In this document: positions 1 through 35,267 of the stretch, piece after piece
Layout: each line of letters begins with the position of its first letter
Position numbering within the stretch: position 1 is the first letter of the stretch
DNA from: Bacteroidota bacterium
GTDB taxonomy: Bacteria > Bacteroidota > Bacteroidia > Chitinophagales > JADIYW01
Reading direction: 5' to 3'
Assembly (NCBI GenBank): GCA_028288625.1
Contig: JAQBNI010000010.1
Span: 1-35,267 of the forward strand
Length of the DNA stretch: 35,267 nucleotides
Translations under genes and position numbers: made by a program
Notes under the pieces: generated by a model
The model's database searches: none
The model's input: only the letters and a program-made list of their open reading frames with translations
Told to the model about the DNA's origin: nothing

Positions 1-102
1 ATTCCTTCTAATAATTATGGATTTAATTGAATTGATATTATTAAAGATAATCTAAATATTCAAAAACTTAAGAATATTAAACTCTGAAAAAAATTCATGA
101 CA

Positions 103-2091
103 TTACTCTGATAGAATTTTAAATGCAGTTCGTCGGTTTTGCTGATGCTGATCTTCTGTACACTTTGTACATTCACATTTTTCAACAGGCACCGATTCAC
201 CATATCCTTTTGCGGTTAACCTTCCTGCATCAATTCCATGTAGTATCAAATACTGCACCACGCTTTCCGCACGTTTCTGAGATAATACTTCATTATACTG
301 ATCCGTACCGCGGCAATCCGTATGCGATGTCAATTCGATTTTTATTGTAGGATTTTTTTTGAGGATATCTACCAGTGAATCCAGGCTTTGCGCGGCATCC
401 GCACGGATATTCCATTTGTCGTAATCGTAATAAATATTATTCAAAACGATCTCCACATTTTTGAAAATTTTCGTCAGTGTAATTATTTTTTCGATCACAA
501 TAGTATCGCCGTTTTTTGCCGGAATATTTGCATCCACATTTTCTTCCTGTGATAAGTAACCGATCTTTGATGTCTTTAAAATATACCTGCTTCCCTGCGG
601 AATGATCACCTGCATATTCCCGCTTTTGTCTGTATGCTGAAAAGGCGAACCCGTCAAAGCAGGCACTAATTCAATCGTTGCATTTTCTATCGGCTTTAAC
701 CCCAGTAAGGCAGAATTCGGATTGTTCTCATCCTGGTAATTTTTTGCCTGCACCAAAACTTTTAAAATATATACCGGCGGCGGCAGTGGTTCCTTCGGTG
801 GAATGCGCTGCTCGAAAAAATAAATATCATCCTTCCCTTTTCCGCCTGGGCGATTAGAAGTAATATATCCGCTTAGTAAAACAGAATCATCTTTTGATTT
901 TGTAAGCGCGATACTGAAATCATCACCACCGCTGTTTATAGCAAAACCAAGATTCTGAATATTCGAATAAATTTTTCCTTCTTTTGTAGAAGAATAAATA
1001 TCCAGTCCGCCATAACCGATCCTTCCATTAGATGAAAAATATAATTTATTATCTTCTGTGATCACAGGAAATAATTCATCACCGGTTGTATTCACTTTTG
1101 AACCTGCGTTAACCGGATATTCAAATTCACCGGAAACATTTTTCTTTGCAGAAAAAATATCCTTTCCACCATAACCATCCTTGCTGTCGGACACAAAATA
1201 CAATTCGCTGCCATCCGGTGTGAGGTATGCCTGACCTTCGTTGATCGTATCTGCAAATAATTTCAAACGATCTGGAGCGCTCCATGAATCATCTACATTT
1301 TTTACAGACCGGAAAAGATGACAGTAATCATTTGTATTTTTTTCATCGCTTCCACATCGCGTGAATAAAGCTGTTTTACCGTCCTTTGTTAAAACAAATT
1401 CAGCATCATGGTATGATGTATTAAATATTTTATCCAATGGTGTTGGTTCATTGAATTTTTTATCGCTTATTTTTTGTGCGGAGTAAATATCTGTATAGCC
1501 TTCACCTGTCCACTCATCAGTAGTGCCTGCGTGTTTTCCGGATGCCTGGCTGCCGGCTCTTGTTGAAGAAAAATAAAGTGTGTTATCTTTTAAAAACGGA
1601 GCGAAATCGAGGCTCTCAGAATTTATATCGAGGTCTGTAACTTTTACATGTGATGGCTTTTTCATTTTCGCCAATACGCTTTCCAGGAAATCATAATCTT
1701 TTTGCAGTCTGAATTTTTCGGCTTTATTTGCTTTTAAATAATCATCGAGTACTTTAAAAGCCTGTTCATATTTCTCATTTCTCTTTAATGCATTTATATA
1801 AAATGATATGGCATCATTCAATACACGCGCATCAGAGATTTTTTTGTACCACTCTTCAGATTTAGTAAACAACAGTTGTTTATCATAACTATCCGCAATT
1901 TTTAATGCTAATTTCGATTGCTCCGTAATATCTTTCGATTTCTCATAATCTTTCTGCAGCATTTCTGATGCGAGAGAATATTTTTTCAGATCATAAGCAG
2001 TTTGCCCGTCCTTTATTTTTGCGGACGGAGCACAGGAAGTAATGATAAAAATAAATGCAGGAATATAGAGGAATTTGAAAAGCGTTCTCAT
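103..2091 (-). CDS. PorE-like OmpA-family lipoprotein (TPR, PD40 propeller, CRD, OmpA)
   Basis: This is a 662-residue outer-membrane lipoprotein. A signal peptide ends in a lipobox with Cys20 (ITSC). After it come a helical TPR-like region (about 25-150), a beta-propeller with PD40-type strands such as LYFSS and LYFVSDSKDGYGGKDIF (about 155-430), a carboxypeptidase-regulatory-like beta domain (about 440-540) and a C-terminal OmpA domain (about 545-662). The OmpA domain keeps the peptidoglycan-binding Asp and Arg in TDCRG and SQKRAE. It also has the CECTKC-type cysteines common in Bacteroidota OmpA proteins. This four-domain order is that of PorE, the Porphyromonas type IX secretion lipoprotein that anchors the machine to peptidoglycan. 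Bacteroidota encode several paralogs of this shape, so a role in T9SS is inference. The gene lies 65 bp after glnN on the same strand and may be read with it. Confidence 0.88.
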   Translation of the reverse strand: MRTLFKFLYIPAFIFIITSCAPSAKIKDGQTAYDLKKYSLASEMLQKDYEKSKDITEQSKLALKIADSYDKQLLFTKSEEWYKKISDARVLNDAISFYINALKRNEKYEQAFKVLDDYLKANKAEKFRLQKDYDFLESVLAKMKKPSHVKVTDLDINSESLDFAPFLKDNTLYFSSTRAGSQASGKHAGTTDEWTGEGYTDIYSAQKISDKKFNEPTPLDKIFNTSYHDAEFVLTKDGKTALFTRCGSDEKNTNDYCHLFRSVKNVDDSWSAPDRLKLFADTINEGQAYLTPDGSELYFVSDSKDGYGGKDIFSAKKNVSGEFEYPVNAGSKVNTTGDELFPVITEDNKLYFSSNGRIGYGGLDIYSSTKEGKIYSNIQNLGFAINSGGDDFSIALTKSKDDSVLLSGYITSNRPGGKGKDDIYFFEQRIPPKEPLPPPVYILKVLVQAKNYQDENNPNSALLGLKPIENATIELVPALTGSPFQHTDKSGNMQVIIPQGSRYILKTSKIGYLSQEENVDANIPAKNGDTIVIEKIITLTKIFKNVEIVLNNIYYDYDKWNIRADAAQSLDSLVDILKKNPTIKIELTSHTDCRGTDQYNEVLSQKRAESVVQYLILHGIDAGRLTAKGYGESVPVEKCECTKCTEDQHQQNRRTAFKILSE

Positions 2092-2156
2092 ATGATAAAA
2101 GTACCAATAATTGCTAATAAAATCAAAATATAAGATAGATCAGAACCCTTGGTTGT

Positions 2157-4349
2157 TTATTTTGAAAACAGCATTTCCCTGTATTTCGGCAATGGCCATA
2201 ACTCATCATCTACAATACCTTCCAGGTTATCTGCGATATCGCGTATCTCATCCATCACAGGTTTTACTTTATCACTATATAATACAGCCTGTTTTTTTGC
2301 ATTGCCGATATCATTCCCTTTTACACGAAGATCAAACATCTGCTTATCCAATGTCATCAGTTTATCGATGCCTTCAGATATTTGAGTAAGAATAGATTTC
2401 TGTGCATTATATAAGGATGCATCCAAACCTATATCTTTTAATCCCCTGATATTCGTAATAAGTTTATTTTGATATTCGATGCACGCAGGAACAACCTGGT
2501 TTACTATAATTTCTCCCAATGCGCGGGATTCAATTTGTATCGCCTTCACAAAATTTTCCAATGCGATCTCATAACGCGCTTCAATTTCACGATGCGTATA
2601 AATTCCCTGGCTTTCAAAAAGCTTAATTGATTTTTCACTGATAAAAGAATCCAGTGCAACAGGTGTAGATTTGTTATTGCTCAATCCGCGCTTCTTTGCT
2701 TCCTTGTGCCAGTCGTCAGAATAATTATCTCCTTCAAACATCACTTTCTTAGCGTCCTTAATTGTTTTGCGCAATACTTTTAAAATGGCTACATCCTTAT
2801 AATCGCCTGCTTTCACATATTCATCTACTTCCGTTTTAAATATTTTTAATTGTTCTGCAACGATCGTGTTTAAGATCGTCATCGGCAGTGCACAATTTGC
2901 GGAAGAACCCACCGCACGGAACTCAAATTTATTTCCTGTAAAAGCAAATGGCGAAGTCCTGTTCCTGTCTGTATTATCCAGCATGATATCAGGAATGCGA
3001 TTATGAATATCCAAACGCAATGTGATGTTATCCTGCTCGTCAAATTTATCTTCATCCACCCGTGTTTCGATCATATCTAAAACTTCTTTCAGGTAAGAAC
3101 CTGCAAATACCGAAATGATTGCAGGCGGCGCTTCATTAGCGCCGAGACGATGATCATTTCCATGAGAAGCCACAGACGCACGCAACAGATCTTCGTGACG
3201 ATTTACCGCAGCGATCGTATTGATAAAAAATGTAAGAAATTGCAGATTTGTACGAGGCGTTTTTCCCGGCGAAAGTAAATTTACGCCGGTATCTGTTCCC
3301 ATGCTCCAGTTATTGTGTTTACCGCTGCCGTTAATCCCTGCAAACGGTTTTTCATGGAAGAGCACTTTCAGTTTATGCTTGCTGGAAACTCTATCCATCA
3401 CATCCATCAACAAAGAATTATGGTCAACAGCTAAATTTGCTTCTTCAAACATCGGCGCACATTCAAATTGAGAAGGCGCAACTTCATTATGTCGTGTGCG
3501 GATCGGGATACCCAGCTTCAAAGATTCAATTTCAAAATCGCGCATGTAAGAATAAACACGTTCAGGAATCGCGCCGAAATAATGATCTTCCAATTGCTGT
3601 CCTTTCGGAGAACGGCGACCGAGCAATGTTCTGCCGCTCATCACCAAATCCGGTCGTGCATAATACATCGCCGAGTCCACCAGGAAATATTCCTGCTCCC
3701 AACCGAGAGTTGTATTCACATGCTTTACATCCCGATCAAAATAATGTGCGACATCTGTTGCCGCCTGGTCTAAAACCTGGATAGATTTCAGCAAGGGCGC
3801 TTTATAATCTAAGGTTTCACCCGTATAAGAAATAAAGATGGTTGGAATACACATTGTTTTTCCATTCCCAACCGTCATAATAAATGCAGGCGAAGTAACA
3901 TCCCACGCCGTATACCCACGCGCCTCAAAAGTAGCGCGAATACCGCCGGATGGAAAAGAAGATGCATCCGGTTCCTGTTGCGCTAATGCATCGGCGCCGA
4001 ATTCTTCAATGCCGCTGCCGCCTTTAGGAATAAAAAACGAATCGTGTTTTTCTGCTGTCGTTCCTGTTAATGGCTGAAACCAGTGCGTGTAATGTGTTGC
4101 GCCCTGCTTGATCGCCCATGCTTTCATGGCAGAAGCCACCTGGTCTGCTATATCGCGGTCTACTTTTTTCCCGTCACGAATACATGCTGCGAGGCGCTTA
4201 TATGCATCCGAAGGAAGAAACTCCTTCATCTGCTGTTCTCCAAAGACTGCTGATCCGAAAAAATCGGAGATCTTGTCTTCAGGTAATTCTACGTTTATTT
4301 TTGGTCGGGAAGCAAACGCCGACAAAGCATTAAACCTGGTTTTAGACAT
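2157..4349 (-). CDS. glnN: Glutamine synthetase, type III
   Basis: The product is cytosolic and makes glutamine from glutamate, ammonia and ATP. Its 730 residues fit the GSIII family, which is much longer than GSI (about 450). Visible family signatures include THWFQPLTG followed by KHDSF (residues about 87-105) and the KHNNWSM block (344-350), which belongs to the ATP/glutamate-binding core. The C-terminal third is helical and specific to GSIII. GSIII is the usual form in Bacteroidota, and the enzyme forms double hexameric rings. The start is the ATG at 4349, which begins a normal MSKTRFNALS N-terminus. No nitrogen-regulator site or neighbouring PII gene is visible. The gene upstream (4405-5691) is in the same direction after 55 bp, but its product is unrelated. 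Confidence 0.97.
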   Translation of the reverse strand: MSKTRFNALSAFASRPKINVELPEDKISDFFGSAVFGEQQMKEFLPSDAYKRLAACIRDGKKVDRDIADQVASAMKAWAIKQGATHYTHWFQPLTGTTAEKHDSFFIPKGGSGIEEFGADALAQQEPDASSFPSGGIRATFEARGYTAWDVTSPAFIMTVGNGKTMCIPTIFISYTGETLDYKAPLLKSIQVLDQAATDVAHYFDRDVKHVNTTLGWEQEYFLVDSAMYYARPDLVMSGRTLLGRRSPKGQQLEDHYFGAIPERVYSYMRDFEIESLKLGIPIRTRHNEVAPSQFECAPMFEEANLAVDHNSLLMDVMDRVSSKHKLKVLFHEKPFAGINGSGKHNNWSMGTDTGVNLLSPGKTPRTNLQFLTFFINTIAAVNRHEDLLRASVASHGNDHRLGANEAPPAIISVFAGSYLKEVLDMIETRVDEDKFDEQDNITLRLDIHNRIPDIMLDNTDRNRTSPFAFTGNKFEFRAVGSSANCALPMTILNTIVAEQLKIFKTEVDEYVKAGDYKDVAILKVLRKTIKDAKKVMFEGDNYSDDWHKEAKKRGLSNNKSTPVALDSFISEKSIKLFESQGIYTHREIEARYEIALENFVKAIQIESRALGEIIVNQVVPACIEYQNKLITNIRGLKDIGLDASLYNAQKSILTQISEGIDKLMTLDKQMFDLRVKGNDIGNAKKQAVLYSDKVKPVMDEIRDIADNLEGIVDDELWPLPKYREMLFSK

Positions 4350-4404
4350 ACATACTTAGTTTGATGCTAAGATGATAAAAATTTGAGAAGATTTAAAGGG
4401 AAAA

Positions 4405-5691
4405 CTAATTTTTCGCAAAATCAGGTGCGGAAATTATGGAAAGATTATTTTCTTTCCTTGACAAACACAAACCGATCAGGATGAAAGGAATAGCCACAGA
4501 GCGGTATCGAACAATCGCGCCTGAATTATTGACGATGAGACCAATGAGAAACAATGTGCTCAAGCCAAATAAAATAGAAAAGATCGCATAAGGATTCCTG
4601 TAAATACTTTTTACGTTAACGGTAACCAACAAACTGATAAATACAAACAACAAGATGCACGTTTCAAAAGAAGCGATATAAGATAAAAACACATTGCAGT
4701 CTTTTGGCAGCGGACGGATAAAAGGATTGGTGACCGCTTCCCACATTAATATTGCAACGCCCTGCAGATTATGAGGAATCCCTTCAACAGAAAATGTCAT
4801 GTTGCCCGGAGAATTTAAAAAGAATGCTCTCCTGACCAATAGTTCATGAAGGAAACTCAAATTTGGTGTATACATGTCGATCAGGAAGACTCCTAATATA
4901 AAAGCAACAATGCAGGCAAGGAAAGTTTTAAAGGATGATTGACGTGTTTCAAACCTGTTATAAATAATCATAGCAGCCATCAGCGGCATTAAAAATGCAA
5001 GCAGGTAAATACGGATATATCCCAAAACGATCAATCCGAAAATTGTCAGAAAGATATGCGATTTTGAATATTGATTACGGATGATCGCATCAAGGTTATA
5101 CAATATTATTCCAAGTGCAAAAATTACTATCGCTTCCTTATGTATGCCGGAAGTCCAGAAAACAATAGAAGGAATTCCGAATAAAATAAACTGCAGTACT
5201 CTCTTGCTGAAAACTTTATTTTCAAAAAAGAGATATAAATTATAGGTGCCGATGAAAGATAAAAATGCAAAAATGATCGCATGCACATTATATACACCAA
5301 AAGAAAAAGGACGGATCAGCGCATTCAATCTTACCAAAAAATAATTGCTGTTGTCAAACCAGAAATGCATGGCGTCTGTATACGGCAACAATATTTTCGG
5401 TACCGGTGTAAAATCATTTGTACCGATAGCCAATTTAAAATAAATAAAGGGATCAGCTTTTAATGCGCTGTACACAATATTTCCGTCATCAAAATATAAA
5501 TAAGTGTCGCCCCCAGTGAGTAAACCCGCTTTATAAAGGTAGCCGAATAAAATAGCGCTGAAAGCTTTTAATGAAAATCCGATGAGGAGGATCTGTTTTG
5601 TAATAGAACCGGATTTAAAAAATCTTTTGTTACCTATTAAAAGTAACAAAACTAAAAAGCAAATAATTGGTGCTAAGATTTCCTGTATCAT
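4405..5691 (-). CDS. Multi-pass membrane protein, EpsG/GT-C-like
   Basis: This is a 428-residue integral membrane protein with about ten hydrophobic segments. No enzyme family can be named with certainty. Three features recall the EpsG and GT-C (polyprenyl-sugar-using) membrane glycosyltransferase or polymerase group. They are an acidic GGDTYLYFDDG loop after the second membrane segment, a PSIVFWTSGIHKE motif near the middle, and a C-terminal GAIVRYRSVAIPFI segment. Such proteins act in the inner membrane in exopolysaccharide or glycolipid assembly, but no glycan cluster surrounds this gene. The start ATG at 5691 begins a hydrophobic N-terminus. It is divergent from purL across a 100-bp gap. 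The call of a real membrane protein is firm and the biochemical role is a guess. Confidence 0.75.
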   Translation of the reverse strand: MIQEILAPIICFLVLLLLIGNKRFFKSGSITKQILLIGFSLKAFSAILFGYLYKAGLLTGGDTYLYFDDGNIVYSALKADPFIYFKLAIGTNDFTPVPKILLPYTDAMHFWFDNSNYFLVRLNALIRPFSFGVYNVHAIIFAFLSFIGTYNLYLFFENKVFSKRVLQFILFGIPSIVFWTSGIHKEAIVIFALGIILYNLDAIIRNQYSKSHIFLTIFGLIVLGYIRIYLLAFLMPLMAAMIIYNRFETRQSSFKTFLACIVAFILGVFLIDMYTPNLSFLHELLVRRAFFLNSPGNMTFSVEGIPHNLQGVAILMWEAVTNPFIRPLPKDCNVFLSYIASFETCILLFVFISLLVTVNVKSIYRNPYAIFSILFGLSTLFLIGLIVNNSGAIVRYRSVAIPFILIGLCLSRKENNLSIISAPDFAKN

Positions 5692-5742
5692 ACGTTTCCG
5701 GCGCTAAAATATACAATTTATCTAAATGATAATAAATATTAC

Positions 5743-5772
5743 TTTAAGGTTGCATAGAATTAACTATTTTTG
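5743..5772 (+). promoter_or_regulatory. Putative purL promoter (TTTA-N18-TATTTTTG)
   Basis: A perfect -7 element TATTTTTG (5765-5772) matches the Bacteroidota consensus TAnnTTTG. A weaker -33 element, TTTA at 5743-5746, lies 18 bp upstream. The element ends 19 bp before the purL ATG, giving a short leader. No PurR-type operator is recognised. Confidence 0.55.
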
Positions 5773-5791
5773 AACATAATTTTTTCAACAC

Positions 5792-8017
5792 ATGCCCACT
5801 CAAATCCATCAACCTTCAGTTACACAACAAACGGCAGGCGAACTTGGTTTATTGCCTGAAGAATATGAAAAAATAGTACAAATTTTAGGACGCACGCCTA
5901 CATTCACAGAATTGAGTATTTACTCGGTGATGTGGAGCGAACATTGCAGCTACAAAAACTCGATTAAATACCTGAAAAAACTACCCCGGAAGGGTAAGGC
6001 GCTGCTGGTGGAAGCCGGTGAAGAAAATGCCGGTTTGGTGGATATCGGCGATGGTTGGGCTTGCGCTTTCAAAATTGAATCACACAACCATCCAAGCGCG
6101 GTGGAGCCTTTCCAGGGAGCGGCAACGGGTATCGGAGGAATTCACCGGGATATTTTTACCATGGGTGCCCGACCGATCGCATCTTTAAATTCACTTCGCT
6201 TCGGAAAATTGGAGAATAAAAAAACGCAGCATTTGTTAAAAGGTGTTGTAAAGGGAATTTCGCATTATGGAAATTGCTTCGGTGTTCCAACTGTTGCAGG
6301 TGAAGTTTACTTTGATGATAGCTACCAGGTGAATCCGCTGGTCAATGCGATGAGCGTAGGCATCGTAAAAGTTGGTGAAACGATTTCTGCCATTTCAAAG
6401 GGCGTTGGTAATCCTGTCTATATCGTTGGCTCTTCAACAGGAAAAGACGGCATTCACGGAGCAACATTTGCTTCAGAAGATCTTGGTGAAGATGCAGAAG
6501 ATAAAATTCCGTCTGTACAGGTCGGCGATCCGTTCACAGAAAAATTATTACTGGAAGCAACACTGGAATTAATTAAAACAGGTGCTGTAGTTGGCATGCA
6601 AGATATGGGGGCGGCGGGCATTACGTGTTCCACAAATGAAATGAGTGCGAAGGGCGAACACGGCATGAAAATATGGTTGGATAAAGTGCCGACGCGACAA
6701 AAGCATATGCAGCCTTTTGAAATTTTATTGTCTGAATCGCAGGAGAGAATGCTGATCATTGTAGAGAAAGGAAGAGAAGAAGAAGTGGAAAAAATATTTG
6801 ACAAATGGGATCTGCATTGTGCGATCATCGGTGAAGTGACGGAAGGAAACCTGATCCAATATTATATGGATGATGAACTGGTGGCAGAAGTTCCGGCGGA
6901 TACATTGGTACTCGGAGGCGGTGCACCGGTCTACGATCGTCCTTATAAGCAACCGGGTTATCATGCGAAGAGAGATGAATTTGATATTGATAAAATTCCG
7001 GTGCCGCAAGATCTGAAAGCGGTTGCAAAAGAGTTAGTACAAAATCCCGACATCGCTTCAAAGCGTTTTATTTACAAGCAATATGATTCGATGGTTGGCA
7101 TTAACAATGCAAGCACCAACAAACCTTCTGATGCAGCCGTCATCCGTTTAAAGAATTCTAAGAAAGGATTGGTGGTTACCGTGGATTGCAATTCGCGTTA
7201 TGTGCATGCAGATGCGTATAAAGGCGGCGCGATCGCGGTGTCTGAGGCTGCGCGCAACATCACATGTACGGGAGGAAAGCCATTAGCAATTACGAACTGT
7301 TTAAATTTCGGAAATCCTTATGATGAAGAAGTGTACTGGAATTTTGTGCATGCTTTAAAAGGGATGGGTGATGCTTGTATTGAATTTGAAACGCCGGTGA
7401 CCGGAGGCAATGTTTCATTTTATAATCAATCGCCGAACCGCGCTGTAAATCCAACACCAACAATTGGAATGCTTGGTTTAATTGATGATGTGGATAAAAT
7501 GATGACGCTTGATTTTAAGAACGAAGGCGATCTGATTTACCTCGTTGGAGAATGTACAAATGATATTGCAAGCTCTGAATATGTTTTTCATCATCATAAA
7601 GTACAGCTCTCTCCTGCGCCGCATTTTGAGTTGAAAGAAGAAGCAAAGATACAGGATGCTGTGGCGAAGCTGATCGGACACAAACTGATCAACTCAGCGC
7701 ATGATCTAAGCGAAGGCGGAATGTTCATTGCTATTTTAGAAAGCGCGATGATCAATAATTTCGGTTTTGAAATCACAACGTGTTCAAGTATCCGGAAGGA
7801 TGCGTGTTTGTTTGGTGAAGGACAAAGCAGGGTGATCGTTTCTATCTCTCCTAATAATAAAAGCGATTTTGAAAATCTCCTGAAAGAAAATAATATTCCT
7901 TACCGCTTAACAGGAACAGTGAAAGGAAAAGATATTTTGGTGGATGGTGAAAATTTCGGAACTATTGATGAGTATAAAAATTTGTACGATACTGCCATTG
8001 AAAAATATTTTGTGTAA
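5792..8017 (+). CDS. purL: Phosphoribosylformylglycinamidine synthase subunit PurL
   Basis: This is the fourth step of purine synthesis. It converts formylglycinamide ribonucleotide to the amidine using ATP and ammonia supplied by PurQ. The 741 residues correspond to the small PurL form, which works with separate PurQ and PurS subunits. It is not the 1,300-residue fused form. Visible motifs are YSVMWSEHCSYKNS (residues about 44-57, with the family His51), the KIESHNHPSAVEPFQGAATG substrate and ATP loop (about residue 95), VGDPFTEKLLLEATLEL, and the second AIRS-like half. Neither purQ nor purS is in the window. The downstream gene starts 84 bp later on the same strand, after two hairpins. Confidence 0.97.
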   Translation: MPTQIHQPSVTQQTAGELGLLPEEYEKIVQILGRTPTFTELSIYSVMWSEHCSYKNSIKYLKKLPRKGKALLVEAGEENAGLVDIGDGWACAFKIESHNHPSAVEPFQGAATGIGGIHRDIFTMGARPIASLNSLRFGKLENKKTQHLLKGVVKGISHYGNCFGVPTVAGEVYFDDSYQVNPLVNAMSVGIVKVGETISAISKGVGNPVYIVGSSTGKDGIHGATFASEDLGEDAEDKIPSVQVGDPFTEKLLLEATLELIKTGAVVGMQDMGAAGITCSTNEMSAKGEHGMKIWLDKVPTRQKHMQPFEILLSESQERMLIIVEKGREEEVEKIFDKWDLHCAIIGEVTEGNLIQYYMDDELVAEVPADTLVLGGGAPVYDRPYKQPGYHAKRDEFDIDKIPVPQDLKAVAKELVQNPDIASKRFIYKQYDSMVGINNASTNKPSDAAVIRLKNSKKGLVVTVDCNSRYVHADAYKGGAIAVSEAARNITCTGGKPLAITNCLNFGNPYDEEVYWNFVHALKGMGDACIEFETPVTGGNVSFYNQSPNRAVNPTPTIGMLGLIDDVDKMMTLDFKNEGDLIYLVGECTNDIASSEYVFHHHKVQLSPAPHFELKEEAKIQDAVAKLIGHKLINSAHDLSEGGMFIAILESAMINNFGFEITTCSSIRKDACLFGEGQSRVIVSISPNNKSDFENLLKENNIPYRLTGTVKGKDILVDGENFGTIDEYKNLYDTAIEKYFV

Positions 8018-8020
8018 ACA

Positions 8021-8074
8021 GGTCTGACCGAAGGTCTGACCCGAACCAATGCCTTTGTTGGTCGCCTGACCAAC
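8021..8074 (+). repeat. Tandem GGTC-n-GACC hairpins after purL
   Basis: GGTCTGACC occurs twice, at 8021-8029 and 8033-8041. Each copy is an odd palindrome, and the two can pair with each other across a GAA loop with one T-T mismatch. Then GTTGGTC-GCCT-GACCAAC (8057-8074) forms a perfect 7-bp hairpin with the same GGTC/GACC core. No T-run follows, so this is not a classical terminator. It resembles a REP-type intergenic palindrome cluster. It could also stabilise the purL mRNA end or lower expression of the next gene. Confidence 0.7.
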
Positions 8075-8101
8075 AATATAAAAAAATTATAAAAGTTACT
8101 T

Positions 8102-8929
8102 ATGCGTTCCTTTAAAATTTCACTGATAGTTACTATAATCGTTGCACTAATTCTTATTGTTATTAATCACTATTTAGACGGAACCTTCTGGAAAAACTGG
8201 ACAATTGAGCCTTCAGTAGCAGCACAATGTTTCTGCGAGCACAATTATATGGAGCGTTTTATAAGGCAACCGGTAAACACCTGGTCGAACTTAGCGTTTT
8301 TGTTTTTTGGAATTGCCATACTTCAACAATCGCTGAAAAGTGAAAGTAATATTGAAGGTGCAAGTGGGAATAAAGAAAGCAATTATTTAAAAAGACAACG
8401 TCTGATCGGCATCTGCTACGGAATTTTATTGTGTATTTTATTTACGGGGAGTTTTATGTTTCATGCATCGCTTACCGTATTTTTCGGCATCACCGATATG
8501 ATCGGCACGTACGGCATTCCTTTATTTTTAGGAATGATTGCCATCACCCGCATCTTAGTGTATCACAAAATTTTAAAAGAAAAAACTGCAGCTATACTTT
8601 GTGTGACGATCACTTTCGCATTAGGATTTTCACTTGCGATACGATGGATCATCTTTATCAATATGATCGTCACCTTTGCAAGCTTATTATCTATTGCTGC
8701 AATTGCCGCCGCGTATTTATTTTTACGAAAAGATCTGCAATTCAACAAAAAATTATTCGCTTTAATTTTTGCAGTGATCTTAACTGCATGCACTTTGTGG
8801 ATACTCGATCACAATAATATTTGTTGCTATCCTTACTCAAACATACAGGGACATTCCTTCTGGCATGTACTCAATGCTTCTGCAGCTTACCTGATGTATG
8901 AATATTTTTATTCGGAAAAAGAAGCGTGA
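8102..8929 (+). CDS. Ceramidase-family (CREST) membrane hydrolase
   Basis: This is a 275-residue protein with about seven membrane segments. It carries the complete CREST superfamily active-site set: Ser117-x3-His121, Asp132 eleven residues later, and His251-x3-His255. The spacing is the same as in alkaline ceramidases (Ser/His/Asp near the N-terminal half, HxxxH near the end). Other family traits are the CEHN motif at 45-48, QPVNTWSNLAF at 56-66 and QGHSFWHVLNA at 249-259. Characterised relatives hydrolyse the amide bond of ceramide at a zinc site in the membrane. Many Bacteroidota make sphingolipids, so a ceramide-like substrate is plausible but not shown. It may be co-transcribed with purL. 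Its stop abuts the stop of the convergent next gene with no spacer. Confidence 0.85.
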   Translation: MRSFKISLIVTIIVALILIVINHYLDGTFWKNWTIEPSVAAQCFCEHNYMERFIRQPVNTWSNLAFLFFGIAILQQSLKSESNIEGASGNKESNYLKRQRLIGICYGILLCILFTGSFMFHASLTVFFGITDMIGTYGIPLFLGMIAITRILVYHKILKEKTAAILCVTITFALGFSLAIRWIIFINMIVTFASLLSIAAIAAAYLFLRKDLQFNKKLFALIFAVILTACTLWILDHNNICCYPYSNIQGHSFWHVLNASAAYLMYEYFYSEKEA

Positions 8930-9832
8930 TCAATTTGCATTTTGGAAAGCATCTCTCACTTTATGATAAGGGCATTTCGGAGAGTTTATTAATTTATCCG
9001 GACCGAGATCTTCCAACTCATAACCGCTTGGATATGCTTTATGCTCGAACATTTTTGTGCGGAGATAAGGTGTGTTTCTTGGAAATAAACTTGCCGTAAA
9101 ACTTCTGAAACGCAGAGCTCTTGTTACCATTCCCCGCAGCAAATCATTCGGATTATTATAGTTGAAAGCCTTCAGTAAATGAGGTTCCATGACAGCATGC
9201 AGGAAAGGTCGGATTACATTAAACATAAATTTCGGAATATACCAGCCAAGCATCAGATTTTCAGTGGCTTGTGCCACTTTAAAATTGGCTTCAGAAAAGT
9301 GGAAATGCTGCCGTTCATATTCATCATGGAATTCCCTGAAAGCACTTATGGTCTCCGGAATATCTTTGATATTCATCTTCTCTCCTATTTCCTTCCAGAC
9401 AAAAAATCCTGCAAGCTCTTCGTTGATGGTGAGCTTGCGATAACCGTATTTATTTATCCATGCTGCAGAATCATAAATGAAAGTGCTCAGCACGTATAAA
9501 TAATCTTCGTTTGAAATATTATAATTGGAGTGGATCCAGTTCAATCTTTCTACAGCTTCAATGCCACGTAAATTTTCTAATCCGTTTTCAATAATTTCAC
9601 TCAGAATAAGATCTGTATCGTCATATCTTTTTTGCGAATGATTTTCAAATTCTTTAGTGTCATGTAAAATCTTTGCAATAGAAGGTACCGCAAATGTTTT
9701 ATATAAAGCAAGCTCAAGCGCCCGGTTAAAGTCCCACGGAAATTCATAAAAAACAGAAAGCCGTACAATTTCCCACGCATCCTTTTGCGGATCGAGCGAT
9801 TGTATTTTACGGAGAGTTTTATTGGTACGCAT
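8930..9832 (-). CDS. DUF2236 / MpaB-like oxygenase family protein
   Basis: This 300-residue, mainly helical protein has the features of the DUF2236 family. They are an early RYDDTD motif (about residues 69-74), RLNWIHSNYNISNEDYLYVLSTF (about 99-121), then AWINKYGYRKLTINEELAGFFVWKEIGEKMNI. DUF2236 includes the MpaB oxygenase and the haem b latex-clearing protein, where conserved histidines bind haem. His104 in WIHSNY is a candidate ligand here. No signal peptide is visible, so a cytoplasmic place is likely. The physiological substrate is unknown. The start at 9832 (MRTNKTLRK) is the longest in frame. The stop touches the ceramidase-family stop on the other strand. Confidence 0.75.
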   Translation of the reverse strand: MRTNKTLRKIQSLDPQKDAWEIVRLSVFYEFPWDFNRALELALYKTFAVPSIAKILHDTKEFENHSQKRYDDTDLILSEIIENGLENLRGIEAVERLNWIHSNYNISNEDYLYVLSTFIYDSAAWINKYGYRKLTINEELAGFFVWKEIGEKMNIKDIPETISAFREFHDEYERQHFHFSEANFKVAQATENLMLGWYIPKFMFNVIRPFLHAVMEPHLLKAFNYNNPNDLLRGMVTRALRFRSFTASLFPRNTPYLRTKMFEHKAYPSGYELEDLGPDKLINSPKCPYHKVRDAFQNAN

Positions 9833-9906
9833 CTTTCAATTAAAGTTAGGAAAATTAAACCAAATAGGCACAAACAAGATCTATATCTTCCATGTGGTTA
9901 AAAAAA

Positions 9907-10422
9907 TTATTTTGTAAATGCATACAGCGTCCCGTCAAGATCCACGCCATCTTTGTGCGCATAATTTTTCATTGTTCCTTCGAAAGTATATCCTGCACGC
10001 TCCAGCGCTTTTATAGAAGCAACATTGCCAACAGATGCTGTTGCATAAATTCGCTTCAATTGAAATTTATTTATAAAAAAAGGCGTGACGGTTTGTATGC
10101 ATTGCGTTACAATTCCTTTATTCCAATATTCTTCTCCGAGCCAGTAACCCATCTCCGCAGTATATTTATGAATATCATTTTGGATATCAATCCCAATGCC
10201 TCCGGCAGGTTTGCCGTTATATTCAATGCAAAAATGTGTTTCATGCAAACCCATAATATTTAGTGAGACCCATCTTTCCGCATCATTCTTTGTATATGGA
10301 TGCGGAAACCTTTCACGCAAATACTTTGTAACGTTAGAATTATTAGCGATACGCTGGAGTTCCTGCTTATCTTCTTCGCACCATGGACGAAGTTTGAGTG
10401 ATTCGCTGATAATAATTTCCAT
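9907..10422 (-). CDS. GNAT acetyltransferase, RimJ/RimL type
   Basis: This 171-residue protein has the layout of ribosomal-protein-alanine acetyltransferases and relatives. The N-terminal LKLRPWCEEDKQEL strand-helix is followed by EMGYWLGEEYWNKGIVTQCIQ (about residues 90-110), the acetyl-CoA pyrophosphate loop of the family. It ends with the NVASIKALERAGYTFEG motif (about 131-147). Members acetylate protein N-termini, small amines or antibiotics, and the substrate cannot be read from the sequence. It lies 53 bp downstream of the peroxiredoxin gene on the same strand, with a small GC-rich palindrome between them. Confidence 0.88.
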   Translation of the reverse strand: MEIIISESLKLRPWCEEDKQELQRIANNSNVTKYLRERFPHPYTKNDAERWVSLNIMGLHETHFCIEYNGKPAGGIGIDIQNDIHKYTAEMGYWLGEEYWNKGIVTQCIQTVTPFFINKFQLKRIYATASVGNVASIKALERAGYTFEGTMKNYAHKDGVDLDGTLYAFTK

Positions 10423-10442
10423 GGTGTTTAGGTTAACCCCCG

Positions 10443-10456
10443 ACCCCTAATGGGGT
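10443..10456. repeat. Small GC-rich palindrome ACCCC-TAAT-GGGGT
   Basis: This perfect 5-bp inverted repeat with a TAAT loop is preceded by a second C-run (AACCCCCG). It stands out against the AT-rich 53-bp spacer between the peroxiredoxin and acetyltransferase genes. It looks like the short CCCC/GGGG extragenic palindromes common in Bacteroidota spacers. No T-run follows it on either strand, so a terminator role is weak. Confidence 0.5.
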
Positions 10457-10475
10457 GAGAAACAGGAGTGTTTAA

Positions 10476-11111
10476 TTATTTGTCCGGCTGCGGCGTCATT
10501 CTTAAATACGACTTAATTCGTTTAAAACCTTTTGGAAATTTTGTTTCCGCATCTGCATCGGATATTGCAGGTGCAATGACCACATCTTCTCCCGACTCCC
10601 AGTTTACCGGCGTAGCTACACTATATTTTGCCGTCAATTGCAGTGAATCAATCACACGTAAAATCTCGTTGAAATTTCTTCCTGTGGAAGGAGGATAAGT
10701 GATGGTTGCTTTTACCTTTTTATCAGGACCGATAATGAACACGCTTCTTACCGTAAATTTTTCCGATGCGTTCGGGTGTATCATATCATACAGCATCGCT
10801 ACTTTTTTCTCGGAGTCTGCAATGATCGGAAAGTTCATCGTCACATTTTGTGTTTCTTCTATGTCTTTGATCCAGTCGTGATGCAATTGGATCGGATCAA
10901 CGCTCAGCGCCAGTACTTTTACATTTCGCTTTGCAAATTCATCTTTTAGTTTTGCGGTATAACCGAGTTCGGTTGTACAAACCGGTGTAAAATCTGCGGG
11001 GTGGGAAAATAATACCGCCCAGCTGTTTCCAAGCCATTCATGAAAATGAATTTCGCCTTCTGTTGTGTCTGCAGTGAAGTCCGGAGCTTCGTCGCCTAAT
11101 CGTAATGCCAT
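10476..11111 (-). CDS. 1-Cys peroxiredoxin, Prx6 subfamily
   Basis: This cytosolic thiol peroxidase reduces hydrogen peroxide and organic hydroperoxides. The peroxidatic Cys45 lies in HPADFTPVCTTELG (residues 37-50), the Prx6 form of the PxxxTxxC motif. It is the only cysteine in the 211 residues, so this is a true 1-Cys enzyme that must be recycled by an outside thiol. The long C-terminal domain (about residues 160-211, with VATPVNWESGEDVVIAP) is the Prx6-type dimer and active-site extension. No OxyR-like site or regulator gene is visible beside it. It is transcribed away from the SRPBCC gene across a 129-bp spacer. Confidence 0.95.
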   Translation of the reverse strand: MALRLGDEAPDFTADTTEGEIHFHEWLGNSWAVLFSHPADFTPVCTTELGYTAKLKDEFAKRNVKVLALSVDPIQLHHDWIKDIEETQNVTMNFPIIADSEKKVAMLYDMIHPNASEKFTVRSVFIIGPDKKVKATITYPPSTGRNFNEILRVIDSLQLTAKYSVATPVNWESGEDVVIAPAISDADAETKFPKGFKRIKSYLRMTPQPDK

Positions 11112-11177
11112 AAATTTAATTTTGACTAAGTTAATAATTTTTTATGATGTTCAATCTCTTTAACTTGTCAAACAACC

Positions 11178-11210
11178 TTTGGGAATTTTTTGTTTCTTTA
11201 TGTATCTTTA
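11178..11210 (+). promoter_or_regulatory. Putative promoter of the SRPBCC gene (TTTG-N21-TATCTTTA)
   Basis: TTTG at 11178-11181 and TATCTTTA at 11203-11210 are 21 bp apart. The second matches TAnnTTTG except for the last base. It lies 30 bp before the ATG at 11241. Confidence 0.5.
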
Positions 11211-11240
11211 ATTTTATATGGATGTAGCTAATTTTATCCA

Positions 11241-11711
11241 ATGCCGAATAAATTGAACATATCAGAAAAACAAACCGTACATTTTATCCAGGATTACAAT
11301 GTCCCGGTAAGCAAAGTATTTTCATTCTTTAGTGATCATAACAGGATGGGCGAAGTTTATCCTGCATTTATTCGCCGGATAAAGGACAGCAACGATCCGA
11401 GAAACTGTAACGGTTTAGGATCTGTACGTTTATTAATTACGTTTCCTATATTTTTCCAGGAAACTATTACGCAATACGTTGAATCTTCCCTCATCGAATA
11501 TAAAATCACATCGGTAAGTCCTTTGAAAAATCATATCGGCACTATGAATTTTATCGACCTCGGAAATGGCAAAAGCCGGCTGGATTATACTATTGCATTT
11601 GAAGCGCGCATTCCGAAAACAGGTTTTATCCTAAAAAATTTATTGGAAAAACAAGTTGGGAATGCGATCCGGGAAGTTTCGAAGCGTTTCGATAAAAATC
11701 CAAATTATTAA
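11241..11711 (+). CDS. SRPBCC-fold (START-like) protein
   Basis: The 156 residues fit a helix-grip fold ligand-binding domain of the SRPBCC / polyketide-cyclase group. The start of the fold is VHFIQDYNVPVSKVFSFFSDHNRMGEVYP (about residues 14-42). Beta-strands with GLGSVRLLITFPIFFQETIT and SRLDYTIAFEARIPKTGF follow, then a C-terminal helix (NLLEKQVGNAIREVSKRF). Members bind hydrophobic ligands or act as cyclases, and the ligand here is not predictable. No signal peptide is visible. The next gene (lipoprotein at 11721) starts 9 bp after the stop, so the two form one transcription unit. Confidence 0.8.
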   Translation: MPNKLNISEKQTVHFIQDYNVPVSKVFSFFSDHNRMGEVYPAFIRRIKDSNDPRNCNGLGSVRLLITFPIFFQETITQYVESSLIEYKITSVSPLKNHIGTMNFIDLGNGKSRLDYTIAFEARIPKTGFILKNLLEKQVGNAIREVSKRFDKNPNY

Positions 11712-11720
11712 ATACACACC

Positions 11721-12179
11721 ATGAAAAAATTCATCTTATCACTTCTTGTATTCACAATAATTTTTTCCTGTAAGAAAGATGAATTTGTTCATCCCGATTA
11801 CCTGGTCTTCGGTTCAATCCAGGGAAATTGTCCGAATGGCTGCCGCTTTGTGTATTACCTGGATGCGACAAAACTTTTAGAAGATACTACCGTGAAATAT
11901 ATTTCTGACAAGAACCTGAATGATTTTAAAAAAACGCTTCCCAACGATAAATTCTTACTGGCAAAAGACCTGCTGAATAAAGTCCCTGTAGCACTTACTA
12001 AGACGACCAAAACCATTTTCATTGATCTGAATGCTTCGAGCCCTTCATTGTGGTATGCGGAAATTAAATTAAACGGGAAGGTATACGGCTGGACATTCGA
12101 CAATTCCTTAAGCGGTACGCCTTCGTATCTGAAATCCTTTGCCGACGAAATGATAAAAACGACCGGATTAATACGATAA
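11721..12179 (+). CDS. Small lipoprotein of unknown function
   Basis: This is a 152-residue lipoprotein with a short signal peptide and Cys17 in a lipobox (IFSC), followed by Lys-Lys. The mature part begins with DYLVFGSIQGNCPNGCRFVYYLDA, holding two closely spaced cysteines (CPNGC), and continues as a compact mixed alpha/beta domain. I do not recognise the family. The 9-bp spacing from the SRPBCC gene implies co-expression. The cysteine pair could form a disulfide outside the cytoplasm. Confidence 0.75.
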   Translation: MKKFILSLLVFTIIFSCKKDEFVHPDYLVFGSIQGNCPNGCRFVYYLDATKLLEDTTVKYISDKNLNDFKKTLPNDKFLLAKDLLNKVPVALTKTTKTIFIDLNASSPSLWYAEIKLNGKVYGWTFDNSLSGTPSYLKSFADEMIKTTGLIR

Positions 12180-12284
12180 GTTAAAGTCTGTAATTTTTAA
12201 CATTTCTTTTGTTTTTTTCGCTGATTTCTAATTAAACCTTGCGAAATTCAGATAGTCTATATCAACAACTAAAACAAAATACTC

Positions 12285-13142
12285 ATGAAAAAAATGCTTA
12301 TGACGTCAAAAATGCTTTTGTTAATCGGGGCATTGACATTCGGATTAACATCCTGCACAAAAAAATCGGTTACATCCGATGATACAGAAACCGCAGCCGC
12401 TCAAAATTTAAATGTAGCGGAAATAGAAGATGATAATACACAGATCATGGCTGATGAAGCTGAAGCTAATGGTTCTGTATCGCTGCGAACTTCTTCCGGT
12501 GTTACTTCTTCCAGCGATCTGCTCACTTCGTGCGCAGTCGTAACAAGAGACACGGTTTCTATACCAAGAACAATTACTATTGATTTCGGAACCGGCTGCA
12601 CCAATGCACACGGCACTACACGAAAAGGAAAATTATTGATCACTTATACAGGCAGGTACCGCGACGAAGGAACGGTTGTCCATATTGTTTCCCAGGATTA
12701 TTATGTAAACGATAATAAGGTGGATATCGACAGGACGATTACCAACCAGGGCTTAAATACCGATGGCAATTACGTTTTCGGGATTCATGCAACAAGAACG
12801 GTTACATTCCCGGGCGGAGAAACCAGCAGCAGCACTGTTGATAAGACACGTGAATGGATTGAAGGCGCATCTACTCCAAGAGTATTTGAAGATGATGTTT
12901 ATCGTGTAACCGGAACCGGCACACACACATCAAGGAGAGGGATTTTATATGATGCATCTACAGTAACGCCTTTAATAAGAAAAGTGGATTGCCATGAGTT
13001 TGTTAGTGGAACGGTGAAGATCGTACGCCATGGCAACAATGACAGAACTGCGGTAATTGATTTCGGCGACGGAACGTGCGATGATGAAGCAGTTGTAACG
13101 CTGGATAACGGCAGAACTTTTACGATTGATTTAAGACACTAA
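12285..13142 (+). CDS. Lipoprotein of unknown function with two IDFG-C motifs
   Basis: The 285 residues have a signal peptide and lipobox (LTSC, Cys24), then an acidic low-complexity linker (about 30-70). The mature part is beta-rich. It carries two similar motifs, TIDFGTGCTNAHG (about 98-110) and VIDFGDGTCDDEAV (about 259-272), near the start and end of the domain. Many Bacteroidota genomes encode lipoproteins of this plan, but their function is unknown. The ATG at 12285 is followed by further in-frame ATG codons within the signal peptide. The first was chosen because it adds the lysines of the n-region. A 13-bp hairpin lies 25 bp after the stop. Confidence 0.78.
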   Translation: MKKMLMTSKMLLLIGALTFGLTSCTKKSVTSDDTETAAAQNLNVAEIEDDNTQIMADEAEANGSVSLRTSSGVTSSSDLLTSCAVVTRDTVSIPRTITIDFGTGCTNAHGTTRKGKLLITYTGRYRDEGTVVHIVSQDYYVNDNKVDIDRTITNQGLNTDGNYVFGIHATRTVTFPGGETSSSTVDKTREWIEGASTPRVFEDDVYRVTGTGTHTSRRGILYDASTVTPLIRKVDCHEFVSGTVKIVRHGNNDRTAVIDFGDGTCDDEAVVTLDNGRTFTIDLRH

Positions 13143-13167
13143 TTTAATTTGAGGTTGATAAATAGTG

Positions 13168-13197
13168 AAGGGCTAAGCAATAAATTGCTTAGCCCTT
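13168..13197 (+). terminator. Hairpin terminator after the 12285 lipoprotein
   Basis: A perfect 13-bp stem, AAGGGCTAAGCAA (13168-13180) with TTGCTTAGCCCTT (13185-13197), closes a TAAA loop. It begins 25 bp after the stop codon. No long T-run follows, so it may act as a transcript-end stabiliser as much as an intrinsic terminator. Confidence 0.7.
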
Positions 13198-13271
13198 GCT
13201 GTAAACACGCTATGGAAAAATGAAAAAGGTTTATAATAATTAGTAGTAATAATTTGGCAAGTAACTATTTA

Positions 13272-13361
13272 ATGGCTTATGTTTTTTACGGGGAAACCGG
13301 CTTTGGGGAACATATGCAGGAACTGCCTTTACAACATTCGATGCTGACTGATCGGAATTAA
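13272..13361 (+). CDS. Possible 29-residue small protein
   Basis: An ATG at 13272 opens 29 sense codons ending in TAA at 13359-13361. The composition is protein-like (MAYVFYGETGFGEHM at the start). There is no recognisable domain and no clear promoter. A hairpin lies 10 bp after the stop. It could be a small gene, a leftover of a decayed gene, or chance. Confidence 0.2.
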   Translation: MAYVFYGETGFGEHMQELPLQHSMLTDRN

Positions 13362-13371
13362 ACATCCGGAG

Positions 13372-13389
13372 AAGACGCGATAGCGTCTT
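13372..13389. terminator. Possible bidirectional hairpin in the 13.1-13.5 kb gap
   Basis: AAGACGC-GATA-GCGTCTT is a perfect 7-bp stem. On the minus strand it lies about 100 bp after the stop of the acetyltransferase gene at 13488. On the plus strand it lies just after the possible 29-codon ORF. Only short T-tracts flank it. Confidence 0.35.
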
Positions 13390-13477
13390 TGAAAGAATTA
13401 TAAACATTGGATTTGGGTTTTTATGTGCGACAAATTTATATCAAGTTTATGTAAAGCGCAATAGGCAATTTAAGATA

Positions 13478-13491
13478 TTGACTTAAATCAT
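13478..13491. promoter_or_regulatory. FNR-like box, 13/14 copy (TTGAC-TTAA-ATCAT)
   Basis: This sequence differs from the perfect box at 33386 only in the last base. It overlaps the stop codon (13488-13490) of the minus-strand acetyltransferase gene and no gene start lies nearby. It may be chance, or it may serve an unannotated transcript in the 345-bp gap. Confidence 0.3.
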
Positions 13492-13937
13492 GCTAATTTC
13501 AAATGCTTATACATCTTATAGTGGGGAATTCCCACTTCTACAAACATCTCTCCTTCTATATGGTAGTCCAGCTTCAGGTAAAATTCCCTTGCTGTATCGC
13601 GCGCATGTAATTCTATCAAATCGAAACCCTGTTGCTTTGCATAGCGCTCCGTGAACCGGACCAGCGCCTTTCCTACCCCTGATCTCTGTAATTCAAAATT
13701 TACAGCAACCTGCCGCATTTTTATCCGCGTTTCACTTGTCTTTTGTAATACTACTACACCAATAACACTTTCATTTTGAAGCGCTACAACATGTACATCA
13801 TATTTCTCTGATGCCAGCTGTTCTTCCGTAAAATGCAATCCAAGCGGCTCACGCAATACTTTGTAGCGCAATTCAACAGATTTTTTTTGCTGGGGCGAAT
13901 TAAAATCAACTACCTGTATATCAATATCTTTTATCAT
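13488..13937 (-). CDS. GNAT acetyltransferase, ElaA-like
   Basis: This is a 149-residue single GNAT domain. Typical ElaA-like features are an RYKVLREPLGL start (about residues 24-34), the KMRQVAVNFELQRSGVGKALVRF acetyl-CoA loop (about 73-95), and a C-terminal HARDTAREFYLKLDYHIEGEMFVEVGIPHYKM segment. The substrate is not known. A near-perfect -7 element ends 5 bp before the ATG, suggesting a nearly leaderless mRNA. The 3' end overlaps an FNR-like 14-mer, probably without consequence for this gene. Confidence 0.88.
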   Translation of the reverse strand: MIKDIDIQVVDFNSPQQKKSVELRYKVLREPLGLHFTEEQLASEKYDVHVVALQNESVIGVVVLQKTSETRIKMRQVAVNFELQRSGVGKALVRFTERYAKQQGFDLIELHARDTAREFYLKLDYHIEGEMFVEVGIPHYKMYKHLKLA

Positions 13938-13942
13938 TAAAT

Positions 13943-13950
13943 CAAAATTA
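13943..13950 (-). promoter_or_regulatory. -7 element TAATTTTG for the ElaA-like gene
   Basis: Read on the minus strand, TAATTTTG fits TAnnTTTG exactly. A TTTC lies 18 bp upstream as a weak -33. The element is only 5 bp from the ATG at 13937, so the transcript would be almost leaderless. Confidence 0.5.
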
Positions 13951-13994
13951 CGAAAAATTATTTTTACTGAAAGAGACTTTTTTTTGAAATTTTA

Positions 13995-14026
13995 TTTGGT
14001 TTATAACATAAACTACTTTATATTTG
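13995..14026 (+). promoter_or_regulatory. Promoter of the 14.0-16.0 kb operon (TTTG-N20-TATATTTG)
   Basis: TTTG at 13995-13998 and TATATTTG at 14019-14026 are 20 bp apart, both perfect matches to the Bacteroidota consensus. The element covers the upstream in-frame ATG at 14024, so translation must begin at the ATG at 14045. Confidence 0.75.
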
Positions 14027-14044
14027 CAATATATTTACAAAATC

Positions 14045-14623
14045 ATGGAAGAAAAAAACATCACCGAAAAAGAAAGTTTGTTGATCATCGAGCAGATGAT
14101 CAGCAAATCAAAACAACAGCTGCATGACAGAAGCAAATACTTCTTCATGTGGGGAATTGCAGTATTTCTTTGCGCCATTGCACAATACGTAATGCTGAAA
14201 ATGCTGATGACGCATACACAGAGAGTTTGGCTGCTCATGCCTGTACTCGTGTTAGTGCATATTTTTATTGCTTCAAAGGAATTGAGAAAAGAAAAGGTAG
14301 TCACCTATAATAACAAAGCGATCAGGTCGCTCTGGCTTGCATTGGGGATTTCATTTTTTATACTTGCTATTATGTCGGCAAGGATCTCATTTGATATGCT
14401 TCCGTTTTTAATCCTGTTTTATGGTATAGGTACTTTTACTACCGGAAGGATCATTCAATTTAAACCGTTGGTATTCGGAGGTCTCTCCTGTTTTGTGCTC
14501 TGCATTGCCGTAAATTATATAGATGGCGCGGAGAAGCTGTTGATATTGGCGTTATCCGTTCTGGTGTCTTATATCATTCCTGCAATTTTATTAAAAAGAG
14601 AATTTAAGAACCAGCAGGCATGA
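14045..14623 (+). CDS. Integral membrane protein paired with a winged-helix regulator
   Basis: A short charged N-terminal helix (residues 1-30, with IEQMISKSKQQLHDRSKYF) is followed by about six hydrophobic segments to residue 185 of 192. A basic tail ends the protein. I do not recognise a named family. The start at 14045 is chosen over an in-frame ATG at 14024 because the promoter -7 element overlaps the latter. The stop overlaps the start of the winged-helix gene (ATGA at 14620-14623), so the two are translationally coupled. Membrane partners next to such small regulators often serve as sensors or transporters under their control, which is only inference here. Confidence 0.8.
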   Translation: MEEKNITEKESLLIIEQMISKSKQQLHDRSKYFFMWGIAVFLCAIAQYVMLKMLMTHTQRVWLLMPVLVLVHIFIASKELRKEKVVTYNNKAIRSLWLALGISFFILAIMSARISFDMLPFLILFYGIGTFTTGRIIQFKPLVFGGLSCFVLCIAVNYIDGAEKLLILALSVLVSYIIPAILLKREFKNQQA

Positions 14624-14913
14624 AAGGATTTGCTGAATTAGATCCGTTGTTGCATTCCCAGCTCCGCCTGGCGATCATCTCGCTGCTGGTTGGCGTAAAG
14701 GAAGCCGACTTCAGCTATATACAGGAAGCCACCAATGCTACGAACGGCAACTTAAGTGTGCAGATCTCGAAATTGAAAGACGCTGAATACATCGATGTAA
14801 AAAAGACATTCGAAAATAATTATCCTAAAACAACATGTAAGATCACTAAGAAAGGAATAAAAGCCTTTGAGAAATATGTGAGCGATATTAAAGAATATTT
14901 ATCACCAAAATAA
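14620..14913 (+). CDS. Winged-helix transcriptional regulator (HTH_34 type)
   Basis: This is a 97-residue single-domain DNA-binding protein. LDPLLHSQLRLAIISLLVG (about residues 6-24) forms the first helix. DFSYIQEATNATNGNLSVQISKLKDAEYIDVKK (about 29-61) covers the helix-turn-helix, and the wing follows with TTCKITKKGIKAFEKYV. This layout is the MarR/PadR-like HTH_34 group. It has no ligand domain, so sensing would need a partner. It overlaps the preceding membrane-protein gene by 4 bp and lies 42 bp before the 2TM gene. Likely roles are autoregulation of this operon or control of envelope genes, not shown by any operator that I can see. Confidence 0.88.
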   Translation: MKGFAELDPLLHSQLRLAIISLLVGVKEADFSYIQEATNATNGNLSVQISKLKDAEYIDVKKTFENNYPKTTCKITKKGIKAFEKYVSDIKEYLSPK

Positions 14914-14955
14914 TTTGTAACTTAATTAAACAAATCATCATTAAAACAATTTAAA

Positions 14956-15237
14956 ATGGAAAATTCACCACAAGACAAAGATCAATTATTATGGGAAGAA
15001 GCACGCGAAAGAGTGCGCTTCAAAAGAAAGCTCACCATGTATTTTGTATTCTCTGCATTTTTCTGGATCATCTGGTATTTTACAGGACAGCGAACTTATG
15101 GAGGATATATTCCATGGCCGGCATGGGCAATGCTGGGATGGGGAGTTGGCTTAGTGATGCGTTACGCGCGTATTTCCAAATACTCCACGCGTCATATAGA
15201 AGAAGAATATGAGCGCTTAAAAAATAAAAAAGGATAA
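14956..15237 (+). CDS. 2TM-domain membrane protein
   Basis: The 93 residues match the 2TM domain plan. An amphipathic N-terminal helix (LWEEARERVRFKRKL) is followed by two membrane segments (about residues 27-43 and 52-70) separated by a short loop with aromatic and Pro residues (YGGYIPWPAWAM). A charged C-terminal helix (RHIEEEYERLKNKKG) ends the protein. In Bacteroidota this small domain also occurs fused to sensor kinases and regulators. Its function alone is unknown. The stop and the next start share one base (TAATG at 15235-15239), so it is coupled to the protease-like gene. Confidence 0.85.
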   Translation: MENSPQDKDQLLWEEARERVRFKRKLTMYFVFSAFFWIIWYFTGQRTYGGYIPWPAWAMLGWGVGLVMRYARISKYSTRHIEEEYERLKNKKG

Positions 15238-16040
15238 TGATAAAGGAATACAGGTTTGTTATTATTAATTCTTCCCTGTTATTTGTTATAGCGACCATTC
15301 TTGAAATGACACTTCATGAATGCGCACATTTTATAGCGGCGTGGCAACTCCACGCCGCTAATTTATCTCTTCACCACAATTATGTAAACTACGGTGATGA
15401 AAATTTAACCACTTCAAAAAGGATCATCATTGCATCCGCAGGTCCTTTCATCAGCCTCCTTATCGGAATTGCATTTCAGTTTATTTGCTCACGCATGCAA
15501 CCACGCAATTTATTTTTTTTATTCAATTTGTATATGTCTGTATTCGGGTACATCGGTTTCTTCGGATACCTGATGATCGCGCCGATGTTTGCGGGAGGTG
15601 ATACAGGTTTTGTAATGCGCGCAACAGGCTTCCCGATGTGGTGTATCATTCTTATTGCAATTGCCGGAGGATTTATTTTATATCTCCTCATGAAATCTCT
15701 TACAAAATATTTTGTTGAAATGGGCAGTGAAGAATTAATTATTAATCCCGATCAACGAAAAAAATTTATTCATGCACTTATGCAATATCCATTATACATC
15801 GGGATCATCATCACGACGGTTTTAAACTTACCTGTCCCGGTACTTCTAAGCCTCATTGCGCCCGTTTTCAGTCCTTTTACCCTGATGTGGTCTTATGGCG
15901 ATGCACTGATAAAACCTTACACTTCCCAACACTTCAATAAAAATTTCAAGCAATTAAATTCATTTAGTCCCATGCTTATTTTTGTTTTGTTCGTCGTCAT
16001 CGCCGTTAACAGGTATTTAGTTCACGGGATATATGCCTAG
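15237..16040 (+). CDS. M50-like membrane zinc metalloprotease
   Basis: This is a 267-residue protein with about six membrane segments. The first holds an HECAH sequence (HExxH, about residues 27-31), the zinc and catalytic motif of intramembrane M50-type peptidases. Downstream segments contain ASAGPFISLLIG (about 67-78) and MFAGGDTGFV (about 119-128). The Asp there could be the third zinc ligand. M50 enzymes cut transmembrane regulators such as anti-sigma factors, and small relatives with the DUF3267 layout have unknown substrates. The gene is the last of the 14.0-16.0 kb operon. A perfect 11-bp GC-rich palindrome sits in its coding sequence just after the HExxH codons. Confidence 0.72.
   Translation: MIKEYRFVIINSSLLFVIATILEMTLHECAHFIAAWQLHAANLSLHHNYVNYGDENLTTSKRIIIASAGPFISLLIGIAFQFICSRMQPRNLFFLFNLYMSVFGYIGFFGYLMIAPMFAGGDTGFVMRATGFPMWCIILIAIAGGFILYLLMKSLTKYFVEMGSEELIINPDQRKKFIHALMQYPLYIGIIITTVLNLPVPVLLSLIAPVFSPFTLMWSYGDALIKPYTSQHFNKNFKQLNSFSPMLIFVLFVVIAVNRYLVHGIYA
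15334..15360. repeat. GC-rich perfect palindrome inside the M50-like gene
   Basis: TAGCGGCGTGG (15334-15344) and CCACGCCGCTA (15350-15360) form a perfect 11-bp inverted repeat with a CAACT loop. It is far more GC-rich than the surrounding coding sequence. It encodes the residues right after the HECAH motif and keeps the frame open. Confidence 0.8.
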
Positions 16041-16092
16041 CCATTTTGTAAAATTTAATGGAAATAGAGAAAATCCCAATTATTTCTTACAT

Positions 16093-16106
16093 TTGATTTA
16101 AGTCAA
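16093..16106. promoter_or_regulatory. FNR-like box (TTGAT-TTAA-GTCAA) before a lipoprotein gene
   Basis: This 14-mer is the exact reverse complement of the box at 33386-33399. It fits the FNR consensus TTGAT-N4-ATCAA with one change. It ends 33 bp before the ATG at 16140. A TTTG at 16092-16095 overlaps it and TATTTATA at 16114-16121 could be a poor -7 element. That would place the box over the -33 region, so repression or contact activation are both possible. Confidence 0.6.
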
Positions 16107-16139
16107 TAAGCCGTATTTATAACTATTAAATTTATCCCA

Positions 16140-16868
16140 ATGAAAAGAATTCTCAAAACAGGTTCGTTGTTATTGTTTGCATGTATCATGATCTGTGTCA
16201 GTTCATGTAAGAAAAAATCTTCAACAACTCCTGCGGTCACTTATTTATTAAAATCTTTTATTCATGAGAAAGCCGGAGTAAAGGACACCACGGTTTATTC
16301 TTTTAATAACGATGGCAAGGTGATTGCCGCTGTAATGGGCACCAGCAATGTTATTTATACTTACTCAGGACATACAATTAACAGAACGCGTACACAACCA
16401 CCTTTTACTCCTTCCAGGGATTCTATTATCATAGGTTCTAACGGGTACATCAGTGAAGATTATCTTTTTCACGACGATGGAACGATCAGCACAAAAAATA
16501 TATATTCCTATAACAGTCAGAACCAGCTTTCACAACTTACTTCCACTGAATATCCTTCTATGGTGGTGACTATTACAACGGTGACAATGTCTAACGGTGA
16601 TCTTGTAGGTGAGACGTATGGCAGCAACACCGCTACTATAGACTATTATGATAAACCCGCTGCTACAGGTGACTACTGGTATGTTGCACAATTCACAAAT
16701 TATGGCTCATTCTATTATAAACCAAACCATTTAGTAAAGACCATTATTAATGGCGGTTCAACGAATAGTTTTGCTTATGAATTTGATTCGAATGGCAATG
16801 TTTCAAAACTGACCATTACGGAAGGAGCAAATATAGATGTCTACAATATGACATGGTTGGCTAATTAA
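16140..16868 (+). CDS. Secreted lipoprotein, possibly DUF4595-like
   Basis: The 242 residues have a signal peptide and lipobox ending in Cys23 (VSSC), followed by three lysines. The mature part is a chain of beta-hairpins with repeating Tyr-Asn/Asp-Gly pairs (VYSFNNDGKVIAAV, IYSYNSQNQLSQL, AYEFDSNGNVSKL). These resemble the RHS/YD-like strands of DUF4595-type Bacteroidota lipoproteins. Function is unknown. The start is the ATG 33 bp after a perfect FNR-like box, the only such box outside the crp region with a well-placed downstream gene. Its stop abuts the stop of the convergent serine hydrolase. Confidence 0.75.
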   Translation: MKRILKTGSLLLFACIMICVSSCKKKSSTTPAVTYLLKSFIHEKAGVKDTTVYSFNNDGKVIAAVMGTSNVIYTYSGHTINRTRTQPPFTPSRDSIIIGSNGYISEDYLFHDDGTISTKNIYSYNSQNQLSQLTSTEYPSMVVTITTVTMSNGDLVGETYGSNTATIDYYDKPAATGDYWYVAQFTNYGSFYYKPNHLVKTIINGGSTNSFAYEFDSNGNVSKLTITEGANIDVYNMTWLAN

Positions 16869-17999
16869 TTACATTACCTGTAAACCTGCTTCGATATAAT
16901 TTCTTATATCATCGTTTTGCATCTTAGGATCATTCGGATCTCTCTTTATTTTTTTGCCTATGCGCACGATCACTGTATTTGCATCGGGAATAACAAAAAT
17001 AAACTGACCAAGTATTCCGCGGAAATAAGGCACATGATGATTTTTGTAATCGATCATCCAGGACTGACAACCGTACCAGTCACAGGTATATCCTTTGGCA
17101 TCCTTTAAAAATATATCTGCTGTCGTCATCAGGCTGATGTAAGAAGAATCTATCACTTGCACTGAATCCCACCTGCCTTTTTGTAAAACCATTTGTCCGA
17201 GGCGTGCAAAATCCCGCGCTGTAGCATTCACACAGCAGAATGATTTTTCCATGCCATGCTTATCGGTACTCCATACCGCATCGCTTTCAGCCCCAAGCGG
17301 TTGCCAAAGTACTTCACCGGCATTTTCTGCTAATGACCTATTGGTTAAATTCTTAATAATATATCCTAAGATCTGTGTACAGCAGCTTTGATATTCAAAT
17401 CTTTTTCCCTGCTGACCGTCATTTCTCAATTTTAATTTTCCCATTAATTTATCCAGGTCATTTCCGTAATACGATTCTGCAGTTAATGAAAAAATATTCC
17501 AGTAAGATTCATCCCAGTCCATATCAGCACTCATCGTGAGCACATTTCTGATCGTTAACTTTCCTTCAGGGATTTGAGTCAGCTGCGGAACATATTTTTT
17601 TACATCGTCATCAAGCGATTTTATTTTTCCTTCTTCCAGCAGCTTACCGATTAGCAGCGCGGTTATTGTCTTAGCCATAGAAAAAGATCCGGATATCGTT
17701 TCTTTATCATATTGCTCTGCATAATATTCATAAGCAATCTTTCCGTCCTTGATCACCAGGAACGCACATGTTTTTCTATCTTTGAAAAAATCCAATAACT
17801 CTTTGGAGGGTGCCTTTTTATTATAAGTTTCACTAATCTTCCAGGGTTCAGGATGCGTTGACCTTTTAATGGTGTGATAAGGGAAAATCTTATAATCATC
17901 CACATCTGCGAAGTTATGCTTCAATCCCATTTGCACATGCTCAGGAAGCAAAAAATAAACACCAATTAAAACAATGATGACAAGCAATATTTTTTTCAT
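16869..17999 (-). CDS. Membrane-anchored serine hydrolase, beta-lactamase (class C) family
   Basis: The 376 residues begin with a single membrane anchor (about 3-18) with the bulk outside the cytoplasm. The penicillin-binding-protein fold motifs are the nucleophile Ser107 in SMAK (107-110), Tyr203-Gln-Ser205 as the YxN-like motif, and FRGILGQF near the C-terminus in place of KTG/HxG. Characterised members act as esterases, D-amino-acid peptidases or beta-lactamases, and the substrate here is not predictable. A terminator for the gene upstream lies between the two, so it has its own transcript. Its stop touches the convergent lipoprotein stop. Confidence 0.88.
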   Translation of the reverse strand: MKKILLVIIVLIGVYFLLPEHVQMGLKHNFADVDDYKIFPYHTIKRSTHPEPWKISETYNKKAPSKELLDFFKDRKTCAFLVIKDGKIAYEYYAEQYDKETISGSFSMAKTITALLIGKLLEEGKIKSLDDDVKKYVPQLTQIPEGKLTIRNVLTMSADMDWDESYWNIFSLTAESYYGNDLDKLMGKLKLRNDGQQGKRFEYQSCCTQILGYIIKNLTNRSLAENAGEVLWQPLGAESDAVWSTDKHGMEKSFCCVNATARDFARLGQMVLQKGRWDSVQVIDSSYISLMTTADIFLKDAKGYTCDWYGCQSWMIDYKNHHVPYFRGILGQFIFVIPDANTVIVRIGKKIKRDPNDPKMQNDDIRNYIEAGLQVM

Positions 18000-18011
18000 A
18001 GTGGTGGAAAT

Positions 18012-18046
18012 AAAAAAACCGGATGAGTAAAAAATATATCCGGTTT
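18012..18046 (-). terminator. Rho-independent terminator of the SH3-repeat gene
   Basis: On the minus strand, AAACCGGAT and ATCCGGTTT form a 9-bp stem with a 13-nt loop, followed by a run of seven Ts counting the last stem bases. It lies about 20 bp after the stop codon at 18068. Confidence 0.85.
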
Positions 18047-18067
18047 AAAAATTAGAAATCTGTTTTG

Positions 18068-19444
18068 TTATTTTAAGACGGTCACCCTTACTTTATAAAA
18101 GTATGCATCGGTGCCATCGTCGAAAAGAATTTTGCCGGAATAAGTATCAGTGCCCTGTAAATTCAAGCCATCCGCAACCTTGCCGATCTTACCTACATAA
18201 GTACTCTTGCCGGATGAATAGCTGTCGTCCTTATCTACATCAGTAACCACAACGCGTGTTCCTTTAGAAATGGTAGAAGGAGAAGAGGATAAAGTTGAGG
18301 AAGAGGAAGAAGATGATTTGGAAGTTGTAGTTGAACTTCCTGTAACCTTCTTCATTTTAGCCAAATAAAAATATGGCTTTGAACCATCTTCTAAATCTAT
18401 TGTTCCACCATATCCACCGCCGTCTTCATCATACTCGAAATCACTCTCTGCAATACCTTTTTTACCAATGTATTTATCTTTATCATCATAATAGCTGTCT
18501 TCAGTACTTATTGCTGTCACTTCCACTTTATCACCCGCTACAATATCATCGTCGCTTATTGCATCATTCCATTCATCACCGCTACTTTTAGAAATAGTTA
18601 CAGAAGATGATGACGATACTGATGATGCTGGTAATTTAGCAACCGGCTCTTTTGAAAACTTAGCTTTGTAGAAATAACCTGTGCTGCCATCATCATACGA
18701 AAAATCACCTGCATAATATCCGTCGGTCTTCATGGTCATTGCTGTCTTACCAACCTTTCCTTTTTTACCAATATATTTTTCGCGATCAGAATAATAAGAA
18801 TCATCGGGACTGACATCCGCAACATACAGTGCGGTTCCAGGTGCAATTGTACCTGTTATATATTTAGGAGTTTTAGCAGAAGAAGAAGATGACGGTTTTG
18901 ATGAAGAAGAGGAAGAGGCAGAACTTCCTGATACTTTTCCCACCCTCACTTTATAGAAGTAGTAACTTTTGCCATCATCAGTGTTAACGCTTCCCGAAGT
19001 ATATCCATCCTTATCTATTGTTAAAGATGTTGTCGCGGTACCGGTCTGTCCTTCTATTTCATTTTTGCTTGAATAATAAGCATCATCCGAAGGAACTTCT
19101 AATATCTTAAATTTTGTACCACTCGGTATCTCTCCCGTAAATAAAGATTTTGAATCAAAGGTTCTCTTCGTTGCATCTGTAACGGAAACTTTTACACTTT
19201 TAAAAAAACACGTTCTGCCATTCTCCACTTCAAGTGTTCCTGAATAAAACCCTTCCGGATTTTTTGACAATTCGCCTAAAGCCGTCGCACCTTGCCCAAG
19301 GAATGTCGCCCGCTCATCGTAATAAGTATCGGTCTTAGCGATCTCTACGATCTTTACTTTTGTTCCCTTACTAATTTTGTCCTGGGCAAATATTGCAGTA
19401 GAAAGGCAAGCGCCTAACCATACAAGCAAAAATAATTTTTTCAT
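18068..19444 (-). CDS. Secreted protein with five SH3-like repeats and Ser-rich linkers
   Basis: This is a 458-residue exported protein with a signal peptide ending at about AQ (20-21). Five repeats of about 65-68 residues follow, at about 24-88, 103-169, 197-264, 299-366 and 391-457. The shared pattern is G-T-x-V-x-V-x-D/E-V, then DDxYYxxK, then YIGKxGK, then GYYSG-x-I, then DDGxxxYFYKVRV, which suggests small SH3-like beta-barrels. Poly-Ser linkers separate repeats 2 to 5 (about 172-192, 272-289 and 369-391). I do not recognise the family. Binding to cell wall or extracellular polymer is a guess from the SH3-like form. The start at 19444 is preferred over 19468 because a -7 element overlaps the longer start. 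It lies 66 bp after nusB but has its own promoter. Confidence 0.78.
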   Translation of the reverse strand: MKKLFLLVWLGACLSTAIFAQDKISKGTKVKIVEIAKTDTYYDERATFLGQGATALGELSKNPEGFYSGTLEVENGRTCFFKSVKVSVTDATKRTFDSKSLFTGEIPSGTKFKILEVPSDDAYYSSKNEIEGQTGTATTSLTIDKDGYTSGSVNTDDGKSYYFYKVRVGKVSGSSASSSSSSKPSSSSSAKTPKYITGTIAPGTALYVADVSPDDSYYSDREKYIGKKGKVGKTAMTMKTDGYYAGDFSYDDGSTGYFYKAKFSKEPVAKLPASSVSSSSSVTISKSSGDEWNDAISDDDIVAGDKVEVTAISTEDSYYDDKDKYIGKKGIAESDFEYDEDGGGYGGTIDLEDGSKPYFYLAKMKKVTGSSTTTSKSSSSSSSTLSSSPSTISKGTRVVVTDVDKDDSYSSGKSTYVGKIGKVADGLNLQGTDTYSGKILFDDGTDAYFYKVRVTVLK

Positions 19445-19465
19445 AACTACTGTGCAGTTTAAAAA

Positions 19466-19473
19466 CAAAAATA
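19466..19473 (-). promoter_or_regulatory. -7 element TATTTTTG for the SH3-repeat gene
   Basis: Read on the minus strand it matches TAnnTTTG exactly and ends 21 bp before the chosen ATG at 19444. No clear TTTG is seen at -33. It overlaps the upstream alternative start, which argues against that start. Confidence 0.5.
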
Positions 19474-19510
19474 AAAAAAATCCATAAAAGAAGAGCGAAA
19501 TCTTCTAATG

Positions 19511-20527
19511 TCATAATAAGCCCCGACCGGTTTTCTGAAGCTGTTCGTTGTTTTTCATTTCGCGCATAAGTGAATCGAGCACACCGTTGATAAAATCCTT
19601 GCTTTTAGGTGTGCTGTATTCTTTGGAAATATCGAGGTACTCATTTATGGTTACTTTAACGGGAATACTTTCAAAATAGAGAAACTCGGAAACTGCCATC
19701 CTGATCAGGATCACATCCACAACAGCTAAGCGGTCGGTTTCCCAGTTTTTTAATTTAGGTTCAATTAATTTTTCATGTTCTTCTTTATGATCTATCGTTA
19801 GATTAAAAAGATCGAGACCAAATTGTGTAAGCTCCTTAAATTTTTCTTTCAGGCTGCTCTTGTCCAAATTCAGCATCAATTCATTCTTACTTTTTTGGAT
19901 CACATCATGTACTGCTTCAACTACATATTCAGCATCATCCATCCAGTTTGTAAAATGCTCTTCGGTATTCGCCGTAAAATGCTCGTCTTCCAAAATGATG
20001 TTATTCAATAAAAACATAATGATATTTCTATCTTCTGTTACATTAAATTCCATTTCGTTGGAAAGATAATTTTTATACTCTTCAGATTCTGTCAATTTTT
20101 TGTAGAGTGAACGAATAAGATCATCTTCGAGCAGCGATATAGTATTGGCGTTCTTTGTTTCCTGTAAAAACTCGGCATCATTATTTAAATATTGAATCAA
20201 AATATTGCTCAATAGTTTTGTATTGAAATTTTTATCTTTCTCTTCTTTTAAAAATTTTGACGCCTTGACCTTTGCATCCTTCTCCACAAAATTGGCGATC
20301 TCCCGTAGATACAATAAAATATATAAATACTGATCTTTAACAGATAGGATGCTATTCTGTAAATGTTTTTCGTAATAGGAAGGCGTAAGATTTTTTGTTG
20401 ATTTATCGCGGTCACTGTTGTTAGAATTACCTTTATTTTTTTGTGTTAGAGAAAGATCCTGGATAGATATCTCATAAGCATAGATATATTGCATTGCTTT
20501 TATTCTGACACTTCTCCTGGTAATCAT
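19511..20527 (-). CDS. nusB: Transcription antitermination factor NusB, long form
   Basis: NusB binds boxA RNA with NusE and supports antitermination of rRNA operons. Of 338 residues, the C-terminal 110 or so carry the NusB signature (ENWETDRLAVVDVILIRMAVSE-like segment, then the VTINEYLDISKEYSTPKSKDFINGVLD helix). The N-terminus MITRRSVRIKAMQYIYAYE matches the family start. The middle 200 residues are a charged helical insertion, usual for Bacteroidota NusB and absent from the 139-residue E. coli protein. The frame stays open to 20626, but a perfect -7 element lies in that extension. The start at 20527 is therefore preferred. Confidence 0.92.
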   Translation of the reverse strand: MITRRSVRIKAMQYIYAYEISIQDLSLTQKNKGNSNNSDRDKSTKNLTPSYYEKHLQNSILSVKDQYLYILLYLREIANFVEKDAKVKASKFLKEEKDKNFNTKLLSNILIQYLNNDAEFLQETKNANTISLLEDDLIRSLYKKLTESEEYKNYLSNEMEFNVTEDRNIIMFLLNNIILEDEHFTANTEEHFTNWMDDAEYVVEAVHDVIQKSKNELMLNLDKSSLKEKFKELTQFGLDLFNLTIDHKEEHEKLIEPKLKNWETDRLAVVDVILIRMAVSEFLYFESIPVKVTINEYLDISKEYSTPKSKDFINGVLDSLMREMKNNEQLQKTGRGLL

Positions 20528-20551
20528 GCGATGTAATGAACTTTGTTGGCG

Positions 20552-20584
20552 CAAAGATACTTTATAATTTGAAAATTCAGCAAT
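20552..20584 (-). promoter_or_regulatory. Putative nusB promoter (ATTG-N21-TATCTTTG)
   Basis: On the minus strand ATTG (20584-20581) and TATCTTTG (20559-20552) are 21 bp apart. The -7 element is a perfect match and lies 24 bp before the ATG at 20527. Confidence 0.6.
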
Positions 20585-20707
20585 TTGAAGTTTTGAAGAT
20601 GATATTATGTTTATCTTAAATGCCAATGTTTTTTACAGATTCGTATTCTAATTATTTAACCTTTTTTCTGGCATTTTCAAATTAACCCATTTTCAAATTT
20701 TCAAATT
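20566..20707. repeat. TTTCAAATT repeats and long-range inverted repeat
   Basis: TTTCAAATT occurs three times within 20675-20707, twice as CATTTTCAAATT (20672-20683 and 20688-20699). The 12-mer AATTTTCAAATT (20696-20707) is the exact inverse of AATTTGAAAATT at 20566-20577. Together they bracket the spacer between the divergent nusB and ABC-exporter promoters. This is simple AT-rich sequence of a sort frequent in Bacteroidota spacers. Confidence 0.55.
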
Positions 20708-20735
20708 GATTTCAATTTCCTAATTTCACGGAGAG

Positions 20736-22520
20736 ATGAAAGAGCTTCGCGCGGTTAATAAATATCTTTTAAAGTACAAGTGGCTGCTGCTGCTGGGAAT
20801 CGTATTTGTTGTTACTTCCAATATTTTCGGTTTGTACACGCCGGAATATATCCGTTACACCGTCGATATTGTAAAAGAAAATCTAACCACTTATCAACTG
20901 GTCCAAGGATTCGCAGTTCAATCTGCATTTAAAACACATTTTGTTTACTACATCATCTTCTTTTCATTGGTTATCCTGATCACCTCCTTAATAAAAGGCT
21001 TGCTGATGTTCTTTATGCGGCAAACCATTATTGTAATGTCGCGAAAAGTTGAGTACGATCAGAAGAATGAATTATACCGCCATTACCAGCGCCTGAACAC
21101 TTCTTTTTATAAGCGCAATAATACAGGCGACCTGATGAGCCGCATCAGCGAAGATGTTTCAAGAGTGAGAATGTATATCGGTCCTGCGATCATGTATACC
21201 ATCAATTTAATAGCTTTATTTACCATGGTCATCTATACGATGTTTCACATCAATTCCTATCTCAGTTTTTTTGTACTCCTCCCCTTACCCGTTCTTGCGT
21301 TCTCTATTTATAAAGTAAGCGACGTGATCAACAAGAAAAGCGAAAACATCTCCATTGCGCTTTCCGGTTTGACCTCAAGAGCACAGGAAGTTTTTTCCGG
21401 TGTTCGTGTTATTCAATCCTTTGCTCTCGATAAGCAAATACAAAAAGAATTTTATGATGCAAGCGCAGATTACAGGAAACAAAATATTTCACTCGCAAAA
21501 ATAGAATCATTTTTTGCGCCGCTGATGTTGCTGCTGATCGGTGTAAGTACTTTATTAGTTGTTTATATCGGCGGAATAGAAGTTGTAAAGGGCAGCTTTA
21601 CGGCGGGTAACATTGCAGAATTTGTATTTTATATCAACATGCTGACGTGGCCGGTTGCCTCCCTGGGCTGGTGCGTTTCGCTTGTGCAGCGTGCAGAAGC
21701 GTCACAAAAACGGATCAATAATTTCCTTCAGGATAAAAATGAGATCGTTAATAACTCAACATCCACAATAAAAGAAATAGAAAACATTTCTTTTCAACAC
21801 GTATCTTTTGTTTATCCGGACACCGGCATCAAGGCGCTGGAAAATATCAGTTTCAAAATAAACAAGGACGATAAAGTGGCGATCGTAGGAAAAACAGGAA
21901 GCGGAAAATCCACGATCGCCGAGTTATTACTTCGTACTTATGATATTGAAACCGGCAAGATCTGTATTAACGGGGAGAACTTAAAAGATATAGACCTCGT
22001 TTCTTACCGCGAAAAAGTAGGCTACACGCCGCAGGATACATTTCTATTTTCTGATTCCGTAAAAAACAATATCCTATTCGGAAAGAATAACGTCCCGGAT
22101 AATGAAGTTGAAAAATACGCTGAAGTAGCATGCGTTCAGAATGAGATTTTAAACCTTTCCAAAAAATATGAAACGATCGTCGGCGAACGCGGTGTAATGC
22201 TGTCGGGTGGACAAAAGCAGCGCATTTCCATTGCGCGTTCACTTGTAAAAGATCCGCAGGTTGTGCTGCTGGATGATTGCTTGTCTGCCGTGGATGCCAA
22301 GACAGAAAAAAATATATTAGATAACCTGAATGCAACCTTATATAATAAAACTGTCATCTTTATAACACACAGGATCTTTGCAGTAATGAACTTTAACAAG
22401 ATCTTTGTGTTAGAAGATGGTAAAATTTCAGAAGAAGGTAGTCACCTCGAATTGATGGAATTGAGAGGCGCATATTACGAGCTATATCAATTACAGCAGG
22501 TAGAAACTACCGAAGTATAA
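20736..22520 (+). CDS. ABC exporter, fused permease and ATPase (MsbA-like)
   Basis: This is a 594-residue half-transporter that works as a dimer. Six membrane segments occupy about residues 15-310. The ATPase follows with Walker A GKTGSGKST (about 384-392), the signature LSGGQ (about 489-493), Walker B VVLLDD (about 508-513), the D-loop SAVD and the H-loop His in FITHR (about 541). Such exporters move lipids, peptides or drugs out of the cytoplasm. The subgroup cannot be fixed, though the form fits the MsbA/lipid-flippase class. The catalytic residue after Walker B is Asp with a following Cys (LLDDCLSAVD). Many exporters have Glu or Asp there, so activity may be reduced or the protein may act in a heterodimer. 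Confidence 0.92.
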   Translation: MKELRAVNKYLLKYKWLLLLGIVFVVTSNIFGLYTPEYIRYTVDIVKENLTTYQLVQGFAVQSAFKTHFVYYIIFFSLVILITSLIKGLLMFFMRQTIIVMSRKVEYDQKNELYRHYQRLNTSFYKRNNTGDLMSRISEDVSRVRMYIGPAIMYTINLIALFTMVIYTMFHINSYLSFFVLLPLPVLAFSIYKVSDVINKKSENISIALSGLTSRAQEVFSGVRVIQSFALDKQIQKEFYDASADYRKQNISLAKIESFFAPLMLLLIGVSTLLVVYIGGIEVVKGSFTAGNIAEFVFYINMLTWPVASLGWCVSLVQRAEASQKRINNFLQDKNEIVNNSTSTIKEIENISFQHVSFVYPDTGIKALENISFKINKDDKVAIVGKTGSGKSTIAELLLRTYDIETGKICINGENLKDIDLVSYREKVGYTPQDTFLFSDSVKNNILFGKNNVPDNEVEKYAEVACVQNEILNLSKKYETIVGERGVMLSGGQKQRISIARSLVKDPQVVLLDDCLSAVDAKTEKNILDNLNATLYNKTVIFITHRIFAVMNFNKIFVLEDGKISEEGSHLELMELRGAYYELYQLQQVETTEV

Positions 22521-22613
22521 CTTACAGTTATTAACATTGCCGCATTGTGTGGACTAATTTATTTTTATTGTTGTTTTTTTTGAAATATTTTGTGAATACT
22601 AAATACGAAAAAA

Positions 22614-23075
22614 GTGGAGAACGAAAAAAATTTTGACAAGAATGGAGTGTACTCCAAGAGAGTAAGAGCCGGAAAAAGGAGAACGTATTTTTTCGATGTC
22701 CGGACTACAAGGGCAAACGATTATTACCTCACGATCACGGAAAGTAAAAAACGTTTTGAGGATGACAATTACGACCGTCACAAAATTTTTATTTACAAGG
22801 AAGATTTTGTGAAATTTGTGAATGCATTACAGGACACGGTAAATCATATCAAAACGGAATTGTTACCCGATTATGATTTCGATGCACATTCGCATGAGGA
22901 GTATGAAGACAGGGAATTCAAACAGGAAAGGATATCTGATCCGCTTGAAAAACCCGAAGAAGAAAAACATGAAGAGAAATCTGCTGAAGACATCCAGACA
23001 GATGTAATTATTCCCGGACCTGCTGATCCGATCAAGCAAAATGATGCGGATGAAGAAGTGGAAAAATGGGATTAA
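22614..23075 (+). CDS. DUF3276 (PUR-alpha-like) nucleic-acid-binding protein
   Basis: This small cytosolic protein of 153 residues is typical of Bacteroidota. The PUR repeat covers about residues 12-85: VYSKRVRAGKRRTYFFDVR, then NDYYLTITESKKRF and HKIFIYKEDFVKFVNAL. An acidic low-complexity tail (about 95-153) follows. Bacterial PUR relatives bind single-stranded DNA and RNA, and the exact role is not established. The start is GTG at 22614, chosen because MENEKNF is the usual N-terminus of this family and no in-frame ATG lies between it and the conserved region. A very strong hairpin ends the gene. Confidence 0.9.
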   Translation: MENEKNFDKNGVYSKRVRAGKRRTYFFDVRTTRANDYYLTITESKKRFEDDNYDRHKIFIYKEDFVKFVNALQDTVNHIKTELLPDYDFDAHSHEEYEDREFKQERISDPLEKPEEEKHEEKSAEDIQTDVIIPGPADPIKQNDADEEVEKWD

Positions 23076-23100
23076 GAAAAATCACTTAATATTTTATAAA

Positions 23101-23139
23101 CTACAAATAAAGTCCGCATAATGCGGACTTTATTTGTAG
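23101..23139. terminator. Strong hairpin after the DUF3276 gene
   Basis: A perfect 18-bp stem (CTACAAATAAAGTCCGCA with its complement) has a 3-nt TAA loop. It begins 25 bp after the stop. The A-rich flanks upstream and downstream would give it T-runs on the minus strand more than on the plus strand. It separates the gene from mgtE. Confidence 0.85.
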
Positions 23140-23255
23140 AAAAAACTTTACACTTTCCTTATGGTTTTTTAATTTATTGTGTGAAGGATGCATCAATAAT
23201 TTTTTCTATTTTGTAACGTTCATTTTTTGAAGCAATTTTAAGCAGTTCAGTTATT

Positions 23256-24614
23256 ATGGAAATCACGAAAGAAGAATTGATATTAGAAGTTCTCCGGCAG
23301 GAGAAGCCTGATTTTCATGACTTCAGCACAACAGAACTCGCCGATTTTTTGAATGATTATGATGAATACAGCAATGTCATCATTGAAATCCTCGAGCCGC
23401 ATCGCGCGGTAAAGACGCTTAAATTTCTCGATCTCCGGGTTCAGAAAAAACTCATTCATACACTGCCGTCGAATATTGTTGCCACGCTGATTCAGAACAT
23501 GCACTTTGACGACAGAACTGCATTGTTAAGCGAGCTGACCAGCGAATCTGTAAAAAAATTAGTCTTGTTTTTATCTCCCGAAGACAGGATAGAAACGCTT
23601 GCATTGCTGGGTTACCCGGAAGACAGCGTAGGACGGTTGATGAACCCGGATTATATAGAAGTCAAAGATTATTTTACGATCCAGGATGCATTGAATAAGA
23701 TCCGGAAACTCGGACGAACCATTGAAAATATAAATTTCATTTACATTATTGATGATTCAGAAAGACTGATCGATGACATCAATTTAAAAGAGTTATTAAT
23801 TGCTTCTCCTGAAACGAGACTCAGTGAGTTGATGGATAAAAAATACATTGCACTAAATGTTACAGACACACAGGAATCTGCTTCATCCGTTTTCAGAAAA
23901 AATAACCGCGCCGTACTTCCCGTTGTAGATCATGACGGCATACTCTTAGGTATTGTTACGATCGATGATATTTTGCGTGTGCAGAGTGAAGAAGACACGG
24001 AGGACATACAAAAGATCGGTGGTACGGAAGCCTTGGATGAGCCTTACATGAATACGGCTTTCTTTGAATTGATGAAAAAGCGTGCGCCGTGGCTGGTTAT
24101 TCTTTTTTTAGGTGAAATGCTCACTGCTACAGCGATGAGTTTTTTCCAGGATGAGATCTCCAAGGCAGTTATTCTTGCATTATTTATTCCATTGATCATT
24201 TCCAGCGGCGGCAATTCAGGTTCGCAGGCATCCACGCTGATCATACGCGCGATGGCGCTTGGCGAAATTACATTTGCGGATTGGTGGCGCGTAATGAGGA
24301 GAGAAATTTTCAGCGGGTTGGTACTCGGTACTATATTAGGATCGATCGGGTTTTTAAGGATCGTGATCTGGTCGTCTGTCAGTCCGATCTACGGAGAACA
24401 CTATATTTTAGTGGCGCTCACAGTGGCTATTACATTGGTTGGCGTAGTGCTCTGGGGATCTTTATGCGGTTCCATGCTTCCTCTCCTATTGAAAAGGATC
24501 GGCGCTGACCCTGCTGCGTCCTCCGCTCCCTTCGTGGCTACATTAGTTGATGTTACGGGTTTGATCATTTACTTTGTTGTTGCTTCGTTGTTGCTCAGCG
24601 GCACGTTATTATAA
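23256..24614 (+). CDS. mgtE: Magnesium transporter MgtE
   Basis: This is an inner-membrane Mg2+ channel that works as a dimer. The 452 residues have the family order. A helical superhelix N domain (about 1-130, with LSPEDRIETLALLGYPEDSVGRLM near its end) comes first. Two CBS domains follow (about 140-255, with NRAVLPVVDHDGILLGIVTIDDIL). Five membrane segments complete the protein (about 280-450). The pore signature region SSGGNSGSQASTLIIRAMALGEI (about 309-331) and the DPAASSAPFVATLVDVTGLIIYF C-terminal segment are intact. Gating by the N and CBS domains responds to cytosolic Mg2+. No M-box riboswitch is visible in the 180-bp leader. Confidence 0.95.
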   Translation: MEITKEELILEVLRQEKPDFHDFSTTELADFLNDYDEYSNVIIEILEPHRAVKTLKFLDLRVQKKLIHTLPSNIVATLIQNMHFDDRTALLSELTSESVKKLVLFLSPEDRIETLALLGYPEDSVGRLMNPDYIEVKDYFTIQDALNKIRKLGRTIENINFIYIIDDSERLIDDINLKELLIASPETRLSELMDKKYIALNVTDTQESASSVFRKNNRAVLPVVDHDGILLGIVTIDDILRVQSEEDTEDIQKIGGTEALDEPYMNTAFFELMKKRAPWLVILFLGEMLTATAMSFFQDEISKAVILALFIPLIISSGGNSGSQASTLIIRAMALGEITFADWWRVMRREIFSGLVLGTILGSIGFLRIVIWSSVSPIYGEHYILVALTVAITLVGVVLWGSLCGSMLPLLLKRIGADPAASSAPFVATLVDVTGLIIYFVVASLLLSGTLL

Positions 24615-24667
24615 AATTATGCTATCTGCCTTTGAAGTGCTTTCAAAAAAATATCCTTACAATTTCT

Positions 24668-24675
24668 TATTTTTG
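24668..24675 (+). promoter_or_regulatory. -7 element TATTTTTG for ychF
   Basis: It is a perfect TAnnTTTG match ending 29 bp before the ATG at 24705. No convincing TTTG is placed 19-21 bp upstream. Confidence 0.45.
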
Positions 24676-24704
24676 CGGTTCAAAATTATCAATAACAATA
24701 TACA

Positions 24705-25805
24705 ATGGGATTACAGTGTGGCATAGTAGGATTACCGAATGTAGGAAAATCAACTTTATTTAACGCGGTCAGCAATAATGCAAAAGCGCAGGCGAGCAAT
24801 TACCGCTTCTGTACGATCGAGCCCAATGTTGGCTTGGTGGATGTGCCTGATGATCGATTAAATAAATTGGCTGAAATTGTAAAACCGAATAAAATTATTC
24901 CTACCACGATAGAGTTTGTAGATATTGCAGGATTGGTAAAAGGCGCAAGCAAGGGCGAAGGATTGGGCAATAAATTTCTTGCAAATATCCGTGAAGTAGA
25001 TGCGATCATTCATGTGATACGATGTTTTGAAGATGAAAATATTTTGCGTGAAGAAGGCGGCATCAATCCCGGCGGAGATAAAGATATTATTGATACGGAG
25101 CTTCAGCTGAAAGATCTTGAAAGTGTAGAAAAAAAAATGCAGCGCATACAAAAACAGGCGCAAGTAAGCAGTGATGTAAAGGCGAAGCATGAATATGAAA
25201 TTCTAAAACAATGCCGCGATTGTTTAAATGACGGAAAAAATATCCGCTCATTAAAATTCAGTAAGGAAGATAAATTATTGTTTGCCGATCTTTGTTTCCT
25301 CACGGATAAGCCTGTGCTCTATGTTGCAAATGTAGATGAAGTTTCGATCCTCACAGGAAATAAATATTCCGAAGCATTAACGAAAATTGCGGAAGACGAA
25401 GGTGCGCAGGTGATCATTTTAAATAATTCAATTGAAGCACAGATCTCAGAAATGGAAGAAGAAGATAAAGAACTTTTTCAATCGGAATATGGATTGACAG
25501 AACCGGGATTGAACCGCCTGATCCGTTCAGCATATAAGCTGTTAAAGCTCATCACCTATTTTACTGCAGGCGTGCAGGAAGTGCGTGCATGGACGATACA
25601 CGAAGGATGGAAAGCTCCGCAGGCTGCAAGCGTAATACATACCGACTTCGAAAAAGGATTTATCAAGGCGGAAGTGATTTCATATAACGATTATCTGCAT
25701 TATAAAACAGAAGCCGCGTGCCGTGAAAGCGGAAAACTGCGCATTGAGGGAAAGGAATATATTGTGAAAGATGGTGATGTGATGCACTTCAGGTTTAATG
25801 TTTAG
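24705..25805 (+). CDS. ychF: Redox/ribosome-associated ATPase YchF (Ola1 family)
   Basis: This is a 366-residue TRAFAC P-loop protein. The G1 loop is GLPNVGKS (residues 9-16) and the switch II region is [10 protein letters not shown] (about 68-77). The G4 position reads ANVDE, the NxxE form that makes the family prefer ATP to GTP. The coiled-coil insert lies at about 125-195. The TGS domain at the C-terminus begins at about 280 ([25 protein letters not shown]) and ends with [14 protein letters not shown]. The family acts in translation and oxidative-stress responses. The adjacent gene at 25884 encodes a THX-type ribosomal protein, so the pair may both relate to the ribosome. Confidence 0.97.
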
Positions 25806-25814
25806 TTTGATAGG

Positions 25815-25845
25815 GTTGTATGATCCGATTAATTTTGTAACTTTG
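25815..25845 (+). promoter_or_regulatory. Promoter of the THX gene (GTTG-N19-TAACTTTG)
   Basis: GTTG at 25815-25818 and a perfect TAACTTTG at 25838-25845 are 19 bp apart. The element ends 38 bp before the ATG at 25884. Confidence 0.65.
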
Positions 25846-25883
25846 TATAGCAATTAAGATATTCATCATTAAAATTATATAAA

Positions 25884-25991
25884 ATGGGACGAGGCGACAA
25901 ACGCACACGAAAAGGCAAGATCTTCAAAGGTTCTTTCGGAAAATCAAGACCGCACAAACTGAAAAAAACAAACGAAAAAGCAAAAGCTTAA
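25884..25991 (+). CDS. Small basic ribosomal protein THX (bTHX family)
   Basis: The 35 codons are shorter than the usual ORF cut-off. The peptide starts MGRGDKRTRKGKIF and has RPHKLKK near its end, with about 14 Lys and Arg and very few acidic residues. The MGRGDKRTKKGKI start and the GS-x-GK-x-RP pattern are typical of the THX proteins that lie in the head of the small ribosomal subunit. It has its own promoter (25815-25845) and terminator (26012-26033), so it is a complete single-gene unit. Confidence 0.9.
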   Translation: MGRGDKRTRKGKIFKGSFGKSRPHKLKKTNEKAKA

Positions 25992-26011
25992 TTTTTGTTA
26001 TAACGATATGA

Positions 26012-26033
26012 ATGCCTGACCTTCGTCGGGCAT
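26012..26033 (+). terminator. Terminator of the THX gene
   Basis: ATGCCTGAC and GTCGGGCAT pair over 9 bp with one G-T wobble around a CTTC loop. T-rich sequence follows (TTTT, then a run of Ts at 26039-26046). It starts 21 bp after the stop. Confidence 0.85.
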
Positions 26034-26070
26034 TTTCCATTTTTTTAACGTCCAACAGAACTATAAGGCA

Positions 26071-26078
26071 TATATTTG
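26071..26078 (+). promoter_or_regulatory. -7 element TATATTTG for the glycosyltransferase gene
   Basis: This is a perfect TAnnTTTG match ending 13 bp before the ATG at 26092. It implies a leader of only a few bases. No good TTTG is seen at -33. Confidence 0.5.
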
Positions 26079-26091
26079 CATTATAAATAGC

Positions 26092-27276
26092 ATGCAGTTG
26101 ACTACCAAACCCAATAAACTGAACATTGCTCAAGTACTTGATGTTTACGAAAATGCTACGAACGGCGCCGTGATCTCCACGCAACGTTTTACTGATCTTC
26201 TTAGAAAAAACGGTCATAAAGTCCTTATTATAAGTACGGGTCCTGAAGCAGAAGATAAAATTTTAGTAAGAGAATACTATCCGCCTGTTTCCCATTTGCG
26301 AAGAGTCATGACGCGCATGAAGTTTGTATTCGCCCTACCTGATAAAAAAACCCTGGTGGATGCTATACAAAAAGTGGACATTGTACATAACCAGTTACCA
26401 TTTTATTTAGGATATAAAGCGATCAAACTCGCAAAGCAACTTGGCAAACCGGTAATTTCTACTTTTCATGTTCAGGGAGAACAAATCACACAAAATGCAG
26501 GGTTAATGCATCCGTTGTGGACGAGGCTCGTATATAAAATGTTTATCAGGTTTATTTACAATGCTTCCGACCTGGTCATTTGTCCAAGTAAATTTGCGGA
26601 AGAAGAGATTCGTCGATATGGCTTAAGAAAACCTACGGTTGTAATATCGAACGGTGTTCCTCAAGAATTTAAAGTATTAGCACTCCCAAAAAGACACCCC
26701 GATAAATTTACCATCCTAACCGCCGGTAGAAATGCATTAGAAAAAAGACAGGAATTGCTAATAAGGGCGGTCGCTGCTTCAAAATACAAGGACAGCATAC
26801 AGTTGATCATCTTAGGTGATGGTCCGCTCAGAAATAAATTACTAGAAATGAGTAAGGATCTGCCGGAGGGAAATGTTGAATTTAATCTACTCCCAACCAA
26901 CAAAATTATCGAATACTATAATGGAGTTGATCTTTATGTACATGCTGCTGCAGTGGAAGTGGAATGCATGACGGCGATTGAAGCGATGGCATGTGGTCTT
27001 CCCTTGCTGATAGCGGATTCTAAATTAAGTGCAACAAAACAATTCGCTTTAAATGAAAAACATCTTTTTAAAACTGTTGAAGAGCTTACAGAAAAAATTG
27101 ATTACTGGTTTATGCACCGCGAAGAATTAAAACAGGCACGCGAAGAATACCTTGAATTTGTACAACAATATACCATTGAAAGTTCCTACAAAAAATTGGA
27201 AGATACTTATTATAAGGTGATTGAACAGTATGGAAATAAAATTGAGGAGTCTGCCCCTCAAATGGAAAATGCTTAA
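26092..27276 (+). CDS. GT4-family glycosyltransferase
   Basis: This is a 394-residue GT-B fold retaining transferase. An N-terminal domain begins with LNIAQVLDVYENATNGAVISTQRFTDLLRKNGHKV (about 10-44). The C-terminal domain begins at FTILTAGRNALEKRQELLIRAV (about 206-227). The nucleotide-sugar motif EVECMTAIEAMACG (about 289-302) has the EX7E form. The following ADSKLSATKQFAL motif resembles transferases that glycosylate diacylglycerol or other lipids in Bacteroidota and Firmicutes, but the acceptor is not certain. No other glycan genes are beside it, which favours a lipid or housekeeping role over capsule synthesis. Confidence 0.88.
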   Translation: MQLTTKPNKLNIAQVLDVYENATNGAVISTQRFTDLLRKNGHKVLIISTGPEAEDKILVREYYPPVSHLRRVMTRMKFVFALPDKKTLVDAIQKVDIVHNQLPFYLGYKAIKLAKQLGKPVISTFHVQGEQITQNAGLMHPLWTRLVYKMFIRFIYNASDLVICPSKFAEEEIRRYGLRKPTVVISNGVPQEFKVLALPKRHPDKFTILTAGRNALEKRQELLIRAVAASKYKDSIQLIILGDGPLRNKLLEMSKDLPEGNVEFNLLPTNKIIEYYNGVDLYVHAAAVEVECMTAIEAMACGLPLLIADSKLSATKQFALNEKHLFKTVEELTEKIDYWFMHREELKQAREEYLEFVQQYTIESSYKKLEDTYYKVIEQYGNKIEESAPQMENA

Positions 27277-27310
27277 AAACTTATAAGGTTTTTTGAAACC
27301 TTATAGGTTT
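27277..27310. terminator. Bidirectional terminator between GT4 and DUF4105 genes
   Basis: AAACTTATAAGGTTT and AAACCTTATAGGTTT pair over 15 bp with one T-G wobble around a TTTG loop. It begins right after the glycosyltransferase stop and ends 4 bp before the stop of the convergent gene. T-rich ends occur on both strands. Confidence 0.8.
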
Positions 27311-27314
27311 CTGT

Positions 27315-28553
27315 TTACCCGAACCATCTCTTCTTAAAATCTTCCTTTCTCGGAACCGGCAGGAAGATGGATGTAAATAATATTGCGATCAAGATCAGCG
27401 GGATCACCGCAGTATTATACGTCTGAGGATTTACATACCATCCAACCAGCAAGCTGATCAGGATGATCCTGTATGCCTTTATATAAAATGATGTCCATGT
27501 CGGCATGTTCTTTTTTAATGCAAGGAACATGATGGGTACATTTAGTGGCATCGCCCATAAAATATTTAAATTCCATTTCGTGGATGTATGCAGGGTGCCG
27601 AACCACATAAAGAGAAATAACCACCCGAATAATCCCAAAATGATAAAGTAAATAAGCGGGATAATTTTAAATCGAGAAAAAACTGCAGTTTTAATTTGTA
27701 CAATAAAAATAACAATAAACAAAATCCAGAAAACAACATTGGGAATAAACCAGTTTACCCGACGACTTTCGGGTACGACATCCAGGATCAGGTTATTTCC
27801 TGTCACCAGTGGCTTACCATCCACAATCGCATGATCAAATAATTCCATTAATTCATTGGGTAAAAATGTTCTGCCGAATCCTGCTTTTTTATCCGTTGGA
27901 ATTCCGATCAGTAGATCCATTCCTAAGCCAAGCCAACCGGGTCCGACGTTGCGATGTATCAATTGCCTGTAAGTCGCTTTGTCATCCTCATGCGGTTTAT
28001 ATTTTTTTATTTTAAATAAGGATAAAACAATATTACACGGACGTGTTGAACAATTATCATACAAGAAATCGTAGCGATAATATTTATTCTCTTCGCGCGC
28101 ATTCACGGTTAAGCGTTCAAATAATAATTGCTTTTGTTCCTGCGTTAAATTCAGCGGCTGTTCGCGTATCCAGCGATTTTCATCACGGTACATTTCTTCA
28201 AATCCTTCATAGTCATCCACTGAAACATAATACATTAATTTGCATTGGATAAATTTCTTAAGAAATCCAGGCTCTGAGAAATTAAAAGTGCCGTAATTAT
28301 AAACGAGATCCCATCCGAAAACAGGATCCTTGATACGAATTGCAGTATGTCCGAAATTCTGATAGATCTCATCATCCGCCCTGCCCACAGTAAGTAAGCT
28401 TATTGAAGAAAGGGGTGATAAAGCCGGTACTTTCATATCTTTATCAAACCCCATTAAGGAATGTGATCCAAAAAGAAATAAAACGCATAACAGGATATTG
28501 TAATAATTTTTCAACGTTATATTCTTATAGATATCGGAGGAAATTTTCTGCAT
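27315..28553 (-). CDS. DUF4105 (Lnb N-terminal-like) membrane protein
   Basis: The 412 residues begin with a membrane segment (about 15-32). An extracytoplasmic domain follows (about 45-285), and then about four hydrophobic segments at the C-terminus. The soluble domain has His69 in NFGHTAIRI and Cys168 in YDFLYDNCSTRP. This order, His before Cys, is that of circularly permuted papain-like hydrolases (LRAT/YiiX group), so a catalytic pair is plausible. The domain is named after the N-terminal part of lacto-N-biosidase, but its own activity is not established. The frame stays open to 28775 across the divergent msrB start. The ATG at 28553 is preferred because it follows a perfect -7 element at 28578-28585. 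Confidence 0.8.
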   Translation of the reverse strand: MQKISSDIYKNITLKNYYNILLCVLFLFGSHSLMGFDKDMKVPALSPLSSISLLTVGRADDEIYQNFGHTAIRIKDPVFGWDLVYNYGTFNFSEPGFLKKFIQCKLMYYVSVDDYEGFEEMYRDENRWIREQPLNLTQEQKQLLFERLTVNAREENKYYRYDFLYDNCSTRPCNIVLSLFKIKKYKPHEDDKATYRQLIHRNVGPGWLGLGMDLLIGIPTDKKAGFGRTFLPNELMELFDHAIVDGKPLVTGNNLILDVVPESRRVNWFIPNVVFWILFIVIFIVQIKTAVFSRFKIIPLIYFIILGLFGWLFLFMWFGTLHTSTKWNLNILWAMPLNVPIMFLALKKNMPTWTSFYIKAYRIILISLLVGWYVNPQTYNTAVIPLILIAILFTSIFLPVPRKEDFKKRWFG

Positions 28554-28577
28554 CAATAAAGTGTAGATAGTATCCGA

Positions 28578-28585
28578 CAAAAATA
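28578..28585 (-). promoter_or_regulatory. -7 element TATTTTTG for the DUF4105 gene
   Basis: On the minus strand it matches TAnnTTTG exactly and ends 24 bp before the ATG at 28553. The -33 region is T-rich but has no clear TTTG. Confidence 0.5.
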
Positions 28586-28659
28586 TAAAATTAAATCCGA
28601 TAAAACTTTCTCTAAAAAAAGCCGTTAATTCATCATCCGGTTTATTTAAACAAAACACA

Positions 28660-29061
28660 ATGGACAATCCTGCAGTAAACAATTCCGAAAAAGATTGGAA
28701 AAAAATATTGACGGATGAAGAATACCACGTATTGCGGGAAGCCGGCACAGAGCGACCTTTCACGGGGAAATACACAGATCAGGATACCAAAGGAAATTAT
28801 TACTGTAAGGCTTGCGGCAATTTATTATTTACTTCTGAAACAAAATATCACAGCGGTTGCGGCTGGCCTGCATTTTATGATAAAGCGGGGAACTCTGCTG
28901 TAGAAACGCGTATTGATCAAAGCCATGGCATGACTCGCATTGAAGTGCTGTGCAAAAAATGTCATTCCCACCTGGGACATGTTTTTGATGACGGACCGCC
29001 TGATAAAACCGGCATACGGTATTGTATCAATTCGGTTAGCCTGGATTTTAAGGATGAGTAG
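28660..29061 (+). CDS. msrB: Peptide methionine-R-sulfoxide reductase MsrB
   Basis: This enzyme repairs the R-form of methionine sulfoxide in proteins. The 133 residues hold the four zinc-binding cysteines (Cys49, Cys52, Cys98 and Cys101), the catalytic Cys122 in RYCINSVSLDF, and Cys67 in GCGWPAF as the likely resolving residue. No signal peptide is visible, so it is cytosolic. The gene is divergent from the DUF4105 gene across 106 bp and convergent with lgt after an 11-bp gap. Confidence 0.96.
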   Translation: MDNPAVNNSEKDWKKILTDEEYHVLREAGTERPFTGKYTDQDTKGNYYCKACGNLLFTSETKYHSGCGWPAFYDKAGNSAVETRIDQSHGMTRIEVLCKKCHSHLGHVFDDGPPDKTGIRYCINSVSLDFKDE

Positions 29062-29072
29062 CGAAAATTTTA

Positions 29073-29909
29073 TTACTGAACATCTTCGGAAACCACTACT
29101 TGTTTTCGGCTATTTTTAATTGATGCGCCGTAAATAACAAAAGAAATAATGATAAAAGGAATGCTCAACCATTGTCCATGCGTAAGTGTGACACCCATAA
29201 TTGTCAGCGGGTTTACATCTACTTTCCAGTATTCTAAAAAGAACCGTCCTGCAAACATCATAAATAAAAATATAGCCATCAGGCTGCCTTCACGCGGTTT
29301 GTATTTAGCGCGTATATAAATTGTAAGGATCACAATAAAAATGAAATCGTATAGAAATGCTTCGAACAGCATAATGGGAACACGCGGTAGTGTTTCGCCC
29401 AGGCGCTCAAATACAATACCCCAACTACCGTTCGTATAATCGCCTACAATTTCAGAATTAAAGAAATTGCCGTAGCGTATAAACGAACCGCCAATCGCCG
29501 TCGGAATAGCTACGCGGTCAATGATCCATAAAAAAGTTTGCTCCGGGTGTTTTCTTTTATATAAATACAAACCGATAGGAATTGCAATAGCCGCGCCATG
29601 GCTTGCAAGCCCGCCCTTCCATACCTGTGGAATTTCAATTAAATGCTTACTGTAATATGCCCAATCGTAAAAAAAGCAATGCCCCAAACGCGCACCGATC
29701 AGTATGGCAAAGAACATATACATCAACAACTGGTCAGCACCTTCCGTGTTTTCATTTTCTTTTTTAAACTCCCAGTACAAAATATTATAACCGATAAAGA
29801 ACGCAGCGCCATACAGCAAGCTATACCACCGGATACCAAAGTTTTCCGTGATCATAAAAATTTCCGGTTTCACATTCCAGTGAATTACAAAAGCCAATAA
29901 ACTATTCAT
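29073..29909 (-). CDS. lgt: Prolipoprotein diacylglyceryl transferase Lgt
   Basis: This is an inner-membrane enzyme that transfers diacylglyceryl from phosphatidylglycerol to the lipobox cysteine of prolipoproteins. The 278 residues have about seven membrane segments. The family motifs are GGLASHGA (about 99-106, with the key His104), the Lgt signature RYGNFFNSEIVG (145-156) and a conserved C-terminal GRFFLEYWKVD. The N-terminal MNSLLAFVIHWN fits the usual start. It serves the many lipoproteins of this window. A TATCTTAG sequence lies upstream as a near -7 element. Confidence 0.96.
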   Translation of the reverse strand: MNSLLAFVIHWNVKPEIFMITENFGIRWYSLLYGAAFFIGYNILYWEFKKENENTEGADQLLMYMFFAILIGARLGHCFFYDWAYYSKHLIEIPQVWKGGLASHGAAIAIPIGLYLYKRKHPEQTFLWIIDRVAIPTAIGGSFIRYGNFFNSEIVGDYTNGSWGIVFERLGETLPRVPIMLFEAFLYDFIFIVILTIYIRAKYKPREGSLMAIFLFMMFAGRFFLEYWKVDVNPLTIMGVTLTHGQWLSIPFIIISFVIYGASIKNSRKQVVVSEDVQ

Positions 29910-30031
29910 ATAAAAACACTTTTAGTTGCGCCTAAGATAATACTTTTTATGATGCTGCCCCGTCATTTATCTACTCCCCCAAACGATCATTTCAATTATA
30001 TAAATAATAATATTATCCTAATAATTGGGTA

Positions 30032-30062
30032 TTTGATTTTAGTATATTTCAATATATTTTTG
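30032..30062 (+). promoter_or_regulatory. Promoter of the 30095 lipoprotein gene (TTTG-N19-TATTTTTG)
   Basis: TTTG at 30032-30035 and TATTTTTG at 30055-30062 are 19 bp apart. Both are exact matches to the Bacteroidota consensus, the best in the window. The leader to the ATG at 30095 would be about 25 bp. Confidence 0.8.
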
Positions 30063-30094
30063 CAAACATTATTTCACCTTAAAACAAAAAAAAC

Positions 30095-30646
30095 ATGAAA
30101 AAAAATCTCTTAGTTTCTCTAACTATCTTGTGCAGTTTGCTTCTTTTCTCTTGTAAGAAGACATCTACTAATACTAATACTTCTGGCACCCTCGGAGCTG
30201 GAAAGAGTAGTATTTCCTTTACTAGCAGTGCCAATTTCGCAGGATCCACAACGTTTAATCAAAGCAATACAATTTATACGCAGGCTATAAGCGGGGTAGG
30301 CAGCAGTGTAAGAAATATTGCATTAACTGCAACTGAAGTTAACGGCACAAATACACGCATTGTTGTATTAGACCTTGTATTGCCACAGGATGCTTCTACA
30401 TCTTCCGGTAATCTGACAGCAGATTTTTCCTTGCCTTCAAGTGCAACCATTTATCCAACACTGGAACTTACAAGCACCAGCGGAACAACTCCGGGACCAG
30501 GTTATACAGCAGAATCAGGAACGCTGACGATCACGAAACTTACTTCTTCTGAAATTGAAGGAACATTTAATAACGTTGTAGTGAATGATGGCGCCAGTAC
30601 ATCATTTACATTAACTAATGGACATTTTGCCGGTAAGTTTAATTAA
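30095..30646 (+). CDS. Secreted lipoprotein of unknown function
   Basis: The 183 residues have a signal peptide and a lipobox with Cys20 (LFSC), followed by Lys-Lys and a short Thr/Asn/Ser-rich linker. The mature part is a single beta-rich domain, rich in Ser, Thr and Gly (SISFTSSANFAGSTTF at its start, EIEGTFNNVVVNDG near its end). It resembles a jelly-roll or Ig-like lipoprotein domain. The family is not recognised. A consensus promoter and a textbook terminator flank it, so it is a strong single-gene unit and may be well expressed. Confidence 0.78.
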   Translation: MKKNLLVSLTILCSLLLFSCKKTSTNTNTSGTLGAGKSSISFTSSANFAGSTTFNQSNTIYTQAISGVGSSVRNIALTATEVNGTNTRIVVLDLVLPQDASTSSGNLTADFSLPSSATIYPTLELTSTSGTTPGPGYTAESGTLTITKLTSSEIEGTFNNVVVNDGASTSFTLTNGHFAGKFN

Positions 30647-30668
30647 TAATTTTATATTCAATATTGAT

Positions 30669-30695
30669 AAAGGCTTCCATTTGGGAAGCCTTTTT
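30669..30695 (+). terminator. Rho-independent terminator of the 30095 lipoprotein gene
   Basis: AAAGGCTTCC (30669-30678) and GGAAGCCTTT (30684-30693) form a 10-bp perfect stem with a 5-nt ATTTG loop, followed by more Ts. It starts 22 bp after the stop. Confidence 0.93.
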
Positions 30696-30742
30696 ATATA
30701 AACCTCTATTAAATAATAACATTCAATTTACATCTTGCTCTA

Positions 30743-30750
30743 TATTTTTG
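30743..30750 (+). promoter_or_regulatory. -7 element TATTTTTG for the acetyltransferase-argG operon
   Basis: It is an exact TAnnTTTG match that ends 33 bp before the TTG start at 30784. No clear -33 element and no ARG-box-like palindrome is seen. Confidence 0.5.
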
Positions 30751-30783
30751 TTAGAATAGATTTAACAGAATAATTAGTAAATA

Positions 30784-31458
30784 TTGAAAAGTACGCAGAA
30801 CATATTTAAAGTGAATATTGCTACAGAGGAACATATTGCTTTTGCAGATGAGCTTTGTAAATTATATGAAGAATCTGCAAAGCAGCGCGGAACCGGCATT
30901 GCTAAGCGTGATCCTGAATATATTAAGGGAAAAATATTACAGCAAAAAGCAATAATAGCAGTTACACCTGACAACCAGCTTGCAGGCTTTTGTTATATTG
31001 AAACATGGGAAGGAAAAAACTATGTTGCAAATTCAGGACTTATCGTTAAAGAAGAATTCCGGCATCACGGACTGGCAAAAAAGATAAAAAAATTCGTATT
31101 CGACTATACGAAAAAAAAAATTCCAAATGCAAAAATATTCGGCATCACTACAAGCCTTGCCGTAATGAAATTGAATTCTGATCTGGGGTATAAACCGGTA
31201 ACATTTTCTGAGCTTACGCAGGATGATGCTTTCTGGACCGGATGCAGAAGCTGCGTTAACTACGATGTATTGACAAGAACACAGCGAAAGAACTGTTTAT
31301 GTACCGGCATGCTATTTGACCCGAAGGAAGAGAAAAAAAAATCATTTGAAGGGATACTTAAAATAGAGAAAAAAATTCCTGCAAAATTAAAGACACCAAA
31401 AGCGCAGCGTATCAAAATAGTTAAATCAGCGGGTCGCAGTAAAGCGAATAAGAAGTAG
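30784..31458 (+). CDS. GNAT acetyltransferase with C-terminal Cys cluster, beside argG
   Basis: The 224 residues include a GNAT core with NSGLIVKEEFRHHGLAKKIKKF (about 83-104) as the acetyl-CoA loop. A region with Cys154-x2-Cys157 and Cys171-x-Cys173 follows, which could bind a metal. A Lys-rich tail ends the protein. Similar GNAT genes precede argG in other Bacteroidota arginine clusters. The family is therefore a candidate N-acetyl- or N-succinylglutamate-forming enzyme of arginine synthesis, from context and not from a catalytic motif. The start is TTG at 30784, as no in-frame ATG precedes the domain. argG follows after 42 bp. Confidence 0.8.
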   Translation: MKSTQNIFKVNIATEEHIAFADELCKLYEESAKQRGTGIAKRDPEYIKGKILQQKAIIAVTPDNQLAGFCYIETWEGKNYVANSGLIVKEEFRHHGLAKKIKKFVFDYTKKKIPNAKIFGITTSLAVMKLNSDLGYKPVTFSELTQDDAFWTGCRSCVNYDVLTRTQRKNCLCTGMLFDPKEEKKKSFEGILKIEKKIPAKLKTPKAQRIKIVKSAGRSKANKK

Positions 31459-31500
31459 TATCGAATATTTAGTATTGCGTATGGAGATAAAGATATCAGC

Positions 31501-32706
31501 ATGAAGAATAAAGTAGTTTTAGCATTCAGCGGCGGATTGGATACTTCCTATTGCGCAAAATATCTGAAGGAAGAAAAAAACCTGGAGGTGTATGCTATTA
31601 CTGTAAACACAGGCGGTTTCACAGACGAAGATTTAAAAGCGATCGAAAAGCGCGCACATGAATTAGGTGTGAAAGGATTCATTATAAAAGATGTAATGAA
31701 TGAGTATTACACGCAATGTATCCGCTATCTTTTGTTCGGCAATGTTTTAAAAAATAATACCTATCCTCTTTCTGTTAGTGCTGAAAGAGTCTTCCAGGCA
31801 ATCGCAGTAGCGGAGTACGCAAAAGAGATAGGCGCATCTTTCATCGCGCATGGAAGTACCGGGGCAGGCAACGACCAGGTACGCTTTGATATGGTTTTTA
31901 ATATCGTGATGCCGGATGCAAAGATCATCACTCCTATACGCGATCAGAAATTATCACGCGAAGAAGAAATTGCCTACCTCGAAAAACATGGAATAAAAAC
32001 AGATGCAGCTAAAGCTGTATATTCAATCAACCAGGGTTTATGGGGAACGAGCGTTGGAGGAAAGGAAACATTAACATCGCGAAATACATTACCTGAAGAT
32101 GCATATCCATCGCCTTTAACAAAAAATGTACCGGAAGAAATATCTGTAACATTTAAAAACGGGGAGCCAGTTGCTTTAAACGGAAAACAATTTGAGCATC
32201 CTGCAAAATTAATTTCAGCACTCAACAAGATCGCTTCTGAATTTGCGATCGGAAGAGATATACACGTCGGAGATACCATTATTGGAATTAAAGGGCGTGT
32301 TGGATTTGAAGCGGCTGCACCTTTAATTCTTATCAAGGCACATCACTTGCTGGAAAAGCATACACTCACCAAGCAGCAATTATTCTGGAAAGATCAACTG
32401 GCAAATGTGTATGGAAGCAATCTTCATGAAGGATTATTTTACGAGCCATTGATGCGTGATCTCGAAGCATTTTTATCAAGTACACAAGAACATGTATCCG
32501 GAGATGTATTTATTAAACTAATGCCCTATCGTTTTGAACTTACAGGTATCGAATCTTCCTTCGATCTCATGAACAGCAAATTCGGCAGCTACGGTGAAAT
32601 GAACAATGCATGGACAGGGGAAGATGTAAAAGGATTTTCTAAAATATTATCGAACCAGGTAATGATCTGGAAGAAAATAAAAGAGGAAAATAAAAAGAAG
32701 GATTAA
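31501..32706 (+). CDS. argG: Argininosuccinate synthase
   Basis: This cytosolic enzyme joins citrulline and aspartate with ATP in the seventh step of arginine synthesis. The N-type ATP pyrophosphatase P-loop reads AFSGGLDTS (about residues 8-16). Family blocks GSTGAGNDQVRFD (about 118-130), which binds citrulline and aspartate, and SINQGLWGTSVGG (about 176-188) are present. The 401 residues match the usual length. It is the second gene of the acetyltransferase-argG unit, and no further arg gene follows. The stop overlaps that of the convergent Crp/Fnr gene in a shared TTAA at 32703-32706. Confidence 0.97.
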   Translation: MKNKVVLAFSGGLDTSYCAKYLKEEKNLEVYAITVNTGGFTDEDLKAIEKRAHELGVKGFIIKDVMNEYYTQCIRYLLFGNVLKNNTYPLSVSAERVFQAIAVAEYAKEIGASFIAHGSTGAGNDQVRFDMVFNIVMPDAKIITPIRDQKLSREEEIAYLEKHGIKTDAAKAVYSINQGLWGTSVGGKETLTSRNTLPEDAYPSPLTKNVPEEISVTFKNGEPVALNGKQFEHPAKLISALNKIASEFAIGRDIHVGDTIIGIKGRVGFEAAAPLILIKAHHLLEKHTLTKQQLFWKDQLANVYGSNLHEGLFYEPLMRDLEAFLSSTQEHVSGDVFIKLMPYRFELTGIESSFDLMNSKFGSYGEMNNAWTGEDVKGFSKILSNQVMIWKKIKEENKKKD

Positions 32707-33329
32707 ACTTTCGATTTGATCGTTTTATCATATTTAGAGCGTACCCTGCTTAAGGTTTCCGATGTCATCCCAAGATAATTTGCTATATACTTTAATGGTA
32801 TCCTGTTTGCGATATCGCCATAATCCTGCATAAACTGATGATATTTTTCGTCTGCCTGCAAAGACGCAAAAGTGTAGAAGCGGTTCACATAATTACTGTG
32901 AAGCAATTCCAGGTTAAGCCGGTAAAGGCGCTCTATATCATGCGATTTTTTACATAATGCGTTCAGATCTTTATAAGCAATTTTTAGTAATGCAAGATCC
33001 TCCAGCGCCTGGTAAATATGAGTGCCTGGCTTCTTTGTAATATGAGTGAAATTGCTTCCGAAAAAAGCGCCTTCTTTTTCAAAACCTTCTATGATGTCTT
33101 TATTATTCTTATAAAAAAATATTTTTATCACGCCGCTGTAAATAAAATAAAAATATTCTGCCACCTGTCCTTCATCTAAAATAATATCATTTTTTTTATA
33201 TGATACGAGTTCAAATAATTGTACAAGAGCATTTAAGTCTTCCTCATTAACATTCATCGTAGAACGTAATGTTTGCTTAAGAAATTGTTTTGCTTTGTTT
33301 TCTAAAATTTTGTCAATCTGTCGTGTCAT
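32703..33329 (-). CDS. Crp/Fnr-family transcription regulator (downstream paralog)
   Basis: The 208 residues begin MTRQIDKILENKAK. A cyclic-nucleotide-binding-like beta-roll (about 35-125, with YKKNDIILDEGQVAEYFYFIYSGVIKIFF) and a long dimer helix follow. The helix-turn-helix is NRIPLKYIANYLGMTSETLSRVRSK at the end (about 175-199). The recognition helix has the FNR-type Glu-x2-Ser-Arg. No N-terminal cysteine cluster is seen, so it is not an Fe-S oxygen sensor, and the wing after the recognition helix is missing, as is usual in Bacteroidota members. The frame stays open to 33371, but a -7 element at 33340-33347 supports the start at 33329. An FNR-like box lies 56 bp upstream of the ATG, suggesting autoregulation or control by the paralog. 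Confidence 0.92.
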   Translation of the reverse strand: MTRQIDKILENKAKQFLKQTLRSTMNVNEEDLNALVQLFELVSYKKNDIILDEGQVAEYFYFIYSGVIKIFFYKNNKDIIEGFEKEGAFFGSNFTHITKKPGTHIYQALEDLALLKIAYKDLNALCKKSHDIERLYRLNLELLHSNYVNRFYTFASLQADEKYHQFMQDYGDIANRIPLKYIANYLGMTSETLSRVRSKYDKTIKSKV

Positions 33330-33339
33330 CGGCTTGTTG

Positions 33340-33372
33340 CAAACATAACGATAAATGTTTATAACAAACAAA
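33340..33372 (-). promoter_or_regulatory. Promoter of the downstream Crp/Fnr gene (TTTG-N21-TATGTTTG)
   Basis: On the minus strand TTTG (33372-33369) and TATGTTTG (33347-33340) are 21 bp apart and both match the consensus. The element ends 10 bp before the ATG at 33329. It lies downstream of the FNR-like box, which would sit at about -57 from the expected transcription start. Confidence 0.65.
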
Positions 33373-33385
33373 AGAAGAAATTATA

Positions 33386-33399
33386 TTGACTTAAATCAA
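33386..33399. promoter_or_regulatory. FNR-like box (TTGAC-TTAA-ATCAA) between two Crp/Fnr genes
   Basis: It fits TTGAT-N4-ATCAA with one change and extends to a 16-mer with flanking A and T. It lies in the 46-bp gap after the upstream paralog and before the open frame of the downstream one. The regulators' recognition helices carry the residues that read TTGA in E. coli FNR. Its centre lies about 57 bp upstream of the expected transcription start, close to a class I activator position. Confidence 0.7.
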
Positions 33400-33417
33400 T
33401 TGCAGTTTTATTAATAT

Positions 33418-34035
33418 TCAACATTGCTTAACATCTTGTCTCGCCCTTATTCTGCTAAGGGTTTCAGAGGTTATTCCAAGATAATTCGCTACATACTTTA
33501 AAGGGATCCGGTTACAGAATGCTGAACAATGTTTTAAGAATAAACAATATTTTTCTTCTGCCTGCAATGATTTCAAATTGTGCACTCTTTCTATGTATCT
33601 CACGTAATGCTGTTCTAATATCTTTATGGAGGTAATAAGAATTTCCGGAGAAGTTTCAAACAACTTCATCAGATCCGTAAACTTTACTCTTAGCAGATCC
33701 ACATCTTCGATCGTTTCATAAACATCGCGGCTCCGGGTTTTTTTTATAAAGTCGTAAAGATTTCCAAAGAAAGTTCCTTCTTCTCCAAACCAGTCGATAA
33801 TATCATTTCCGGATTTGTGATAATAGACCACAATTAATCCATTAGAAAGAAAATACAAATAATCAGAATATTCACTCGCCTTAATGATCTTGTGATTTTT
33901 ACGATATTGAATAAATTCAAAAGCATCGGTAAATTTTTGCAGGGAGTCCGCAGAAATATTCCCAAACTTTGTCACCTCTTTTGCAAGAAATGCTTTGCAT
34001 TCAATTTCTTTTGCGATGTCAGGTTGCTTTATCAT
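33418..34035 (-). CDS. Crp/Fnr-family transcription regulator (upstream paralog)
   Basis: The 205 residues align along their length with the downstream paralog. An N-terminal helix is followed by a beta-roll (about 35-130, with YLYFLSNGLIVVYYHKSGNDIIDWFGEEGTFFG). The dimer helix contains SLQAEEKYCLFLKH, and the HTH is NRIPLKYVANYLGITSETLSRIRA. The FNR-type Glu-x2-Ser-Arg is intact. The only N-terminal cysteine (Cys13) rules out an FNR-type Fe-S cluster. The pair seems to be a local duplication in one orientation, with the FNR-like box retained only before the downstream copy. The ligand is unknown. Confidence 0.92.
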   Translation of the reverse strand: MIKQPDIAKEIECKAFLAKEVTKFGNISADSLQKFTDAFEFIQYRKNHKIIKASEYSDYLYFLSNGLIVVYYHKSGNDIIDWFGEEGTFFGNLYDFIKKTRSRDVYETIEDVDLLRVKFTDLMKLFETSPEILITSIKILEQHYVRYIERVHNLKSLQAEEKYCLFLKHCSAFCNRIPLKYVANYLGITSETLSRIRARQDVKQC

Positions 34036-34115
34036 TACTATGGTTTTATTATAAACATTTCAATATTATTATAGTTTTTCAGTATATTAACATGGATTTC
34101 ATTCAATTGTTCTAT

Positions 34116-35015
34116 ATGAGAAAATGGATATTTATAGCACTCTGCTTTACATGGAGTTATTCTGTTATTGCACAACGCGATCCTGTTTATAAAATTTTGA
34201 TTGTAACTGCACATCCGGATGATGAAACAGGTTTCGCAGCCACAATTTATAAAGTAACAAAAGAGCTTAATGGCGTTGCGGATCAGTGTGTAATTACGAA
34301 CGGAGAAGGTGGCTATAAATATTCAACGTTAGCGGAAAGTTATTATGGTGTAGAATTAACCGATGAAAAAATTGGAAGAGAAAATTTACCGAAGATCCGT
34401 AAGCAGGAATTGATGAACGCAGGAAAGATCATCGGCATGAGAAATATTTTTTTCCTGGATCAGAAGGACGCACATTATGGACTTGACGAACATGAGCCAC
34501 TTGACACTACATGGAACGTAAGCTGGGTAATGACAAGATTAAAAGAGATCATGACAAAAACAAAATATGATTTTGTGTTCTGCCTCTTGCCTACTCCCGA
34601 AACACATGCACATCACAAAGCTGCAGGAATACTAGCACTAAGAACGATTGCCGCATTGCCACAAGACCAGCGACCAATCGTACTGGGTGTAACCGGCGGT
34701 AATAAAAATGACACGACGAAATATATGTTTACACAATTAAAAGATTATAAAGAAACAAAGGTGGATGGCAATGCACCGATGTATTTTTTTGACAAGAGTG
34801 TGAAGTTCGGATATAAAAATGCTTTGAGTTATAAGATCATCGTGAACTGGGAAATTGCGGAACATAAATCACAGGGAACAATGCAGCTGGCGATGAACCA
34901 GGGCGACCTTGAACAATATTGGTACTTTAGCATGAACGGTGAAAGCGGAAAAGAAAAATGCAGACAGTTTTTTGAGAAACTAAAAATTATTCCATATAAA
35001 GCGAAGGAGTATTGA
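34116..35015 (+). CDS. Secreted PIG-L (LmbE-like) deacetylase
   Basis: The 299 residues start with a signal peptide (MRKWIFIALCFTWSYSVIAQ). The zinc and catalytic motif AHPDDE (residues 32-37) and a second metal motif, HAHHKA (about 167-172), identify the PIG-L/LmbE fold. Members remove acetyl groups from N-acetylglucosamine in sugar lipids or thiols. Most are cytosolic, so an exported form is less usual, though Bacteroidota have several. The frame stays open back to 33969, overlapping the divergent regulator. The start at 34116 is preferred because the signal peptide begins there; an ATG at 34092 is the alternative. Confidence 0.85.
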   Translation: MRKWIFIALCFTWSYSVIAQRDPVYKILIVTAHPDDETGFAATIYKVTKELNGVADQCVITNGEGGYKYSTLAESYYGVELTDEKIGRENLPKIRKQELMNAGKIIGMRNIFFLDQKDAHYGLDEHEPLDTTWNVSWVMTRLKEIMTKTKYDFVFCLLPTPETHAHHKAAGILALRTIAALPQDQRPIVLGVTGGNKNDTTKYMFTQLKDYKETKVDGNAPMYFFDKSVKFGYKNALSYKIIVNWEIAEHKSQGTMQLAMNQGDLEQYWYFSMNGESGKEKCRQFFEKLKIIPYKAKEY

Positions 35016-35087
35016 TAATGTTGAATGTTGAATGATAAATGGTATCAGCATTAAATCGTAATTCGTACATCGTAAATTATAAATACA
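35016..35087. repeat. Short direct repeats before the APC permease gene
   Basis: The spacer has two tandem GTTGAAT units and three near copies of ATCGTA/TTCGTA (TCGTAATTCGTACATCGTAAATT). Such CGTAAT/CGTAAAT runs are frequent between Bacteroidota genes. No promoter match of good quality is seen. Confidence 0.5.
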
Positions 35088-35267
35088 TTGAACAAACTCG
35101 TCCGTGGATTAAGTCTTCGCCAGGCAGTTGCCATCAACATGATCGATATGGTTGGGATTGGTCCGTTCATCACAATCCCTTTTATTATTGGAGTACTGTA
35201 CGGTCCGCAATGTATTATTGGATGGATTCTCGGCGCGGTTTTAGGTGTCTGTGTTGGAAGCGTTTGG
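35088..35267 (+). CDS. APC-superfamily amino acid permease, N-terminal part (cut by window end)
   Basis: The first 60 codons run off the end of the window. They include a SLRQAVAINMIDMVGIGPFITIPF segment, the usual unwound first membrane helix of APC permeases (the MVGIGPF motif binds substrate). A second hydrophobic segment, ending at the window edge, follows. The start is TTG at 35088. An in-frame TAA at 35073-35075 and the lack of any ATG between them leave it as the best start. The substrate is not predictable from this part. Confidence 0.85.
   Translation, partial: MNKLVRGLSLRQAVAINMIDMVGIGPFITIPFIIGVLYGPQCIIGWILGAVLGVCVGSVW

Follow-up and report, generated by a model that had tools for sequence, protein, structure and literature searches.

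The FNR protein of E. coli carries a Glu-x2-Ser-Arg recognition helix and its box combines the TTGA half-site with a 4-base spacer; FNR proper has three N-terminal cysteines and a central one that hold [4Fe-4S]. For Crp/Fnr-type regulators, the available part of one published account (PMC1274295) links residues 180 and 181 (CRP numbering) to bases 3 and 6 in the operator. In that part, the HcpR1 regulators found in certain delta-proteobacteria, whose residue 180 is Ser or Pro, are assigned the site TTGACnnnnGTCAA, and HcpR1- and DNR-type regulators are described as being without the FNR cysteine motif. A different Crp/Fnr site had already been published for Bacteroides: as given in the same part of PMC1274295, the HcpR2 regulators of Bacteroides and Porphyromonas, likewise members of the Crp/Fnr family in Bacteroidota, have a palindromic site with a 4-base spacer, GTAACnnnnGTTAC, and Pro at 181, and HcpR2 of P. 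gingivalis has Gln at 181 and a differing site. A mapped TTGA-type operator in Bacteroidota was not found in a literature search over sources available in part; PMC13185528, considered as a precedent, was set aside as irrelevant, the accessible text having 'Fnr' in the title of a cited work and the letters as part of a primer sequence. For Crp/Fnr regulators the analysis presented here supplies a predicted operator together with candidate target genes, in bacteria taken to be Bacteroidota on the strength of their promoter boxes and distant relatives. When a genome collection was searched for relatives bearing names, 11 loci were obtained, none above 30% identity.

In the window (the whole stretch of 35,267 nucleotides that was analysed) the 14-mer TTGACTTAAATCAA, read directly from the sequence, occupies positions 33386-33399 of the plus strand. 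It is a palindrome, predicted to be an FNR-type operator, and falls between the stop codon of one Crp/Fnr paralog and the next paralog downstream, both encoded on the minus strand, just as the preliminary description had placed it; read toward the downstream regulator it is TTGATTTAAGTCAA. The TTGA half-site and the 4-base spacer are those of the E. coli FNR box, and the site is also similar to the HcpR1- and DNR-type operators, TTGACnnnnGTCAA and TTGATnnnnATCAA in the available part of PMC1274295. It differs from the HcpR2 site quoted there, being TTGAY-N4-RTCAA with Glu rather than Pro at 181 of the regulators.

The spacer between the paralogs had been put at 46 bp, a value that rests on a TTG start codon at 33371. 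This start is disfavoured: the N-termini of the array relatives align from the ATG at 33329 (MTRQ versus MTKQ in genome G006 and MTQR in G004), and a TAnnTTTG promoter box lies between the two candidate starts. The ATG at 33329 is therefore the likely start of the downstream regulator as judged from the sequence, and the gap would measure 88 bp (33330-33417) rather than 46. The box, TATGTTTG at 33340-33347 on the minus strand, is a perfect form of the Bacteroidota -7 element and the sole perfect TAnnTTTG between the site and the ATG. Since this box was mapped at -12 to -5 in Flavobacterium psychrophilum, according to the available part of PMC9723704, transcription would start at about 33335 and the site would be centred at about -57.5, which agrees with the distance of about 57 bp proposed earlier.

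The downstream regulator (32703-33329, minus strand) has 208 residues and is of array type A, with the recognition helix E191-T-L-S-R195 at 32745-32759 on the minus strand; the upstream paralog (33418-34035, minus strand) has 205 residues, is 37% identical to it and carries its helix E-T-L-S-R at 33451-33465, also on the minus strand. The Glu-x2-Ser-Arg pattern ascribed to both proteins is thus present in each as ETLSR, like that of E. coli FNR. The N-terminal cyclic-nucleotide-binding-type domain PF00027 was above cut-off in both (1.8e-12 and 9.1e-8). The C-terminal Crp-type helix-turn-helix is weak by sequence, PF00325 reaching 16.2 bits against a cut-off of 21 in the downstream regulator only; the AlphaFold model of this protein (pLDDT 93.3) is matched over nearly its full length by CRP and FNR chains, Aliivibrio fischeri FNR (8qto) giving a TM score of 0.80. 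Both proteins belong to the Crp/Fnr superfamily on these domain criteria, with the helix-turn-helix assigned through the downstream model. The closest solved sequence, the cyclic-nucleotide-binding regulatory protein of Cytophaga hutchinsonii (PDB 3dn7, E 4e-17), has the same Crp/Fnr architecture; it differs in its recognition stretch, FTPEYLSEIR as against ETLSR, and the hit carries no operator.

When the protein sequences were checked, the FNR-type N-terminal cysteine cluster was absent from both window regulators, the downstream one having a single Cys. In this they differ from E. coli FNR and agree with the HcpR1/DNR-type regulators as described in the available part of PMC1274295. Because the cluster is missing in both, the two proteins are, as far as their sequences tell, not FNR in the sensing sense, and the term 'FNR-like' used previously would be retained for the DNA code and given up for oxygen sensing. 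Nor do they follow the code of cAMP-CRP, having Ser rather than Arg at 180 and a TTGA rather than a TGTGA half-site. The helices of both contain Ser180-Glu181, and this pair agrees with the residue-to-base code in the part of PMC1274295 available, the Ser recalling the Ser or Pro of HcpR1; the proposed match between proteins and site was borne out to this extent. A difference from HcpR1 and DNR may lie in the targets, neither hcp nor denitrification genes having occurred among ten target proteins scanned here.

The significance of the site was assessed with a strict form, TTGAY-N4-RTCAA, for which patterns of altered spacer length (N3, N5 and others) or reversed patterns served as controls; genes were called by a simple ATG-type procedure that also accepted frames running in at the end of a stretch, with a minimum of 60 to 150 residues. 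By chance, 0.00055 strict sites would be expected in the 88-bp spacer. The possibility that the site is merely a chance AT-rich palindrome has some observations in its favour: the window as a whole holds two strict sites against 0.38 expected, a mild excess reached by 7 of 100 shuffles, and raw counts do not exceed the 3-base control, amounting over the eight genomes of the genus to 240 (N4), 284 (N3) and 134 (N5) and in the genome of the window itself to 37 (N4) and 50 (N3). The near-exact form TTGAYTTAARTCAA showed no genome-wide excess either, with 11 matches at one mismatch or fewer as against 12 for the reversed control, which counts against the operator reading. The raw whole-genome count was rejected as a test, being too blunt: N3 outnumbers N4, and genes contain 25 of the 27 N3 sites that were inspected.

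A spacer-specific signal appears when intergenic DNA is considered. In the genome of the window 26 of 37 N4 sites are intergenic. The N5 sites number 16, of which 4 are intergenic (Fisher p 0.0056), and among the 27 N3 sites inspected out of 50 there are 2 (Fisher p 4.5e-7). Intergenic DNA made up about 13% of the sequence examined there, in stretches chosen round the sites rather than at random, and in these stretches it has 31% GC against 38% in coding DNA, a composition that would favour a chance palindrome. Genome G004 gave 17 of 25 N4 sites against 5 of 20 N5 sites examined (of 23; p 0.0067), and where N4 was counted alone the intergenic sites were 19 of 25 in G002 and 17 of 25 examined (of 42) in G006. 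The N4 excess is thus confined to intergenic DNA, with no excess over the 3-base spacer in raw counts; the check across the spacers of the genome that was proposed at the outset, run here with this slightly broader pattern, came out in favour of the operator. Enrichment between genes and before regulators that is specific to one spacer length, together with the return of sites at corresponding loci in more than one genome, strongly disfavours a chance origin, which is therefore very improbable. Outside the genus, the genomes G008, G009, G011 and G012 of the same family contain 48 to 76 strict matches and 8 to 16 reversed ones.

The enrichment before regulator genes was evident at two scales. 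Within 200 bp upstream of 44 Crp/Fnr-type genes of the genus there were 13 N4 sites, distributed over 12 genes, and none with spacers of 0-3 or 5-12 bases. Within 250 bp upstream of 67 such genes from 13 related genomes there were 19 N4 sites (17 genes) and a single site for all the other spacers (0-3, 5-12 bases) together; the Markov expectation for N4 was a mean of 0.2 with a maximum of 3 in 500 runs, the genomes compared being relatives and not independent samples. The strict site stood ahead of 17 of 49 regulators with Glu-181 against none of 18 without it (p 0.003). The comparison in relatives was less favourable on one side, since the part of the tree that holds the downstream regulator with its closest relatives (11 of 66 rows, one short fragment having been removed) has the strict site in three rows, the window included, and the syntenic pair of G006 has a form with one mismatch. 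The footprint is less convincing ahead of the downstream regulator.

Computation shows that the site is present, that the DNA between genes and ahead of regulators is enriched in such sites for one spacer length, that they recur at particular loci and that they fit the code. Positions 33386-33399 would very probably constitute a working FNR-type operator that is part of a wider regulon, and the downstream regulator is most likely auto- or cross-regulated through it, with binding inferred. The explanation that we consider probable as a whole is that a Glu-181 regulator of the Crp/Fnr superfamily binds the site as a dimer, reading TTGA in each half, and that from about -57.5 it acts on the TAnnTTTG promoter driving 32703-33329. 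Its use would be auto- or cross-regulation of this gene, probably by activation from a class I-type position, and the same operator code would serve further genes in the genus. The identity of the binder, which may be one of the window paralogs or another paralog with Glu-181, the direction of control and the signal are, like the binding, matters on which we can offer inferences.

The genome of the window encodes seven Glu-181 paralogs, the two window regulators and five others, and the operator might accordingly be real and yet be read mainly by one of the others (on contigs C92, C94 or C116), the gene then belonging to a wider regulon instead of a self-loop. Besides the number of candidates, such a reading could draw on a clade of regulators with the helix IETLSR or IENLSR, whose members have the site before or at their own start in all eight genomes that possess the clade, out of 13 searched; an ortholog was not found in the genome of the window, where the best match reached 36%. 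It could also draw on G001, in which strict matches fall to 7 for N4, equal to the 7 for N5 and fewer than the 17 of the reversed control, and in which an ortholog of the IETLSR or C92 type was not found, as if another clade ran the regulon. Against this, G001 still has sites before its array regulators although neither clade was found there, and G012 and G008, in which both were likewise not found, still have 51 and 48 matches. Control chiefly by another paralog is thus a possibility to be reckoned with, though not the one we favour, which remains binding by a Glu-181 dimer in auto- or cross-regulation.

Some further observations concern the same clade. Three of its genes, lacking an ATG start, in G002, G004 and G005, are outside the 67 genes counted above, and in G006 and G002 a gene for a class-III aminotransferase is divergent to the regulator of this clade. 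An ortholog of the IETLSR regulator was not found in the genome of the window, G012, G008 or G010, and strict matches there still number 32 to 51; the idea prompted by G001, that motif abundance is tied to the clade, was dropped in view of these genomes. G001 itself keeps two array-type regulators with sites despite its seven strict matches.

The array-type genes group in a single clade of 27 tree rows (support 98/95), and Crp/Fnr regulators follow the gene of a 2-oxo-acid dehydrogenase E2 in all seven other genomes of the genus: there are runs of four in G004, G005 and G007, two in G002, one each on the contig examined in G001 and G003, and in G006 (contig C69) a tandem array of eight genes or gene pieces, including members of 172 and 114 residues. 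An E2 gene of this kind was not found in the genome of the window, the best match being 39% identical. In six of the seven genomes a strict site falls within the final codons of E2 (tail FDxxQ), the exception being G006, in which the site stands before the second array gene. Some of this conservation may be due to coding constraint; as a full explanation such constraint was rejected, since at least six of seven genomes would keep the site, once the encoded residues and the codon use of the region are allowed for, with p of about 0.013, a value that speaks against it and is only suggestive in view of small codon samples and related genomes. It is tempting, if speculative, to see here a tandem array of Crp/Fnr sensors (at least eight genes or pieces) that grows and shrinks by lineage and shares one operator code with a wider regulon; its control site would often lie in the last codons of E2, enzyme tail and switch co-evolving, and the whole would serve as a multi-sensor input whose members compete for a common set of sites, a picture to which we attach little confidence. 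Such arrays bear on how duplicated regulators with a near-identical recognition helix split one set of sites.

Strict sites recur at thirteen loci, each time in two or in three out of four genomes (that of the window, G002, G004 and G006), the loci being named from Pfam or by eye. Five recur in three genomes: those of the single-strand binding protein SSB, an SDR gene with divergent YceI, RecQ with divergent ManC, a coiled protein beginning MEFTQK, and an L,D-transpeptidase of the YkuD type. In two genomes each there are TetR with divergent GldC, a MarR-type gene, a Crp/Fnr paralog (on contig C92 of the genome of the window and in G006), the class-III aminotransferase divergent to a Crp/Fnr gene, and four unnamed loci. 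The arms of these sites are identical by construction, only strict sites having been collected; the middle bases mostly differ across genomes, SSB being identical in the genome of the window and G006. The genome of the window and G004 have four N4 loci in common (from 24 and 17 genes); for N5 there are none, a small control with only 3 and 6 genes. Set beside E. coli FNR, the named targets here include SSB, RecQ, ManC, YceI, GldC and the L,D-transpeptidase; a Pfam scan of ten target proteins, from 82 site-to-gene pairs, gave no respiratory enzymes and left three without a family.

A perfect TAnnTTTG box was found in 30 of 78 target upstream regions against 5.8 in shuffled ones (maximum 13), the shuffles preserving single-base content only. 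Activators are placed at about -41.5 in class II and at -57.5 to -77.5 in class I, and in the 30 boxed upstream regions the site is centred at -41.5 in two and at -57.5 to -77.5 in 13, among them that of the window; the remaining centres are spread between -25.5 and -126.5. These positions bear on whether the regulator might instead shut off its own promoter through the site. Repression would suit those common sites that are near or over the core promoter, such as that of SSB in the genome of the window and G006, where the box ends 14 bases past the site and the centre is at about -25.5, and also the several IETLSR regulators with a site at or near their own start. The window site, with its centre at about -57.5, is upstream of the core promoter, and the boxed sites centred at -41.5 or from -57.5 to -77.5 fall in zones used by activators, which makes repression unlikely here and is in keeping with the preferred reading of activation from a class I-type position.

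Exact copies of TTGACTTAAATCAA in the 3.71-Mb assembly number two, at 33386 and 16093, both within the window. The second, at 16093-16106 on the plus strand, precedes by 33 bp the start of a gene (16140-16868) whose product is predicted, by eye, to be a lipoprotein and has no Pfam family. A copy with one mismatch, TTGACTTAAATCAT, at 13478-13491, overlaps the end of a GNAT-type gene, also named by eye. The three 14-mer-like copies (13478, 16093 and 33386) on one 35-kb contig looked clustered, and no longer repeat common to their flanks was seen by eye. The neighbours of the regulator pair in the window were recognized by eye as argG and a PIG-L-type gene.
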